This document shows, in pieces, positions 1-64,000 of a stretch of 64,000 bases of DNA. The stretch is from Lactobacillus sp. ESL0701. Lineage in GTDB: Bacteria; Bacillota; Bacilli; Lactobacillales; Lactobacillaceae. A program made the position numbers and the translations under genes. Positions within the stretch are counted from its first letter, which is position 1. Each line of letters starts with the position of its first letter. The stretch is taken from the NCBI RefSeq assembly GCF_029433445.1, contig NZ_JAQTIC010000003.1, forward strand, positions 1 through 64,000. The letters are read 5' to 3'. The notes under the pieces were generated by a model. The model worked only from the letters and a program-made list of their open reading frames with translations, did not search any database and was not told where the DNA came from.

Positions 1-74
1 ACACAGTAGTTAAGCTTCTTCACGCCGAGAGTAGTTGGTGGGAGACTGCCTGCGAGGGTAGGACGCTGCCGTGC
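1..74 (+). rRNA. 5S ribosomal RNA, 3' part
   Basis: The window opens inside a 5S rRNA: the stretch with GTAGTTGGTGGGAGACTGCC and the closing GGACGCTGCCGTGC is typical of Lactobacillus 5S. The 5' part lies outside the window, and the exact 3' end is uncertain by a few bases. It sits 3 nt before a tRNA-Val, so the first tRNA cluster is the tail of an rRNA operon. Confidence 0.85.
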
Positions 75-77
75 TTT

Positions 78-150
78 GGAGGATTAGCTCAGCTGGGAGA
101 GCATCTGCCTTACAAGCAGGAGGTCACAGGTTCGAGCCCTGTATCCTCCA
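78..150 (+). tRNA. tRNA-Val (TAC)
   Basis: 73-nt cloverleaf; acceptor GGAGGAT pairs with ATCCTCC, anticodon loop CTTACAA. First tRNA behind the 5S. CCA is not fully encoded. Confidence 0.95.
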
Positions 151-154
151 TACC

Positions 155-227
155 GAGTCGTTAGCTCAGTCGGTAGAGCATCTGACTTTTAATCAGAGGG
201 TCGACGGTTCAAGCCCGTCACGACTCA
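155..227 (+). tRNA. tRNA-Lys (TTT)
   Basis: Acceptor GAGTCGT/ACGACTC with discriminator A; anticodon loop CTTTTAA flanked by TCTGA/TCAGA. Confidence 0.95.
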
Positions 228-239
228 TGGCCCCATTTT

Positions 240-321
240 GCGGGTGTGGCGGAATTGGCAGACGCGCTAGATTTAGGTTCTAGTGTTTCAGGACGTGTGG
301 GTTCAAGTCCCACCACCCGTA
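240..321 (+). tRNA. tRNA-Leu (TAG)
   Basis: Class II tRNA of 82 nt with a variable arm; acceptor GCGGGTG/CACCCGT (closing G-T pair); anticodon loop TTTAGGT within CTAGA/TCTAG. Confidence 0.93.
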
Positions 322-353
322 TTTGCCAATATTATGTACCATATTTACATTTT

Positions 354-426
354 GCCGATTTAGCTCAGTTGGTAGAGCATCTGTCTTGTAAACAGGGGGT
401 CGTACGTTCAAATCGTATAATCGGCA
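354..426 (+). tRNA. tRNA-Thr (TGT)
   Basis: Acceptor GCCGATT/AATCGGC; anticodon loop CTTGTAA. Confidence 0.95.
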
Positions 427-438
427 TTTATATATTAC

Positions 439-510
439 GCGGAAGTAGTTCAGTGGTAGAACATCACCTTGCCATGGTGGGGGTCGCGGGTTCGAATCCC
501 GTCTTCCGCT
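439..510 (+). tRNA. tRNA-Gly (GCC)
   Basis: Acceptor GCGGAAG/CTTCCGC with discriminator T; anticodon loop TTGCCAT within CACC/GGTG. Confidence 0.95.
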
Positions 511-519
511 TCATTACTT

Positions 520-605
520 GCCGGGGTGGCGGAATTGGCAGACGCACGGGACTTAAAATCCCGCGGTTGGTTTCAACCGTACCGGTTCGACTCCGGTCCT
601 CGGCA
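520..605 (+). tRNA. tRNA-Leu (TAA)
   Basis: Class II tRNA of 86 nt; anticodon loop CTTAAAA within CGGGA/TCCCG; long variable arm; acceptor GCCGGGG with CCTCGGC (one G-T pair). Confidence 0.93.
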
Positions 606-614
606 TATAATGAC

Positions 615-688
615 GCGCCCTTAGCGCAACTGGATAGAGTGTCTGACTACGAATCAGAAGGTTGAAGGTTCAAATCCTTCAGGGCGCA
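615..688 (+). tRNA. tRNA-Arg (ACG)
   Basis: Acceptor GCGCCCT/AGGGCGC; anticodon loop CTACGAA. The A at position 34 is the usual inosine site for CGN reading. Confidence 0.95.
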
Positions 689-694
689 TTATCT

Positions 695-768
695 CGGGAA
701 GTGGCTCAGTTTGGTAGAGCACCTGGTTTGGGACCAGGGGGTCGCAGGTTCGAATCCTGTCTTCCCGA
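695..768 (+). tRNA. tRNA-Pro (TGG)
   Basis: Acceptor CGGGAAG/CTTCCCG; anticodon loop TTTGGGA within CCTGG/CCAGG. Confidence 0.95.
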
Positions 769-809
769 TTGTAATCTTATATTTTATTGGTTACTTTTAT
801 TAATTTTTT

Positions 810-883
810 GGCGGTGTAGCTCAGCTGGCTAGAGCGTCCGGTTCATACCCGGGAGGTCGAGGGTTCGATCCCCCCCGCCGCTA
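810..883 (+). tRNA. tRNA-Met (CAT), elongator type
   Basis: 74 nt, anticodon loop TTCATAC. The acceptor GGCGGTG pairs with CGCCGCT through a closing G-T. It closely resembles the elongator tRNA-Met of bacilli. The T-stem contains one A-C mismatch (GAGGG against CCCCC). Confidence 0.85.
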
Positions 884-894
884 TACTAGAGCTT

Positions 895-968
895 GGACCT
901 TTAGCTCAGTTGGTTAGAGCAGACGGCTCATAACCGTCCTGTCGTAGGTTCGAGTCCTACAAGGTCCA
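895..968 (+). tRNA. tRNA with CAT anticodon, probably tRNA-Ile2 (lysidine type)
   Basis: Acceptor GGACCTT/AAGGTCC, anticodon loop CTCATAA. It is neither the initiator (no C1-A72 mismatch) nor the same as the elongator-like copy just upstream. Its body resembles the minor tRNA-Ile of Bacillus whose C34 becomes lysidine. The Ile2 assignment is an inference; a second elongator tRNA-Met is the alternative. Confidence 0.7.
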
Positions 969-1002
969 TAAACTGGATTTTGTACTTTTATTTTTAAAAC
1001 AT

Positions 1003-1076
<74 letters not shown>

Positions 1077-1078
1077 TT

Positions 1079-1152
1079 GGTCCATTGGAGCAGTGGTTTA
1101 TCTCGTCTCCCTGTCACGGAGAAGATCATCAGTTCAAATCTGATATGGACCG
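1079..1152 (+). tRNA. tRNA-Asp (GTC), copy 1
   Basis: Acceptor GGTCCAT/ATGGACC, discriminator G; anticodon loop CTGTCAC. Identical to the copy at 2471. Confidence 0.95.
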
Positions 1153-1158
1153 TAAGAT

Positions 1159-1231
1159 GGCTCGGTAGCTCAGTTGGTAGAGCAAAGGATTGAAGCTCCT
1201 TGTGTCGGCGGTTCGATTCCGTCCCGCGCCA
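1159..1231 (+). tRNA. tRNA-Phe (GAA), copy 1
   Basis: Anticodon loop TTGAAGC. Acceptor GGCTCGG faces CCGCGCC, leaving a T4-C69 mismatch. The identical copy at 2551 has the same mismatch. Confidence 0.93.
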
Positions 1232-1252
1232 TTATTGTTATATTAATTTGTT

Positions 1253-1323
1253 GCGGGTATGGTTTAGTGGTAAAACGAAAGCCTTCCAAGCTTTAGTCGC
1301 GAGTCCGATTCTCGTTACCCGCT
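1253..1323 (+). tRNA. tRNA-Gly (TCC)
   Basis: Acceptor GCGGGTA/TACCCGC; anticodon loop CTTCCAA. Confidence 0.95.
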
Positions 1324-1328
1324 TTAAT

Positions 1329-1402
<74 letters not shown>

Positions 1403-1404
1403 TT

Positions 1405-1494
1405 GGAGACTTACTCAAGTGGCTGAAGAGGCGCCCCTGCTAAGGGTGTAGATCGGGTTATTCCGGTGCGAGAGTTCGAATCCCTCAGTCTCCG
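1405..1494 (+). tRNA. tRNA-Ser (GCT)
   Basis: Class II tRNA of 90 nt with a long variable arm; anticodon loop CTGCTAA; acceptor GGAGACT/AGTCTCC. Last tRNA of the rRNA-linked cluster, followed by a terminator. Confidence 0.94.
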
Positions 1495-1500
1495 TAGTAT

Positions 1501-1534
1501 AAAGGAATCTTGTTAGTTCAAGGTTCCTTTTTTT
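1501..1534 (+). terminator. Terminator of the rRNA-tRNA operon
   Basis: AAAGGAA pairs with TTCCTTT across a 16-nt loop and is followed by a T run. Confidence 0.8.
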
Positions 1535-2034
1535 GTCTTCAAATTTTAAAATCTCATATTTTTTGTTAGCTTTAATGAGTAATTAGCTGATAACTTATAA
1601 ATTGCTTTGTCAAATTAGCAATAAAGCGATACTTGCTAGTAGTTAAGAAACTAATATCTATAAGAGAAGAATAGGGGGCGTACTTGGCTTAAAAGGGTAA
1701 CAATGGGATTAGTAGTAGCAATGTGCCTACTAAAAATAAAATAATTTGGAACAAGTAGCAGGTAAAGCAAAACTTTTAAGTATGAATTATAGATAATAAT
1801 TAATAACTTTCTGTTTAACTCGGCGACAGGAGATGACTTATTACTAAAATTAATCATCAATAGAAGTTAAAGTTATGGATGAGACAATTTCATTGATGCT
1901 AATAAGCAAGAAAATTAACAGCAAATTAGCTATTAATACTAGGAAATTGGCTAAAAAGTGACACAAAAAAGCATTGATAAATTAGGCTTAATGCGCTTTC
2001 TAAATAAAAAACGAAATATTTTTGAATAAAAGTC
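1535..2034. other. AT-rich spacer between tRNA clusters, no gene seen
   Basis: About 500 bp with no convincing gene. A 69-codon minus-strand frame exists (1651-1860) but has no ribosome binding site and no recognisable sequence. The right end leads into tandem promoters for the second tRNA cluster. Confidence 0.6.
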
Positions 2035-2063
2035 TTGCAAGATGACGTCTAATCCTGTATTAT
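2035..2063 (+). promoter_or_regulatory. Promoter P1 of second tRNA cluster
   Basis: TTGCAA, 17-nt spacer, TATTAT. Upstream of P2 and reading towards the tRNA-Glu. Confidence 0.6.
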
Positions 2064-2120
2064 TAATAACGTTGTGATTGAGGTATCGCCTGATAGCTCT
2101 GAATTACAAAAATAAAATAG

Positions 2121-2149
2121 TTGACTTTTTAATTAATATTAGGTATTAT
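2121..2149 (+). promoter_or_regulatory. Promoter P2 of second tRNA cluster
   Basis: TTGACT, 17-nt spacer, TATTAT, starting 37 bp before the tRNA-Glu. Near-consensus sigma-A promoter. Confidence 0.75.
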
Positions 2150-2186
2150 AATTAAGCGTCTTATGTATTAAGAAGAAAACGAATAT

Positions 2187-2258
2187 GACCCGTTGGTCAA
2201 GTGGTTAAGACATCGCCCTTTCACGGCGGTAACATGGGTTCAAATCCCGTACGGGTCA
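2187..2258 (+). tRNA. tRNA-Glu (TTC)
   Basis: Acceptor GACCCGT/ACGGGTC; anticodon loop CTTTCAC. First gene of the second tRNA cluster. Confidence 0.95.
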
Positions 2259-2297
2259 TTACCAACAATATTGGTATATATATTATTTTTACATTAT

Positions 2298-2384
2298 GGA
2301 GGATTACCCAAGTGGCTTAAGGGGACGGTTTTGAAAACCGTTAGACGGGTTTCTCGTGCGTGGGTTCAAATCCCACATCCTCCT
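2298..2384 (+). tRNA. tRNA-Ser (TGA)
   Basis: Class II tRNA of 87 nt; anticodon loop TTTGAAA within ACGGT/ACCGT; acceptor GGAGGAT/ATCCTCC. Its last base is also the first base of the 241-bp repeat. Confidence 0.94.
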
Positions 2385-2394
2385 TTTAAAACAT

Positions 2395-2468
<74 letters not shown>

Positions 2469-2470
2469 TT

Positions 2471-2544
2471 GGTCCATTGGAGCAGTGGTTTATCTCGTCT
2501 CCCTGTCACGGAGAAGATCATCAGTTCAAATCTGATATGGACCG
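2471..2544 (+). tRNA. tRNA-Asp (GTC), copy 2
   Basis: Identical to the copy at 1079; anticodon loop CTGTCAC. Confidence 0.95.
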
Positions 2545-2550
2545 TAAGAT

Positions 2551-2623
2551 GGCTCGGTAGCTCAGTTGGTAGAGCAAAGGATTGAAGCTCCTTGTGTCGG
2601 CGGTTCGATTCCGTCCCGCGCCA
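2551..2623 (+). tRNA. tRNA-Phe (GAA), copy 2
   Basis: Identical to the copy at 1159, including the T4-C69 acceptor mismatch. Confidence 0.93.
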
Positions 2624-2630
2624 TCAGCCT

Positions 2631-2712
2631 GGAGGAATAGCGAAGTGGCTAAACGCGGCGGTCTGTAAAACCGCTCTCTCTGAGTTCGGCGGTTCGAATC
2701 CACCTTCCTCCA
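2631..2712 (+). tRNA. tRNA-Tyr (GTA)
   Basis: Class II tRNA of 82 nt; anticodon loop CTGTAAA within GCGGT/ACCGC; acceptor GGAGGAA/TTCCTCC. Confidence 0.95.
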
Positions 2713-2716
2713 TAAT

Positions 2717-2787
2717 AGGGATATCGTATAAAGGTAGTACATCGGTCTCCAAAACCGCTAGTGTGGGTTCAATTCCTACTATCCCTG
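2717..2787 (+). tRNA. tRNA-Trp (CCA)
   Basis: Acceptor AGGGATA/TATCCCT with discriminator G; anticodon loop CTCCAAA. Confidence 0.95.
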
Positions 2788-2798
2788 TTTACCTTCAT

Positions 2799-2872
2799 GG
2801 CGGAATTGGTGAAGGGGTTAACACACCGGTTTGTGGATCCGGCATACATGGGTTCGAATCCCATATTCCGCC
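2799..2872 (+). tRNA. tRNA-His (GTG)
   Basis: Anticodon loop TTGTGGA. Eight acceptor pairs (GGCGGAAT/ATTCCGCC) include an encoded G-1 opposite C73, the tRNA-His hallmark. Confidence 0.95.
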
Positions 2873-2879
2873 CTAGTAT

Positions 2880-2951
2880 TGGGATATAGCCAAGCGGTAA
2901 GGCACTAGACTTTGACTCTATTATGCGCTGGTTCGAATCCAGCTATCCCAA
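2880..2951 (+). tRNA. tRNA-Gln (TTG)
   Basis: Acceptor TGGGATA/TATCCCA; anticodon loop CTTTGAC. Charging probably uses the GatCAB transamidation route encoded at 53490-56665. Confidence 0.94.
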
Positions 2952-2972
2952 TCTATTATTAAAATAGCTGAT

Positions 2973-3043
<71 letters not shown>

Positions 3044-3086
3044 TATGGTTCATTGCTAGAACTATTGGTTAATAATTAAATATCAT

Positions 3087-3171
3087 GGCGGTGTGGCGGA
3101 ATTGGCAGACGCGTCAGACTCAAAATCTGGTGTCCTTTTCGGACGTATCGGTTCGACCCCGATCACCGCTA
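3087..3171 (+). tRNA. tRNA-Leu (CAA)
   Basis: Class II tRNA of 85 nt; anticodon loop CTCAAAA within CAGA/TCTG; acceptor GGCGGTG/CACCGCT (closing G-T). Confidence 0.93.
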
Positions 3172-3177
3172 TAATTT

Positions 3178-3210
3178 AAAGCAGCTCCTATCTAGGAGCT
3201 GCTTTTATTT
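3178..3210 (+). terminator. Terminator of second tRNA cluster
   Basis: 13-bp stem AAAGCAGCTCCTA/TAGGAGCTGCTTT with a 2-nt loop, then a T-rich tail. Confidence 0.85.
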
Positions 3211-3237
3211 TACAATTAATAATTTTGCTTATAAAAA

Positions 3238-3266
3238 TTGCACAAGTAATGCGGAATCTTTATAAT
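3238..3266 (+). promoter_or_regulatory. Promoter of the glycolipid/LTA operon
   Basis: TTGCAC, 17-nt spacer, TATAAT; 22 bp before the first glycosyltransferase start, which carries a GGAGG ribosome binding site. Confidence 0.75.
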
Positions 3267-3288
3267 ACCAGTAGATGGAGGTAGTCAG

Positions 3289-4452
3289 ATGAATATTGGT
3301 ATTTTTACCGATACATATTTCCCACAGATTAGTGGTGTTGCAACATCAATCAAAACACTCAAGGATGCTCTTGAGGCTCAGGGACACAATGTATTTATTT
3401 TTACGACAACTGATCCGCATGTTAAAAAGGGGACAGTTGAAGCTAACGTTTTTCGGTTTAGTAGTATTCCTTTTATTTCATTTACTGATCGGCGGATTGC
3501 TTTTCGTGGCTTTTTTGAAGCTACTAAGGTGGCTCGTGAAGTTAAACTGGATGTTGTTCACACGCAAACAGAATTTGCGTTGGGAATGATCGGTAAATAT
3601 GTTGCACATCAGCTTAAAATACCGGCAATTCACACTTACCATACAATGTATGAGGACTATTTACATTACGTTTTAAACGGTCATTTGCTTAGACCATATC
3701 ACGTTAAGCAATTTACCAATGTCTTTCTCAAAAATATGGATGGTGTGATTGCTCCTAGCGAGCGCGTAGAAGCGTTATTGCATCGCTATGGTGTAACTAT
3801 ACCGATGAGAGTCATTCCGACCGGCGTAGCCGTTAATGAGATGAATCAGAAGCCGACTCGTGATATTCGTCAGGAATTAGGCATCGCTACTGATAGTCCG
3901 GTATTATTAACATTAAGTCGGATTGCTGGTGAGAAAAAAATTGACCGTATTTTAAATGTTATGCCAGAAATCATTGATGAATTCCCTAAGCTTCGGCTGG
4001 TAATTGCTGGTGATGGTCCCGATGTTTCTGTTTTGAAGCAGCAAGTTGAGCGGCTGACACTTGAAGATTACGTGATTTTCGCGGGAAATGTGCCGCATGA
4101 GGATGTTGGTTCATATTACCAAATGGCGAACCTGTTTGTTTCAGCCAGTGATACGGAAACTCAGGGTCTGACATATATTGAAGCTTTAGCGGCTGGTACG
4201 AAGTCTGTTGTCTATGACACGGATTATACGGAACATGTCTTTGATGATCCTGATCTAGGGCAGGTTTTTACAAGCCAAAGTGAAATGCTAAAGGAAATTT
4301 TGTCTTATTTACAAAAGGGCAATTTTCAAATTCCACAGGCTAAATTGACCGATAAACTTAAGCAGATTTCGGCAGAACATTTTGGTAATTGTGTTTGTCA
4401 GTTTTACCAAGATGTAATTGCTAATTATCAAGAAAAGCGCAAAGAGGATTAA
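3289..4452 (+). CDS. GT4 glycosyltransferase of glycolipid (LTA anchor) synthesis
   Basis: A cytoplasmic, membrane-associated GT-B enzyme of 387 residues. The N-terminal motif GIFTDTYFPQISGVATSI and the later TLSRIAGEKK, VIAGDGP and the E-x7-E motif in TETQGLTYIEAL are typical of the retaining family 4 enzymes that put sugar on diacylglycerol or monoglucosyl-diacylglycerol (CpoA/LafB/BgsA group). The product would be the diglycosyl lipid that anchors lipoteichoic acid. It starts at ATG behind GGAGG and is followed after 1 bp by a second glycosyltransferase, so the two very likely act in series. Which one adds the first sugar, and whether the second sugar is glucose or galactose, cannot be read from the sequence. 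Confidence 0.85.
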   Translation: MNIGIFTDTYFPQISGVATSIKTLKDALEAQGHNVFIFTTTDPHVKKGTVEANVFRFSSIPFISFTDRRIAFRGFFEATKVAREVKLDVVHTQTEFALGMIGKYVAHQLKIPAIHTYHTMYEDYLHYVLNGHLLRPYHVKQFTNVFLKNMDGVIAPSERVEALLHRYGVTIPMRVIPTGVAVNEMNQKPTRDIRQELGIATDSPVLLTLSRIAGEKKIDRILNVMPEIIDEFPKLRLVIAGDGPDVSVLKQQVERLTLEDYVIFAGNVPHEDVGSYYQMANLFVSASDTETQGLTYIEALAAGTKSVVYDTDYTEHVFDDPDLGQVFTSQSEMLKEILSYLQKGNFQIPQAKLTDKLKQISAEHFGNCVCQFYQDVIANYQEKRKED

Positions 4453-4453
4453 A

Positions 4454-5497
4454 ATGATTAGAATAAATATGTTCTCACAAGCTGCATCAGTTGAGGGACA
4501 GGGTGTTGGCTCCGCCTATAATGAGTTAATGAGCTTATTAAGAACTCATTTAGTTGACGAATTTTATGTGACAAATAATAAATATGGTGCAAGTGACTTA
4601 ACGCATTACCATACGATTAATCCGACTTATTTCGCTAACAGTTTTTCACCTAGCCGTGGTCGTAAAATTGGTTATGTCCATTTTTTGCCGGAAACGCTCG
4701 AAGGTTCAATCAAACTGCCGGGGGTCGCTAAAAACGTCTTTTATCGCTACGTCATCGACTTTTACAAACGCATGGATCAGATTGTTGTTGTTAATCCGAT
4801 TTTTATTGATAAATTGGTTAAGTATGGCATTAAACGTGAGCGAGTTAAGTACATTCCTAATTTTGTTTCTAAGACTGAATTTTATCCTGAAACTCAAGAA
4901 CAGGAGGACGCCTTTCGCCATGAATTAGGTATTCCCCGAGATAAGTTTGTGGTTTTTGGTGATGGACAAGTTCAGGAACGTAAAGGCGTCGATGATTTTG
5001 CCAAAATGGCACTGGCGAATCCTGATATTCAGTTTATTTGGGCTGGTGGCTTTTCTTTCGGTAAAATTACTGATGGTTACGAGCATTTTAAGGAGCTAGT
5101 TGACGATCCACCACAAAACCTTAAGTTTACCGGAATTATTGACCGGGCAAAATTGGTCGACTATCTGAATATCGCTGACTTGTTTGTTTTACCGTCCTAT
5201 GATGAGTTATTCCCCATGTCGGTACTAGAAGCCTTTAGCTGTGGTACACCGGTGCTATTGCGTGATTTGGACCTCTATCAGGCAATTATTGATGGCTATT
5301 ACATGAGTGGTCATGATTTTGCCGAGATGAATGCTCAATTGCAGCGTGCGGCTAGCGATCAGTCTGTGCTTAATAAGTATAGTAAGTTATCAAATTTAGC
5401 TAGCCAAAAGTATTCTGAAGATCATTTAGCTCAAATTTGGAATGAATTTTATCATGAACAATACGACTTGGGTAAAAAGTTGGGACAGATTCGCTAA
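4454..5497 (+). CDS. GT4 glycosyltransferase, second enzyme of the glycolipid pair
   Basis: 347 residues. I take the ATG at 4454, 1 bp after the preceding stop, because the sequence MIRINMFSQAASVEGQGVGS is the usual N-terminus of this family; an upstream in-frame start at 4418 would overlap the previous gene. Family 4 features: GDGQVQERKGV for nucleotide-sugar contact and an E-x7-E motif in DELFPMSVLEAFSCG. The pairing with the gene before it and with LtaS downstream matches the two-step glycolipid synthesis loci of Listeria, Streptococcus and Enterococcus (LafA/LafB, BgsA/BgsB). Its stop overlaps the start of the next gene by one base, which suggests translational coupling. Confidence 0.85.
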   Translation: MIRINMFSQAASVEGQGVGSAYNELMSLLRTHLVDEFYVTNNKYGASDLTHYHTINPTYFANSFSPSRGRKIGYVHFLPETLEGSIKLPGVAKNVFYRYVIDFYKRMDQIVVVNPIFIDKLVKYGIKRERVKYIPNFVSKTEFYPETQEQEDAFRHELGIPRDKFVVFGDGQVQERKGVDDFAKMALANPDIQFIWAGGFSFGKITDGYEHFKELVDDPPQNLKFTGIIDRAKLVDYLNIADLFVLPSYDELFPMSVLEAFSCGTPVLLRDLDLYQAIIDGYYMSGHDFAEMNAQLQRAASDQSVLNKYSKLSNLASQKYSEDHLAQIWNEFYHEQYDLGKKLGQIR

Positions 5498-6519
5498 TGA
5501 ATAAAAAACACTTATGGGGGATCCTAATTGTTTTACTTATCAGCGGCGGTGTTTTATTTGTCGATTTAAAGGAGACACCCGTTGCTCAGCTTTGGGCAGC
5601 CGCCCAGAATATTAACCTTTTGGGGCTAGTTGCAGTATTTGGCTTAATGCTTCTGTCATACGTTTTTGAAGCCAGTATTTTGGCAGTTTTGGCAAAACGC
5701 AAAAACGAGCCGAAACGCTCGAGCTGGTCATTTTTACGGATACCGATAATTCAAGCCTTGTTTAATGCAATTACCCCGATGTCTACTGGCGGTCAGCCAT
5801 CACAATTAGCGGCAATGGTGCAGATGGGAATCGAAGGCGGTCGGGCGACCTCATTATTATTGATGAAGTTTATCATTTACCAAATCGTGGTTTTTATTGC
5901 CTATGTTGTCACGATTATTAGTGGCTTTCACATGGTAGCAACTAAATTTGGCGGATTAGCATTTTTTATTGCCATTGGCTTTTTAATTCATGTCAGTTCT
6001 ATTGTGTTGCTGCTAGGGGTTTTATTTGCTTATCAGTGGACCAAAAAGACGGCTAATTGGATCTTGAATTTGCTTGCCAAAGTGATTAATCCCAAAAGAG
6101 TGGCTATTTGGCGCCAAAATACGATGGCGAAGATTGATACCTTTTATCGTGAAAGCCAGGAATTAAAAAAAGAAAAAAAGAAGCTACTGTTAAGCGCGCT
6201 ATTCACTGTTTTGCAGTTAATATGCTTTTACTCAATTCCTTACATGGTGCTGGTGACACTCAATGTCCCAGCTGATTGGGTTAGCGTGACACAAATGAAT
6301 ATCATGATTATCATGTTTATGGCAATTATTCCGATTCCTGGTGCGTCTGGTGGGGCTGAATACAGTTTTCAAACGCTGTTTTCAACTTTTATCTCGTCAA
6401 ATGGCACTCTGATTTTAGGGATGTTCCTATGGCGCTTTGTGACGTACTTCTTTGGAATGATACTGGGTATCTTTGGCTGGATTTTTAAACCGCGGAAGAT
6501 ACCGAGTTCTCCCAAATAA
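5497..6519 (+). CDS. Flippase-like integral membrane protein (UPF0104/LPG synthase TM family)
   Basis: 340 residues with about eight hydrophobic helices. The motif NAITPMSTGGQPSQLAAM and the later PIPGASGGAEY identify the lysylphosphatidylglycerol synthase transmembrane family, the membrane half of MprF without its catalytic domain. Such stand-alone proteins are suspected lipid or glycolipid flippases. It shares its first base with the last of the glycosyltransferase before it, so it belongs to that operon. A role in moving the glycolipid anchor across the membrane is my inference from position; no substrate is proven for the family. Confidence 0.75.
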   Translation: MNKKHLWGILIVLLISGGVLFVDLKETPVAQLWAAAQNINLLGLVAVFGLMLLSYVFEASILAVLAKRKNEPKRSSWSFLRIPIIQALFNAITPMSTGGQPSQLAAMVQMGIEGGRATSLLLMKFIIYQIVVFIAYVVTIISGFHMVATKFGGLAFFIAIGFLIHVSSIVLLLGVLFAYQWTKKTANWILNLLAKVINPKRVAIWRQNTMAKIDTFYRESQELKKEKKKLLLSALFTVLQLICFYSIPYMVLVTLNVPADWVSVTQMNIMIIMFMAIIPIPGASGGAEYSFQTLFSTFISSNGTLILGMFLWRFVTYFFGMILGIFGWIFKPRKIPSSPK

Positions 6520-6540
6520 TTAATTTTTGCTAAAATCACT

Positions 6541-6570
6541 TTGTTTAATCAGGCTTTAGCGTAGTATATT
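6541..6570 (+). promoter_or_regulatory. Possible promoter of the LtaS-type gene
   Basis: TTGTTT, 18-nt spacer, TATATT in the 73-bp gap before the sulfatase-fold gene; moderate match only. Confidence 0.45.
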
Positions 6571-6592
6571 AGCATGGTGAGAGGAGAATAGA

Positions 6593-8653
6593 ATGACACG
6601 GATCAAGTCTTTTTTGCAATGGCTGACAGAAACCAAGCTAGGCTTTTTCATTACTGTTTTAGTTGCCTTTTGGCTGAAAACATACGCAATTTACTTAACG
6701 AAATTTAACTTGGGTGCAGCTGGCGCAATGCAGAACTTTTTGCTCCTGCTTAATCCGCTGCCAGCGGGATTATTATTATTAGGAATCGGGCTCTTTTTTA
6801 AGGGACGCAAATCGTATTGGATTATTATTGCGATTGATCTTGTATTAAGTCTGTGGCTGTTTGCCAACATCTTGTACTATCGTGAGTTTTCTAACTTTTT
6901 GTCCTTATCAATTATTAAGACTTCAGGTTCAACCGCGGATAATTTAGGTAAAAGTATCGTGGGGATAACCCATGCAACCGACTTTTTAGCCTTACTTGAT
7001 GTTGCAGTCATTATTGGGCTATTGTGCGGTAAAGTCATTAAGTATGATTTGCGACCGCTTAAACTCAAGTTCAACGTGTTAGTTGAGGTTTTGGCTGTCA
7101 TGATGATTGGTCTAAATCTGAAAATGGCGCAAAAGGATCGGTCGGGACTATTAACAAGGACGTTTGACAATAACTACATTGTTAAGTATCTGGGAATGAA
7201 CGAGTATGCTGTTTATGACGGCTTTAAAACTGCCCAAACAAGCGCGCAGATGGCTAAGGCCAATGTTTCCGATCTTGGCTCTGTTCAAAAATATCTGAAG
7301 GCTAACTATGTGAAGCCTAATCCGCAATATACTGGTGTAGCTAAGGGCAAAAATGTTCTGGTAATCCATCTTGAGAGCTTCCAACAATTTTTAATTGGTT
7401 ATAAGTGGAAGGGCAAGGCAGTTACGCCCAACCTGAACAAGCTGTATCATGCTAAAGATACATTGAGTTTTGCGAACTTTTATAACCAAGTTGGTCAGGG
7501 AAAGACATCAGACGCGGAAATGATGTTGGAAAATTCACTCTATGGTTTGCAGTCAGGGTCGGCAATGTCGAGTTACGGCACGTCGAACACCTTTGAAAGC
7601 GCGCCGGCAATTTTAAACCAACGAGGTGGTTATACGACAGCTGTAATGCATGGCGGCGCGGGTTCGTTTTGGAATCGGAATAATGCCTACAAGCAGTTTG
7701 GCTACCAGTATTTTATGCCGCTGTCGTATTATCAGAATAAACCGAAGTATTATATCGGTTACGGGTTAAAGGATAAGATCTTCTTTAACCAGTCGATTAA
7801 GTACATTGAGCGTCTGCCGCAGCCGTTTTATTTAAAGATGATTACGGTGACTAACCACTATCCTTATGAGATTGACAAGAAGAACCAGTCGATTGATAAA
7901 ACGGATACGGGGGATGAAACTGTTGATGGTTATGTGCAGACCGCGCATTATTTGGATCAGGCAATCGGGGAATTGATGCATTGGCTGAAGAAAACCGGGC
8001 TTGATAAAAAGACGTTGATTGTAATGTACGGTGACCACTACGGTATTTCTGGGAACCACCATAAGGCTAGTGCTCAATTATTAAAGCAGGATGAGTTCAC
8101 TGACTTTGACAATTTGAAGTTTCAGCGGGTGCCGTTGATGTTCCATATGAAGGGACTCAAGGGCGGTATTGACAAGACTTATGGCGGCGAGATTGATGTT
8201 TTGCCAACCTTGCTTAACTTATTGGGGATTAATGACAGAGGCACGATTCAGTTTGGTCATGACTTGCTTAGTTCACAGGCACCGCAGATTGTGGCGCAGC
8301 GTAACGGCGACTTCATCACGCCGCAATATGCTAAAGTTGGCGGGACTTATTATGATACTAAGACGGGCATGAAAATTGTGGATCCTGATAAAAAATTGAA
8401 GTTACATTTGATGGCAATTTCAAACCGGGTAACCACACAGTTATCCTTGTCCGATCGGGTAATTGATGGTAATTTGCTGCGCTTTTACAAGCCTAAGTGG
8501 TTTAAAAAGGTCAAAGCAAATGATTATGACTATAATAAGGACAAGGCACTGAAGAAGCTGTTTAGTCCTAACAAAACTTCTTTGTGGTACCAAAATCATA
8601 AGAAGACGACGCAGAAACAATTTAAGACGGATGCGCCGGAACTTGAAAAATAA
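6593..8653 (+). CDS. ltaS: Lipoteichoic acid synthase family phosphoglycerol transferase
   Basis: 686 residues. Five N-terminal membrane helices span roughly residues 15-185, then an extracellular sulfatase-fold domain runs from about 245 to 600. Metal and catalytic residues are in place: Glu261 in HLESFQ, the nucleophile Thr305 in GQGKTSDAEM, and Asp481-His482 in YGDHYG. The enzyme moves glycerol phosphate from phosphatidylglycerol onto the growing chain outside the membrane. Its place directly after two glycolipid glycosyltransferases fits anchor plus polymer synthesis. The lysine-rich C-terminus after about residue 620 is not part of the catalytic fold. A paralogue acting as an LTA primase is possible, since many lactobacilli have more than one copy. 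Confidence 0.88.
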   Translation: MTRIKSFLQWLTETKLGFFITVLVAFWLKTYAIYLTKFNLGAAGAMQNFLLLLNPLPAGLLLLGIGLFFKGRKSYWIIIAIDLVLSLWLFANILYYREFSNFLSLSIIKTSGSTADNLGKSIVGITHATDFLALLDVAVIIGLLCGKVIKYDLRPLKLKFNVLVEVLAVMMIGLNLKMAQKDRSGLLTRTFDNNYIVKYLGMNEYAVYDGFKTAQTSAQMAKANVSDLGSVQKYLKANYVKPNPQYTGVAKGKNVLVIHLESFQQFLIGYKWKGKAVTPNLNKLYHAKDTLSFANFYNQVGQGKTSDAEMMLENSLYGLQSGSAMSSYGTSNTFESAPAILNQRGGYTTAVMHGGAGSFWNRNNAYKQFGYQYFMPLSYYQNKPKYYIGYGLKDKIFFNQSIKYIERLPQPFYLKMITVTNHYPYEIDKKNQSIDKTDTGDETVDGYVQTAHYLDQAIGELMHWLKKTGLDKKTLIVMYGDHYGISGNHHKASAQLLKQDEFTDFDNLKFQRVPLMFHMKGLKGGIDKTYGGEIDVLPTLLNLLGINDRGTIQFGHDLLSSQAPQIVAQRNGDFITPQYAKVGGTYYDTKTGMKIVDPDKKLKLHLMAISNRVTTQLSLSDRVIDGNLLRFYKPKWFKKVKANDYDYNKDKALKKLFSPNKTSLWYQNHKKTTQKQFKTDAPELEK

Positions 8654-8722
8654 ATACTCGAAAAAAGCCGTCTTTTATGATAAACTTTGTAAGTAATCGA
8701 TCTGTATATTGGAGGCAGCGCA

Positions 8723-8956
8723 TTGTACAATTTATTTATGACGCTACTAATTATTGTTTCAATTTTAATTGTTATTGCAACAATGATGCAGCCGCAAAAG
8801 CAACAGGATGCATTGAATGCCCTATCAGGCGGCGCAGTTTTTAGTGGCCAAACGAAGAAACGTGGTTTTGAAGCATTTATGGAAAAAGTTACAGCAGTTT
8901 TGTTGGTTCTCTTTTTCGCTTTTGCTATTGTGTTAGCTTATTTGTCTTCAAAGTAA
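8723..8956 (+). CDS. secG: Preprotein translocase subunit SecG
   Basis: 77 residues, two membrane helices (about 2-19 and 54-74) joined by a loop with the family signature GGAVFSGQTKKRGFE. It is the small accessory subunit of the SecYEG channel. The start is a TTG at 8723, fixed by GGAGG seven bases upstream. secG followed by rnr and smpB is a conserved order in Firmicutes, although here a terminator separates it from rnr. Confidence 0.93.
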   Translation: MYNLFMTLLIIVSILIVIATMMQPQKQQDALNALSGGAVFSGQTKKRGFEAFMEKVTAVLLVLFFAFAIVLAYLSSK

Positions 8957-8963
8957 GTTTTAG

Positions 8964-8998
8964 TTCCTCCCGATCAAATGTTGGGGAGGACTTTTTTT
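8964..8998 (+). terminator. Terminator after secG
   Basis: TCCTCCC pairs with GGGGAGGA (G-T allowed) and a run of seven T follows. Read-through to rnr remains possible, since no clear promoter is seen in the 31 bp left. Confidence 0.7.
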
Positions 8999-9029
8999 AT
9001 ATTTTTTAATAAGGAACGGAGATTAGTGC

Positions 9030-11366
9030 ATGGCACAAAACGAAAAAATTTTAGCTAATGTTTTAGAAATCTTTCGCCATAATCCCAAAAAACAATACCA
9101 AGTAGAGCAAATTGACAGGATGCTGCGGCGGGACCGCCTCGGCAGTTTTTCTGATATTGTCAAGGCACTCTCCTTTTTGGAACAAGAAAAGAAAATTATT
9201 ACTGATGGTAATGGTCATTACCAGTTAGCCGAAGAAAATACCATTGTTGAAGGGTCATTTCGGGCTAATGACAAGGGCTTTGGCTTTGTCAAGCTTGAAG
9301 ATGAAGAAGCAGATGATATTTTTATTGCTAGTGATTATACCGCGTATGCTGTTGACGGCGACAAGGTGCGCGTTAAGATTACTGCTGGTGGTAATCCTTG
9401 GAATGGCAAGGGTCCAGAAGGTCAAGTTCAGGAAATTATTGAACGCAGCCTTGACACGTTAGTTGGTGAATTTCACCCAATAACTGACGCACAAGTTAAG
9501 GCTAGCCACTTTTTAGGGTATGTTTTGAGTACCAATAAGAAGCTACATAAGTATCGCGTTTATGTTGGTGAAGATGGCTTGCACCCGCAAATGGGCGATA
9601 TGGTTAAGGTATCAATTGCCAATTATCCAAGTGAAGACAATCCAGACTCAATGGCTGGTGTCGTAATTGAGATTATTGGTAACAAGAACGATCCTGGCGT
9701 TGACATTATGTCAATTGTTTCTGCGCACGATGTTCGCACAGAGTGGCCTCAAGATGCAATGGACCAGGCTAATGCCATTCCTGATCATATTGAGCCAGAG
9801 GAATGGAATAACCGCGAGGATATTACCGATCAGCCAGCTGTCACGATTGATGGTGATGATTCCAAGGACTTCGATGATGCGGTAGTTTTATGGAAATTAC
9901 CTAATGGCAATTATCATTTGGGTGTTCATATTGCCGATGTATCTCATTACATTAAAGAAAAAACACCGTTAGATGAGGAAGCTTTTGCGCGTGGCAATAG
10001 TACTTACTTGGTTGACCGCGTAATTCCAATGCTGCCATTCCGGTTGTCAAATGGGATTTGTTCACTTAATGAGGGGCAAGACCGGCTGGTTTTATCTTGT
10101 GAAATGGAATTTACCCCAGAAGGTGAGCGGGTAAATTATCGAATTCATTCGTCAGTGATGCGATCACATGGACGTTTAACTTATAACAAGGTTAATCAGG
10201 CACTTGATCCTGATAATTCTGATGAATTAGAAGAAAAGTATGTTAAATTGCGGCCAATGCTGCAAGACATGGCGGAATTACATAACGCTTTATATCAGAA
10301 GCGTCACCAACGCGGTGCGATTGACTTTGAAGAACCAGAAGCTAAAATTATTGTTGATGAGCAAGGCAAGCCAACTGATATTGTTTTGCACAATCGGGGC
10401 ACTGCTGAAAAGATGATTGAATCATTCATGCTGGTGGCTAACGAAACAGTAGCTGAAGACTTCTTCAAAAAGCATGTGCCATTTTTGTACCGGGTTCATG
10501 AAACTCCTGATGGTGAACGGATTAAGAACTTCTTTGAATTTTGTAGTGCCTTTGGGTTAGATATTAAGGCTGACCCAAATCACATCAAGCCAATTGACTT
10601 GCAAAAGGTAGTTGCTAAGACAATGGGAACACCTGAGGAAGCCGTTGTTCAAATGATGATGCTGCGCAGTTTAAAGCAAGCACATTATTCAGAAGAAGCA
10701 TTAGGTCACTTTGGTTTAGCTGCCAAGTTCTATACCCACTTTACTTCGCCAATCAGACGGTATTCTGACTTGATGGTGCACCGCATGATTCATGCTTACA
10801 GTGATCAAGGGACGGGTAAGGAAGTCCAGCAGCATTTTGCTAGTTACTTGCCTGATGTTGCTGAGCAAACTTCAACTCAAGAGCGAGTTTCAATTGACAC
10901 CGAGCGAGAAGTTAATGACTTGAAGATGACCGAATTTATGGCCGATCAAGTTGGTCAGCATTTTGATGCGGTGGTTTCTTCGGTAACAAGTTTTGGAATG
11001 TTTATCCAATTACCAAATACGGTTGAAGGCTTGATTCACATTTCGAATTTGAATGATGATTTTTATAGCTTTAATGAGAAGAGTTTAACCTTGACGGGTC
11101 GCGGCACGCATAAGCAATACCGTGTCGGCATGCCAATCAAGGTCACGTTAATTAATGCTAATATTGAGCAGCACCAGTTAGACTTTGAAGTTTATGATCC
11201 AAATGCGCCAAAGCACCCACATCATAATCGCGGCAATAACAATCGGCGTCATGGCAGTCGCGGATTCCATAACGATCACGGCCATCGCGGCGGTCATAAC
11301 GGCAGCAGTCGCAATGGTTTCCGTAAGAACGGCAACCATCCGCATTTTAGTAAGTACAAGCATTAG
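9030..11366 (+). CDS. rnr: Ribonuclease R
   Basis: 778 residues. Order: winged-helix N-terminus (about 1-70), cold-shock RNA-binding region (about 75-240), RNB exonuclease domain with the metal-binding DDSKDFDDAV at about residues 275-284, and an S1 domain from about 642. It degrades structured RNA 3' to 5' and clears mRNA from stalled ribosomes together with tmRNA-SmpB; smpB starts 12 bp downstream. The tail from about residue 727 is a low-complexity His/Asn/Arg/Gly stretch, much richer in histidine than the lysine-rich tails usual in this family. Confidence 0.96.
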   Translation: MAQNEKILANVLEIFRHNPKKQYQVEQIDRMLRRDRLGSFSDIVKALSFLEQEKKIITDGNGHYQLAEENTIVEGSFRANDKGFGFVKLEDEEADDIFIASDYTAYAVDGDKVRVKITAGGNPWNGKGPEGQVQEIIERSLDTLVGEFHPITDAQVKASHFLGYVLSTNKKLHKYRVYVGEDGLHPQMGDMVKVSIANYPSEDNPDSMAGVVIEIIGNKNDPGVDIMSIVSAHDVRTEWPQDAMDQANAIPDHIEPEEWNNREDITDQPAVTIDGDDSKDFDDAVVLWKLPNGNYHLGVHIADVSHYIKEKTPLDEEAFARGNSTYLVDRVIPMLPFRLSNGICSLNEGQDRLVLSCEMEFTPEGERVNYRIHSSVMRSHGRLTYNKVNQALDPDNSDELEEKYVKLRPMLQDMAELHNALYQKRHQRGAIDFEEPEAKIIVDEQGKPTDIVLHNRGTAEKMIESFMLVANETVAEDFFKKHVPFLYRVHETPDGERIKNFFEFCSAFGLDIKADPNHIKPIDLQKVVAKTMGTPEEAVVQMMMLRSLKQAHYSEEALGHFGLAAKFYTHFTSPIRRYSDLMVHRMIHAYSDQGTGKEVQQHFASYLPDVAEQTSTQERVSIDTEREVNDLKMTEFMADQVGQHFDAVVSSVTSFGMFIQLPNTVEGLIHISNLNDDFYSFNEKSLTLTGRGTHKQYRVGMPIKVTLINANIEQHQLDFEVYDPNAPKHPHHNRGNNNRRHGSRGFHNDHGHRGGHNGSSRNGFRKNGNHPHFSKYKH

Positions 11367-11378
11367 GACCAAAAGCCG

Positions 11379-11834
11379 ATGAAAGAAAAGAATGAAAATT
11401 TAATCGCGCAGAATAAAAAAGCGCATCATGATTATTTCATCAAGGAAACATACGAAGCTGGAATTGCACTGACGGGAACAGAAATTAAGTCCGTGCGCGC
11501 GCGGCGGATTAGTTTGCGTGACGGCTACGTGCAGGTAATTAATGGTTCTGCTTTTTTAGAAAATGTGCATATTAGCGAGTATAAGCAGGGTAATCGTTAT
11601 AATCATGAGCCCTTGCGTAGTCGCCGGTTACTCTTGCATAAAAAGGAACTGACACGATTAGCTAAAGAGCAGGCTGAGCGCGGCGTGACAATTGTTCCGC
11701 TTAAAGTATATTTGAAACACGGCTTTGCCAAGATTTTAATTGGTGTTGGTCAGGGTAAAAAGCAGTATGATAAGCGCGAAACTATTAAAAAACGCGATCA
11801 AGAACGCGAGCTTCGCCGTCAGTATAAAGCTTAA
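11379..11834 (+). CDS. smpB: SsrA-binding protein SmpB
   Basis: 151 residues, normal length. Family motifs are [18 protein letters not shown], the [20 protein letters not shown] core and a basic C-terminal tail ([15 protein letters not shown]) that enters the ribosomal mRNA channel. It delivers tmRNA to stalled ribosomes. It follows rnr by 12 bp, so both steps of ribosome rescue and transcript clearance are cotranscribed. Confidence 0.97.
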
Positions 11835-11874
11835 AAAGCAGTTTGATTGGTTATTACTAATCAAACTGCTTTTT
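11833..11874 (+). terminator. Terminator after smpB
   Basis: Long stem AAAAGCAGTTTGATT with AATCAAACTGCTTTT, followed by T residues. Confidence 0.88.
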
Positions 11875-12098
11875 GTATATAACAAAGTTATATTAATAGG
11901 CAGTTTGAAGACATTAATCAGATTTTGAGCAAGTCCGATAATTATTCAATTACCAAAAATTTTATTTTGTGACTGTTATTTTTTGGCATAATCATGTATC
12001 ATTTATTAATATTGTCATTGTATATATTGCTCATAAGTTAGACAATAAGATTGTTAAATTGTTTTAGTTGGATATTGGATTAAGCAATGTTCTAGCGG

Positions 12099-12107
12099 TG
12101 GTATAAT
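12099..12107 (+). promoter_or_regulatory. Extended -10 promoter of the nitroreductase gene
   Basis: TGGTATAAT, an extended -10 element; no good -35. The rest of the 300-bp gap (11875-12174) is AT-rich and I see no gene in it. Confidence 0.6.
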
Positions 12108-12174
12108 AGAGTTAAGCTGTTTGGCTAGAGAAAATAATATTTAATAAACTAAAATGTTAGGATTTGAATTTTAA

Positions 12175-12831
12175 ATGGAATTTAAGGACGTATATAATCA
12201 TGAACGTGTAACGCGTAAGTTTTCTAACCGAAAGGTTAACGAGAAGCTGCTTGCAAAAATCATTAAAAAAGCTCAACTATCACCGTCATTACTTAATTCA
12301 CAACCTTGGCGGATATATATGGTAACCGGTGACGCACTGAGTAATTTGAAAAAGGAAGTCATGCAAAAGATCAAGGAAGGCGTTGACCCGCATGAAGATT
12401 TTGCCACGATTTTATCGCTTAACTGGGATGCTTACCCAAGTCAAAGTTTGGCAACCGTGGGGGCATCGCAGCCGTATTTTTACAATAATAAGATAGAATT
12501 GTTTACACACTCTAATAATACAATGTTTAACGCGCAGGATGTGGCATTCATGACAATTCCGCGGACTTCGCCTGCATGGTCAGTGTTTGATTTGGGTGTT
12601 TTTGCTCAAAGTATCATGTTATTGGCACTTAATGAAGGAGTGGCGGTGATGCCAGCGCACTCAATGGTTGCTTATCCAGAATTGGTACGTAAGTATGCAG
12701 AGATTCCGGCAAATGAGCTTGTAGGCATGGCCATTGGTTTAGGCTACAAAGATAATGCAGCTGAAGTTAATGATCCTAAATATTATCCGGCAAGGCTGCC
12801 ATTTGAAAAGATTTATAAATTGGTCAAGTAA
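12175..12831 (+). CDS. Nitroreductase family flavoprotein
   Basis: 218 residues. The RKFSNRKV start and the SPSLLNSQPWRIYMVTG segment form the FMN-binding signature of oxygen-insensitive nitroreductases, and DLGVFAQSIMLLALNEGV is the second conserved helix. It should reduce nitro or quinone-type compounds with NAD(P)H in the cytoplasm. It stands alone with its own promoter. The ribosome binding site is weak (TAGGA, 14 nt upstream). The physiological substrate is unknown. Confidence 0.85.
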   Translation: MEFKDVYNHERVTRKFSNRKVNEKLLAKIIKKAQLSPSLLNSQPWRIYMVTGDALSNLKKEVMQKIKEGVDPHEDFATILSLNWDAYPSQSLATVGASQPYFYNNKIELFTHSNNTMFNAQDVAFMTIPRTSPAWSVFDLGVFAQSIMLLALNEGVAVMPAHSMVAYPELVRKYAEIPANELVGMAIGLGYKDNAAEVNDPKYYPARLPFEKIYKLVK

Positions 12832-12909
12832 GATTACTTTTGATGATTAAAAGTGCGCTATTGATGCTAAAATAAAGGATAGAATTTTTTGACAAAAAGG
12901 TGACAAATT

Positions 12910-14256
12910 TTGAGTATAGCCCAAATAATTACTTACTTAATAGCGACGTTGGTAATTTTTGTCTTTGCGGCGTTTTTTGTCGCTGCAGAGTTTGCATTAG
13001 TCCAAACTCGATCAAGTCAGCTGGAAGATATGCTGACAAATAATACCGGCAACCGTCGCAAAGTAAAGCGTGCGTTGCACATGGTTCACAACTTAAATGA
13101 ATATTTATCAACCACGCAGGTGGGGACAACGCTTGTGGGGGTTGTCTTAGGTTGGTTTTCTGCTGATACATTCGCAACTTTGTTTGCAGACTTGTTAAAT
13201 TTAGCGCATCTAAATCCTTCACTTGTCCGGTCAATAAGTGCTCTTTTGGGTGTTATCTTACTAACATATTTAGAGGTCGTCATTACGGAAATCGTCCCTA
13301 AAAATATCGCGATTGATATGCCGGTTAAAATGCTGCTGAAATTAGCGACACCGCTGCAGGCTTTTCACACCTTGGTTTATCCGTTTGTATGGCTGCTTAA
13401 TACTAGTTCCAATGGCTTATTAAAGGTTTTAGGTTTTAAACCCGCCGATGAAGAGAATCAGGTTTATTCACAATCAGAAATTATCAAATTATCGCGTAAA
13501 GCAGTGCATGGCGGCTCTCTTGATAAAAACGATTTAACATACATGAAACGTGCCTTTGAACTAAACGATAAGGTTGCTAAGGATATTATGACTGACCGGA
13601 CACGGTTAATTGTGATTGATTCAACTGATACTATTGCTCAGGCGTTAGAAATGTATCTTGAAGAAGGTGCAAGCAGGTTGCCAGTAGTGCGTGACAATAA
13701 TAAAGACGACATTGTTGGTTATATTTATGCCTTTGATGTGGTGCAGCAAAGCCGTATTGATGCTCATGTGCCAGTAACACGGATTATTCGCACCATGATT
13801 ACAGTGCCAGAATCAATGCCAATTCAGGATGTTTTGCATTTAATGATTAAGAAGCATACGCCGATTGTCTTGGTTGTTGATGAATATGGTGGTACCAGCG
13901 GTATTGTAACCGATAAAGACATTTATGAAGAATTATTCGGTACAGTTAAGGATGAGATTGATGACGTTTCCGATGATTACATCATTAAGGATGCGGAAGG
14001 CAATATTCATGTTTCCGGAAAAACTACCTTGTATGATTTTGAGCGTTATTTCAGAACGGATTTAAAGAGTTTTCAAAATAGTGATATTATCACCATTGGT
14101 GGTTATATGATGGAACATTATCCAGACTTAAAAAAGGATGAATCAGTTGAGTTTGAAGGATTTTCGTTCACGCTGGATAATATTGAGCAAGGCTTTATGC
14201 GTTGGTTTATCGTTAAACGCTTGGCTAAAAAGCCTGCTGTGCATAAAGAAGAATAA
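12910..14256 (+). CDS. CNNM/CorC-type membrane protein (hemolysin family, possible Mg2+ transporter)
   Basis: 448 residues. An N-terminal CNNM (DUF21) domain with about four helices covers residues 1-190. A CBS pair follows at about 205-335 (MTDRTRLIVIDSTDTIAQAL and PIVLVVDEYGGTSGIVTDKD), and a CorC/HlyC domain ends the protein (about 350-435). Relatives include the Bacillus Mg2+ exporter MpfA; older hemolysin labels are not supported by any feature here. The start is TTG at 12910 with AGGTGA upstream. Confidence 0.85.
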   Translation: MSIAQIITYLIATLVIFVFAAFFVAAEFALVQTRSSQLEDMLTNNTGNRRKVKRALHMVHNLNEYLSTTQVGTTLVGVVLGWFSADTFATLFADLLNLAHLNPSLVRSISALLGVILLTYLEVVITEIVPKNIAIDMPVKMLLKLATPLQAFHTLVYPFVWLLNTSSNGLLKVLGFKPADEENQVYSQSEIIKLSRKAVHGGSLDKNDLTYMKRAFELNDKVAKDIMTDRTRLIVIDSTDTIAQALEMYLEEGASRLPVVRDNNKDDIVGYIYAFDVVQQSRIDAHVPVTRIIRTMITVPESMPIQDVLHLMIKKHTPIVLVVDEYGGTSGIVTDKDIYEELFGTVKDEIDDVSDDYIIKDAEGNIHVSGKTTLYDFERYFRTDLKSFQNSDIITIGGYMMEHYPDLKKDESVEFEGFSFTLDNIEQGFMRWFIVKRLAKKPAVHKEE

Positions 14257-14267
14257 AGTTAAACCAA

Positions 14268-14304
14268 TAAAAAAGCGTTACTTTGATTAAGTAACGCTTT
14301 TTTA
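14268..14304. terminator. Bidirectional terminator between CNNM gene and hpt
   Basis: AAAAAGCGTTACTT/AAGTAACGCTTTTT stem with a 4-nt loop. Runs of A and T on the two sides serve both converging genes. Confidence 0.85.
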
Positions 14305-14309
14305 TAAAG

Positions 14310-14879
14310 TTATTTGTTATCGACTAGCTTGATTACTTCAGGCTTTAAAACGCCAATATATTTGATATTACGAAAAGCATTCATGAAGTCCAGACCATAA
14401 CCAACGACAAATTCATTGCCAACCTTGGAGCCGTAATATTCAATTTCGACATCAGCAGCACGGTTAGCTTCCTTGTTAAGAAGCACGCAGCACTTAACAC
14501 TCCTAGCACCGCGTTCCTTAAGCATGTCTTTCATGTATTTTAAGGTAAGACCAGTGTCAACAATATCTTCAACGATTAAGACATCGCGATCCTTAACATC
14601 AGTAGTTAGGTCAGTAATCAAATCAACCTTGCCTGAAGAAACAAAACCATCGCCATAACTGGAAACGTCCATAAAGTCGATTTCTTCTTCAACGTTCATT
14701 TCACGGACCAAATCAGTTAAAAAGAAAATCGCACCTTTGAGTGCCCCAACAATCAGTGGCTTCTTGCCGGCATAATCTTCAGTCAATTGTTTGCCTAGGC
14801 GGACACACATTTGGTGAATATCGTCTTCAGTAAATAATTTATGGTCAATAATTCTATTAATATTGTCGTTTTTTGGCAT
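14310..14879 (-). CDS. hpt: Hypoxanthine phosphoribosyltransferase
   Basis: 189 residues. The PRPP-binding loop DVLIVEDIVDTGLTL and the GALKGAIFFLTDLVREM segment are diagnostic. It salvages hypoxanthine (and guanine) to nucleotides with PRPP. In many Firmicutes hpt sits between tilS and ftsH; here it stands alone on the minus strand, converging on the CNNM gene. Confidence 0.95.
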   Translation of the reverse strand: MPKNDNINRIIDHKLFTEDDIHQMCVRLGKQLTEDYAGKKPLIVGALKGAIFFLTDLVREMNVEEEIDFMDVSSYGDGFVSSGKVDLITDLTTDVKDRDVLIVEDIVDTGLTLKYMKDMLKERGARSVKCCVLLNKEANRAADVEIEYYGSKVGNEFVVGYGLDFMNAFRNIKYIGVLKPEVIKLVDNK

Positions 14880-15120
14880 TTATCTACCCTTCACTTCAAC
14901 TAATTCAAGATTCCTAATAGACTCGATTATATCATTCTTTTGCATAAAAAGTAGCTAGATTTACACTTTTTACGGGGGTTTGCGCGGATTTAATTGCTAA
15001 TATTTTACTTAAATTAAAAAATCGCTTTTTTATCTGAAAAATAACTTAAATATTTTAATTTTACGTGACTATTTTTGCTACAATATAAGTAAATATTTTT
15101 TGTATGAAAGGTTAAGCAAA

Positions 15121-16203
15121 ATGGAAAAAGAACAAGAAATAAAAATGTTAAAAGCTTTTTCGGATGCAAATTCAACTTCAGGATTTGAAGGCGAGTTTGT
15201 CAAATTGTTTACCGAAACAGTTAAGGATTTTGCCAATATTAAGGTTGACGGCATGTTAAATGCTTATGCTTCTAAGAAGGAAAATAAGGCAGGTCGCCCC
15301 GTTATTCAGCTTGACGCCCACTCAGACTCAGTCGGATTTATCACCCAGGCAGTTAGACCTAACGGCATGATTAAGTTTGTCCCATTAGGCGGCTGGGTTA
15401 AGTACAATATTCCAGCATTGCGAGTTCGAATTAAAAATCGTGATGGTGAATATATCCCCGGTGTTGTAGCTACTAAGCCACCGCACTTTATGACGGAAGC
15501 TGAACGCAATAATGTGCCTGATGTTGCTGATATGTCAATTGATGTTGGTTCAAGTTCGCGTGAAGAAACATTGAACGATTATAAGATTGATACTGGTTGT
15601 CCAATCTTTGTTGACGTTAAGTGTGAATATAACGAAAAGTCGGGCTTGTTCTTTGGCAAGGACTTTGATGACCGCTTTGGTGCCGCAGCCATGGCTGATG
15701 TTTTGGAAACATTAGACGGTGAAGAAACGCCATTTAACGTTGTTGCTGCACTGTCAAGCCAAGAAGAAGTAGGCTTGCGCGGAGCTTATGTTACAGCTCG
15801 CACTGTTAAGCCAGACCTAGGTATTGTGCTGGAATCTTGTCCAGCTGATGATACCTTCACTCCTGATTGGCTTTCGCAAACTGCCTTAAAGCACGGACCA
15901 ATGATGCGTGACATGGATACGTCATTCTTGCCTAATCCTAAGTTCCAGCAATACGCTTGTGATGTTGCTGATAAGAATCATATTCCTTATACACGTTCGG
16001 TTAGAACTGGCGGCGGCCAAGATGGTGCCGCAATTTATTATGAAAATGGGGCACCAACAATTGTAATTGGTATTCCAGTTCGTTACGAGCACTCACCATA
16101 TTGCTTTAGTGCTTACCAAGATTTTAAGGCAGCCGTTGAAATGACAGTGGCAATTATTCGTGATTTAACTACTGAAAAATTAGCTAGTTTCAGCCAATTT
16201 TAA
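15121..16203 (+). CDS. M42 family aminopeptidase (glutamyl aminopeptidase/PepA type)
   Basis: 360 residues from the ATG at 15121, which has AAAGG nine bases upstream; an earlier in-frame start would overlap that site. Metal ligands are visible: His and Asp in DAHSDSVGF, Asp in DFDDRFG, the Glu pair in SSQEEVGLRG, Glu in VLESCPADD and His in YEHSPY. These make the two-metal centre of M42 peptidases, which trim N-terminal residues from peptides in the cytoplasm. The exact residue preference (Glu/Asp against broader) cannot be told. Confidence 0.88.
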   Translation: MEKEQEIKMLKAFSDANSTSGFEGEFVKLFTETVKDFANIKVDGMLNAYASKKENKAGRPVIQLDAHSDSVGFITQAVRPNGMIKFVPLGGWVKYNIPALRVRIKNRDGEYIPGVVATKPPHFMTEAERNNVPDVADMSIDVGSSSREETLNDYKIDTGCPIFVDVKCEYNEKSGLFFGKDFDDRFGAAAMADVLETLDGEETPFNVVAALSSQEEVGLRGAYVTARTVKPDLGIVLESCPADDTFTPDWLSQTALKHGPMMRDMDTSFLPNPKFQQYACDVADKNHIPYTRSVRTGGGQDGAAIYYENGAPTIVIGIPVRYEHSPYCFSAYQDFKAAVEMTVAIIRDLTTEKLASFSQF

Positions 16204-16305
16204 GTAAATTTAATATTTTGGTTGCAAAAAATTATTAAACGAGTAAAATAATGTTCCAAAGAAATAATTAGGCGACAGAGAGCGCTTGTTTCGGAGGAAT
16301 TAAAT

Positions 16306-17532
16306 ATGGATACAACTAATGAGCACAGTCATGCACTAACTACAGATCAGAAGTGGACCATCGCGTCGACTTCATCGGGATTTATGTTAGAGAACATGGA
16401 TGTGCTTTTTCTATCGTTTGCGATGAGTTCGATGATTGCTGACCTGCACCTGTCTGGTGGTGCGGCAGGGCTAATTTCATCGATTACTAATTTGGGAATG
16501 TTATTTGGCGGAATTGCGTTTGGCATGTTGGGCGATAAGATCGGCCGCGTCAAAACTTTCAGCCATACCGTGATTATTTTTGCGGTGGCGACAGCCTGTA
16601 TGGCCTTTGCCAATAACATTTATTTGATTTATGCACTCCGTTTCTTGGCCGGAATTGGTGCCGGCGGTGAATATGGTGTTGGGATTGCATTAATTGCCGA
16701 AGCTTTTCCGAAAAAAGAAATTGGTAAAATGACCTCAATTGCGGCAGTTGGCGGTCAGGTGGGAGCAATCTTCGCGGCGCTAATCGCGGCGTGGATTATT
16801 CCAACTGCTGGCTGGCATATGTTATTTTTAGTTGGTATTGTGCCGGTAGTCTTAACAGTTTTTATTAGAAAACACCTGCATGAAAGTAAGCAATTTTTAA
16901 CGGCTAAGGCCGAAGAAAAAGGTTCACTATTAACCAATGTTGCCGGCAAGATGTTCGCGACACCGCGGCTTGCTTGGCAGAGTATCGGCTTGATGATTAT
17001 GATGACGGTGCAAATTGCGGGTTACTTTGGTTTAATGAACTGGCTGCCAACAATTGTACAGAAACAATTAAATTTGAATGTTGCCAATTCAAGTTTATGG
17101 ATGATTGCAACGATTATGGGAATGAGCATTGGAATGATGACCTTCGGCACAATTTTCGATCATTTTGGTCCACGGCGGGCCTTTGGTATCTTCTTAATTG
17201 GCTCGGCAATTATGGTTTATACTTTAAGCTTGGCTACTAACATGATAACCTTGCTTATCATTGGGGCAATTGTCGGCTTCTTCTCTAATGGGATGTTCGG
17301 TGGTTATGGTGCGGTAATTAGCCGGCTGTACCCAACGGAGATTCGCTCGAGTGCGAATAATATTATTGTTAATATTGGTCGTGCGATTGGCGGGTTTTCA
17401 TCAGTTGTGATTGGTATCTTGATGGATCACTACAACTTAACGGTTGTTATGGGTTTCTTATCAAGTTTATACATTATCAGCTTGATAATTATGATTAGCC
17501 TGCCTGGATTGAAAAAGCTGGCAAATAATTAG
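16306..17532 (+). CDS. MFS transporter, aromatic acid/metabolite:H+ symporter-like
   Basis: 408 residues, twelve membrane helices. Loop 2-3 carries GDKIGRVKTF, and the family-type GIGAGGEYGVG lies in helix 4, as in the SHS/AAHS branch of the major facilitator superfamily. It probably imports a carboxylate or similar small molecule using protons. CGGAGGA precedes the ATG. It ends just before the TPP riboswitch but is not controlled by it. Substrate unknown. Confidence 0.75.
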   Translation: MDTTNEHSHALTTDQKWTIASTSSGFMLENMDVLFLSFAMSSMIADLHLSGGAAGLISSITNLGMLFGGIAFGMLGDKIGRVKTFSHTVIIFAVATACMAFANNIYLIYALRFLAGIGAGGEYGVGIALIAEAFPKKEIGKMTSIAAVGGQVGAIFAALIAAWIIPTAGWHMLFLVGIVPVVLTVFIRKHLHESKQFLTAKAEEKGSLLTNVAGKMFATPRLAWQSIGLMIMMTVQIAGYFGLMNWLPTIVQKQLNLNVANSSLWMIATIMGMSIGMMTFGTIFDHFGPRRAFGIFLIGSAIMVYTLSLATNMITLLIIGAIVGFFSNGMFGGYGAVISRLYPTEIRSSANNIIVNIGRAIGGFSSVVIGILMDHYNLTVVMGFLSSLYIISLIIMISLPGLKKLANN

Positions 17533-17568
17533 TGAAGTAAAAGAATGGTTTTATAATAATTATCATTG

Positions 17569-17577
17569 TGGTATACT
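17569..17577 (+). promoter_or_regulatory. Extended -10 promoter for the thiamine transporter transcript
   Basis: TGGTATACT about 20 bp before the TPP aptamer. Confidence 0.55.
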
Positions 17578-17597
17578 ACCTATAAATAGATTTTAGT

Positions 17598-17667
17598 CAC
17601 TAGGGGTGCGCTTAGCTGAGAATTACCCTTGGAACCTGAACAGGACAATGCCTGCGTTAGGGAAGTG
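17598..17667 (+). promoter_or_regulatory. TPP riboswitch (THI box)
   Basis: P1 is CACT/AGTG. The canonical blocks are all there in order: AGGGGTGC, GCTGAGA, ACCCTTGGAACCTGA, CAGG and AATGCCTGCGTTAGGGAAG. It senses thiamine pyrophosphate. The expression platform is the hairpin that follows. Confidence 0.95.
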
Positions 17668-17687
17668 TTTGAATAAGCATTTAACTG

Positions 17688-17725
17688 TACTCCTTCTGAC
17701 TTAATAGTTAGTTAGGAGTATTTTT
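17688..17725 (+). terminator. Riboswitch expression platform: terminator that also holds the ribosome binding site
   Basis: TACTCCT (17688-17694) pairs with AGGAGTA (17714-17720), with an inner CTGACT/AGTTAG stem, then five T. The AGGAG of the 3' arm is the only ribosome binding site of the gene whose ATG follows at once at 17726. The hairpin can therefore stop transcription and, if read through, also block translation. Confidence 0.8.
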
Positions 17726-18304
17726 ATGTTCACAAGATCATCAAAATGGAATGTTAAGTCGGTAATTTTGGTCGCGTTGATTGGAATTATTATGGGGGTA
17801 ATTTATACCTACGGCTTTAATTGGGCTTACAACATTATTAAAATGGCACTGGTTCCTACAGGCTTTGCCCCAGTAACCGATACGGTCTTTTCGGGTTTAT
17901 GGCTAATGGCAGCACCGTTAGCAATGTATTTTGTACCAACGGCTGGTTCTGGGACAATTGGCGAAGTGCTAGCTTCGATCGTAGAAATGGCAATTGGCGG
18001 TCAATGGGGTCCGATTACTGTTATTTCAGGACTTATTCAAGGTGCAACCAACGAAATTGGCTTTTTCCCAAAGAAGTCACGCTATCAAGCATTTTCTTGG
18101 AAGAGTGTTATGATTGGTGCCTTCTTTGCAGGACTAGGGATTTTTATTCCATCATATATTCTTTACGGTTGGGGCAAATTTAACATGACGGTTCAGATTG
18201 TAATGTTCATTACCAACATGATTTCGGCACTTGTCTTCGACGGTGTACTGGTTAAATTAATCGCTAACCTGTTTGATCGCACGCTAAAGCCGAAAGTGGC
18301 ATAG
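17726..18304 (+). CDS. ykoE: ECF transporter S component, YkoE family (thiamine/HMP uptake), copy 1
   Basis: 192 residues, about six membrane helices. The family motif GLWLMAAPLAMYFVPTAGSG and GGQWGPITVISGLIQGATNEIGFF mark YkoE, the substrate-binding subunit of a thiamine or hydroxymethylpyrimidine ECF transporter. The TPP riboswitch upstream supports the vitamin B1 role. No ATPase or coupling subunit (YkoD, YkoC) lies nearby, so it probably borrows an ECF module encoded elsewhere. A paralogue of equal length follows after 13 bp. Confidence 0.88.
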   Translation: MFTRSSKWNVKSVILVALIGIIMGVIYTYGFNWAYNIIKMALVPTGFAPVTDTVFSGLWLMAAPLAMYFVPTAGSGTIGEVLASIVEMAIGGQWGPITVISGLIQGATNEIGFFPKKSRYQAFSWKSVMIGAFFAGLGIFIPSYILYGWGKFNMTVQIVMFITNMISALVFDGVLVKLIANLFDRTLKPKVA

Positions 18305-18317
18305 ATTGAGGTAAATC

Positions 18318-18896
18318 ATGTTTACAAGATCATCAAAATGGAATGTTAAGTCGGTAATTTTGGTTGCTTTAATTGGTATTCTCATGGGTATTTTTTATAC
18401 CTATGGCACTAATGACCTGTATAACTTAGTCAAAATGTTATTGCTGCCGACGGGATATGCCCCAGCAACTGACGCCTTTTTTGCCGGTTTGTGGTTAATG
18501 GCAGCACCTCTTGCAATGTATTTTGTCCCAACAAAAGGTTCAGGATTAGTAGGAGAGCTGCTTGCTTCAATCGTGGAGATGGCTTGCGGCGGTCAATGGG
18601 GCATTACCACTGTAGTCTCGGGACTAATGCAAGGATTGACCAATGAAATTGGCTTTTTCCCGAAAAAGTCCCGTTACCAGAAATTTTCATGGCGAAGTGT
18701 TTTAACAGGTTCATTTTTTGCTAGTTTTGGCTTTTTTATTCCGTGTTATCTGATGTATGGCTGGTATAAATTTGCGATTAAGGTGCAAATTGTGATGTTC
18801 TTTGTCAGCATCCTTTCGTCAGTTTTATTTGATGGTGTTCTGGTTAAGTTAATTACTAACCTGTTTGATCGCGCATTAAAGCCGAAAGTGGAATAA
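18318..18896 (+). CDS. ykoE: ECF transporter S component, YkoE family, copy 2
   Basis: 192 residues and alignable without gaps to the preceding gene at roughly 70% identity by eye. The first 47 nt of the two genes differ by one base. It has its own exposed ribosome binding site (GAGGT), unlike copy 1. Differences cluster in predicted helices 1-3 (for example GFNWAYNIIKM against GTNDLYNLVKM), so the copies may prefer different precursors, such as thiamine and HMP. This is inference. Same transcript and riboswitch. Confidence 0.87.
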   Translation: MFTRSSKWNVKSVILVALIGILMGIFYTYGTNDLYNLVKMLLLPTGYAPATDAFFAGLWLMAAPLAMYFVPTKGSGLVGELLASIVEMACGGQWGITTVVSGLMQGLTNEIGFFPKKSRYQKFSWRSVLTGSFFASFGFFIPCYLMYGWYKFAIKVQIVMFFVSILSSVLFDGVLVKLITNLFDRALKPKVE

Positions 18897-18908
18897 TTTT
18901 GAGTAAAC

Positions 18909-18941
18909 AAAAAGGTCGAGGATAATTACCTCGGCCTTTTT
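18909..18941. terminator. Terminator between ykoE copy 2 and udk
   Basis: AAAGGTCGAGG/CCTCGGCCTTT stem with A and T runs on either side. The two genes converge here. Confidence 0.82.
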
Positions 18942-19584
18942 AGTTAGCAGCTTCTTTTCTTAAGATTGCATGAACCTTAGTGGTTAGCATGTCGATGGCA
19001 ACATTATTTTCGCCACCCTCGGGAACAATAATGTCAGCGTAACGCTTAGTTGGTTCAATAAATTGGTGGTACATTGGTTTAACGGTACCCAAGTACTGGT
19101 CGATTACGGAGTCAATTGAACGTCCGCGTTCATCAATATCCCGCTCAAGCCGTCTAATGAAGCGAATGTCATCATCGGTATCAACGTAAACTTTGATGTC
19201 CATTAAGTCTCGAATTTCTTCATTTGCTAAAACCAAAATTCCTTCAAGAATAATAATATCAGCGGGCTCAATGTGAATAGTTTCAGTGCTTCTGGTATGT
19301 TCCTTAAAGTCGTAGACGGGCATTTCAATTGGCTTGTAGTTAAGCAAGTCATTGATTTGGGCTTTAAGCAGCGGAATATCAAAGGCATCAGGATGGTCAT
19401 AATTGATGTTCATCCGTTCGCTCATTGGAATACCGGTATTATCCTTGTAGTATGAATCTTGCGTCATAATTAGGACGTGTTCATTTTCTTGCATTTGGTC
19501 AACAATTTTATGGGCAATCGTTGTTTTACCACTACCCGAACCGCCGGTAATCCCAATTACGACGGGTTTTTCAAGTTTAGACAT
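18940..19584 (-). CDS. udk: Uridine kinase
   Basis: 214 residues. Walker A loop GITGGSGSGKTTIAHKI, then DSYYKD and the FDIPLLKAQIN region typical of uridine/cytidine kinase, and the PTKRYADIIVPEGGEN tail. It phosphorylates uridine and cytidine for pyrimidine salvage. AAAAAGGAG stands upstream of the ATG on the minus strand. Confidence 0.94.
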   Translation of the reverse strand: MSKLEKPVVIGITGGSGSGKTTIAHKIVDQMQENEHVLIMTQDSYYKDNTGIPMSERMNINYDHPDAFDIPLLKAQINDLLNYKPIEMPVYDFKEHTRSTETIHIEPADIIILEGILVLANEEIRDLMDIKVYVDTDDDIRFIRRLERDIDERGRSIDSVIDQYLGTVKPMYHQFIEPTKRYADIIVPEGGENNVAIDMLTTKVHAILRKEAAN

Positions 19585-19783
19585 TCAGACTCTCCTTTTT
19601 ATCAAATAATATTTTACTGTAGTTTTTGCTGTAATACCACTAAAACAAGCGATATTTTAAGATTTTGGTTAATAATTTTGGTATTAAAAGATAAAATCTG
19701 TGCTTGAAAGGGCTTTATAAAATGGGTAACATGAATTAATAGGCAATATAAGTTCACTGTTTGGTAAATGAAGGAGATAAAGT

Positions 19784-20656
19784 ATGTTATTAGGTTCAAT
19801 TGAAGCTGGCGGGACTAAGTTTGTTTGTGCAGTGGGTAATGAAAATTACCAAGTCAAAGATACGATAACTTTTCCGACAACAACACCGCACGAAACCTTG
19901 CAAAAGGCTGCCGCTTATTTTAAACAATTTCCAATAACAGCGATTAGTATCGCTTCCTTTGGTCCAATTGAAATTCGCCAGACAGCAGCTAATTACGGCT
20001 ATATAACTACAACTCCTAAGAAGGGCTGGCAGAATACGGACTTTGTCGGCTTTATTAAAAAACAAGTTAATGTGCCCATCTTTTTTACAACGGATGTTAA
20101 TGGCTCCGCATATGGCGAATATGTCATGTCATTATTATCCAATGAAGATATTGATTCTCTGGTGTATTATACAATTGGCACTGGTGTTGGTGGTGGCGCG
20201 ATTATTGATGGTAAGCTGGTTGGCTCATTAGGGCATCCTGAGATGGGACATGTTTTACTTAAGCGTCATCCAGGGGACTTAAATTTTACGGGTGTATGTC
20301 CATATCATCAGGATTGCCTTGAGGGGCTTGTTTCTGGACCGACTTTTGAAGCCCGCTTAGGTAAAGCCGGCAAGGATGTACCATTGACTGATCCTGTCTG
20401 GGACATAATGAGCTATTATGTGGCACAAGCTATTTTACAAGTAACTTTAATTTTAAGACCAGATAAGGTTGTTTTTGGCGGCGGCGTGACTAGTGAAGCA
20501 TTTTTACAAAAAGTACGTCGCGATTTTGCCAAAATGCTAAACGGCTATGTTGAAGTGCCAGACTTAGCTAAGTATATTGTGATGCCAGCAATTGCCGATA
20601 ATGGGTCAGCGACTGTTGGTAATTTTGCTTTGGCTAAGCGACTTTTAAAAGCTTAG
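19784..20656 (+). CDS. scrK: Fructokinase, ROK family
   Basis: 290 residues. SIEAGGTKFVCAVG is the ATP-binding start of ROK sugar kinases. DVNGSAYGEY and YYTIGTGVGGGAI follow, and the structural zinc site is H-x-C type in CPYHQDCLEGLVSGPT. The length and the short N-terminus fit the ScrK/YdhR fructokinases of Gram-positives rather than glucokinase. No sucrose gene is next to it. Confidence 0.87.
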   Translation: MLLGSIEAGGTKFVCAVGNENYQVKDTITFPTTTPHETLQKAAAYFKQFPITAISIASFGPIEIRQTAANYGYITTTPKKGWQNTDFVGFIKKQVNVPIFFTTDVNGSAYGEYVMSLLSNEDIDSLVYYTIGTGVGGGAIIDGKLVGSLGHPEMGHVLLKRHPGDLNFTGVCPYHQDCLEGLVSGPTFEARLGKAGKDVPLTDPVWDIMSYYVAQAILQVTLILRPDKVVFGGGVTSEAFLQKVRRDFAKMLNGYVEVPDLAKYIVMPAIADNGSATVGNFALAKRLLKA

Positions 20657-20689
20657 TACTAAATTGCTGATAAAAAGTTTACTTATTAT

Positions 20690-20704
20690 ATGAAAGCGCT
20701 ATAA
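20690..20704 (+). promoter_or_regulatory. CcpA-binding-site-like element (cre) before PTS IIA
   Basis: ATGAAAGCGCTATAA matches the cre consensus WTGNAANCGNWNNCW except for one base. It lies 46 bp before the IIA start, so glucose repression is likely. Confidence 0.6.
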
Positions 20705-20749
20705 TTAAATATATAATTTACTGTTTATTACATTTAGGAGATTGATAAT

Positions 20750-21136
20750 ATGACTGAAGAAAAAAATACAGCTAAAGAAGAAACTCCAGAAGATTCAGAA
20801 CAAGCAACGTTAATGGCAGCAATGGGCTTAATTGCTAATGGTGGCAATGCTAAGAGTTTAGCATTTGAAGCAATTCGCGCTGCTAAAAAGGGTGATATTG
20901 ATACTGCTAGAGCTAAGCTAAAGGAAGCTGACGATTCCTTGCTTCAGGCTCATAATTCGCAAACAGATATGTTAACTAAAGAGGCACAGGGTGAGCATAC
21001 TCAGGTTACTTTGCTAGTTGTTCACTCCCAAGATCATTTGATGAATGCCATTACTTTTAGGGATTTGGCAGGCGAAATGGTAGATTTGTACGAAAAATTA
21101 TACCAGGCTAACGCATTAGAAAAAGATAGTGAATAA
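20750..21136 (+). CDS. PTS lactose/cellobiose-family IIA component
   Basis: 128 residues, helical. The phospho-acceptor His lies in VTLLVVHSQDHLMNAITF, and the sequence MAAMGLIANGGNAKSLAFEAIRAAKKGD is typical of the Lac/chitobiose IIA family. An acidic N-terminal extension of about 20 residues precedes the domain. It accepts phosphate from HPr and passes it to the IIB at 22839. IIA is separated from IIB and IIC by the opposing glucosidase gene, so it forms its own single-gene transcript with a terminator. Confidence 0.92.
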   Translation: MTEEKNTAKEETPEDSEQATLMAAMGLIANGGNAKSLAFEAIRAAKKGDIDTARAKLKEADDSLLQAHNSQTDMLTKEAQGEHTQVTLLVVHSQDHLMNAITFRDLAGEMVDLYEKLYQANALEKDSE

Positions 21137-21144
21137 TCTTAAAT

Positions 21145-21180
21145 AAAAAAGGTTTCTACATTAATTGTAGAAACCTTTTT
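21145..21180. terminator. Terminator between PTS IIA and the GH1 gene
   Basis: AAAAAAGGTTTCTACA/TGTAGAAACCTTTTT stem; A and T runs fit both directions. Confidence 0.85.
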
Positions 21181-21195
21181 GTATGTCTTAAATTA

Positions 21196-22656
<1,461 letters not shown>

Positions 22657-22675
22657 TTATTAAAATCTATTAGTA

Positions 22676-22691
22676 TTGATAACGTTTACAA
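22676..22691 (-). promoter_or_regulatory. cre-like element before the GH1 gene
   Basis: TTGATAACGTTTACAA fits the cre consensus with one mismatch; it lies 32 bp upstream of the GH1 start. Confidence 0.6.
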
Positions 22692-22772
22692 CAAGCATTT
22701 TATAACAATATATTTTTATCGCAAGTTAAATATCAAAGATGAATAAAAAATTAAGATTTATTTGCGCTTTTT

Positions 22773-22787
22773 ATGGAAGCGCTTTAT
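22773..22787 (+). promoter_or_regulatory. cre-like element before PTS IIB
   Basis: ATGGAAGCGCTTTAT fits the cre consensus with one mismatch, about 50 bp before the IIB start and on the shared divergent promoter region. Confidence 0.6.
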
Positions 22788-22838
22788 AATGTATTGCATA
22801 GAACAAAATCTATAGGATACATTTTAGGAGGATATATT

Positions 22839-23174
22839 ATGGCAGAACAAACAATTATGCTGAATTGTGCGGCAGGAATGAGTACATCATTGTTGGTGAC
22901 TAAGATGCAGGAAGCTGCAAAAAAGCAGAACATTGATGTGAAAATTTTTGCGTGTCCAGCTTCAGAAGCACCACAACATTTGGATCAAGAAGGCATTGAT
23001 TGTGTACTGTTAGGGCCACAAGTTCGCTATATGGAAGATGATATGAAGGATAAGGCTAAAGGTAAGGGCAAAGATGGTGCTGATATTCCTGTTGCCGTAA
23101 TTGATATGCAAGCGTATGGCATGATGAATGGCGAAAAGGTCCTTAAACAAGCTGAGGATTTAATTAACGGTTAG
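22839..23174 (+). CDS. PTS cellobiose/beta-glucoside IIB component
   Basis: 111 residues. The phospho-accepting Cys10 sits in MLNCAAGMSTSLLV, the family signature. The start is the ATG at 22839 behind AGGAGG; an upstream frame from 22773 is only read-through. It moves phosphate from IIA to the sugar bound by IIC. First gene of the IIB-membrane protein-IIC operon. Confidence 0.93.
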   Translation: MAEQTIMLNCAAGMSTSLLVTKMQEAAKKQNIDVKIFACPASEAPQHLDQEGIDCVLLGPQVRYMEDDMKDKAKGKGKDGADIPVAVIDMQAYGMMNGEKVLKQAEDLING

Positions 23175-23187
23175 GGGTATTAAGTAG

Positions 23188-23682
23188 ATGGTAGATGAAA
23201 AGGATGAAATAGCTCGTAAAAAATATGAAGATAATCTGAAATATCTTTATTTTAGTCGTTATCTAATGTTAAGGTATTCGGTCTCGGCATACTTATTTAC
23301 AAACATATTTTGGTTGATATTTTCATTACCATATAAAAGAATAACTGGAATTATTGCTGCTGCGATAATGACAATTTTTTCAGCGGCAGCAGCTATTGAG
23401 CAGCTAAGTAAAATGCACAATCGCGACTTAGATGTACCAATAACTCGAATTTATTTTTGGATTCAAATTGTCGTAAATATTTTGTTGATTATTTTGTTAC
23501 AGTTTCCAATAGGAACGTATTTTTTCCCATTTGTTTCAGATCAAAGCAGTAAAGTATTGATTTTAACGATTTTATTGGTTGGAATTGTTCTTGCTGGTTG
23601 TTGTGAGGTACGAATTAAAAATATTATTAATGGAAAAGATCGCTATACCAAAGTAATTGCAACGTTTAAAAAGAGTCACTAA
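23188..23682 (+). CDS. Four-helix membrane protein of unknown function inside the PTS operon
   Basis: 164 residues, not recognised. A charged N-terminus (about 1-25) precedes four hydrophobic segments near residues 30-48, 52-72, 90-108 and 118-140. The C-terminus is basic. No catalytic motif is visible. It lies 13 bp after IIB and 37 bp before IIC and keeps the same strand, so it is cotranscribed with the permease. A helper or regulator of the PTS permease is a guess from position only. Confidence 0.6.
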   Translation: MVDEKDEIARKKYEDNLKYLYFSRYLMLRYSVSAYLFTNIFWLIFSLPYKRITGIIAAAIMTIFSAAAAIEQLSKMHNRDLDVPITRIYFWIQIVVNILLIILLQFPIGTYFFPFVSDQSSKVLILTILLVGIVLAGCCEVRIKNIINGKDRYTKVIATFKKSH

Positions 23683-23719
23683 AGCTAGATAAAGGCTTTA
23701 CTGTTAGGGGAGGAACGTT

Positions 23720-25084
23720 ATGGCTGAAGAAGAAAAGATACCGATGAAAGATCGAATATCTAAATTAATTGGTAAGTTTGCGGCTACTAGATTTGTACGA
23801 GCAATCATGGATGCTGGTTACAGTGTGATTTCATTTACTATTGTTGGAGCATTTTTCTTAATTTTGACAGTTTTACCAGATGTAGTTAGAAATCCTGGAT
23901 TTACCAGTTTCTATAATAGTACGATTGGTCGGTTTGATAATTTATATCAAGCTGTTTATAATGCCACGATGGGTATTTTGGCATTGGTCTTTTCTGGGAC
24001 TTTTGCATACTCATATACTAAAATATATCGTGATGAAGAGCACATTAATTTAGTTCCAGTCAATGGGTTAATGATGTTCTTAATGGCATTCTTTATTACC
24101 GTACCGGAATTAATATGGAAGAATGGTACAGTTCAGTTTGTGACTATGTTTACTAAAGATAAGATGCTAGCAGGTGGTTACCAAGCTTCACAAACTGCAG
24201 GTATTTATCGGATTGGTGCCGTTGGTATCTTTATTGGTTTGGTAATTGCATGGTTAACAGTTCAAATTTATCGTTATACAATTAAGCATAATTGGCGAAT
24301 TAAAATGCCAGCATCAGTACCAGCTGGGGTATCGAACTCTTTTAGTGCCTTAATTCCTACAGCTTGTGTATCAATTATCGTTGCTGCAATTAATATGGCA
24401 TTGGTATTAATGGGAACAGATTTATTTAAGGTTCTGTTTGTTCCATTTTCGTTTATTAGTAATATTGCTGATAGTTGGTGGGGTATCCTAGTTATCATGT
24501 TCTTGATTCACTTCTTATGGTGGTTTGGGATTCATGGTGCAACAATTATCAGTTCATTCTATACTCCAATTGTATTGGCTAACTTGCAAGCTAACCAACA
24601 CGGAGGTGCTTACCATGTATTTGCTGGTGAGTTTACCAATGCGTTTGTTACGATTGGTGGTTCTGGTGCAACTTTGGGTGTTGCCATTTGGCTAGTTTTG
24701 CGGGCTCGTTCGGCACAGTTAAAAGAAATTGGTAAGGTAGAGATTGTTCCAGCAATCTTTAACATTAATGAACCATTGATTTTTGGTTTACCAGTAGTTT
24801 ACAATGCTAACTTAATGATTCCATTTATCTTAGCACCAATGGCTTCGAGTTTAGTTGCCTATTTAGGAATTGCCACTCACATGGTACCGAAAATTATTGC
24901 GCAACAACCATGGCCATCACCAGTTGGTTTAGGCGGACTGGTTGCAACGGGAAGTTGGCAAGGTGGAGTTTTGTCAATTATTTGTGCAATTGTTGCATTT
25001 GTAATTTGGTATCCATTTATCAAGCATTACGATAATGTCTTATTGAAGCAAGAAAAAGAAGCTGCTGCACAAGAAAATGCTTAG
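23720..25084 (+). CDS. PTS cellobiose/lichenan-family IIC permease
   Basis: 454 residues, about ten membrane helices. WWFGIHGATIISSFYTPI and the family motif FNINEPLIFGLPVVYN are those of the Lac/Cel IIC family; GGSGATLG is in the conserved loop. It binds and translocates the beta-glucoside. GGGGAGGA precedes the ATG. The product, sugar 6-phosphate glucoside, would be cleaved by the GH1 enzyme at 21196. Confidence 0.93.
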   Translation: MAEEEKIPMKDRISKLIGKFAATRFVRAIMDAGYSVISFTIVGAFFLILTVLPDVVRNPGFTSFYNSTIGRFDNLYQAVYNATMGILALVFSGTFAYSYTKIYRDEEHINLVPVNGLMMFLMAFFITVPELIWKNGTVQFVTMFTKDKMLAGGYQASQTAGIYRIGAVGIFIGLVIAWLTVQIYRYTIKHNWRIKMPASVPAGVSNSFSALIPTACVSIIVAAINMALVLMGTDLFKVLFVPFSFISNIADSWWGILVIMFLIHFLWWFGIHGATIISSFYTPIVLANLQANQHGGAYHVFAGEFTNAFVTIGGSGATLGVAIWLVLRARSAQLKEIGKVEIVPAIFNINEPLIFGLPVVYNANLMIPFILAPMASSLVAYLGIATHMVPKIIAQQPWPSPVGLGGLVATGSWQGGVLSIICAIVAFVIWYPFIKHYDNVLLKQEKEAAAQENA

Positions 25085-25170
25085 AAGTTAGTGTGTAGAT
25101 TAAGCTAGTGTATAAGTATTAATATGAACAGGGCTTTATAGTAAATAAACTCTATGGAAATAATGAAACG

Positions 25171-25422
25171 ATGATAGATGTTTCAATTATCGTTGCTGCC
25201 TTTAATGAAGAGAAGTATTTAGCACGTTGCTTACATTCTTTGGCTTGTCAGACCTTTACGGGTAAGTATGAAGTAATAGTTGTTGATGATGGCAGCACAG
25301 GTTGTACTGCTGATATTATTCAAAAGTTTAAGAATGAATATCCAGAGATATTTACTTCAATAAAACAAAAAAATCTTGGTCAAGGAATTGCAAGAAACAA
25401 TGGCATTAGTATTGCTAAATGA
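25171..25422 (+). pseudogene. GT2 glycosyltransferase, N-terminal fragment
   Basis: 83 codons holding only the start of a family 2 glycosyltransferase: SIIVAAFNEEKYLARCLHSL, VIVVDDGST and GQGIARNNGI. The frame stops just where the conserved DxD segment should follow, so no sugar-nucleotide site can form. The ribosome binding site is poor. No downstream remainder of the enzyme is present. It looks like a deletion relic. Confidence 0.75.
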
Positions 25423-25500
25423 AGTAGCAATTATTAATCTTGCTGACCTGGATAAAAAGGTTTTGTTTTCAAGATATTAATATTCATATTTAATTAAAGC

Positions 25501-25530
25501 AATCAGTTTTATAAAACTGATTGTTTTTTT
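25501..25530 (+). terminator. Terminator downstream of the GT2 fragment
   Basis: AATCAGTTTTATAAAACTGATT followed by T residues; probably the former end of the gene lost at the deletion. Confidence 0.8.
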
Positions 25531-25626
25531 AATACACTTTTTCACAAACAAGTTTTAAGTAATTCAACTCACTTTTTGTTATGATAAAAATGTAACCAAG
25601 AGTGTTTGAATAGGAGGAATTTTATT

Positions 25627-26097
25627 ATGAAATATCCTAAGACAAAAGAAGTTTTAAATCAATTAGTAGCAGATTTGACGCAAATGCACATGATTGTGCA
25701 CCAACACCATTGGTACATGCGCGGTGAGCGTTTTTTGAAGTTGCACCCATATCTTGATAAAGTGATGGATGAATTGGCTAATCAACAAGATTTAGTCGCA
25801 GAGCGATTAATTACCTTGGATGGCTCACCAGTTTCAACACTTAGCGACATTGCGAAGATGACTAACATCAAGGATGAAGAGCCAAACTGGAATGAAACAA
25901 TTGATGAGCGTTATGGCAAGATTATTGCTGGTTATCGTCAATTAGAGCAAGACTACCAAAAGGGTCTGGAAGTCAGCGATGAAGAAGGCGACTATTCAAC
26001 TAATGATATGTTCACCACTTGTCACACAGAAGTTGAAAAGCGTATTTGGATGATGTCTGCAGAGATTAATCAGGCACCAGGAATTGATCCAGAATAA
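25627..26097 (+). CDS. dps: Dps family ferritin-like protein
   Basis: 156 residues from the ATG at 25627, which is preceded by AGGAGG. The ferroxidase site of the Dps family is complete: His in MIVHQHHWYMRG, and Asp/Glu in LDKVMDELANQQDLVAERL. It stores iron and protects DNA during oxidative stress. Single gene with its own terminator. Confidence 0.92.
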   Translation: MKYPKTKEVLNQLVADLTQMHMIVHQHHWYMRGERFLKLHPYLDKVMDELANQQDLVAERLITLDGSPVSTLSDIAKMTNIKDEEPNWNETIDERYGKIIAGYRQLEQDYQKGLEVSDEEGDYSTNDMFTTCHTEVEKRIWMMSAEINQAPGIDPE

Positions 26098-26110
26098 AAA
26101 TTGATTAGTA

Positions 26111-26138
26111 AGAGTAGTTTAAATGAACTACTCTTTTT
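26111..26138 (+). terminator. Terminator after dps
   Basis: AGAGTAGTTT/AACTACTCT with a short loop, then T run. Confidence 0.8.
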
Positions 26139-26164
26139 TATTGTGATTACTGATAGAAAATTTT

Positions 26165-26172
26165 GCTATAAT
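26165..26172 (+). promoter_or_regulatory. Extended -10 promoter of rpiA
   Basis: TGCTATAAT type element (TG, one base, TATAAT), 49 bp before the start codon. Confidence 0.6.
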
Positions 26173-26221
26173 AAGGTTAATTGATGAGTTGGCAATGATT
26201 GAATAGTGGGAAAGTAAGACG

Positions 26222-26914
26222 ATGGATAAAGAAGAACAGGATAAATTAAAGCAAAAAGCTGGAATTAAAGCTGCTAGCCTGGTTCAGCCAGGAATGAAAT
26301 TAGGAATTGGTACTGGTTCAACCGTAGCCTTTTTGATTGATGCTTTAGGTAAACGCAAACAAGAAGAAGGTCTAGAATTAGCAGCCATTGCCACTACTTC
26401 CAGTAGAAGCAAGAAGCAGATGGAGAGTTGGGGCTTTAAAGTTAACCAGCTCGCCGAGATTGACCAGCTTGATTTAACAATTGATGGCGCGGATCGCTTT
26501 GCGACTAACTTTGATGGCATTAAAGGCGGTGGTGGCGCGTTAACTTTAGAAAAAAACGTTGCCGTTAATTCAAAAAAAGTAATGTGGATTGTTGATGAAT
26601 CGAAGGTTGTAGACCACTTGAGTGGTTTTGCACTGCCTGTGGAAGTTCTGCCAATTTCATGTGAACAAACTTTTCGTCGTTTTGAAGCAGAAGGGTTAAA
26701 GCCCAAGTGGCGCATGGCTGCTGGCAAACGTTTTGTTACCCATTATGGTAATTACATTATTGATTTAGACCTTGACCGCATTCCTGTACCACATGGCTTG
26801 GCTGATTATCTCGACCACACTGTGGGGGTTGTGGAACATGGCTTATTTCTTGATATGTGTGATGAAGTTATTATTGCACATCGCGATGGCGAGATTGAAG
26901 ATCGTAAAAAATAA
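26222..26914 (+). CDS. rpiA: Ribose-5-phosphate isomerase A
   Basis: 230 residues. Substrate loops GIGTGSTVAFLI, TIDGADRFA and KGGGGALTLEKNVA and the SKVVDHL segment are those of RpiA. It interconverts ribose 5-phosphate and ribulose 5-phosphate. Close by are a nucleoside hydrolase (which frees ribose) and phosphoketolase (which uses xylulose 5-phosphate), so this stretch holds a pentose route. Confidence 0.95.
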   Translation: MDKEEQDKLKQKAGIKAASLVQPGMKLGIGTGSTVAFLIDALGKRKQEEGLELAAIATTSSRSKKQMESWGFKVNQLAEIDQLDLTIDGADRFATNFDGIKGGGGALTLEKNVAVNSKKVMWIVDESKVVDHLSGFALPVEVLPISCEQTFRRFEAEGLKPKWRMAAGKRFVTHYGNYIIDLDLDRIPVPHGLADYLDHTVGVVEHGLFLDMCDEVIIAHRDGEIEDRKK

Positions 26915-27033
26915 AATTAGCGATGAATTGTTGATAAATTGGTTATTGGCAATTCATTTTTTCTTTTAAAAGGAGCAACTAGGGCTAAGTTTTGGTATGA
27001 TTGACGTATAAACTTTTTAAAAGAGGAAATTTA

Positions 27034-27954
27034 ATGACAAGAAAACCTTTGATTATCAGTACAGACCCCGGAATTGATGATGCAGTGGCAATTACCATTG
27101 CCTTATTTGCTAAAGAATTAGACGTCAAGTTAATTGCGGCAACGTGGGGTAATGTAACTCTGGACAAGACCTTACAGAATGCCTTAAAATTAGAAGCTTT
27201 TTTGCAAACTAAGGTACCAGTTGTCGCTGGTGCAATAAGGCCATTGCTGCGGGCAGCAATTGATGCTTCAAGTGTTCATGGTAAGTCTGGTATGGCTGGC
27301 TATGATTTTCCTGAAGCTGACGAGACATTATTGGTTCCGGGTTTAGCTGCCGAAGCGATCCATGAAGTAGTTGCTAAGAGCGAGACCAAGGTAACTTTGA
27401 TGCAGATTGGTCCAGCAACAGATTTTGCCTTGTACTTCAGACAATATCCTGATGACCTTGCTAGAATTGAAGAATTAGTAATTATGGGTGGCGCGATTGG
27501 TCGTGGCAATTGGGGTCCATATAGTGAATATAATGTTGCTGGTGACCCTGAAGCTGCTCAGATTGTCTTTGACAGCGGCGTGCCAATCAAGGTGGCACCA
27601 CTTGAGTTAGGTCATCAAGCATTTATAACCCAAGAAACGCTGCAGAAGATTAAAGCTTTGGGCAAGACTGGTGATATGTTGTACCATATTTTAACCAATC
27701 TGCATGATGAAACAGAAACTGATGGGCGGGAGATTTATGATGCTTTGGCTGCAGGGATGTTGTTAAATCCTAAGATGTACACCTTTAAGCCAGCTTATAT
27801 TGTGGTTGATACCAAGAGCCCACATGCTTATGGTGCTTCAATCATGGACTTTAATGACTTCTTTGGTAAACCAGCTAATGCCCAAGTTGGCGTTAAGATA
27901 GATCAAGACGTATTTTCCGATTGGATTATTCAGGCAATTAAGCAAGCAAATTAG
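27034..27954 (+). CDS. Ribonucleoside hydrolase (IunH family)
   Basis: 306 residues. ISTDPGIDDAVAI holds the calcium-binding aspartates; NVAGDPEAAQIVFDSG is the second ligand region. It splits nucleosides to base and ribose. The start is ATG 27034 behind AGAGGA; the frame also opens upstream at a TTG without a good ribosome site. A GntR regulator follows after 11 bp, which suggests local control. Purine or pyrimidine preference is not clear. Confidence 0.9.
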   Translation: MTRKPLIISTDPGIDDAVAITIALFAKELDVKLIAATWGNVTLDKTLQNALKLEAFLQTKVPVVAGAIRPLLRAAIDASSVHGKSGMAGYDFPEADETLLVPGLAAEAIHEVVAKSETKVTLMQIGPATDFALYFRQYPDDLARIEELVIMGGAIGRGNWGPYSEYNVAGDPEAAQIVFDSGVPIKVAPLELGHQAFITQETLQKIKALGKTGDMLYHILTNLHDETETDGREIYDALAAGMLLNPKMYTFKPAYIVVDTKSPHAYGASIMDFNDFFGKPANAQVGVKIDQDVFSDWIIQAIKQAN

Positions 27955-27965
27955 TGAGGCAGTAA

Positions 27966-28691
27966 ATGGCAGACTTTGTTTATCGGACCGTGATGCACGA
28001 TATTAAGCAGAATATTTTAAATAATAAATATGATGGGATGAGATTGCCTGATGAGCGCAGCTTGGCCGAGCACTATCAAGTTAGCCGTTCGTCAATGAAG
28101 CGGGCAATGGAATTATTGTCGCAACAAGGAATTGTCTTTAAAAAACGCGGCAGTGGCACGTTTATTAACCCACTTTATTTAAAAAATCAATCCTTATTTC
28201 GTTATGAGGGTTCTAATCTAGGCTTGACTGATAGTTTAAAAGTCCCTGGCAAACAGCAAAAAATTAAGCTGCTTGATTTTCACGTTGTTAAAGCTCCTGA
28301 AAGTATTGCGCAAGATTTGTTTTTGAATAAAAATGATTTTGTTTATGAATTTCGGCGGTTGCGGTTAATGGATGAGCAGCCGTTTCTTATTGAAACGGGT
28401 TATCTGCCAATCAAAATTGTGCCGGAATTAAAGCCGCAGCATTTACAGAGTTCACTGTTTAATTATTTGGAAGATACCCAGAACAAGGTTGTTACTAAGG
28501 CCTTTCTGAATATTACTGTTGACCCATCAAGTGCTGACGATCAAGAGCAGATGCAGCTCAAGGCAACAGAACCAGTTGGGGTAATGGAAGGGATTTTCTT
28601 CTTGGATGATGGAACCCCATTCGAGTTTTCAACAATGCGGGTTCATTATCAATACATGCGTTTTAATACGTTTGTTAATTTGAATAAATAA
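27966..28691 (+). CDS. GntR-family regulator with UTRA domain
   Basis: 241 residues. The winged-helix domain spans about 5-70 (RLPDERSLAEHYQVSRSSMKRAMELL, FKKRGSGTFI), and an effector-binding UTRA domain covers about 95-235. It probably senses a sugar or nucleoside product and controls the hydrolase with which it is cotranscribed. Confidence 0.88.
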   Translation: MADFVYRTVMHDIKQNILNNKYDGMRLPDERSLAEHYQVSRSSMKRAMELLSQQGIVFKKRGSGTFINPLYLKNQSLFRYEGSNLGLTDSLKVPGKQQKIKLLDFHVVKAPESIAQDLFLNKNDFVYEFRRLRLMDEQPFLIETGYLPIKIVPELKPQHLQSSLFNYLEDTQNKVVTKAFLNITVDPSSADDQEQMQLKATEPVGVMEGIFFLDDGTPFEFSTMRVHYQYMRFNTFVNLNK

Positions 28692-28692
28692 C

Positions 28693-28721
28693 AAAAGAGC
28701 AAGCTTGAGCTTGCTCTTTTT
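28693..28721. terminator. Terminator between the GntR and DeoR regulators
   Basis: AAAAGAGCAAGC/GCTTGCTCTTTT with a 4-nt loop; the two regulator genes converge here. Confidence 0.82.
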
Positions 28722-28774
28722 GCTAGGATACATTTTATTTAAAGAAGAAAATTATCGTTTAGCTAACTTTTTGG

Positions 28775-29548
28775 TTAGTTATTTCCCTTCTTTAAAACTG
28801 AAATAATTTGCGTTGTTGGCGCAAAGTTTTGCTTAATCTCGTCAGGTAATGGCTCATCAGTGATAAGCACATCAATCTGACTAAGAGGAACAGCCATGTA
28901 AGGCGCAATTTTCGGATTGTTAAACTTATGCTTTTCGGCGACAACGATAATTCTTTTTGCCCGTGAAGTTGCTACTTTGATTAGTTCGGCATCGTTAATT
29001 TTAGGTAGGTAAATACCATCGCTTTTTACATTTGCCGTACCAACGAAGGCATTGTTGAAACTAATTCCTTTAAGTAAGTCAAGTGCGTGAACAGAGTAAT
29101 TAAATCGGTGTTCTTTGTTAACTATCCCGCCTAAAAGTAAAATTTCGGGAAATTCTGACCGCATTAGTTCAAGCGAGTTATCAATTGAATTAGTAACAAT
29201 TTGTAAATTAGTACCGCTGATTAGCTGACACAATTTTTTAAGGATCGTTGACGGTCCAATAAAATCACATTGCTTAGTATGGATAAAATGTTGTGCCATT
29301 TGCGCCATTTGGGTTTTAATTGGCGAGTCAATCTGGTTGCGGGTTAAAAACGGCAGCCCCTCATCGTCAGTATTTCTAATTAATCCGCCATGGACGCGAA
29401 TTGCTTGGCCTGTAGCGACCAATCGAATTACGTCACGTCTAGCTGTATCAAACGAAATATTAAAGTGCTTGGCTAAATCGCGGGTAATCAGATGGTTTTG
29501 CCTAACAAGCATTTGTCTAATTTCATGTAATCGTTGCTCCTGTGTCAT
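28775..29548 (-). CDS. DeoR-family transcriptional regulator
   Basis: 257 residues. The helix-turn-helix is at about 20-45 (ITRDLAKHFNISFDTARRDV), then a sugar-phosphate isomerase-like sensor domain with LLGGIVNKEHR. It is divergent from the phosphoketolase gene at 29835, with 286 bp between them, so control of that gene by a sugar phosphate is likely but not shown. GGAGG lies upstream of the start on the minus strand. Confidence 0.88.
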   Translation of the reverse strand: MTQEQRLHEIRQMLVRQNHLITRDLAKHFNISFDTARRDVIRLVATGQAIRVHGGLIRNTDDEGLPFLTRNQIDSPIKTQMAQMAQHFIHTKQCDFIGPSTILKKLCQLISGTNLQIVTNSIDNSLELMRSEFPEILLLGGIVNKEHRFNYSVHALDLLKGISFNNAFVGTANVKSDGIYLPKINDAELIKVATSRAKRIIVVAEKHKFNNPKIAPYMAVPLSQIDVLITDEPLPDEIKQNFAPTTQIISVLKKGNN

Positions 29549-29757
29549 TCTGCTTCCTCCAAAAATAAATTTATCATCTTTAGAGATTATTATAAATATT
29601 TTAATTAATAAGTCAGAATTTTTATCAGCATTTATCGGTATTTGGGCAATTAAATACTGATAAATACCAATAATGAACTAGATAAAGCTTGATGCAGCAA
29701 CTATTAAGTATTTTAAATGCTGATTTTTAAATTGGGACGAACCAATTTTTTAAATGG

Positions 29758-29785
29758 TTGAACTTTTAGAAAAACTTGCTATAAT
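29758..29785 (+). promoter_or_regulatory. Promoter of the phosphoketolase gene
   Basis: TTGAAC, 16-nt spacer and TATAAT with TG one base before it. Strong combined -35 and extended -10. Confidence 0.75.
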
Positions 29786-29834
29786 ATAGTGTGTAAAGAG
29801 AAATTAAGTAAGTAATTGCTAAAGGAGAAAGATA

Positions 29835-32234
29835 ATGGCAGTTGATTACGATTCACAAGAATATTTAAAGAGCGTCGATGCTGACTGGCGCGCAGCTAAC
29901 TATCTATCTGTTGGACAGCTTTTCTTAATGAGCAATCCACTATTAAAGCATGACTTAAAAGCCAGTGATGTTAAGCCTAAGCCGATTGGCCACTGGGGCA
30001 CAATTTCACCACAAAACTTCATTTATGCTCATTTAAATCGGGTAATTAAGAAGTACAACTTGGACATGTTCTATATCGAAGGTTCAGGGCACGGTGGTCA
30101 AGTAATGGTTTCTAATGCCTACCTTGACGGCTCATATACTGAACGCTTCCCTGACATCAAGCAGGATGAAGAAGGTATGGCTAAGTTATTCAAGCGCTTC
30201 AGTTTTCCGGGTGGCTCAGCTTCACACGCTGCTCCTGAAACACCGGGTTCATTGCACGAAGGCGGCGAGTTAGGTTATTCTCTCTCACATGGTACAGGTG
30301 CGATTTTGGATAATCCTGACGTAATTGCGGCCGTTGAAATTGGTGATGGGGAATCAGAAACTGGTCCACTAGCAACTAGCTGGTTCAGCGATAAGTTTAT
30401 CAACCCAATTAAAGATGGTGCCGTCTTACCAATCTTACAAATTAATGGCTTCAAGATTTCCAATCCAACCATTGTTTCGCGCATGACTGATGAAGAGTTG
30501 ACCAAGTACTTTGAAGGCATGGGCTGGCACCCATACATTATTTCTGCTTATAATGGCGGCGAATTTGATGGTTATAAGGATCATATGCAAGTTCACCAAG
30601 AAATGGCGAAGTTAATGGATACTGTGATCGAAGAAATCAAGGCAATCCAGAAGCATGCCCGTGAAAATAATGATGCAACTTTGCCACATTGGCCAATGAT
30701 CATCTTTAGAGTACCTAAGGGCTGGACTGGTCCTAAGTTTGACCTTGATGGTAATCCAATTGAGAACTCATTTAGAGCCCACCAAATTCCAATTCCGGTT
30801 GAACAAGACGATATGGAACACAAAGACATGCTGGTTGATTGGCTTAAGAGTTACAAACCAGAAGAATTGTTTGATGAAAATGGTGCCCCAACTGAAATCG
30901 TTAAGCAGAATATGGTTCATGGTGACCAAAGAATGGCAATGAATCCAATTACCAACGGTGGTAAAGATCCTAAGCGTTTGGCTTTGCCTGACTATCGTAA
31001 GTATGCATTGAAGTTTGACAAGCCAGGTTCAGTTGAAGCTCAAGATATGGCTGAATGGGCAAAATATTTGAGTGAAGTTGCTGACCTGAACCCTAATACG
31101 TTCCGCGGCTTTGGTCCAGATGAAACTAAATCCAACAGAATGTTCAAGCTGCTTGATGACCAAAAGCGACAATGGGGTGAGCAAATTCATGAGCCTAATG
31201 ATGAAAACTTGGCACCAAGTGGTCGGATTATTGACTCACAGTTGTCAGAACACCAAGATGAAGGTTGGCTTGAAGGTTATGTTCTAACTGGTCGTCACGG
31301 TTTCTTTGCTACTTATGAAGCCTTTGGTCGCGTGGTTGACTCAATGTTGACTCAGCACATGAAGTGGTTGCGTAAGGCTAAGGAACAATATTGGCGTCAT
31401 GATTACCCATCGTTAAACTTTGTTGCTACTTCTACTGTGTTCCAACAAGATCACAATGGTTATACCCACCAAGACCCAGGTATTTTGACTCATATGTACG
31501 AAAAGAACCGGCCAGATTTAATTCATGAATATCTGCCATCAGATACTAACTCACTGTTGGCAATTTCGCAAAAGGCCTTTACTGACCGTGAATGTATCAA
31601 TATTTTGGTTACTTCTAAGCAGCCACGACCACAATGGTTCTCAATTGATGAAGCGACTAAGATTGCCCAACATGGTTTGTCATACATTGACTGGGCTTCA
31701 ACTGACCAAAATGCTAAGCCAGATGTTGTCTTTGCTTCGACTGAAACTGAACCGACAATGGAATCGTTAGCAGCGATTGACATCTTGCACAAGGAATTTC
31801 CAGATTTGAAGATGCGCTACATTAACATCATTGATATTATGAAGTTGATGAACACCAAGGATAATCCAGAGGCAATTTCTGATGAAGAATTTGACCGCTT
31901 ATTCCCAAGCGATGTGCCCGTTATCTTTGCATGGCACGGCTTTAAAGCCATGATGCAATCAATCTGGTTTGGTCGCAAACGTGACAATATTCATATTCAC
32001 TGCTACGAAGAAGAAGGCGACATTACCACGCCATTTGATATGCGGGTAGTCAACGAACTTGATCGGTTCCACTTAGCTAAGGATGCTGTCTTGAGCGTAC
32101 CACGGCTGGCTGATAAGAGTGCTGGCTTTGTAGCTAAGATGGACAAGTTGCTTGCTAAACATCACCAATATATTCGTGATAATGGTGAGGATATGCCGGA
32201 AGTTACCGAATGGCAATGGACTGGTTTAAATTAA
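29835..32234 (+). CDS. xfp: Xylulose-5-phosphate/fructose-6-phosphate phosphoketolase
   Basis: 799 residues, the normal family length. Thiamine diphosphate enzyme: GSGHGGQ, the [19 protein letters not shown] cofactor region and [17 protein letters not shown] are family signatures. It cuts xylulose 5-phosphate (or fructose 6-phosphate) with phosphate to acetyl phosphate plus a triose or tetrose phosphate. Its thiamine need connects it to the riboswitch-controlled uptake genes at 17726. AAAGGAG precedes the ATG. Whether fructose 6-phosphate is also used cannot be read here. Confidence 0.96.
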
Positions 32235-32264
32235 GTCTAACTAATCAAATATCCCTCTAAATAG

Positions 32265-32302
32265 AGAAGAACCTAGTTTCAATTGAAACTAGGTTCTTTT
32301 TT
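32265..32302 (+). terminator. Terminator of the phosphoketolase gene
   Basis: AGAACCTAGTTTCAATT pairs with the following AATTGAAACTAGGTTCT, then six T. Confidence 0.9.
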
Positions 32303-32337
32303 GATAAAAATAGTGATTTTGCATGATCTGCTAACGA

Positions 32338-32361
32338 GTTTGGTAAAATTTTTTACCAAAC
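32338..32361. repeat. Perfect inverted repeat
   Basis: Arms GTTTGGTAAAA and TTTTACCAAAC, 11 bp each, separated by two T. Could be an operator or the foot of a hairpin. Confidence 0.6.
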
Positions 32362-32364
32362 AAA

Positions 32365-32483
32365 AATAACCGCTAAGCGTTCGCATCGCAACGGTTATTC
32401 TGTGAAATAATTAATGTTATGCCACCGCTAATAAGCGATGATTCTGAGTGCTGGCGATCCTATTGATAGTAGGATTGCTTTTT
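32365..32483 (+). ncRNA. Candidate small structured RNA, unclassified
   Basis: Three hairpins in order: AATAACCG/CGGTTATT (32365-32399), a small CGCT-AATA-AGCG stem-loop (32426-32437) enclosed by GCCA/TGGC, and GCGATCCTA/TAGGATTGC (32454-32478) followed by five T, a proper intrinsic terminator. No protein frame is present. Because the phosphoketolase already has a terminator at 32265-32302, this second terminator suggests a separate short transcript. I see no clear promoter, so expression is unproven. Confidence 0.4.
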
Positions 32484-32569
32484 ATTATTCACGGATATTA
32501 TAGTATGAGATTAGCATCGTGAACAAGAGATGCCTTTTGCAATTAATATTAATTTTTAACTGGTTTTTC

Positions 32570-32598
32570 TTGTTAAAATAAATGAAATTATTTATAAT
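32570..32598 (+). promoter_or_regulatory. Promoter of the P-type ATPase leader
   Basis: TTGTTA, 17-nt spacer, TATAAT. Predicted transcript start near 32605, directly before the structured leader. Confidence 0.75.
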
Positions 32599-32604
32599 TA
32601 ACTT

Positions 32605-32721
32605 AATCATAAGGGAGTAACAGCAATTACTTGCGATAAGCCCAACAGCCGAAAGCAAAACTTTCTGGACTTATCTTAATTAGTGAGACTTGTGTGCAGT
32701 ATGCATATAAGTCTCTTTTTT
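32605..32721 (+). promoter_or_regulatory. Structured leader with transcription attenuator, candidate riboswitch
   Basis: A 5' element with GGGAGTAA and hairpin GTAA/TTAC leads. Then comes a long hairpin GATAAGCCC (32635-32643) with GGACTTATC (32667-32675) and inner GAAAG/CTTTC. A terminator follows, GAGACTT (32685-32691) with AAGTCTC (32709-32715), plus inner TGTGCA/TGCATA and six T. GACTTAT of the middle hairpin is also complementary to ATAAGTC of the terminator, so the two folds exclude each other. It recalls Mn2+-sensing yybP-ykoY leaders of cation ATPases, but the conserved 3' part of that class is missing. Confidence 0.6.
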
Positions 32722-32735
32722 ATTAGGAGGTAAAA

Positions 32736-35402
32736 ATGGCCCAAGATTATTACAGACAGGCGGTTCAAGAGGTAGCTCGTGAATTAGGTACTTCACTGAG
32801 CGAAGGATTAACCGCAAGTCAAGTTAAACAGCGCCGTGAGCAATATGGTGCTAACAGTTTAGCTGGGAAGAAGAAGATTAGCTTGTGGCAACGCTTTTTG
32901 GCCCAATTTAAAGATTTTATGATTATTGTCTTGATTATTGCTGCGTTATTATCGGGATTTGTTGCCCAAGAGTGGACTGATGCGGCAATAATTATGATTG
33001 TTGTCTTATTGAACGCAATTTTGGGCGTTTTTCAAGAAGCACGTTCAGAAGAAGCGATTAATGCGTTGAAAAAAATGGCGACGCCCAGCGCGCATGTTAG
33101 GCGTAATGGTCAAGTTGTAGAAATTCCCAGTACTGATTTGGTGCCAGGAGACGTTGTTTTATTAGAGGCTGGTGATGTCGTTCCAGCCGATTTGCGCCTA
33201 ACAAGCGTCAACAGCTTAAAGGTTGAGGAATCGGCATTAACGGGTGAATCTGTCCCGGTTGATAAGCAAGACATACCGCTAGAAAAAGCGCAGGTTGCTC
33301 TGGCTGACCAAGACGACATGGCCTTTGCAAATACCAATGTTACTTATGGCCGTGCCGAAGGGATAGTTACCCAAACAGGAATGCACACTGAAGTTGGGAA
33401 AATTGCGACGCTGCTTAATAATACCGATGAAACTGATACGCCGTTGAAGCAAAATCTGAATCAGCTGGGAAAAACGCTGACGATTATGATTTTAGTAATC
33501 TGTGCGATTGTGTTTGCCGTTGGCTTTTTTACCAAACAAGGCACGGAGCCGACTGACAAATTAGCGATTGATATGTTTCTAGTAGCTGTATCGTTAGCCG
33601 TAGCGGCAATTCCGGAAGGACTGCCAGCAATTGTTACCATTATTTTGGCATTGGGCACGCAAGTAATGGCTAAGCACAAGTCAATTGTGCGCAAATTGCC
33701 TGCTGTGGAAACGCTAGGGGCAACTGACGTTATTTGTTCTGATAAAACAGGAACACTGACGCAGAATAAAATGACAGTTGAGCGGGTTTATTATGATGGT
33801 CAAGTTCATCAGGCTGCACAAGTAATCACTGCAAAAAATCCGGCTCTATTGGCAATGCTGCTAGCAAATGACACACGAATTAGCGACAAGCAGCTTTTGG
33901 GTGACCCAACAGAAACGGCTCTGGTTCAGTATGCATTCAACCAAAAAATTAATGTCCAAGAATTGTTGGCACAACATCAACGTGTGCAGGAAGTGCCGTT
34001 TGACTCTGAACGTAAGTTGATGAGTACCGTTAATCAAGCTGGCGATCATTTTTTGGTGGCGGTTAAGGGGGCACCTGACCAATTATTAAACCGGGTCACT
34101 AAAATTGAAAAAAATGGGCAAGTTATTCCAATTACTGCAGCCCAAAAGCAAGAAATTTTAGCAGCTAATCAAACTATGGCCGAACAAGCTTTGCGTGTAC
34201 TAGCTTTGGCATATAAAGTTGTTGAGCAGCCGTATGGTGAGCCAACAACTGATAATGTTGAGCAAGACCTTATCTTTGCTGGGTTGGTTGGGATGATTGA
34301 CCCAGAAAGACCTGAAGCAAAGGCGGCGATTGCGGAAGCCAAGCAGGCTGGCATACGAACGGTAATGATTACTGGTGATTTTCAAGTAACGGCACAAGCA
34401 ATTGCTCAGCGGCTGGGAATTATTGAACCGGGGCAAGACCAGCAAGTGGTTACGGGCGCTCAACTTGATGAACTAAGTGATGACTACTTGCAAGAGCATG
34501 TTGGTGATTATAGCGTTTATGCGCGTGTTTCACCGGAGCACAAGGTGCGGATTGTTAAGGCATGGCAGGCACAAGGCAAGATTGTGGCAATGACTGGTGA
34601 CGGTGTGAATGACGCGCCGAGTTTGAAACAAGCTGACATTGGGATTGGCATGGGGATTACGGGAACCGAAGTTTCTAAGGGTGCCAGCGATATGATCTTG
34701 GCTGATGATAACTTTGCCACGATTGTTGAAGCGGTTAAGCAGGGCCGAAAAGTTTTCAGTAATATTCAGAAGGCGATTCTATACCTGATGAGCTGTAATG
34801 TTGGTGAAGTGTTAACCGTCTTTATGATGACAATGCTTGGCTGGGATATTTTAGCACCTGTGCAATTATTGTGGATTAATTTGGTAACAGACACGTTGCC
34901 GGCAATTGCATTGGGACTTGAACCCGTAGAAAAAGGCATTATGAATCGGCGCCCGCGGGGTAAGAAATCCACGTTCTTCAGCGGCGGGGTAGCCAGTTCA
35001 ATTGTTTACCAAGGTATTTTGGAAGGCATATTAGTGCTGGTGACTTACCAGTTGGGACTTAATTTTGGTCCGCACCTTGCTAATAGCACCCTGCAGCATG
35101 AGGATGCATTAACCATGGCCTTTTTGACTTTAGGATTAATTCAGCTGTTCCATGCATTTAATTCCAAATACATTCACCAGTCAATCTTCACGAAGCGGAC
35201 ATTTGCTAATAAGTGGTTTAACTGGGCAATCCTAGTTTCTGCATTAGTGATGGTGGCAGTAGAATTGCCGTTCATGACGAAATTCTTTGACGTAACAGAA
35301 TTGAACGGCGTGCAGTGGTTAATCGTTTTGTTAGCTGGTATCTGCATGATTGTAATTGTGGAAGTTGTTAAATTCTTTGAAAGAAAATTGGGCGCGAAGT
35401 AA
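32736..35402 (+). CDS. P2A-type cation-transporting ATPase (Ca2+/Mn2+ class)
   Basis: 888 residues. Asp336 in SDKTGTLTQNKM is phosphorylated; TGES of the actuator domain and TGDGVNDAPSLKQADIGIGMG of the hinge are present. Ion-site residues lie in AAIPEGLPAIVTI (helix 4) and LLWINLVTDTLPAIALGLEP (helix 6), as in PMR1/YoaB-type pumps with a single ion site. It should expel Ca2+ or Mn2+ from the cytoplasm. AGGAGG precedes the ATG. The attenuator in its leader suggests control by the ion or by stress. Confidence 0.9.
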   Translation: MAQDYYRQAVQEVARELGTSLSEGLTASQVKQRREQYGANSLAGKKKISLWQRFLAQFKDFMIIVLIIAALLSGFVAQEWTDAAIIMIVVLLNAILGVFQEARSEEAINALKKMATPSAHVRRNGQVVEIPSTDLVPGDVVLLEAGDVVPADLRLTSVNSLKVEESALTGESVPVDKQDIPLEKAQVALADQDDMAFANTNVTYGRAEGIVTQTGMHTEVGKIATLLNNTDETDTPLKQNLNQLGKTLTIMILVICAIVFAVGFFTKQGTEPTDKLAIDMFLVAVSLAVAAIPEGLPAIVTIILALGTQVMAKHKSIVRKLPAVETLGATDVICSDKTGTLTQNKMTVERVYYDGQVHQAAQVITAKNPALLAMLLANDTRISDKQLLGDPTETALVQYAFNQKINVQELLAQHQRVQEVPFDSERKLMSTVNQAGDHFLVAVKGAPDQLLNRVTKIEKNGQVIPITAAQKQEILAANQTMAEQALRVLALAYKVVEQPYGEPTTDNVEQDLIFAGLVGMIDPERPEAKAAIAEAKQAGIRTVMITGDFQVTAQAIAQRLGIIEPGQDQQVVTGAQLDELSDDYLQEHVGDYSVYARVSPEHKVRIVKAWQAQGKIVAMTGDGVNDAPSLKQADIGIGMGITGTEVSKGASDMILADDNFATIVEAVKQGRKVFSNIQKAILYLMSCNVGEVLTVFMMTMLGWDILAPVQLLWINLVTDTLPAIALGLEPVEKGIMNRRPRGKKSTFFSGGVASSIVYQGILEGILVLVTYQLGLNFGPHLANSTLQHEDALTMAFLTLGLIQLFHAFNSKYIHQSIFTKRTFANKWFNWAILVSALVMVAVELPFMTKFFDVTELNGVQWLIVLLAGICMIVIVEVVKFFERKLGAK

Positions 35403-35416
35403 GTTTTAATAAAAAT

Positions 35417-35460
35417 AAAATCCCTCTTGCAGAAATTATTTCTGTAAGGGGGATTTATTT
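35417..35460. terminator. Terminator between the ATPase and the GAF-domain gene
   Basis: AAATCCCTCTTGCAGAAA pairs imperfectly with TTTCTGTAAGGGGGATTT; usable in both directions. Confidence 0.7.
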
Positions 35461-35473
35461 GTTAGTGCAAGTT

Positions 35474-35923
35474 TTATACCACCACTAACTTTGCGATTTT
35501 TGCTAAATATTCCGCGTCAACTTCGTCAAAAGTCGCGAAATCATTGCTGTCTAGGTCAAGAACTGCAATTAATTGGTCATTTTTAACCATTGGGACGACA
35601 ATTTCAGAATTAGTTGCGGCATCACAGGCAATGTGACCTGCGAATTGATGAACGTCTGGGACAATTTGCGTTTGCCGAGTTGCGGCAGCGGTGCCGCAAA
35701 CACCCTTGCCCAAATTGATGTGCATGCAGGCAACGGGTCCTTGGAATGGTCCTAAAATCAATTCACCATCTTGATAGCGGTAAAAGCCGGCGTAACTGAC
35801 ATTAGGCAGACTGCTAAACAATAGCGCGCTAATATTACTCATGTTGGCAATTAGGTCATGTTCACCAGCAAGTAAGCTGCTGGCCTGCTTGAGCAGCAGT
35901 TGATAATTCTCGTGTTTATTCAT
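35474..35923 (-). CDS. msrC: Free methionine-(R)-sulfoxide reductase (GAF domain)
   Basis: 149 residues, a single GAF domain. All three redox cysteines of the fRMsr family are present, in PVACMHINLG, GKGVCGTAA and HIACDAATNSEIVVP. It reduces free methionine R-sulfoxide, a protection against oxidative damage. Single gene on the minus strand. Confidence 0.9.
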   Translation of the reverse strand: MNKHENYQLLLKQASSLLAGEHDLIANMSNISALLFSSLPNVSYAGFYRYQDGELILGPFQGPVACMHINLGKGVCGTAAATRQTQIVPDVHQFAGHIACDAATNSEIVVPMVKNDQLIAVLDLDSNDFATFDEVDAEYLAKIAKLVVV

Positions 35924-36057
35924 TTAATTCTCCTCATTAAAATTAGTGTAAACTAGTTTATTAAATTTGAAAACGATAACAAGCTTACAAGACTAATCTT
36001 ATTTTGTTATTCTAGATAAGTCGTCTAAAAATTAGGGACGAAATAGGAGGAGTTTTG

Positions 36058-37473
36058 ATGAAAAAAATGGACGCAATTGTCAAGGTGAAAAAACCTTGGC
36101 TTGTAATGGCAGGGATGTTAATCGGCACCTTTGTGGGGATGCTGTCAGAGACATCGCTGAACATTGCATTGCCCCAATTAATGAAAATTTTTGGCGTTAG
36201 CAGTTCACAAATTCAATTTTTAGTAACAGGCTACATGTTAATTATTGGGATTATCTTGCCATTCTCAAGTTTATTAACTAAATGGTTTAGCACACGGAAA
36301 ATTGTCATTACGGGATTATTGGCCTTTATTATTGGGTCAGTTATTTCAGCTATGGCACCTAATTTTGCTATTTTATTGACTGGTCGGATGATTCAGGGAA
36401 TTGGCACGGGATTAATCTTACCGATTACCTTTACGGTTGTGATGTTGATTTTTCCACCATATAAGCTGGGGACAGCAATGGGTGTCTGCAGCTTGGTTAT
36501 TATGCTGGCACCGGCAATTGGTCCAACTTTAACGGGGATTATCTTGGGTAAGTTATCGTGGAGCTATGTTTTCTGGCTATTTGTACCATTCTTGGTTATT
36601 GCACTAATTTTAGCTATTTTTGGTTTAAAAAATGTCGGTCAAATTACTAAGCCACGCGTTGATTTCTTGTCAGTAATTGAATCAGTAGTTGGCTTTTCAA
36701 GTTTAGTTATGTCAGTTAGTTTGGCAAGTGGCTTAGGCTGGAGTTCACCTGTTGTCTTAGGTTTACTTGTTCTTGGTTTAATTGTTTTGTTCTTTTATGG
36801 TAAGCGTCAATTGCATTTAACCGAACCAGTATTGAATTTACATGTGTTTAATAAACGGGCCTTTACTTTAGGTGCCTTAAGTGTAATGGTCGACTTTGCT
36901 ATTATTTTGTCGGCAATGTACTTATTGCCGCAATATCTGCAAAACGGGTTATCACTGCCAGTTGCGATTACTGGTTTAATCATGCTGCCGGGGGGAATTA
37001 TTAATGCCGTTGTTTCAGCTTTTGCTGGGAGAATGTATGATTCACTTGGGGCAAAACTTCCGGCAGTAGTTGGTTTTATCTTGGCTATTGTTGGAATAGT
37101 GATGTTATTAATGTCTAACAGTCATTCCAGTTTAGCTTACATTGTGGCGGCCCACATCATCTTGATGGTTGGCTGTCCGTTGGCAATGTCACCAGCACAA
37201 ACTTACGCTCTGAATTCTCTGCAGGGGCAAGAATCGGCTGATGGCAGCACGATTTTGAATACCATGCAACAGATTATTGGTGCCTTAGCAACAGCTTTGG
37301 CAACCAGCTTGCTCGGGTTAGGACAGGCAGCTTATCAAGGTGCTGATAGTGCCGCTCAGTTTACTAATGGCGTCCACTATGGTTTGTTCTTTACCCTTGC
37401 ATTAGCTGTTGTCGGTGTCTTATTGGCAGTTAACTTTGGTGCAAGAACGCCAAGTCATGATCTTGATGTTTAA
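36058..37473 (+). CDS. MFS drug exporter, DHA2 (14-helix) family
   Basis: 471 residues, fourteen predicted helices. SETSLNIALPQLMKIFGVSSSQIQFLVTGYML is the typical helix 1-2 start of EmrB/QacA exporters, and GRMIQGIGTGLILPITF is the helix 4 motif. It likely expels toxic organic compounds with protons. The ATG at 36058 has AGGAGG seven bases upstream. A partial inverted repeat (TCGTC near 36021, GACGA near 36037) lies before the ribosome site and might be an operator. Confidence 0.88.
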   Translation: MKKMDAIVKVKKPWLVMAGMLIGTFVGMLSETSLNIALPQLMKIFGVSSSQIQFLVTGYMLIIGIILPFSSLLTKWFSTRKIVITGLLAFIIGSVISAMAPNFAILLTGRMIQGIGTGLILPITFTVVMLIFPPYKLGTAMGVCSLVIMLAPAIGPTLTGIILGKLSWSYVFWLFVPFLVIALILAIFGLKNVGQITKPRVDFLSVIESVVGFSSLVMSVSLASGLGWSSPVVLGLLVLGLIVLFFYGKRQLHLTEPVLNLHVFNKRAFTLGALSVMVDFAIILSAMYLLPQYLQNGLSLPVAITGLIMLPGGIINAVVSAFAGRMYDSLGAKLPAVVGFILAIVGIVMLLMSNSHSSLAYIVAAHIILMVGCPLAMSPAQTYALNSLQGQESADGSTILNTMQQIIGALATALATSLLGLGQAAYQGADSAAQFTNGVHYGLFFTLALAVVGVLLAVNFGARTPSHDLDV

Positions 37474-37488
37474 AAAATAATACTACTT

Positions 37489-37529
37489 AATAACTTTTAT
37501 CTTTTAGTTTGAGATAAAAGTTATTTTTT
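37489..37529 (+). terminator. Terminator after the DHA2 exporter
   Basis: AATAACTTTTATCT with AGATAAAAGTTATT and a T run. Confidence 0.85.
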
Positions 37530-37672
37530 ACAAACAAATTTAAAATTATATTAATTATTTAATATTTAACTTAAAAAAGGGCTTAATTTTCCTAAAAAAT
37601 TAATTGGTATAGTAAAATAGATTTAGTTATATATTAAATTTTATTGCAATGATAATGAAAGAGGCGGTAATA

Positions 37673-38410
37673 ATGTCGATGATAGAATTCCATGATGTGC
37701 AAAAGTTTTATGGCCATTTTCATGCACTGCACGACATTAATTTGAAGATTGATCAGGGGGAAACGGTTGTCTTAATTGGACCTTCTGGCTCAGGTAAGAG
37801 TACCTTGGTAAGAACTGTCAATGGCCTTGAATCAATTCAAAAAGGGCAATTGATTGTTAACAATCATGACCTGTCTGATCCCAAAACTGACTTAAATATT
37901 TTGCGGCGGGACGTCGGCATGGTTTTCCAACATTTTAATTTATATAAGAATAAAGATGTGTTGGAAAATATCATGCTGGCACCACGCATTGTCAGTCACA
38001 TGCCGGAAAAAGAAAATAAAGAGCAGGCAATGCATTTATTAGAGATGGTTGGACTGGAGAAGTGGGCACATAACATGCCGTCACAGATTTCCGGTGGTCA
38101 AAAGCAGCGGGTGGCAATTGCCAGAACGCTAGCCATGCGACCGAAATTGATCTTGTATGATGAACCAACTTCTGCACTTGACCCCGAAATGATTGATGAT
38201 GTTTTGCAGGTTATCAAGAAGGTTACAACTGATAGCGGCATGACTTCGCTAATCGTCACGCACGAGATGGGCTTTGCTAAAGAGGTTGCCAACCGAGTAA
38301 TCTTCATGGATCAAGGTAGAATTGTTGAAGATGATGCTAGTGAAAGTTTCTTTAAACGGCCTAAGACGGAAAGAGCACAGCAATTTTTGAGTAAGATTAT
38401 TTCGCATTAA
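37673..38410 (+). CDS. glnQ: Amino acid ABC transporter ATPase (glutamine type)
   Basis: 245 residues. Walker A GPSGSGKST, signature ISGGQKQRVAIARTLAM and Walker B LILYDEPTSALDPEM, all complete. The ATG at 37673 has GAGG nine bases upstream; an earlier frame start lacks one. It powers the four-gene importer that follows. Polar amino acid family (GlnQ/HisP). Confidence 0.93.
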   Translation: MSMIEFHDVQKFYGHFHALHDINLKIDQGETVVLIGPSGSGKSTLVRTVNGLESIQKGQLIVNNHDLSDPKTDLNILRRDVGMVFQHFNLYKNKDVLENIMLAPRIVSHMPEKENKEQAMHLLEMVGLEKWAHNMPSQISGGQKQRVAIARTLAMRPKLILYDEPTSALDPEMIDDVLQVIKKVTTDSGMTSLIVTHEMGFAKEVANRVIFMDQGRIVEDDASESFFKRPKTERAQQFLSKIISH

Positions 38411-38423
38411 GGAGGGAGCAATC

Positions 38424-39239
38424 ATGAAAAAGAGATTTTGGTTGGTTTCTCTATTAGCTAGTTTGCTCTTATTAACCGGTTGTGGTCGCAGTTTAAGTGA
38501 CCAGTCAGTTTTGGATAATGTTAAGCGTACCAATACAATTAGCTGGGGCGTTAAGGGCGATGTTAAGCTGTTTGGTCTGATTGACGTTAAAGATGGTCAA
38601 CCCAAGGGCTTCGATGTCGATATGGCTAAGGCAATCACGCGGCATATTTTAGGACCAACAGGTAAAGCTGAGTTTACGACGACCACCTCACAATCACGGG
38701 TGCCATTATTGAAGAACGGTAACGTTGACGCGGTGATTGCAACCATGTCGATTACGCCAGAACGGGAAAAGGTAATTTCTTTTTCTAAATCTTACTTTGA
38801 CGCGGGGCAATCGCTATTAGTGCCAAAGAATTCGTCAATCCATAGTGTCAAGGACCTTAACGGCAAGACAGTTATTGGCGTAGTTGGTGCCAATTCAGTA
38901 GCTAACATTAAGAAGGTTGCCCCAAAGGCCCGCGTAATTGAATTGCAGGATTATGCCCAAGCAATGAACGCACTTAAGTCTCACCAAGGTGATGCCTTGA
39001 CAACTGATAACGGGATTTTGTTTGGCTTAGCAGTGCAGAATCCGGGCTACCAGGTTCGCGGCGGCACGTTTACGGTCGAACCGTATGGTGTTGCCGTTAA
39101 CAAGGGTCAGACTGGATTTACTAAAGCTGTTGACAAGGCGGTTTTGGAAATGCAGCACGATGGTGAATACAACCGCTTGATTAAAAAATGGTTTGGTAAT
39201 GTACCAGGATTTAAGTATAAGGAGTTGTATCGCAAATGA
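38424..39239 (+). CDS. Amino acid ABC transporter substrate-binding lipoprotein
   Basis: 271 residues. A lipobox LLLTGC ends the signal peptide at Cys20, so it is a lipoprotein on the outer face of the membrane. The type 3 binding fold is seen in GFDVDMAKAI and NGNVDAVIATMSITPEREKVISFSKSYF. Polar amino acid substrate, glutamine or glutamate/aspartate most likely. It overlaps the next gene by four bases. Confidence 0.92.
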   Translation: MKKRFWLVSLLASLLLLTGCGRSLSDQSVLDNVKRTNTISWGVKGDVKLFGLIDVKDGQPKGFDVDMAKAITRHILGPTGKAEFTTTTSQSRVPLLKNGNVDAVIATMSITPEREKVISFSKSYFDAGQSLLVPKNSSIHSVKDLNGKTVIGVVGANSVANIKKVAPKARVIELQDYAQAMNALKSHQGDALTTDNGILFGLAVQNPGYQVRGGTFTVEPYGVAVNKGQTGFTKAVDKAVLEMQHDGEYNRLIKKWFGNVPGFKYKELYRK

Positions 39240-39874
39240 TTAATATTTTTTCTCATTTTAGTAGTCAACTGCTAGTTGGTCTAGGTTGGACCGTGTTGTC
39301 GAGCGTGATTGCCTTATTCTTCAGTTTAATTATTGGTACGATCTTCGCAATTATGGAAATTGTACCGAATAAAGTTTTGCGGACAATTGGTCGTGCTTAT
39401 GTCGAGATCTTTCGTAACATTCCCTTGTTAGTAATTACGATGTTCTTTTACCTTGTAATTCCAATGTATGTTGTTAAGATTAACGGCTTTACTGCTGGTA
39501 CAATTGGTTTAAGTCTGTATACTTCCGCCTTTATAGCCGAAACGGTTCGCTCGGGTATTCAGTCGGTGGCTGGCGGTCAGATGGAAGGTGCCCGTTCAAC
39601 GGGAATGACCTACTGGCAAGCAATGCGGTATATTATTTTGCCGCAAGCCTTTAAGATTGTTATTCCGCCGCTTGGCAACCAGTTTGTCAATTTAGTAAAG
39701 AATTCGTCGGTCCTAGCCTTTGTAGCTGGTTTTGATCTTATGTATCAAGCCAACTCGATTGCTTCGACAACATTTGATACGATTAATAGTTATCTAGTAG
39801 TCGGCGTTTTATACCTGATTATTACACTGCCGCTTAGTTATTACATGCAGCATTTAGAGAAGAAATTGGCTTAG
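39236..39874 (+). CDS. Amino acid ABC transporter permease, first subunit
   Basis: 212 residues, about five helices. The EAA loop is SGIQSVAGGQMEGARSTGMTYWQAMRYIILPQAFKIVIPPLGNQ. It starts in the stop of the binding-protein gene (ATGA overlap) and pairs with the next permease to form the channel. Confidence 0.93.
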   Translation: MINIFSHFSSQLLVGLGWTVLSSVIALFFSLIIGTIFAIMEIVPNKVLRTIGRAYVEIFRNIPLLVITMFFYLVIPMYVVKINGFTAGTIGLSLYTSAFIAETVRSGIQSVAGGQMEGARSTGMTYWQAMRYIILPQAFKIVIPPLGNQFVNLVKNSSVLAFVAGFDLMYQANSIASTTFDTINSYLVVGVLYLIITLPLSYYMQHLEKKLA

Positions 39875-39887
39875 GGGGTGCAGAAAA

Positions 39888-40541
39888 ATGCAAAATTGGA
39901 TTAATGCTCTTTCGTGGCTCAATGTACGCTTTTTGCTGATGGGACTCTGGGTGACGATTTATATTTCAGTAATTTCGGTGATTTTGAGTTTTATTTTGGG
40001 TTCAATCTTGGGGATTATTCGCTATTCTAAGATTAAATTTGTTTCCAAAATTGTTGGTTTCATTATTGATATTATCCGAAATGTGCCTCTGCTATTGATT
40101 ATTTTCTTCACTTACTTTGGTTTGCCGAACTTTGGTCTGCGTCCCGAAACAATTCCGGCGGCGATTATTGCGATGACTGTTTTTGAGTCGACAATGATTG
40201 CGGAAATCGTGCGATCAGGTATCCAGTCGGTTGACCCTGGTCAAATGGAAGGTGCTCGTTCAACCGGAATGAGCTTCGTGCAGGCATTATGGCACGTTGT
40301 GTTGCCGCAGGCATATAAGAATATGATTCCGACAATTATTAGTCAGTTTGTTTCCTTAATTAAGGATACTTCTCTTGCAACAATTATTGTCGTGCCGGAA
40401 TTGATGCAGCACGCGCAGGTTATTTATGGGCAAAATGCCAACTATATTTTGCCGATGTTTGCGGCTTTAGCGGTGCTTTACTTTATCGTCTGCTTCACGC
40501 TGTCAGTGATTGGTAATCAGATTGGTAAGAGGTTATCGTAA
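39888..40541 (+). CDS. Amino acid ABC transporter permease, second subunit
   Basis: 217 residues. The EAA loop is again SGIQSVDPGQMEGARSTGM followed by HVVLPQAYKNMIP. It shares the motif GQMEGARSTGM with the first permease, so the two arose by duplication. GGGGG lies upstream of the ATG. Confidence 0.93.
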   Translation: MQNWINALSWLNVRFLLMGLWVTIYISVISVILSFILGSILGIIRYSKIKFVSKIVGFIIDIIRNVPLLLIIFFTYFGLPNFGLRPETIPAAIIAMTVFESTMIAEIVRSGIQSVDPGQMEGARSTGMSFVQALWHVVLPQAYKNMIPTIISQFVSLIKDTSLATIIVVPELMQHAQVIYGQNANYILPMFAALAVLYFIVCFTLSVIGNQIGKRLS

Positions 40542-40576
40542 TTGCCCTAAACTATAAATTTTTAAAAAATAACGTG

Positions 40577-40606
40577 AAAAAGCTTGAGTTTGCTCAAGCT
40601 TTTTTT
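40577..40606 (+). terminator. Terminator of the amino acid ABC operon
   Basis: AAAAAGCTTGAG/CTCAAGCTTTTT with 4-nt loop, then T run. Confidence 0.88.
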
Positions 40607-40642
40607 GTAGGCTAAAGAGAGATTATTTAGGAAAGATTGATT

Positions 40643-41797
40643 ATGAAAAGTTTTTTGTTTCGGCTTTACCTGCAAGTGATGAAGCTATGGGCACGGCTTA
40701 CACGCATAAATAACAAAAAGATTGTCGTGCTCAACGGGGCAGGTCGTTCAGGTTCTAATGGTTATCTGTTTGCCAAATATGTAAAAAAGCACCATCCAGA
40801 TTACACGGTCACACTAGTTGAGCCATGGCCGTCTTCACATTTATCTTTTGCAACTTGGCGAGAAATTGGCGCGGCTAAATTTGTTTTGACGACGCATCAG
40901 CCCTTTAAAATTCGCAAGAGTCAGGTTAATGTGCAATTTTGGCACGGGATCCCTTTAAAACGGATGGGCATTATGGCTAACAATACTAGGGCTAGGGATA
41001 ACAAGCGCAATCAGAAATTGTGGCGCAAAACCGCGGATATTGTTTGTTCGAGTTCAGATTTATATGAAAGCTTGATGAGTGCCTGCATTGGAGTTAGTGC
41101 TAACCAATACCGTCAACTTGGTTTTCCGCGGCTTGATGCCTTACAGCATCCAGTAGTCAGTCAAAAGCAATTGCTGCATGACCTGTTTGGGGTAGTTGAT
41201 GACCACACCCAAGTTGGGATTTACATGCCAACTTTTCGCTATGAATTAGATGATGAAAATGTCCTTGAGCAGATTAAGGCAGGGAATTTTTTGACCTTAG
41301 CTGATTTTGATGCGGCGACCTTAAATGCGGCGCTTAAAGAGCAGCACCAATATTTAATTGTGAAACTGCACCCTTATGAAATGAAGCTGTTTGACCATTT
41401 AAGCAGTCAATTCTCTAATATCGCCTTTTTAAATAATGATTATTTGGCTCAAAACGATTATGATTTATATGAACTGCTTGGCGCGACAGATTTTTTGCTA
41501 ACTGATTTTTCGTCAATTTATTTTGATTATCTGAATTTGGATAAGCCAGAGATTTTTATTACTAATTATCTCAAAGAGTATGAGCAAACGCGGGGTCTAC
41601 TTATGGGACCGTATGAAGAAGTTGTCCCAGGGCAGTGCGTTAACCAGCAAGCTGAATTGATTGAGGCGCTGGAACAATTGGCACGTGGTAAGGACGATTA
41701 TCAACCAAAGCGGCAATATTGGCGTTGTTTGACTAATCAAGCACCCGTTCAATCAGCTTGCGAGCAAATTTTTGCTTTCATGACCCAAAATTATTAG
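40643..41797 (+). CDS. CDP-glycerol glycerophosphotransferase family protein
   Basis: 384 residues. FWHGIPLKRMGIMA carries the catalytic His of the TagB/TagF family, VKLHPYE and LTDFSSIYFDYLNLDKPEIF the CDP-glycerol-binding part. It adds glycerol phosphate to a wall glycan, at the cytoplasmic membrane face. I start at ATG 40643, with AGGAAAG as the ribosome site. At 384 residues it is close to TagB (primase) in length and shorter than TagF (polymerase). It is the first gene of a three-gene glycan cluster. Confidence 0.85.
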   Translation: MKSFLFRLYLQVMKLWARLTRINNKKIVVLNGAGRSGSNGYLFAKYVKKHHPDYTVTLVEPWPSSHLSFATWREIGAAKFVLTTHQPFKIRKSQVNVQFWHGIPLKRMGIMANNTRARDNKRNQKLWRKTADIVCSSSDLYESLMSACIGVSANQYRQLGFPRLDALQHPVVSQKQLLHDLFGVVDDHTQVGIYMPTFRYELDDENVLEQIKAGNFLTLADFDAATLNAALKEQHQYLIVKLHPYEMKLFDHLSSQFSNIAFLNNDYLAQNDYDLYELLGATDFLLTDFSSIYFDYLNLDKPEIFITNYLKEYEQTRGLLMGPYEEVVPGQCVNQQAELIEALEQLARGKDDYQPKRQYWRCLTNQAPVQSACEQIFAFMTQNY

Positions 41798-41807
41798 AGG
41801 AAAAATT

Positions 41808-43238
41808 GTGAAAAAAACATTTTTAAATATTTTGTATAATGCGGTTTACCAAATTTTCCTTGTCTTGGTGCCGTTAATTACGGTGCCTTATTTGTCGCGA
41901 ATTTTGGGACCAAAAACCTATGGCATTTACAGTAATGTGAATAATATCATGCAATTTTTGATGATTTTTTGTACATTATCAATTTCGTACATTGGCATGC
42001 GGACAATTGCGCAAGTGCGTGCCTTTGGGACTAAACAGGACTTAACCGATGCCTTTTGGGGGTTATGGTACTTTCAGGCATCAGCAAGTGTCGTGACCAT
42101 TGTTTTGGTAGTTGCTGCTGCCAGTTTATTCCATATTAAGTATTGGAATTATCTGCTATTGATGCTGCCGTATTTGATTTCGGCGCAAGTGGATATTTCG
42201 TGGTTTTTTCAAGGGTTAGCGGCATTTGGTCGGGTCGTTTTGAAAAACACGGCGGTTAAATTGGTATCAGTAGTCTTAATTTTACTTTGGGTCAAAAGTC
42301 CTGGTGACTTGTGGAAATATATGCTGATTATGTCGGTGTCTACAATGCTGGGGTCGTTTGTCTTTTGGTTTGATATTCACCGTTTTGTTGGTGGACCAGT
42401 CAAGCATTTTTATAAGTACCAAACGACAATTAAGGCCATTATTACCTTATTAATTCCGCAGATTGCTACGCAAATTTATACTTCATTAGATAAACCAATT
42501 TTGGGGATTTTCAAAAATTCAACTCAAGTAGCGTTTTATGATAATTCACAGCGAATTTCAAATATGGTTTTAGGGGTAATTACCAGTATTTCGTTGGTAA
42601 TTATGCCCAAAATGGCGAGTGAAGGTAAAGATGAGCAGCGTCTTGTCTTGAAAAAGTCGCTTGAAGCCACAGTTTGGCTGGGTACCATGTTCGCGGTGAT
42701 TATCATGGCTAATACGCGAGAATTTGTACCATTCTTTTTTGGCGCAAAGTTTACGCCAATGGTGCCACTGATGTTCTTCTTCACGTTAACAATTGTCATG
42801 ATCCCCACAGGTGGGGTCTTTGCCAATCAGTTTGCCTTGGCTAACCACCGCGATCGTGATTATGCCTTGCCGGTAATTGTTGGGGCGATTTTAGAAGTTG
42901 TCTTGAGCTTCTTTTTGGACCAATTTTATGGCGCAACTGGCGCGATGGTCGCAATTTTAATCACCGAATTTGTCGTTTTGATTTTACGGTTATGGATTGT
43001 CCGCGATGGCTATGATTTTAAATATTCTTTCAAAGAAATTCCGAAGTATTTTATAATTGCGGCGATTGTTTTGGCAGTAGGGATGTTAATGCCGCAGCTG
43101 GTGTCGTCGGCTTTTTTAAATATGACAATTAAGTCAATTATCATGCTAGTGCTCTACATGGCATTAATGTTTATGATGCGGCTTGATTTTAATCAGGATA
43201 TTGTGCAGTTAATTAAAAATTTTCTCAAACGAGGTTAA
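41808..43238 (+). CDS. Wzx-type polysaccharide flippase
   Basis: 476 residues, about fourteen helices (MOP/MATE superfamily). VPYLSRILGPKTYGIYSNVNNI is the signature of O-antigen/teichoic repeat-unit flippases. It moves an undecaprenyl-linked glycan to the outer face. The start is GTG at 41808 behind GAGGA, ten bases after the previous gene; the next gene follows by 2 bp. Confidence 0.9.
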   Translation: MKKTFLNILYNAVYQIFLVLVPLITVPYLSRILGPKTYGIYSNVNNIMQFLMIFCTLSISYIGMRTIAQVRAFGTKQDLTDAFWGLWYFQASASVVTIVLVVAAASLFHIKYWNYLLLMLPYLISAQVDISWFFQGLAAFGRVVLKNTAVKLVSVVLILLWVKSPGDLWKYMLIMSVSTMLGSFVFWFDIHRFVGGPVKHFYKYQTTIKAIITLLIPQIATQIYTSLDKPILGIFKNSTQVAFYDNSQRISNMVLGVITSISLVIMPKMASEGKDEQRLVLKKSLEATVWLGTMFAVIIMANTREFVPFFFGAKFTPMVPLMFFFTLTIVMIPTGGVFANQFALANHRDRDYALPVIVGAILEVVLSFFLDQFYGATGAMVAILITEFVVLILRLWIVRDGYDFKYSFKEIPKYFIIAAIVLAVGMLMPQLVSSAFLNMTIKSIIMLVLYMALMFMMRLDFNQDIVQLIKNFLKRG

Positions 43239-43240
43239 AG

Positions 43241-43939
43241 ATGATTCCTAAAATTATTCACTATGTATGGGTTGGCGGCAATCCGAAGCCCAAGAATATT
43301 CAGCGGTGTATGCGGACCTGGCAAAGGCATTTGCAGGGCTATCAGATTATTGAATGGAACGAGCAGAATTTTGATATTCATGAAAATAAGTACGTTGAGC
43401 AGGCTTACAGGGCCAAAAAATGGGCCTTTGTTTCCGACTATATTCGTGCAAAAGCCGTTTACGAAATGGGGGGCATTTATTTAGATACTGATGTGCTGGT
43501 ATTAGATGATTTGACCTCATTATTAAGTAATCGTGCCTTTGTGGGGTTTGAAAATCAGGACAATCCGTTTACGGCGGTTTTTGGTGCTGAACCCAAGCAT
43601 CCGTTGTTAAAAGACATGCTGGCATATTATGATGACCGCGACTTTACTTTTGATAGTCAAGATCAAATGGCTGGTGTTAATACGGTATCAGTTGCCGATA
43701 TTTTAAAAGAAAAGTATGGTGCAATTGCCAATAATCAAGAGCAAGTTTTGCAAACGGGCATTCATGTTTATCCTGATGGTATTCTGTGCAATCCATCAGC
43801 TAATAGTAAGACGATCCATGTCTTCACGGGAACTTGGATGGAAGGAGCCAAGCCATTCAAGCGCAAACTGGTAACGGCGCTAAAGGTTCGAATTAAAACT
43901 AAGCATGAAGCAGCATTGTATGCGCGTTGTTTTAGGTAG
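43241..43939 (+). CDS. GT32 glycosyltransferase (capsular polysaccharide type)
   Basis: 232 residues. PKIIHYVWVGGNPKP and the DxD metal motif in MGGIYLDTDVLVLDDL identify the family 32 enzymes (OCH1-like, TcdA/TcdB-related fold). It adds a sugar to the glycan exported by the flippase next to it. The sugar is unknown. Tight spacing (2 bp) indicates one transcript. Confidence 0.88.
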   Translation: MIPKIIHYVWVGGNPKPKNIQRCMRTWQRHLQGYQIIEWNEQNFDIHENKYVEQAYRAKKWAFVSDYIRAKAVYEMGGIYLDTDVLVLDDLTSLLSNRAFVGFENQDNPFTAVFGAEPKHPLLKDMLAYYDDRDFTFDSQDQMAGVNTVSVADILKEKYGAIANNQEQVLQTGIHVYPDGILCNPSANSKTIHVFTGTWMEGAKPFKRKLVTALKVRIKTKHEAALYARCFR

Positions 43940-43941
43940 TA

Positions 43942-44403
43942 ATGACTGAAGCAGAATTACAAAAGCTGGTTGAAGCAATTGCTGTGAAGTATTTTAATCA
44001 GCCTTTTAGGCATCAAGTTAAAATTAATTACCGCATGACTACTACGGGTGGACGTTACCGGTTAAAAGACCATCAAATTGAAATTAATGCGCACTTTTTA
44101 ATCCCGCAATATCGTCACGAGTTAATTGGGATTATCAAGCATGAGTTAACGCACTATTTTTTGCACCTGTCTGGTCGCGGCTATCGTCATCGCGATCAAG
44201 ACTTTAAACAGCTGCTAAATCAGGTTGGTGGTTCACGCTTTGCGCCGGATATTGGTCTAAGCAAAAAACAGCAGCGTAAGTATCTGTATTCTTGCCAAAA
44301 ATGTGGTCAAGAATATCGCCGTGTTCGCCAGATTAACGTACGCCGATATAGCTGCGGTAAGTGCGGCGGCAAGTTAAAGCTGGTAAAAAAGTTAGTGCAT
44401 TAA
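43942..44403 (+). CDS. SprT-like zinc metalloprotein
   Basis: 153 residues. Zinc site HELTH in GIIKHELTHYFLHLSGRG, then a zinc ribbon CQKCGQEY...CGKCGG. SprT proteins resemble the eukaryotic DNA-protein crosslink protease Spartan, but the bacterial function is not settled. It starts 2 bp after the glycosyltransferase gene and overlaps no other gene, so it is cotranscribed with the wall-glycan genes although it probably does unrelated work. Confidence 0.9.
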   Translation: MTEAELQKLVEAIAVKYFNQPFRHQVKINYRMTTTGGRYRLKDHQIEINAHFLIPQYRHELIGIIKHELTHYFLHLSGRGYRHRDQDFKQLLNQVGGSRFAPDIGLSKKQQRKYLYSCQKCGQEYRRVRQINVRRYSCGKCGGKLKLVKKLVH

Positions 44404-44430
44404 AATTGGTTACGCAGTGGCTTTTTTTAT

Positions 44431-44460
44431 TTGACAGATTGTTAGGCACCAAACTATAAT
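44431..44460 (+). promoter_or_regulatory. Promoter of the MarR gene
   Basis: TTGACA, 18-nt spacer, TATAAT. A GTTAGGCACC operator arm lies in the spacer. Confidence 0.8.
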
Positions 44461-44487
44461 TTAAAGTAAAAATATTAGGTGCCTAAC
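44441..44487 (+). promoter_or_regulatory. Probable MarR operator, 10-bp inverted repeat
   Basis: GTTAGGCACC (44441-44450) and GGTGCCTAAC (44478-44487) are exact inverted copies, one between the -35 and -10 and one after the start site. The right copy (TTAGGTGCCTAA) is itself near-palindromic. Position suggests autorepression. Confidence 0.65.
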
Positions 44488-44510
44488 TAATTTGTTAAAG
44501 GATATTAATT

Positions 44511-45170
44511 ATGGGTGTAACAAATAAAAACTTAATGAAACAATTGGTCTTTATCATGCGAGCTAGTCGCTATTTTATGTACCAAAATAAGCAGCCGTTT
44601 TCTGGACAAAAAAGAGTTCTGGCAGTTTTAAATTTAGAAGACGGTTTGACACAAAACTATTTGGCGGAAGTTCTGGCGCTTAAGCCTGGGTCATTAGCAG
44701 AACTGCTAAAAAAGCTGGAAATTAAAGGTGAGATTAAGCGTGAAACCGATTCTGATGACCGCAGAGTTAAGCGGGTATATTTGACTGCTGCTGGTAAACA
44801 GCAGGCTGCTAACTTAAATGAGCAATATCAAGAAGATACCGAAACTGACTTTTTTGCTGGGTTAACAGCTGAGGAGCAAGCTGAATTTAGTAATTATTTA
44901 GAAAAAATTGCGGCGGGCTGGGATGATTCTTTCAAAAAACAAGCACAACAGTTTGTTGATCCAACGACTAAGATGAAAGAGATGACTAAGTGGCGCACGC
45001 AAATGCGCGAGCATAATTATTCACCAAAAGAGCGGGATGAGTTTTGGCGCAAAATGCACGATTGTCACCGGCGCTGCCATGATTTTGAGTATGATAACAA
45101 TCATTATAAACATGAATATGACCGTAATTTTTGGCGTAATTTTTGGCATAACGAAGATAATGAAATATAA
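44511..45170 (+). CDS. MarR-family regulator with unusual His/Cys/Trp-rich tail
   Basis: 219 residues, about 70 more than a normal MarR protein. The winged helix is at roughly residues 30-110 (LTQNYLAEVLALKPGSLAELLKKLE, RETDSDDRRVKRVYLT). After about residue 155 the chain is rich in Trp, His, Arg and Asp and holds two close His/Cys pairs in MHDCHRRCHDF, a possible metal or redox site. It precedes an ABC exporter gene, which it probably controls. Confidence 0.85.
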   Translation: MGVTNKNLMKQLVFIMRASRYFMYQNKQPFSGQKRVLAVLNLEDGLTQNYLAEVLALKPGSLAELLKKLEIKGEIKRETDSDDRRVKRVYLTAAGKQQAANLNEQYQEDTETDFFAGLTAEEQAEFSNYLEKIAAGWDDSFKKQAQQFVDPTTKMKEMTKWRTQMREHNYSPKERDEFWRKMHDCHRRCHDFEYDNNHYKHEYDRNFWRNFWHNEDNEI

Positions 45171-45185
45171 TTAAAAACAATGATT

Positions 45186-45216
45186 AAAAGTTTTTCAGTT
45201 AGTGAAAAACTTTTTG
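45186..45216 (+). terminator. Terminator or attenuator between MarR and ABC exporter genes
   Basis: AAAAGTTTTTCA/TGAAAAACTTTTT hairpin. It would limit but perhaps not stop transcription into the exporter, which has no evident promoter of its own. Confidence 0.6.
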
Positions 45217-45244
45217 TTTAGTTCAAGAGAAAGTCGGTAACCAA

Positions 45245-46996
45245 ATGGCGTTGAGATCACGCAAAAAAGAAACACAACAGGTTAAGCTGAGAGACTTTTT
45301 TCAGCTGCTAAAGGAATTAGAACTGAAAAAATCATTGTTTATTTTAGGTCTTATTTTTAGTTTGATTACTAGCGGCGCTAATTTACTATTGCCGCTGCTA
45401 ACCAAGCAATTGGTGGATACAAGCAGTTTGACAAAGTTTAATGTACAGATGTTGTTGATTTTAATAGTGATTTTCGCATTGCAAGTGATCTTGGGAACCA
45501 TTGGTGGCTATATTTTGCGTTATTTTGGTGAGAGTGCCGTGAAAAATTTACGCGAAAAATTATGGACCCACTTGTTGCGCCTACCGGTTTCCTATTTTGA
45601 TGTTAATAAGGCTGGGGAAAGCAGCTCACGGCTAGTTAATGATACGGGAATTATTAAGGACTTGATTACTTCACAGTTTCCTAATTTTATTACTGGTGCG
45701 ATTCAACTACTGTTTTCCATTATTATTTTATTCATCATGGATTGGCGCATGGCGGCATTAATGTTTACTAGTGTGCCGATAGTGGTTATCATTTTGGTTC
45801 CCATTGGGCGAATTATGGCCCGTCTTGGTCGCCAAATACAGGCGGCGACAGCCGATTTTAATGGTGATGTTAGTGAGAAGTTATCGGAGGTTCGCCTGAT
45901 TAAGGCAAGTAATGGGGAACAGTTTGAAGAACAGCGCGGTAAAAATTTTATTGGTCGGATCTTTGCGATTGGGATTAAAGATGCTCGAGTAGAAGCAATT
46001 TTGCAGCCCATTATGACCACGGTAATGATGACTGTTTTTGCGGGCATTTTAGCCTATGGGATTGTGCGCCTTAGTCAAGGAACTTTAACTTCGGGAACTT
46101 TGATAGCCTTCATTCTTTATCTATTTAATGTGATTGCGCCAGTTGCCAGCTTTGCGACCTTCTTCTCACAGTTGCAAAAGGCGATGGGCTCAACTGAACG
46201 TATTCAGGAAATTTTGCAGCTGCAGCCAGAAAAAGGGCTGACGCACCAGCAACTTAATGTTGAGGGCAAGACCTTAGTTGCTCAAGATTTGCAGTTTAGT
46301 TATGCTTCAGAAGAGCCAGTGCTGCAGTCGATTTCGTTTACGGCTGAGCCGAATACTGTCGTCGCCTTTGCTGGTCCCAGTGGCGCCGGTAAGTCAACGA
46401 TCTTTTCTTTACTTGAGCGGTTTTATCAACCTGATAGTGGGCGAATTACGGTTGACGGGCAAGACATTGCCGAGATTGACTTGCATAATTGGCGCGCCCA
46501 GATAGGCTATGTTTCACAAAATAGCGCTATTTTTTCAGGAACAATTCGCGAGAATTTGCAATATGGCTTAGAAAAAGACTTGAGCGATGAAGCTTTATGG
46601 CATGGCTTATCTTTGGCGTATGCCGACCAATTTGTTAAAGAATTTCCGCGCCAATTAGAAACCGAAATCGGTGAACGGGGAATTAAATTATCGGGTGGTC
46701 AAAAGCAGCGCTTAGCAATTGCGCGCGCTTTTCTGCGGGATCCGAAAATTTTAATGCTTGATGAAGCTACCGCCAGTCTTGATTCAGAATCAGAAGGTAA
46801 GGTTCAACAGGCACTTGACCAGTTAATGGTTGGCAGAACTACGCTGGTTATTGCCCACCGATTGGCGACAATCGTTGGCGCTGACCAGATTTACTTTATT
46901 GAACACGGTCAAGTTACTGGTCACGGCACGCATAGTGAGTTGATGGCAACTCATAAGTTGTATGCGCGTTATGTTCAGGAACAAATGGTTGACTAG
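45245..46996 (+). CDS. ABC exporter, fused membrane and ATPase domains
   Basis: 583 residues. Six helices in the first 310 residues form the type IV transporter domain. The ATPase domain follows with Walker A GPSGAGKST, signature KLSGGQKQRLAIARAFL and Walker B KILMLDEATASLD. It is the length of half-size LmrA/BmrA-type multidrug exporters, which dimerise. Regulated, most likely, by the MarR protein before it. Confidence 0.92.
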   Translation: MALRSRKKETQQVKLRDFFQLLKELELKKSLFILGLIFSLITSGANLLLPLLTKQLVDTSSLTKFNVQMLLILIVIFALQVILGTIGGYILRYFGESAVKNLREKLWTHLLRLPVSYFDVNKAGESSSRLVNDTGIIKDLITSQFPNFITGAIQLLFSIIILFIMDWRMAALMFTSVPIVVIILVPIGRIMARLGRQIQAATADFNGDVSEKLSEVRLIKASNGEQFEEQRGKNFIGRIFAIGIKDARVEAILQPIMTTVMMTVFAGILAYGIVRLSQGTLTSGTLIAFILYLFNVIAPVASFATFFSQLQKAMGSTERIQEILQLQPEKGLTHQQLNVEGKTLVAQDLQFSYASEEPVLQSISFTAEPNTVVAFAGPSGAGKSTIFSLLERFYQPDSGRITVDGQDIAEIDLHNWRAQIGYVSQNSAIFSGTIRENLQYGLEKDLSDEALWHGLSLAYADQFVKEFPRQLETEIGERGIKLSGGQKQRLAIARAFLRDPKILMLDEATASLDSESEGKVQQALDQLMVGRTTLVIAHRLATIVGADQIYFIEHGQVTGHGTHSELMATHKLYARYVQEQMVD

Positions 46997-47022
46997 TTTT
47001 TTAAAAAAGACACAGAAAACTC

Positions 47023-47051
47023 TTGTACAAAAGATAATTTTGCGTTATAGT
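47023..47051 (+). promoter_or_regulatory. Promoter of tRNA-Leu (AAG)
   Basis: TTGTAC, 17-nt spacer, TATAGT, about 12 bp before the tRNA. Confidence 0.7.
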
Positions 47052-47063
47052 ATTCTTTGTGTC

Positions 47064-47149
47064 GCGGGCATGGCGGAATGGCAGACGCGCAAGACTAAGG
47101 ATCTTGTGATCGTTTTTAGATCGTGGAAGTTCGAGTCTTCTTGCCCGCA
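47064..47149 (+). tRNA. tRNA-Leu (AAG)
   Basis: Class II tRNA of 86 nt; acceptor GCGGGCA/TGCCCGC, anticodon loop CTAAGGA within CAAGA/TCTTG. A lone gene with its own promoter and terminator, far from the two clusters. Confidence 0.94.
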
Positions 47150-47155
47150 CTAAGT

Positions 47156-47180
47156 AATGGAGCTACGGCTCCATTTTTTG
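47156..47180 (+). terminator. Terminator after tRNA-Leu (AAG)
   Basis: ATGGAGC/GCTCCAT with a 4-nt loop and six T. Confidence 0.85.
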
Positions 47181-47300
47181 TTTTAGAGAGTTATTCTGGA
47201 TAGAGTAGCTCTTTTTATTTTAAAAATTAATTACATTGCAAAATTTACGACCAAGACAGGTTATACTTAGGGTACTAATATTTTAAGTAAGGGAAATTTT

Positions 47301-47948
47301 ATGGCAAGACGACGTAAACACAAGGCACAATCTAGTTGGCAGATCATTTTACGGGCATTTATTATTCTATTTTTGTTAATTATTGCCTTCGCTGCTTTTC
47401 GGTACTACCGCAGGCAGGCAATTCAATCAGAACAGATTAGGCAGGAACAATTGGCCCGTGAAGAAGCACGAGCAAAAGTTATCAGACAGCATAAGGCATT
47501 TATTAAAAAAATCGGGCCGATTGCTAAGGAAGTTGATAAGTCTTATGACCTATTGCCAAGTATTACGATTGCCCAAGCCTGTCTTGAAAGTGACTACGGC
47601 CAAAGCAGTTTATCGCAAAAATATAATAACTTGTTTGGTGTTAAGGGCACTAATCCTAATACTTCAGCAATTTTAACAACTAAAGAATATGTTAAGGGCG
47701 AATGGATTGTTGTTAAGGCACGCTTTCAAATTTATGATTCCTATGAAGCGTCAATTAGGGCACATGCGGAACTTTTCCAAAAAGGTACCAGTTGGAATAA
47801 TAAACAATATCGTCATGTCTTAGCAGCTAAAGACTACCATAAGCAGGCTCAAGCTCTGGTACAAGACGGTTACGCTACCGACCCTGATTACGCGGATAAG
47901 CTGATTAACTTAATCAAGCAGTACAATCTTGATCAATATGATAATTAA
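47301..47948 (+). CDS. Membrane-anchored glucosaminidase (GH73) autolysin
   Basis: 215 residues. A basic start (ARRRKHKAQ) and one membrane helix (about 14-36) anchor it; the GH73 domain lies outside, with the catalytic Glu in ITIAQACLESDYGQSSL and FGVKG after it. It cuts N-acetylglucosaminyl bonds of peptidoglycan. No LysM, SH3 or other wall-binding module follows, so it is a minimal form. Confidence 0.9.
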   Translation: MARRRKHKAQSSWQIILRAFIILFLLIIAFAAFRYYRRQAIQSEQIRQEQLAREEARAKVIRQHKAFIKKIGPIAKEVDKSYDLLPSITIAQACLESDYGQSSLSQKYNNLFGVKGTNPNTSAILTTKEYVKGEWIVVKARFQIYDSYEASIRAHAELFQKGTSWNNKQYRHVLAAKDYHKQAQALVQDGYATDPDYADKLINLIKQYNLDQYDN

Positions 47949-48028
47949 AAGGCGGGGACTTCCAGTTTTGGCCTTTATTTTTGGTACAATAAAATAGTTA
48001 TGAAAAAATTTTTGTGAAGGGAATTAGA

Positions 48029-52323
<4,295 letters not shown>

Positions 52324-52336
52324 AGGAATAACTAAA

Positions 52337-53476
52337 TTGAAAAAATATGTGCACATTTTAGCGCTTTTGGGAGCAGCATTAACCTTAACGGCTTGTGGTA
52401 ATTTAAAAAATTCAGACTTGGCCAATAATGCTAAAACTTCGTCTAACTCTAAGGCTAAGACTTATCAGACAACTGATACGGGTAGAAATGGCTATACAGT
52501 TTTGTTAAAGGACGGGCATTATATCACTAGTCCGATTTCTGGATTAACAGCAACTGACAATGACAATTCTGTTGATACGCGTGAACTTGAGCGCGGGTTA
52601 GTCCAAATCTCAAAAGACGTCTATTCTACTAATTCCAATGTCTTTCAGGAAGGTCAATATATTAGTGCGGCGATGGCTAATGATTGGCTGGGGCGCAAGT
52701 CTAAGGCAAATCCGTTGGGGCTTAACCCAGAAGAAGGTACCAAGAAGAACTACAATCCATATTATTTAGAAGAAATCTTAGAGCAGGATTATTTGGCAGG
52801 GTCAGGTTCCAATTATCACATTAACGGAATGAGTATTGGTTTAGCGATGAATTCGGTTGATTATTATCAAAAAACTAAAGATGGCGCTGAATATCAGGAT
52901 ACAATTTCCCGTTCTGAGCAAAAAGCTGCGGGGCAAAAGGCAGCTGAACAAATTATTGCTCGCCTGCGTCAACGTAAGGCACTTAAGAATGTTCCGATTA
53001 CTGTTGGTCTTTTTTCCAAGTCAGCCAAAGACTCATTAGTTGGTGGAACTTACTTTTTGAGCGGGACAGCGGCTGCTAATAGTAGTAAAATAACTAAATG
53101 GAAATCTATTTCCGCGCAAACGGAAGTGTTGCCGACTGTTGGCAATAAAAAAGCAATTAATAGTAGTGATGCCTCGAGTTTCAATAGTTTTAAGGCATCA
53201 ATTCAAGATTATTTTCCAAATATCAGTGGTGTAACAGCCACTTTGCGCTATGAAAATGGTAAGTTAAGTCAAGAAAATATTTCAATTACCACTCAATTTT
53301 ACGGTTACGAGCAGGTGCAGAGTTTTACACGGCTGGTTTTATCAACAGCCAAAAAGTACTTGCCAGATAACGTGCCGGTTGAAATTAAGATTGGTTCTGT
53401 TAATGATATTCAGGCTTTAGTTGCTAAAGAAACAGCAGATAGTAGTTATCAAGTCCATATTTATGGCGGTGAATAA
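52337..53476 (+). CDS. camS: CamS sex-pheromone lipoprotein family
   Basis: 379 residues. I place the start at the TTG at 52337, where AAGGAA lies eight bases upstream, giving a proper signal peptide with lipobox LTAC. The family is known from the enterococcal cAM373 pheromone precursor; the signal peptide there is released as a small peptide. The rest of the protein is widespread in Firmicutes between ligA and gatC, as here, and its own task is unclear. Confidence 0.9.
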
Positions 53477-53489
53477 GGAGGGTCTAATA

Positions 53490-53792
53490 GTGGAAATCAC
53501 AGAAGACACAATTAAGCACGTGGCAACCCTGTCACGGCTTGAATTTAATGAAGATGAAATCGGTACAGTTACCGAACAGATGAGTTCAATTATCAACATG
53601 GCCGACCAATTATCAGAAGTTGATACTGAAGGTGTTGATGAAACAGTGCAGGTTGTTGATCGCGACACTGTTTTCAGAGAAGACAAGCCAGAACACTGGC
53701 AAAGTCGTGCTGAATTAATGAAGAATGTTCCTGAACAAGCCAATGGCTTCATTAAGGTTCCTGTAATTATTAATAAGGATGAGGACGAGTAA
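53490..53792 (+). CDS. gatC: Asp-tRNA(Asn)/Glu-tRNA(Gln) amidotransferase subunit C
   Basis: 100 residues with a GTG start at 53490 and AAGGAGGG seven bases upstream. [21 protein letters not shown] and REDKPE are family features. It wraps between GatA and GatB to stabilise the complex. The stop overlaps the start of gatA by one base. Confidence 0.95.
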
Positions 53793-55231
53793 TGAACTAC
53801 TTAAATGAAGATATTGACTCATTAAACAAAAAACTGGCACAGGGTGACTTATCAGCTGAGAAGCTTGCTCAGGATACTGTTGCAAATATTAAGAAGACTG
53901 ACGACAAGCTGAATGCTTGGATTACTGTTCAAGAAGATGCCAAGCCAGCTGCTGATTTAGACTTTGCGAAGAATAAGCTTGCTGGTATTCCAATTGCTGT
54001 TAAGGACAACATCATTACTGATGGCGTTAAGACTACTGCTGCCAGTCATATTTTGGATAACTATATTCCAGTTTATGATGCAACTGTTATTGAAAGATTG
54101 AAGAAGGCACAAGCAACTTTTGTTGGTAAGACCAACATGGATGAATTTGCGATGGGTTCTTCAACTGAACATTCATACTTTGGCGCGACTCATAACCCGT
54201 GGAACTTAGATAAGGTTCCTGGTGGTTCATCCGGTGGTTCTGCTGTTGCTGTTGCTTCCGGTCAAGTAGTTGCAGCACTTGGTTCAGATACCGGTGGTTC
54301 AATCCGTCAGCCGGCTGCCTTTAACGGAATTTTTGGCATTAAGCCAACTTATGGCCGGGTTTCACGTTGGGGTCTAATTGCCTTTGGTTCATCACTTGAT
54401 GAAATTGGGGTAATGAGTAAGCGTGCTAAGAGTGCTGCTGAAGTATTAAACGTCATTGCTGGTAGCGATGACCATGATTCAACCTTGTCAACTCGTGAAG
54501 TTCCTGATTTTACCCAATTTATCGGTCAAGATGTTAAGGGCTTGCGGGTTGCCGTTGTTAAGGAATACATGGATGCCGTTGATGGTGAAATGCACGATGT
54601 CATTCAACAGCAAATTGATGCTTTAGAAGATGCTGGTGCGATTATCAGTGAAGTATCATTGCCATTAACTAAATATGTTGTTCCTGACTATTACATTATT
54701 GCTTCAAGTGAAGCTTCATCTAACTTGCAAAGATATGATGGTATTCGTTATGGCTACCGTGCTGACGACACTAAGAACTTGCTTGATGTTTACGTTAAGT
54801 CACGTTCAGAAGGCTTTGGCACCGAAGTTAAGCGGCGGATTATGTTAGGTTCGTTTGCATTGTCAGCTGGTTCATATGACCGCTTCTTCAGACAAGCTGC
54901 TAAGGTTAGAACCTTAATTTGTGATGAATTTGATGAAATTTTCGCTAATAATGATGTTATTGTTGGGCCAACAACTACTGAACCAGCATTCGGTATTGGC
55001 AGTGAAATTTCTGACCCAATTAAGATGTACAACAACGATATTTTGACAATTTCTGCTAACTTAGCCGGTATTCCAGCGGCCAGTGTTCCAGCAGGTCTAG
55101 TTGACGGAATGCCTGTTGGCTTCCAAATTATGGCTAAACGTTTTGATGAAGGCAGTATTTTTAAGACTGCTGACTTTATTGAACGCACGAACAAGTTTTA
55201 TGAAAAAACACCAGCAGGAATGGAGGATTAA
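53792..55231 (+). CDS. gatA: Amidotransferase subunit A (glutaminyl-tRNA synthesis)
   Basis: 479 residues. The amidase triad is visible: Lys in IAVKDNI, cis-Ser in GGSSGGSA and Ser in [12 protein letters not shown]. It frees ammonia from glutamine and passes it to GatB. With GatB and GatC it corrects misacylated Glu-tRNA(Gln) and Asp-tRNA(Asn). Confidence 0.97.
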
Positions 55232-55234
55232 CTG

Positions 55235-56665
55235 ATGAATTTTAAATCAACGATTGGATTCGAAGTCCACTTCGAATTAAAGACAAAGAGTAAAATTTTC
55301 TCACCTTCTCCAGTAAGTTACGGTGCTGAAGCTAACACTGAAACTAACGTTATTGACTGGGCAATGCCGGGAGTTTTGCCATTTGTTAACAAGGACGTTT
55401 ACCGTTTGGGAATCATGGTTGCCTTAGCAACTCATGCACATATTTTACCGACCACGCACTTTGACCGGAAAAACTACTATTACCCAGATAGTCCTAAGGC
55501 TTACCAGATTACGCAATTCTTCCAACCATTAGCTCGTGATGGCTATGTCGAAATTGAAGTTCATGGTAAGAAGAAGCGTATTGGTATTCACGAAATGCAT
55601 ATCGAAGAAGATGCTGGTAAGAATACTCACGGTACTAACGGCTTTTCGTATGTTGACTTAAACCGTCAGGGTGTGCCGCTGTTAGAAGTTGTTTCTGAAC
55701 CAGAAATCGCTGATCCAGAAGAAGGTTATGCTTACCTTGAAAAGTTGCGTAAGATTGTTCAGTTTACTGGTGCTTCTGACGTTAAGATGGAAGAGGGTTC
55801 AATGCGGGTTGATACCAACATTTCGATTCGCCCAGCTGGTCAAAAAGAACTTGGTACCAAGGTTGAAATGAAGAACTTGAACTCATTTGAACACGTGCGT
55901 AAGTCACTAGCTTATGAAGAAAAACGTCAAGCTCAAGTTTTACTGTCAGGTGGACGCGTTCAATTATCAACACGTCGGTTTGATGATGCAACTGGTAAGA
56001 CTGTTCTTGAGCGGGTTAAAGAAGGCGACGCTGATTATCGTTACTTCCCAGAACCAGACCTTGCTCCAGACCATATCAGTCAAGAGTGGATTGATGAAAT
56101 TGCGGCAACTTTGCCACGTTCAGCTGAAGAACGTTACAACCAATATGTTAACGACTTTGGTTTGAAGGACTATGATGCTAATGTTTTACTGCAAACTAAG
56201 GAAAGTTCCGACTTCTTTGATGCAGCAGTTGCTGCAGGGGCTGATCCTCAATTAGCTGCTAACTGGATGAACACGCAAGTTAATGGTTACTTGAATGATA
56301 ACCGTGTTGAGTTAGCTGACATTAAGTTAACGCCAGAACACTTAGCTGCCATGATTAAACTGATTAAAGACGGAACAATTTCTTCTAAGATTGCTAAGAA
56401 GGTCTTCGCTGAAACTATTACCAATGGTACTGATCCTAAGAAGTATGTTGAAGATCAAGGCATGGTGCAATTATCTGATACCAGTATCTTGGAACCAATG
56501 GTTAAGGAAGTTGTCGATAGCAACCCTCAATCAGTTGAGGACTTCAAGAATGGTAAAGATCGTGCTATTGGTTACCTTGTTGGTCAATTAATGAAACAGA
56601 CCCGTGGTAAGGCTAACCCAAAGGTAATTAATAAGCTGTTGAATGAAGAACTAAACAAACGTTAA
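55235..56665 (+). CDS. gatB: Amidotransferase subunit B
   Basis: 476 residues. The N-terminal GFEVHFELKTKSKIFSP and HFDRKNYYYPDSPKAYQITQF bind the ATP and the misacylated end of the tRNA; the helical YqeY-like tail ends the protein. A note: the usual motif reads EVHVEL or EVHCQL; EVHFEL here is a mild variant. It follows gatA by 3 bp. Confidence 0.97.
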   Translation: MNFKSTIGFEVHFELKTKSKIFSPSPVSYGAEANTETNVIDWAMPGVLPFVNKDVYRLGIMVALATHAHILPTTHFDRKNYYYPDSPKAYQITQFFQPLARDGYVEIEVHGKKKRIGIHEMHIEEDAGKNTHGTNGFSYVDLNRQGVPLLEVVSEPEIADPEEGYAYLEKLRKIVQFTGASDVKMEEGSMRVDTNISIRPAGQKELGTKVEMKNLNSFEHVRKSLAYEEKRQAQVLLSGGRVQLSTRRFDDATGKTVLERVKEGDADYRYFPEPDLAPDHISQEWIDEIAATLPRSAEERYNQYVNDFGLKDYDANVLLQTKESSDFFDAAVAAGADPQLAANWMNTQVNGYLNDNRVELADIKLTPEHLAAMIKLIKDGTISSKIAKKVFAETITNGTDPKKYVEDQGMVQLSDTSILEPMVKEVVDSNPQSVEDFKNGKDRAIGYLVGQLMKQTRGKANPKVINKLLNEELNKR

Positions 56666-56695
56666 TGTTGATTTTTAAGTAATAAGGTAGTAACT

Positions 56696-57616
56696 ATGAC
56701 TAAAAAAGCAAGATTGATTTATAATCCTGTATCTGGTCACGAACAGATGCCTAAAAATGTCGCTGATATTTTAGACGTCTTAGAACGTGCTGGCTATGAG
56801 GCGAGCGCTTTTAGGACTACACCAGAAAATAAAAGTGCCCAGCAAGAAGCAACACGGGCTGCAACCGAGGGCTTTGACCTGATTGTCGCGGCTGGCGGTG
56901 ATGGTACCATTAATGAGGTGGTTAATGGTATAGCCTTTTTGGAAAAACGCCCGAAGATGGCAATTATTCCGGCGGGGACAACCAATGATTATGCTCGGGC
57001 ACTGCATATTCCGCGTGATAGCATTGCAGCAGCAGCTGAAGTTATTTTAGATAACAAGACCCGCAAGATGGATATCGGTCAAGCTACTTTTGCTGATGAA
57101 GACCAATACTTTGTCAATATTGCCGCTTGTGGATCCTTAACGGAACTAACTTATGGTGTACCATCAGAGGTTAAGTCGGCATTAGGCTATGCTGCATATT
57201 TGATTAAGGGTGCGGAAATGTTGCCGCACTTGACTGAAAATGAATTACGCCTGACTTATGATGCTGGTGTTTATGAAGGTAAACTGTCAATGCTTCTTTT
57301 GGGGATGACCAATTCGATTGGCGGTTTTGAGCAAATAATGCCCGATGCCGAATTAAGCGATGGCTTATTTCAGTTAATTATTGTTAAGCCATCTGATCCG
57401 GTAAAATTGCTGCGTTTGATGGCCTTAGCATTAAATGGTAAGCATGTTGATGATCCAGATATTATTTATACCAAGACTCGCGGTTTAAAGATTGATCTGA
57501 TTGGTAAGAGTGAAGGTCAAAAATTACCGGTTAATCTTGATGGTGAAATTGGCGATTACTGCCCAGTTACTTTTAAGAATTTACAACAACGGATTGAATT
57601 TTACGTTGGTGAATAA
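56696..57616 (+). CDS. dagK: Diacylglycerol kinase, DagK (YegS) family
   Basis: 306 residues. Nucleotide loop VAAGGDGTINEVVNG and IPAGTTNDYARAL are family signatures. It phosphorylates the diacylglycerol released when LtaS-type enzymes use phosphatidylglycerol, so it is functionally tied to the LTA genes at 6593. Last gene of the pcrA operon. Confidence 0.92.
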   Translation: MTKKARLIYNPVSGHEQMPKNVADILDVLERAGYEASAFRTTPENKSAQQEATRAATEGFDLIVAAGGDGTINEVVNGIAFLEKRPKMAIIPAGTTNDYARALHIPRDSIAAAAEVILDNKTRKMDIGQATFADEDQYFVNIAACGSLTELTYGVPSEVKSALGYAAYLIKGAEMLPHLTENELRLTYDAGVYEGKLSMLLLGMTNSIGGFEQIMPDAELSDGLFQLIIVKPSDPVKLLRLMALALNGKHVDDPDIIYTKTRGLKIDLIGKSEGQKLPVNLDGEIGDYCPVTFKNLQQRIEFYVGE

Positions 57617-57618
57617 AA

Positions 57619-57661
57619 TAATAGTGTTATTTTTCCAAAGAGGAAGGTAGCACTATTTTTA
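57619..57661 (+). terminator. Terminator after dagK, first hairpin
   Basis: AATAGTG/CACTATT with an inner TTTTCC/GGAAGG part and a T run. Confidence 0.7.
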
Positions 57662-57679
57662 TGCTTAATAATAATTTTC

Positions 57680-57702
57680 AGCCGCAAAAATGCGGCTTTT
57701 TT
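57680..57702 (+). terminator. Terminator after dagK, second hairpin
   Basis: AGCCGCA/TGCGGCT with four A in the loop and six T. Confidence 0.8.
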
Positions 57703-57740
57703 GATACCTAAAATATGATGCGTGTTATTTAATTTACAAA

Positions 57741-57752
57741 TAAAGCGCTTTA
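57741..57752. repeat. 12-bp palindrome before the adhesin promoter
   Basis: TAAAGCGCTTTA, a perfect palindrome ending one base before the -35. It may be a regulator site; too far from consensus to call cre. Confidence 0.5.
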
Positions 57753-57753
57753 A

Positions 57754-57782
57754 TTGACTAACAAATATCTGTGCCTTAATAT
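57754..57782 (+). promoter_or_regulatory. Promoter of the surface protein gene
   Basis: TTGACT, 17-nt spacer, TAATAT; 55 bp before the ATG. Confidence 0.7.
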
Positions 57783-57837
57783 AAAAATATAAAGTGTCTT
57801 AATATATATTTTTATATATCTGATATAGGAGCAGAAA

Positions 57838-60800
57838 ATGTTAGGAAAAAATAATTTTAAAGAAAGATTACGGAAAATGAACCTGGAATCAAAAAAGGAT
57901 CGTTTTTCGATTAGAAAACTAACAATTGGTGTTGCATCAGTTCTACTAGGCTTTACCTTTATGGGTGTTAAGGGACAAACTGCTAAAGCTGATACATTGC
58001 AGTCAGACCAAAGCCAAACTCAAACTAAGCAATTGACTGATGAAACTGACCAAACTTCAACGATTAAGGCCGATATACCTAACAATGATAAGTTATCAAC
58101 TTATGCTGGCTTAAAATCCTTTTTAAGAGATGATTCGCCTGAAGATACCAAGACGGATTCAACCGCTAAAACTCCGGATCAAGATCATCAGTCATCATCT
58201 GATAAGACTGATGATCATCAAGCTGAACCTGCAAAACCCGACCAAGACCAAGATAATCGTCAGCCTGCAGCTAAACCAGATGAGAATGGTCACCAGGCGG
58301 ATGCTAATGATGCCGCAGCTAATATTACAACTGGTGATAATTCTCCAGCTACTGTTACTCAGCAGCAAAAGCCGCAGACCCAAGACTTAGTGGAAACACC
58401 TAATTTGGCAACTACTACTGAATCTTCAGTTAATGTTGGCTCGTGGAAAGGGCTAACTGATGCTTTTTCTAATATTAATATCCACGAAATTAATATTATT
58501 AATAATATTAAGGCGGGAACTAGTGATGCCGACGTAGAAGTGAAAACTAGAGACTTAGTAATCAAGTCTGCGGCAGATAATCGTTATATCATTGACTTTC
58601 AAAGATATCGTCCACGTGATAAGTCGTCGACAACTAAAGTTAATATAACTTATGAAAATCTTGATATTTATAGTTGTACGTATTATGGCTTAATGCAAAC
58701 TGGCAGTAATAAGCGGGCAATTGTCAATTTTAAGAATGTTAACTTTATTGGTTCACAGATGATGTTTGTTGGTGAACATACAGAAATTCATTTTTATGGT
58801 ACTAATACCGCCCAAACAGTCAAAACATATACTAATGTCTTTGGCACATCAACAACACAATCAACTATTCAGCAGCTGTTTGAGTTTACTAAAGAAGGTG
58901 GGCGGTTAATTTTTGAAAATGGTGCTCAATTTACGGGGACGACATACAGCGGCAATGTAGTTGAAATGTCTGGCGGTAAGACTGGTGCAGATACAATTGA
59001 CGGCATTTCTTTAGCCAATGATAATCAAGTTATTGTTAAAACTGGTGCGGTCGTAACCTTAAATCCTAAGGGCGGTGATATGCCAGACAGTCCAAATATA
59101 ATTGAAAATACTAATTCTGCTAATGGGATTGTTATTTATAGTGGACAAGGTTCCGTTAATATTCAAACTGGCGGCACTGTCAACATTAATGTCGGGGGGA
59201 CGACTGACTATACAGGTACGATTAATAACCGTAAAGCCAAGGCAATTAACTTATCCGATAGTGGTTCAAGCTTAACAGTTGGCGATGGCGGCAGTTTAAA
59301 TGTCGTAACTAACGGTAACATTAGTGATCGTACTGGCAAGGGGCCAGCCAATGTTTTAGTTAATATTGGTGGTAATTTAACAGTTGGCAAGGCAGCTAAC
59401 TTTAATATTACCGGGAAAAATATGGGTAATTTTGCCGGAACATTAATGAATATTGGTGGTTCGTCAGACATTACTGGTAGTAACTTCAAAATTCAGTTAA
59501 CTGATAACCCAGGGACTGGCAAATTGACTTTACTTAACCCTAGTTCAAATACGCAAATTAATAATCCCCAGGACTTTTTGCTAGATACTGGTGGCAATTC
59601 TGTGGCTAATATTCTGTCGACTGGTAACTTTACGCTTAATAGCGTTAGGTTAAAACAACCAGGAACAAGTACGTCGAACGCCTTTAGAACTTTTGGCTTT
59701 AAGGGTAATAGCAATGGTACCTTGTCAACGATTAATACAGCGATTGAAGGAATTAGTCCAAGTGATGAAACAGCAGCAATTGCACTAATTAATGGCAAAG
59801 ATGTGGCGGTACTTGAATTTGTTAGTGCTAATGATGGCTTTTTAGCAATTGATCCGATTAGTGATGATGATATTATCATTGATGATGGCGATAATGAAGT
59901 AATCACTGGTTATGTTAATGAGGGCGGCGCCTATATTTCTGCTGTAATGCCAGATAATAGCCGCTTGGGCAATATAACTAGTCCATATTATAAAGAAGCA
60001 GCACAAAATATTAAGTATGCGGCTATTTCTGCTGATAGTGCGGAAACTAGCGGTGCCCATCAAGGTAAATTCAAGTTTACGATCACTGTACCTAAAGCTC
60101 AACTTGCTAGTATCGCGACCGGCAGTGTGGTGACATTAACAGCGACCAAGAATTTTGTTCAAGGTGACCCATCACTGGAAGATCCACAAAATCCTCAATC
60201 GGCAAAATTATATTCTGCTAGTGAAATTGCAGTTAAAAAGCAAGAGGATGCAGTCAGAGAAATTAATGCTGCAGCGACTGCTGCTAAGCAAAAGTTGACT
60301 GATTTATTTGGTTCAGATACAGCTAAGGCACAACCATATATTGATGCAATTGATGACTGGGTGACTAAGTCAACAACTAATAATCCGACTTCAGCCGATT
60401 CTGTTTATGGGACAACTGATAGCGCGGAAATAGTTAACCGGCGTGATGCAGCAATTGCGGGAATCAATGATGAAGTAAGTAAGGCTGAGAAAGCTAATGT
60501 AGACGAATTAAGGAATGCCGCTAAAGCTGAATTAGCTGCGTATGCGCAAAAAGCTAACCAATATTTAGGCACGACAGATGATTCTGACATTGCTGATTTG
60601 GTAAATGCCGCTAATGGTGTCTTTGATGATGAGAATAGCACTAGTGATGAGATTAACGCTGCGCTGACAGCAGCTAAAGATAATATTTTGGCTTCATTCA
60701 AGACCAAGGCAGAAGACAATATTGCAACTACAACGACTAATAATAAGCACCAAATTACGAATGTCTTAGCCTTATCATCAGAGCAAAAAGAGAAGTATCA

Positions 60801-63800
60801 AACCGAATTAGTATCTGCGGCTGCCGCTGGTAAAACTGCCATTGATTCAGCTGCTGACCTGGATGCAGCCGGCACAGCTTATCAAACAGCCAAGAATGAT
60901 ACAGATAAAGTTTTTGCGACGGCTAACACGATTTCAGACTTGCGTAAGTATAAGAATACCTTGAAGCAAAATTATCCAAGTTTGGCTGACCAGCTTGAGA
61001 GTGAGTCAGCAAACTATGAAGCGCAAATTGATGCCGGTACCAGTGATTTAGCTGCAGGTAAAGCCGCCTTAGATCAAATTGTTAATGGATTTAATGCGGC
61101 TGCAACTAGTGGATTACAATCGGCTTACGATACGGCTAAGTCGCAACTAGAAAGTAGTTCTAACCAGAAGGTACAGGATGCGTTGACCGCTGCCCAAGAT
61201 GCAATAACGGCAATAGGCACAGCTAGTGATGAAGATGATATGGTAGCTAAAAAAGAAGCTGCTCAAACTGCCATTGATAAACTGAATGCGTTAATTGCAC
61301 TGCAAAATGAGGCTGCTAGTGAAAAGGCAAAATATGCTGCAATGTATCCAGGTAATAGCACACTTACTGACCAAATTAATACTGATATTGATGCCGCACT
61401 AGCAACAGGAATTGATAACATAACTGCTGATTCGACAACTAATGATAATTTAGCAGAAGTGCAGACTGCTGGTATAGTTGCCATTGATCGTGTTGGTGCT
61501 AAAGCACAACTTGAACAAAAGGCACTGGAAATTGAAAACCAAATTAATAATTTATCCGGCTTGAGTGCTGGCGAACGTGACAAACAGATTCAGGCAGTCA
61601 AGGATCTGTTGACTAATGACGATCATACTGGTTATCAAGATCAAATTGATCAAGCAACTAGTCAGGATGAGGTTAATACGTTAACTACTGCTGGTCTGAC
61701 TGCATTGAATAATTTACTTACAGACCAGACATTAGCTTCTGAAAGAAATAATGCAATTGCCAAATTGCAGGCTGCGCAAGCTGCTGCTAATGCGCAAATT
61801 GATGGTACTAGTTTGAGTGCTGCTGACAAGACCAAGTTTAAGCATGATATTCAAAATCAGGTTGATCAGGGTATTAGTAATATTAACGCGGCAGCTTCGA
61901 TAGACGCAATTAATGACGCGGAAGTGGCTGCCGAAAATGGCATTAATGGAATTGTCGCTAATGCGACGACGCAAAATACGGCATTGCAATCTGCTCAAGC
62001 AGCAGCAATTAGTGAACTAACACAAGCTGCTCAGGCTGCTAAGACAGCTATTGATAACTTGCCAGCAGATCAACTGAGTGCAAGCGAAAAAGAAGCTTAT
62101 AAGAGTCAGATTGATCAAGCTGTCACTGCGGCAACTAATAATATCAACGCGGCTACGTCGACAGATGATGTAACCAGTGCTAAGACAATTGGTAAGACCA
62201 ACATTAATAATATCGAAGTGGCGGCTGATTTAGCGGCTGCTAAAGCCAAGGCATTGCAAGAATTAACAACTGCTCAGACAACTAACAAGCAGGCAATTGA
62301 TGATTTATTTGCAGCTGGTAAGATTGATGCTGCTAAGCAAGCTGAATTAAAGGGCAGAATTGATGACTTTTACAATGATGCAGTTGCAAAAGTAACGGCT
62401 GATACCACAACTAACCAAATCGTAATTGATAAGACTGCAGGAATTAACGCGATGAACGGTGTGGCGACTGATGCTGCTGACAATGCTAATCAAGAGTTGA
62501 CGACTGCCAAAGATAATGCCTTAGACAACACGGGTAATCCCATCGGTTTAAATAATTTGGCTGCTGAAATTAAGGAGCATATTGAGCAGGATAGTAATTT
62601 GGGACCTAACCAAAAGTTAGCTTATCAAGCACAAGTTGATGCGGCTTTGGACAAGGCAAAGGCTGATGTCGCTGCGGCTGGGACAACAGACGAAGTTGCG
62701 CAAGCAGCAACTAATGGTCGGGATGCAATGTTGCAAGTTAAGGCAGCTGCTGATTTGAAGTCAGCTCAAATTGCTGCTGAAAGAGCATTACTAGCCAAAC
62801 ATGATGCTGTTATTGCGGCTATTAATCAAAAGACTAATATTGATAGTACTGGGAAAGCAGCGTTAATTGCTCAAGTTGAAAGTGCATATAATGCCGCTCT
62901 AAATAAGGTTGATAATCCGGCACCAGCAACAATTGCTCAAGTTAACAGTGACCGGGATGCTGGTATTGATAACATGCAAAATGTGTTAGTTAATGCTGGT
63001 GATTTGGACAGTTTAATTAAGGAATACCAAGATAAGCTTGACCAAGTAGCACAAGATGCAGTTGATCGCGTTAATGCGTCGGCAATGACTGCTGATGCTA
63101 AACAAACAGCAATTAACGCAATTAACGCTGCTCGTGATGATGGTAAGCAGCAGATTGCGGCTAAAGATAATTTAGCTGATATTAAAACTGCTGAAACTGC
63201 AGGCGAGACAGCAATTTTAGAAGCAGAAAAGGAAACTAGCCTAACTGCTGCTAAGGATGCTGCTAATCAAAAAATTGCTGATGCCGCTGCCACTGCTAAG
63301 CAGCAGCTTCGTGATTCAATTAGGGGCTTATCTGCTGCTGAAATTGCTGCTGGTGAAGCCGCAATTGATGAAGCAGCTGCTACTGCTCATAACGCAATTA
63401 ATGGTGCAACAAGTGAAGCTGCAGTTACTGCTGCGGAAAACCTAGGTGAAACAGCGATTTATCAAGAAGTTGCTAAGGCTGGTTTAGCTGCTAATAAGCG
63501 GCAAGCTAAGGAAGCAATTCAAGCCGCAATCGATAATGCTCAATTCAATGAAGAGGATAGACAGCGGGCGGAATCAATTCAGACAGCTGCTAATAATACA
63601 ATTGATGCGGCAACTACCTCTGCAGAAGTTGATGAGCAAAAGCAATTGGCTTTGGCTGCAATTGCTAATGTTAAGACGGCAGCCGATTTGAACGAAGCTA
63701 AGGATAAGGCAATTGCTGCTCTTGATAAGGAATTAAATGGTGATGGCACTCCTGAAAATCCGGGAATTTTAAACCAAATTGCTAATAATCCTAACTTAAC

Positions 63801-64000
63801 TGCTGATGAAATAGCAGAATATCAGAAGCAAGCTAAGGATGCTTACACCAATGCTGTGGCTACCATTAATGGCTCTCAAGATGAGTCGTCACTTCCAGCT
63901 AAGGAGCGTGCGGGAATTCTGGCGATTGACGAAGCTTTAGTTGCCGCAACTTTGCAAGGCAAAAAGAATGCGGCTAACAAAGAATTGGATCAAGCTGCTC
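57838..64000 (+). CDS. Giant YSIRK-type surface adhesin, 5' part (runs off the window)
   Basis: 2054 codons are open without a stop to the edge of the window. The signal peptide carries FSIRKLTIGVASVLLGF, the YSIRK/G-S motif for export at the septum, with likely cleavage after AKA at about residue 51. An Asp/Gln/Pro-rich stretch follows (about 95-200). A Gly/Asn/Val-rich region (about 200-690) has short beta-strand repeats such as VNIQTGGTVNINVGG and LTVGDGGSLNVVTNG, as in pectate-lyase-like adhesive domains. From about residue 800 come alanine-rich helical repeats of 75-80 residues, DUF1542-like. An LPxTG anchor would be expected beyond the window. Function in adhesion or biofilm is inferred from the family. 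Confidence 0.85.
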   Translation, partial: MLGKNNFKERLRKMNLESKKDRFSIRKLTIGVASVLLGFTFMGVKGQTAKADTLQSDQSQTQTKQLTDETDQTSTIKADIPNNDKLSTYAGLKSFLRDDSPEDTKTDSTAKTPDQDHQSSSDKTDDHQAEPAKPDQDQDNRQPAAKPDENGHQADANDAAANITTGDNSPATVTQQQKPQTQDLVETPNLATTTESSVNVGSWKGLTDAFSNINIHEINIINNIKAGTSDADVEVKTRDLVIKSAADNRYIIDFQRYRPRDKSSTTKVNITYENLDIYSCTYYGLMQTGSNKRAIVNFKNVNFIGSQMMFVGEHTEIHFYGTNTAQTVKTYTNVFGTSTTQSTIQQLFEFTKEGGRLIFENGAQFTGTTYSGNVVEMSGGKTGADTIDGISLANDNQVIVKTGAVVTLNPKGGDMPDSPNIIENTNSANGIVIYSGQGSVNIQTGGTVNINVGGTTDYTGTINNRKAKAINLSDSGSSLTVGDGGSLNVVTNGNISDRTGKGPANVLVNIGGNLTVGKAANFNITGKNMGNFAGTLMNIGGSSDITGSNFKIQLTDNPGTGKLTLLNPSSNTQINNPQDFLLDTGGNSVANILSTGNFTLNSVRLKQPGTSTSNAFRTFGFKGNSNGTLSTINTAIEGISPSDETAAIALINGKDVAVLEFVSANDGFLAIDPISDDDIIIDDGDNEVITGYVNEGGAYISAVMPDNSRLGNITSPYYKEAAQNIKYAAISADSAETSGAHQGKFKFTITVPKAQLASIATGSVVTLTATKNFVQGDPSLEDPQNPQSAKLYSASEIAVKKQEDAVREINAAATAAKQKLTDLFGSDTAKAQPYIDAIDDWVTKSTTNNPTSADSVYGTTDSAEIVNRRDAAIAGINDEVSKAEKANVDELRNAAKAELAAYAQKANQYLGTTDDSDIADLVNAANGVFDDENSTSDEINAALTAAKDNILASFKTKAEDNIATTTTNNKHQITNVLALSSEQKEKYQTELVSAAAAGKTAIDSAADLDAAGTAYQTAKNDTDKVFATANTISDLRKYKNTLKQNYPSLADQLESESANYEAQIDAGTSDLAAGKAALDQIVNGFNAAATSGLQSAYDTAKSQLESSSNQKVQDALTAAQDAITAIGTASDEDDMVAKKEAAQTAIDKLNALIALQNEAASEKAKYAAMYPGNSTLTDQINTDIDAALATGIDNITADSTTNDNLAEVQTAGIVAIDRVGAKAQLEQKALEIENQINNLSGLSAGERDKQIQAVKDLLTNDDHTGYQDQIDQATSQDEVNTLTTAGLTALNNLLTDQTLASERNNAIAKLQAAQAAANAQIDGTSLSAADKTKFKHDIQNQVDQGISNINAAASIDAINDAEVAAENGINGIVANATTQNTALQSAQAAAISELTQAAQAAKTAIDNLPADQLSASEKEAYKSQIDQAVTAATNNINAATSTDDVTSAKTIGKTNINNIEVAADLAAAKAKALQELTTAQTTNKQAIDDLFAAGKIDAAKQAELKGRIDDFYNDAVAKVTADTTTNQIVIDKTAGINAMNGVATDAADNANQELTTAKDNALDNTGNPIGLNNLAAEIKEHIEQDSNLGPNQKLAYQAQVDAALDKAKADVAAAGTTDEVAQAATNGRDAMLQVKAAADLKSAQIAAERALLAKHDAVIAAINQKTNIDSTGKAALIAQVESAYNAALNKVDNPAPATIAQVNSDRDAGIDNMQNVLVNAGDLDSLIKEYQDKLDQVAQDAVDRVNASAMTADAKQTAINAINAARDDGKQQIAAKDNLADIKTAETAGETAILEAEKETSLTAAKDAANQKIADAAATAKQQLRDSIRGLSAAEIAAGEAAIDEAAATAHNAINGATSEAAVTAAENLGETAIYQEVAKAGLAANKRQAKEAIQAAIDNAQFNEEDRQRAESIQTAANNTIDAATTSAEVDEQKQLALAAIANVKTAADLNEAKDKAIAALDKELNGDGTPENPGILNQIANNPNLTADEIAEYQKQAKDAYTNAVATINGSQDESSLPAKERAGILAIDEALVAATLQGKKNAANKELDQAA

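Follow-up and report, generated by a model that had tools for sequence, protein, structure and literature searches.

The ATPase gene of Lactobacillus sp. ESL0701 at positions 32736–35402 is preceded by a compact leader, and the question raised by this locus is what the leader senses, if anything, and how it would control the gene. It lies on the forward strand of the 64,000-nucleotide stretch of DNA analysed here, referred to as the window, between a phosphoketolase-like gene (29835–32234, a label given by eye) and the ATPase gene. An earlier note on this DNA had described a riboswitch-like attenuator before a Ca2+/Mn2+-type ATPase, either a reduced relative of the yybP-ykoY Mn2+ sensors or a new ion-sensing class, and the first of these readings is now supported by folds and models. 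The leader (32608–32721) is very likely a three-way-junction form of the yybP-ykoY (Mn2+) riboswitch that acts as a transcriptional ON switch, by which the pump is probably made only once manganese builds up. This proposal is built on the fold and its covariation, a set of conserved residues, the overlap of the basal helix with a terminator, the nature of the gene and the kinship of covariance models. The sequence strings of the earlier note were all found, while its distance to the ribosome site, its estimate of promoter strength and the strands that it took for the switch had to be corrected.

The downstream gene encodes a P2A-type cation (Ca2+/Mn2+) ATPase of 888 residues, as assigned by protein family and structure matches. 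It falls short of the curated cut-offs for PMR1- and SERCA-type pumps and passes the one for the PMCA type, and the solved structures closest to it are calcium-transporting ATPases, including lmo0841 of Listeria. A metal transporter gene of the exporter kind, as is characteristic of the family, thus follows the leader, with its ion and direction of transport predicted. Its ATG at 32736 is preceded by a ribosome binding site read from the sequence (AGGAGG, 32725–32730). Upstream of the leader, the promoter-like element TTGTTA-17-TATAAT (32570–32598, forward strand) agrees with the consensus at 10 of 12 positions, which bears out the match behind the "good promoter" of the earlier note but not its strength as evidence, because two such sites were found in the leader region against 1.8 expected in shuffles, a number that is by itself not beyond chance. 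In close orthologues, as judged by eye, the same promoter hexamers precede CATAAGGGAG. The transcript is expected to start just 5' of helix P1; the match to the Rfam family SSRC10 begins at 32609, and the ends of SSRC10 RNA have been mapped in Streptococcus pyogenes by circular RACE, by the account in PMC3675131. A second terminator-like hairpin at 32453–32479 probably marks the end of the phosphoketolase-like gene. Elsewhere the window carries a dense tRNA array (78–3171, 27 matches) with one further tRNA match at 47064–47149, and a TPP riboswitch over the Rfam cut-off at 17592–17680.

The leader folds better than 200 of 200 shuffled sequences (z −3.3). It ends in an intrinsic terminator (32685–32721) whose arms, 32685–32698 and 32702–32715, form 14 pairs, including the GAGACTT/AAGTCTC stem of the earlier note, and are followed by six T at 32716–32721; the region 32235–32800 contains three terminator-like sites, against 0.4 in shuffles. 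From the end of the T run it is 3 nt to AGGAGG and 14 nt to the ATG; the earlier note had put the ribosome site 15 nt away.

Ahead of the terminator the following architecture is read from the predicted fold and from comparison with relatives. The switch helix P1.1 pairs CATAAG (32608–32613) with CTTGTG (32689–32694), and it is followed by the internal loop L1, with GGAGTA on its 5' side (32614–32619) and GAGA on its 3' side (32685–32688), and by P1.2, which pairs AC (32620–32621) with GT (32683–32684). The predicted hairpin P2, GCAA-TTAC-TTGC (32623–32634), varies in size among relatives. In P3 the 5' strand GATAAGCCCA (32635–32644) faces the 3' strand TGGACTTATC (32666–32675) over ten positions with one C–A mismatch, a mismatch shared by 12 of 55 aligned leaders, the window included; the hairpin of the earlier note, GATAAGCCC (32635–32643) with GGACTTATC (32667–32675), is contained in it. 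The loop L3, ACAGCC (32645–32650), and the hairpin P3.1, GAAAG-CAAAA-CTTTC (32651–32665), complete this arm, and the joint J3/1, TTAATTA (32676–32682), leads back to P1.2 and occupies the place that P4 has in RF00080 members. When the terminator is left out, the minimum-energy fold (−16.9 kcal/mol) contains P1.1, P3 and P3.1. Unconstrained folds pair L1 with the P2 region, replacing P1.2 and P2, an outcome that energy folds computed without metal or tertiary contacts may give.

That this leader is a real, conserved element is clear from its relatives. Loci were gathered solely by the similarity of their ATPase proteins, and the best 80 of 583, a sample leaning to close relatives, were scanned with a motif pattern. 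Every one of the 80 has the element ahead of the ATPase, and in 79 the distance to the beginning of the protein match is 47–400 nt. The remaining locus, L067 of Lapidilactobacillus bayanensis, has its leader (1488–1581) 928 nt from the ATPase, with repeated-looking sequence between them, as judged by eye. Because the collecting pattern prescribes GAGTA(A/G)C and G(C/T)GAGAC, the invariance of L1 is to some extent circular, which does not apply to P1, P3, L3 and the joint. Comparative folding of the orthologous leaders was positive, with covariation in P1, P1.2 and P3. In a structure-blind MAFFT alignment (A1) of 55 of the 123 distinct aptamers, hand-picked and with near-duplicates and long-armed forms mostly omitted, 96.7% of the 990 cells of these three helices are paired. 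Eight of the 18 pairs, and 100 cells, show double changes (shuffle means 5.5 and 29.7), and the covariation score of 0.347 compares with 0.170 in shuffles and does not exceed 0.064 with the partner slid. The count of further pair types in A1 is not above chance (22 against 21.1 in shuffles, with 183 of 500 shuffles reaching 22). P3 by itself has 97.6% of its cells paired in A1, and 7 of its 10 pairs have changed on both sides. A second alignment (A2) comprises 93 hand-picked sources, 92 of them distinct, all matched at E up to 0.01 by R1, a model of the element described below; it leans towards structure, being fitted to the model, and shows double changes in 15 of 18 pairs and 289 cells, against a shuffle mean of 67.7. 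Since L130, L147, L148, L154 and L155 are not matched by R1 and are omitted from A2, counts of 93 of 93 refer to R1-matched leaders. The first pair of P1.2 is A–U in 73 and G–C in 20 of the 93 rows, with no other combination, although the collecting pattern left A/G and C/T free to vary separately.

The 5' arm of the terminator contains the whole 3' strand of P1.1 (32689–32694), as in known members of the family, and it is this sharing that would make the leader an ON switch. With the terminator sequence present, the terminator fold reaches −36.0 kcal/mol, against −18.7 kcal/mol with P1 forced. The arrangement was followed through 122 leaders, the 123 distinct aptamers minus Escherichia coli alx (L154). 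P1 has six of its six pairs in 84 of them, against 0.5% of shuffles, and a hairpin of at least six pairs runs from the P1.1 3' strand point into the T run in 115, against 7.1% of shuffles; the seven with fewer terminator pairs are L063, L064, L089, L090, L091, L109 and L120. The outermost P1 pair is unpaired in 15 of the 55 leaders of A1. The conserved competition is therefore that between P1 and the terminator. The earlier note had instead placed the competition in the segment GACTTAT (32668–32674) of the P3 3' strand, which is indeed complementary both to ATAAG (32636–32640) and to ATAAGTC (32707–32713). Within the window's clade, 9 of 26 leaders, that of the window included, have a perfect run of at least 7 nt between the P3 3' strand and the terminator 3' arm (32702–32715), compared with 0 of 89 leaders outside the clade and 0.2% of shuffles; the count was made on 115 leaders, the seven with short terminators being left out. 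As a conserved switch this pairing was rejected, since only 9 of the 115 leaders have it, all in the window's clade. Within that clade the complementarity is above chance, yet the conserved strands of both helices can yield it without any function.

The unpaired residues would form the metal site. L1, with its G-rich GAGUA-containing 5' side and its GAGA closing on P1, is present in the window, and its 5' side is near invariant in A2, partly by construction. The L3 bulge on the 5' side above P3 is also present with its invariant adenosine: C32646 and A32647 are invariant both in A1 (55 of 55 rows) and in A2 (93 of 93 rows), outside any collecting pattern, as is A32679 of the joint in 93 of 93 rows of A2. 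The earlier note had described the ACATAC part of the yybP-ykoY class as lacking; it is not wholly missing, as ACAGCC (32645–32650) stands at the place of the L3 loop that reads ACAUACU in the RF00080 consensus and UCAUUAC in the three RF00080 loci compared (L001–L003). The loop is 6 nt long in 17 of 17 rows of the window's clade, against 7 nt in the three RF00080 loci, and has no unpaired 3' side in any of these 17 rows; this shorter L3 means that the metal site may differ from that of RF00080 members. L3 varies in the diverged copies L115 and L116 and in other genera, and the fold is less clear there. Alignment with the Lactococcus lactis riboswitch suggests that the CA at 32646–32647 corresponds to C40 and A41, the position of A41 being drawn from the L. 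lactis letters, the RF00080 consensus and a published residue list. According to the source of that list (PMC9190785), the L. lactis Mn2+ site consists of G9, U39, C40, A41, U44 and C45, and N7 of A41 is the selector. The L1 5' side of the window would likewise match G8, G9, A10 and the residues that follow, A10 being reported to make an A-minor contact (PMC6754395). The window does not have the four-way junction with P4; it has a 7-nt joint instead, a length kept in 89 of 90 P4-less rows, against 16 nt in the three RF00080 rows. The four-way junction was not taken as defining, the S. pneumoniae mgtA leader being reported as three-way (PMC9495176).

A covariance search of the window with RF00080, as proposed in the earlier note, gave no match even at E 10 (gathering score 45 bits). 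The alx leader is a proven Mn2+ riboswitch. RF00080 missed alx of E. coli at E up to 1 and scored E. coli mntP at 41.6 bits, under its cut-off; the negative result on the window thus has little force, and RF00080 was set aside as a deciding test. The best Rfam match of the leader is RF02617, "SSRC10 sRNA", at 36.8 bits and E 9.9e-6 over its full length (32609–32720), under the gathering score of 56 bits. In S. pyogenes, SSRC10 is reported to lie before a gene for a "putative calcium transporter" and to give an RNA that ends in a terminator (PMC3675131). An ATPase matching that of the window accompanies all 30 of the best-scoring RF02617 loci (L004–L033) and 37 of 40 further loci (L114–L153). 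The three exceptions, L130, L147 and L148, also lack an R1 match and were taken as chance. R1, whose training set was confined to Lactobacillaceae and Enterococcaceae, with no P4-bearing sequence and no streptococci, gives rough E-values owing to a short calibration. Run over 57 sources, it found the RF00080 members L001–L003 at their exact places, with E from 1.3e-4 to 2.6e-3; the one evident chance match, at E 0.028, is no more than some tenfold worse than the weakest of these. It also matched other families, including loci taken as streptococcal (L025 and L026 at 7e-7, L019 at 1.5e-4), and among the 57 sources it missed E. coli alx and mntP together with L130, L147 and L148. In L019 and L026 the P2 region seems to have been enlarged by very roughly 100 nt, which separate the 5' part of the aptamer (GGGAGTAGC) from its 3' part.

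Among 198 Lactobacillales genomes, R1 at E up to 0.001 found the element in 162, whereas RF00080 passed its cut-off in 25, all of them in one family (f8), and RF02617 in 25; current Rfam thresholds thus miss these Lactobacillales leaders. None of the f8 genomes is among the 162, and another family, f4, appears to be streptococcal from its RF02617 scores. RF00080 gave 14 further matches under its threshold in the 198 genomes, and at least six of them coincide with R1 matches (G133 C5 at E 5e-7, G156, G090 C41, G113, G098 and G120). As R1 and RF00080 each see the other form poorly, their matches tell which form each family carries, and mixed cases are possible. The genome of the window has a single credible R1 match; a second one (G000 C10, E 0.028) overlaps the start of a short antitoxin-like ORF, as judged by eye, and was dismissed as chance. 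This genome also encodes another P2-type ATPase, 38% identical (G000 C11:126114–128840). R1 matches twice in several genomes of the genus, and in two genomes other than that of the window (L115, L116) a diverged leader copy precedes a second P-type ATPase about 44–45% identical to the one studied here.

Leaders of this kind are already known from streptococci. Papers citing the original work state that Mn activates S. pneumoniae mgtA through a riboswitch (PMC7674665, PMC11434433, PMC9495176), which two of them name yybP-ykoY (PMC11434433, PMC9495176) and one describes as a three-way junction (PMC9495176); in S. agalactiae the gbs0560 leader was called yybP-ykoY in 2015. Both precede a P-type ATPase, and the loci taken for streptococcal share with the window the P1–terminator overlap, the CA of L3 and the 7-nt joint. 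The window differs from them in having A–U and not G–C in P1.2, and its clade has 6 nt and not 7 in L3. The four-way RF00080 members of L. lactis (yoaB) and Xanthomonas oryzae, as they are described, have the same L1/L3 core, the same P1.1 switch helix and the same ON logic through a terminator: the P1.1 3' strand is reported to be partitioned between aptamer and terminator in L. lactis (PMC11087558), and Mn2+ to stabilise P1.1 in X. oryzae (PMC6754395). In contrast to these, the window has no P4, and its joint is shorter than in the three loci compared. RF02617, "Streptococcus sRNA 10", is matched over its full length and adjoins the same kind of ATPase; it is filed in Rfam as an sRNA gene and not as a riboswitch.

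The proposed model is that, at low cytoplasmic Mn2+, the terminator (32685–32715) would take the P1 3' strand (32689–32694) and transcription would stop before the gene. At high Mn2+, the ion would bridge L1 (32614–32619 and 32685–32688) and L3 (32645–32650), with A32647 as the predicted nitrogen ligand, so that P1 would be held, the terminator blocked and the ATPase made, which would then export the excess ion. We know of no experiment on such a leader in Lactobacillus, and no metal response or Mn riboswitch leader in this genus was found in the titles, abstracts and passages searched in the open literature, which included few subscription journals.

The identity of the ion is where the main rival lies. 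The same fold and the same P1–terminator switch could answer in Lactobacillus chiefly to Ca2+, or to acid via metal pools; this is unlikely, and still a live rival as far as Ca2+ is concerned. The gene is nearest to calcium ATPases, L3 is shorter in the window's clade, and the S. pneumoniae mgtA riboswitch, called Mn/Ca-sensing in PMC11434433, is reported in PMC9495176 to have an aptamer that binds Ca2+ more tightly than Mn2+. The S. agalactiae gene behind its yybP-ykoY leader is also reported to fall more than three-fold in expression after 20 min at pH 5.2. On the other hand, the mgtA leader is activated more by Mn2+ according to PMC9495176, the activation described in streptococci is by Mn, and every row of A2 has the adenosine matched to A41, the residue that selects Mn2+. 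A further reading, which we hold only tentatively and consider improbable overall, is that the riboswitch of the window's clade has been rebuilt on a smaller core, with no P4, a 7-nt joint carrying an invariant A and a shorter L3. The shorter loop would require the phosphate ligand of the metal site to be supplied differently; in these bacteria, which hoard manganese, the switch may then respond only above a much higher threshold or discriminate less strictly between Mn2+ and Ca2+, and the P3–terminator complementarity might serve as a second, weaker antiterminating pairing.

Three further explanations are much less probable. The RF02617 filing would make the element a trans-acting small RNA that adjoins the ATPase by accident, and SSRC10 is reported to form a distinct band in Northern blotting. 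A terminated riboswitch leader would produce the same band, however, and the constant company of the ATPase, both in the 80 loci fetched by protein and in the 30 best-scoring RF02617 loci, makes an accident very improbable. P1 and the terminator would suffice for a timing-dependent attenuator without a ligand, or for a leader bound by a protein, ligand binding being here a prediction; as such devices have no need for the invariant unpaired C32646, A32647 and A32679, this reading is given hardly any weight. The new ion-sensing class of the earlier note would agree with the failure of RF00080 on the window and with the absence of P4, but it is opposed by the same layout of L1, P3, L3 and P1–terminator and was rejected on the reciprocal, if weak, matches between R1 and RF00080 loci, which leave its probability close to nil. 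The Mn2+-responsive ON riboswitch remains the preferred reading.

The kind of leader described here is already known from streptococcal mgtA and gbs0560, as these are reported; what is new is its extension through much of the Lactobacillales, the 6-nt L3 loop found in the window's clade and the interpretation of RF02617 as a riboswitch leader, none of which was found in the titles and abstracts searched, with few subscription journals covered. RF02617 seems better understood as a manganese riboswitch leader than as an sRNA gene. The natural three-way-junction forms, with L3 loops of 6 and 7 nt, provide a set in which the effect of P4 and of L3 length on metal choice can be tested. For the biology of the order, these results suggest that, across much of the Lactobacillales, such ATPases are controlled by the metal switch already described in streptococci.
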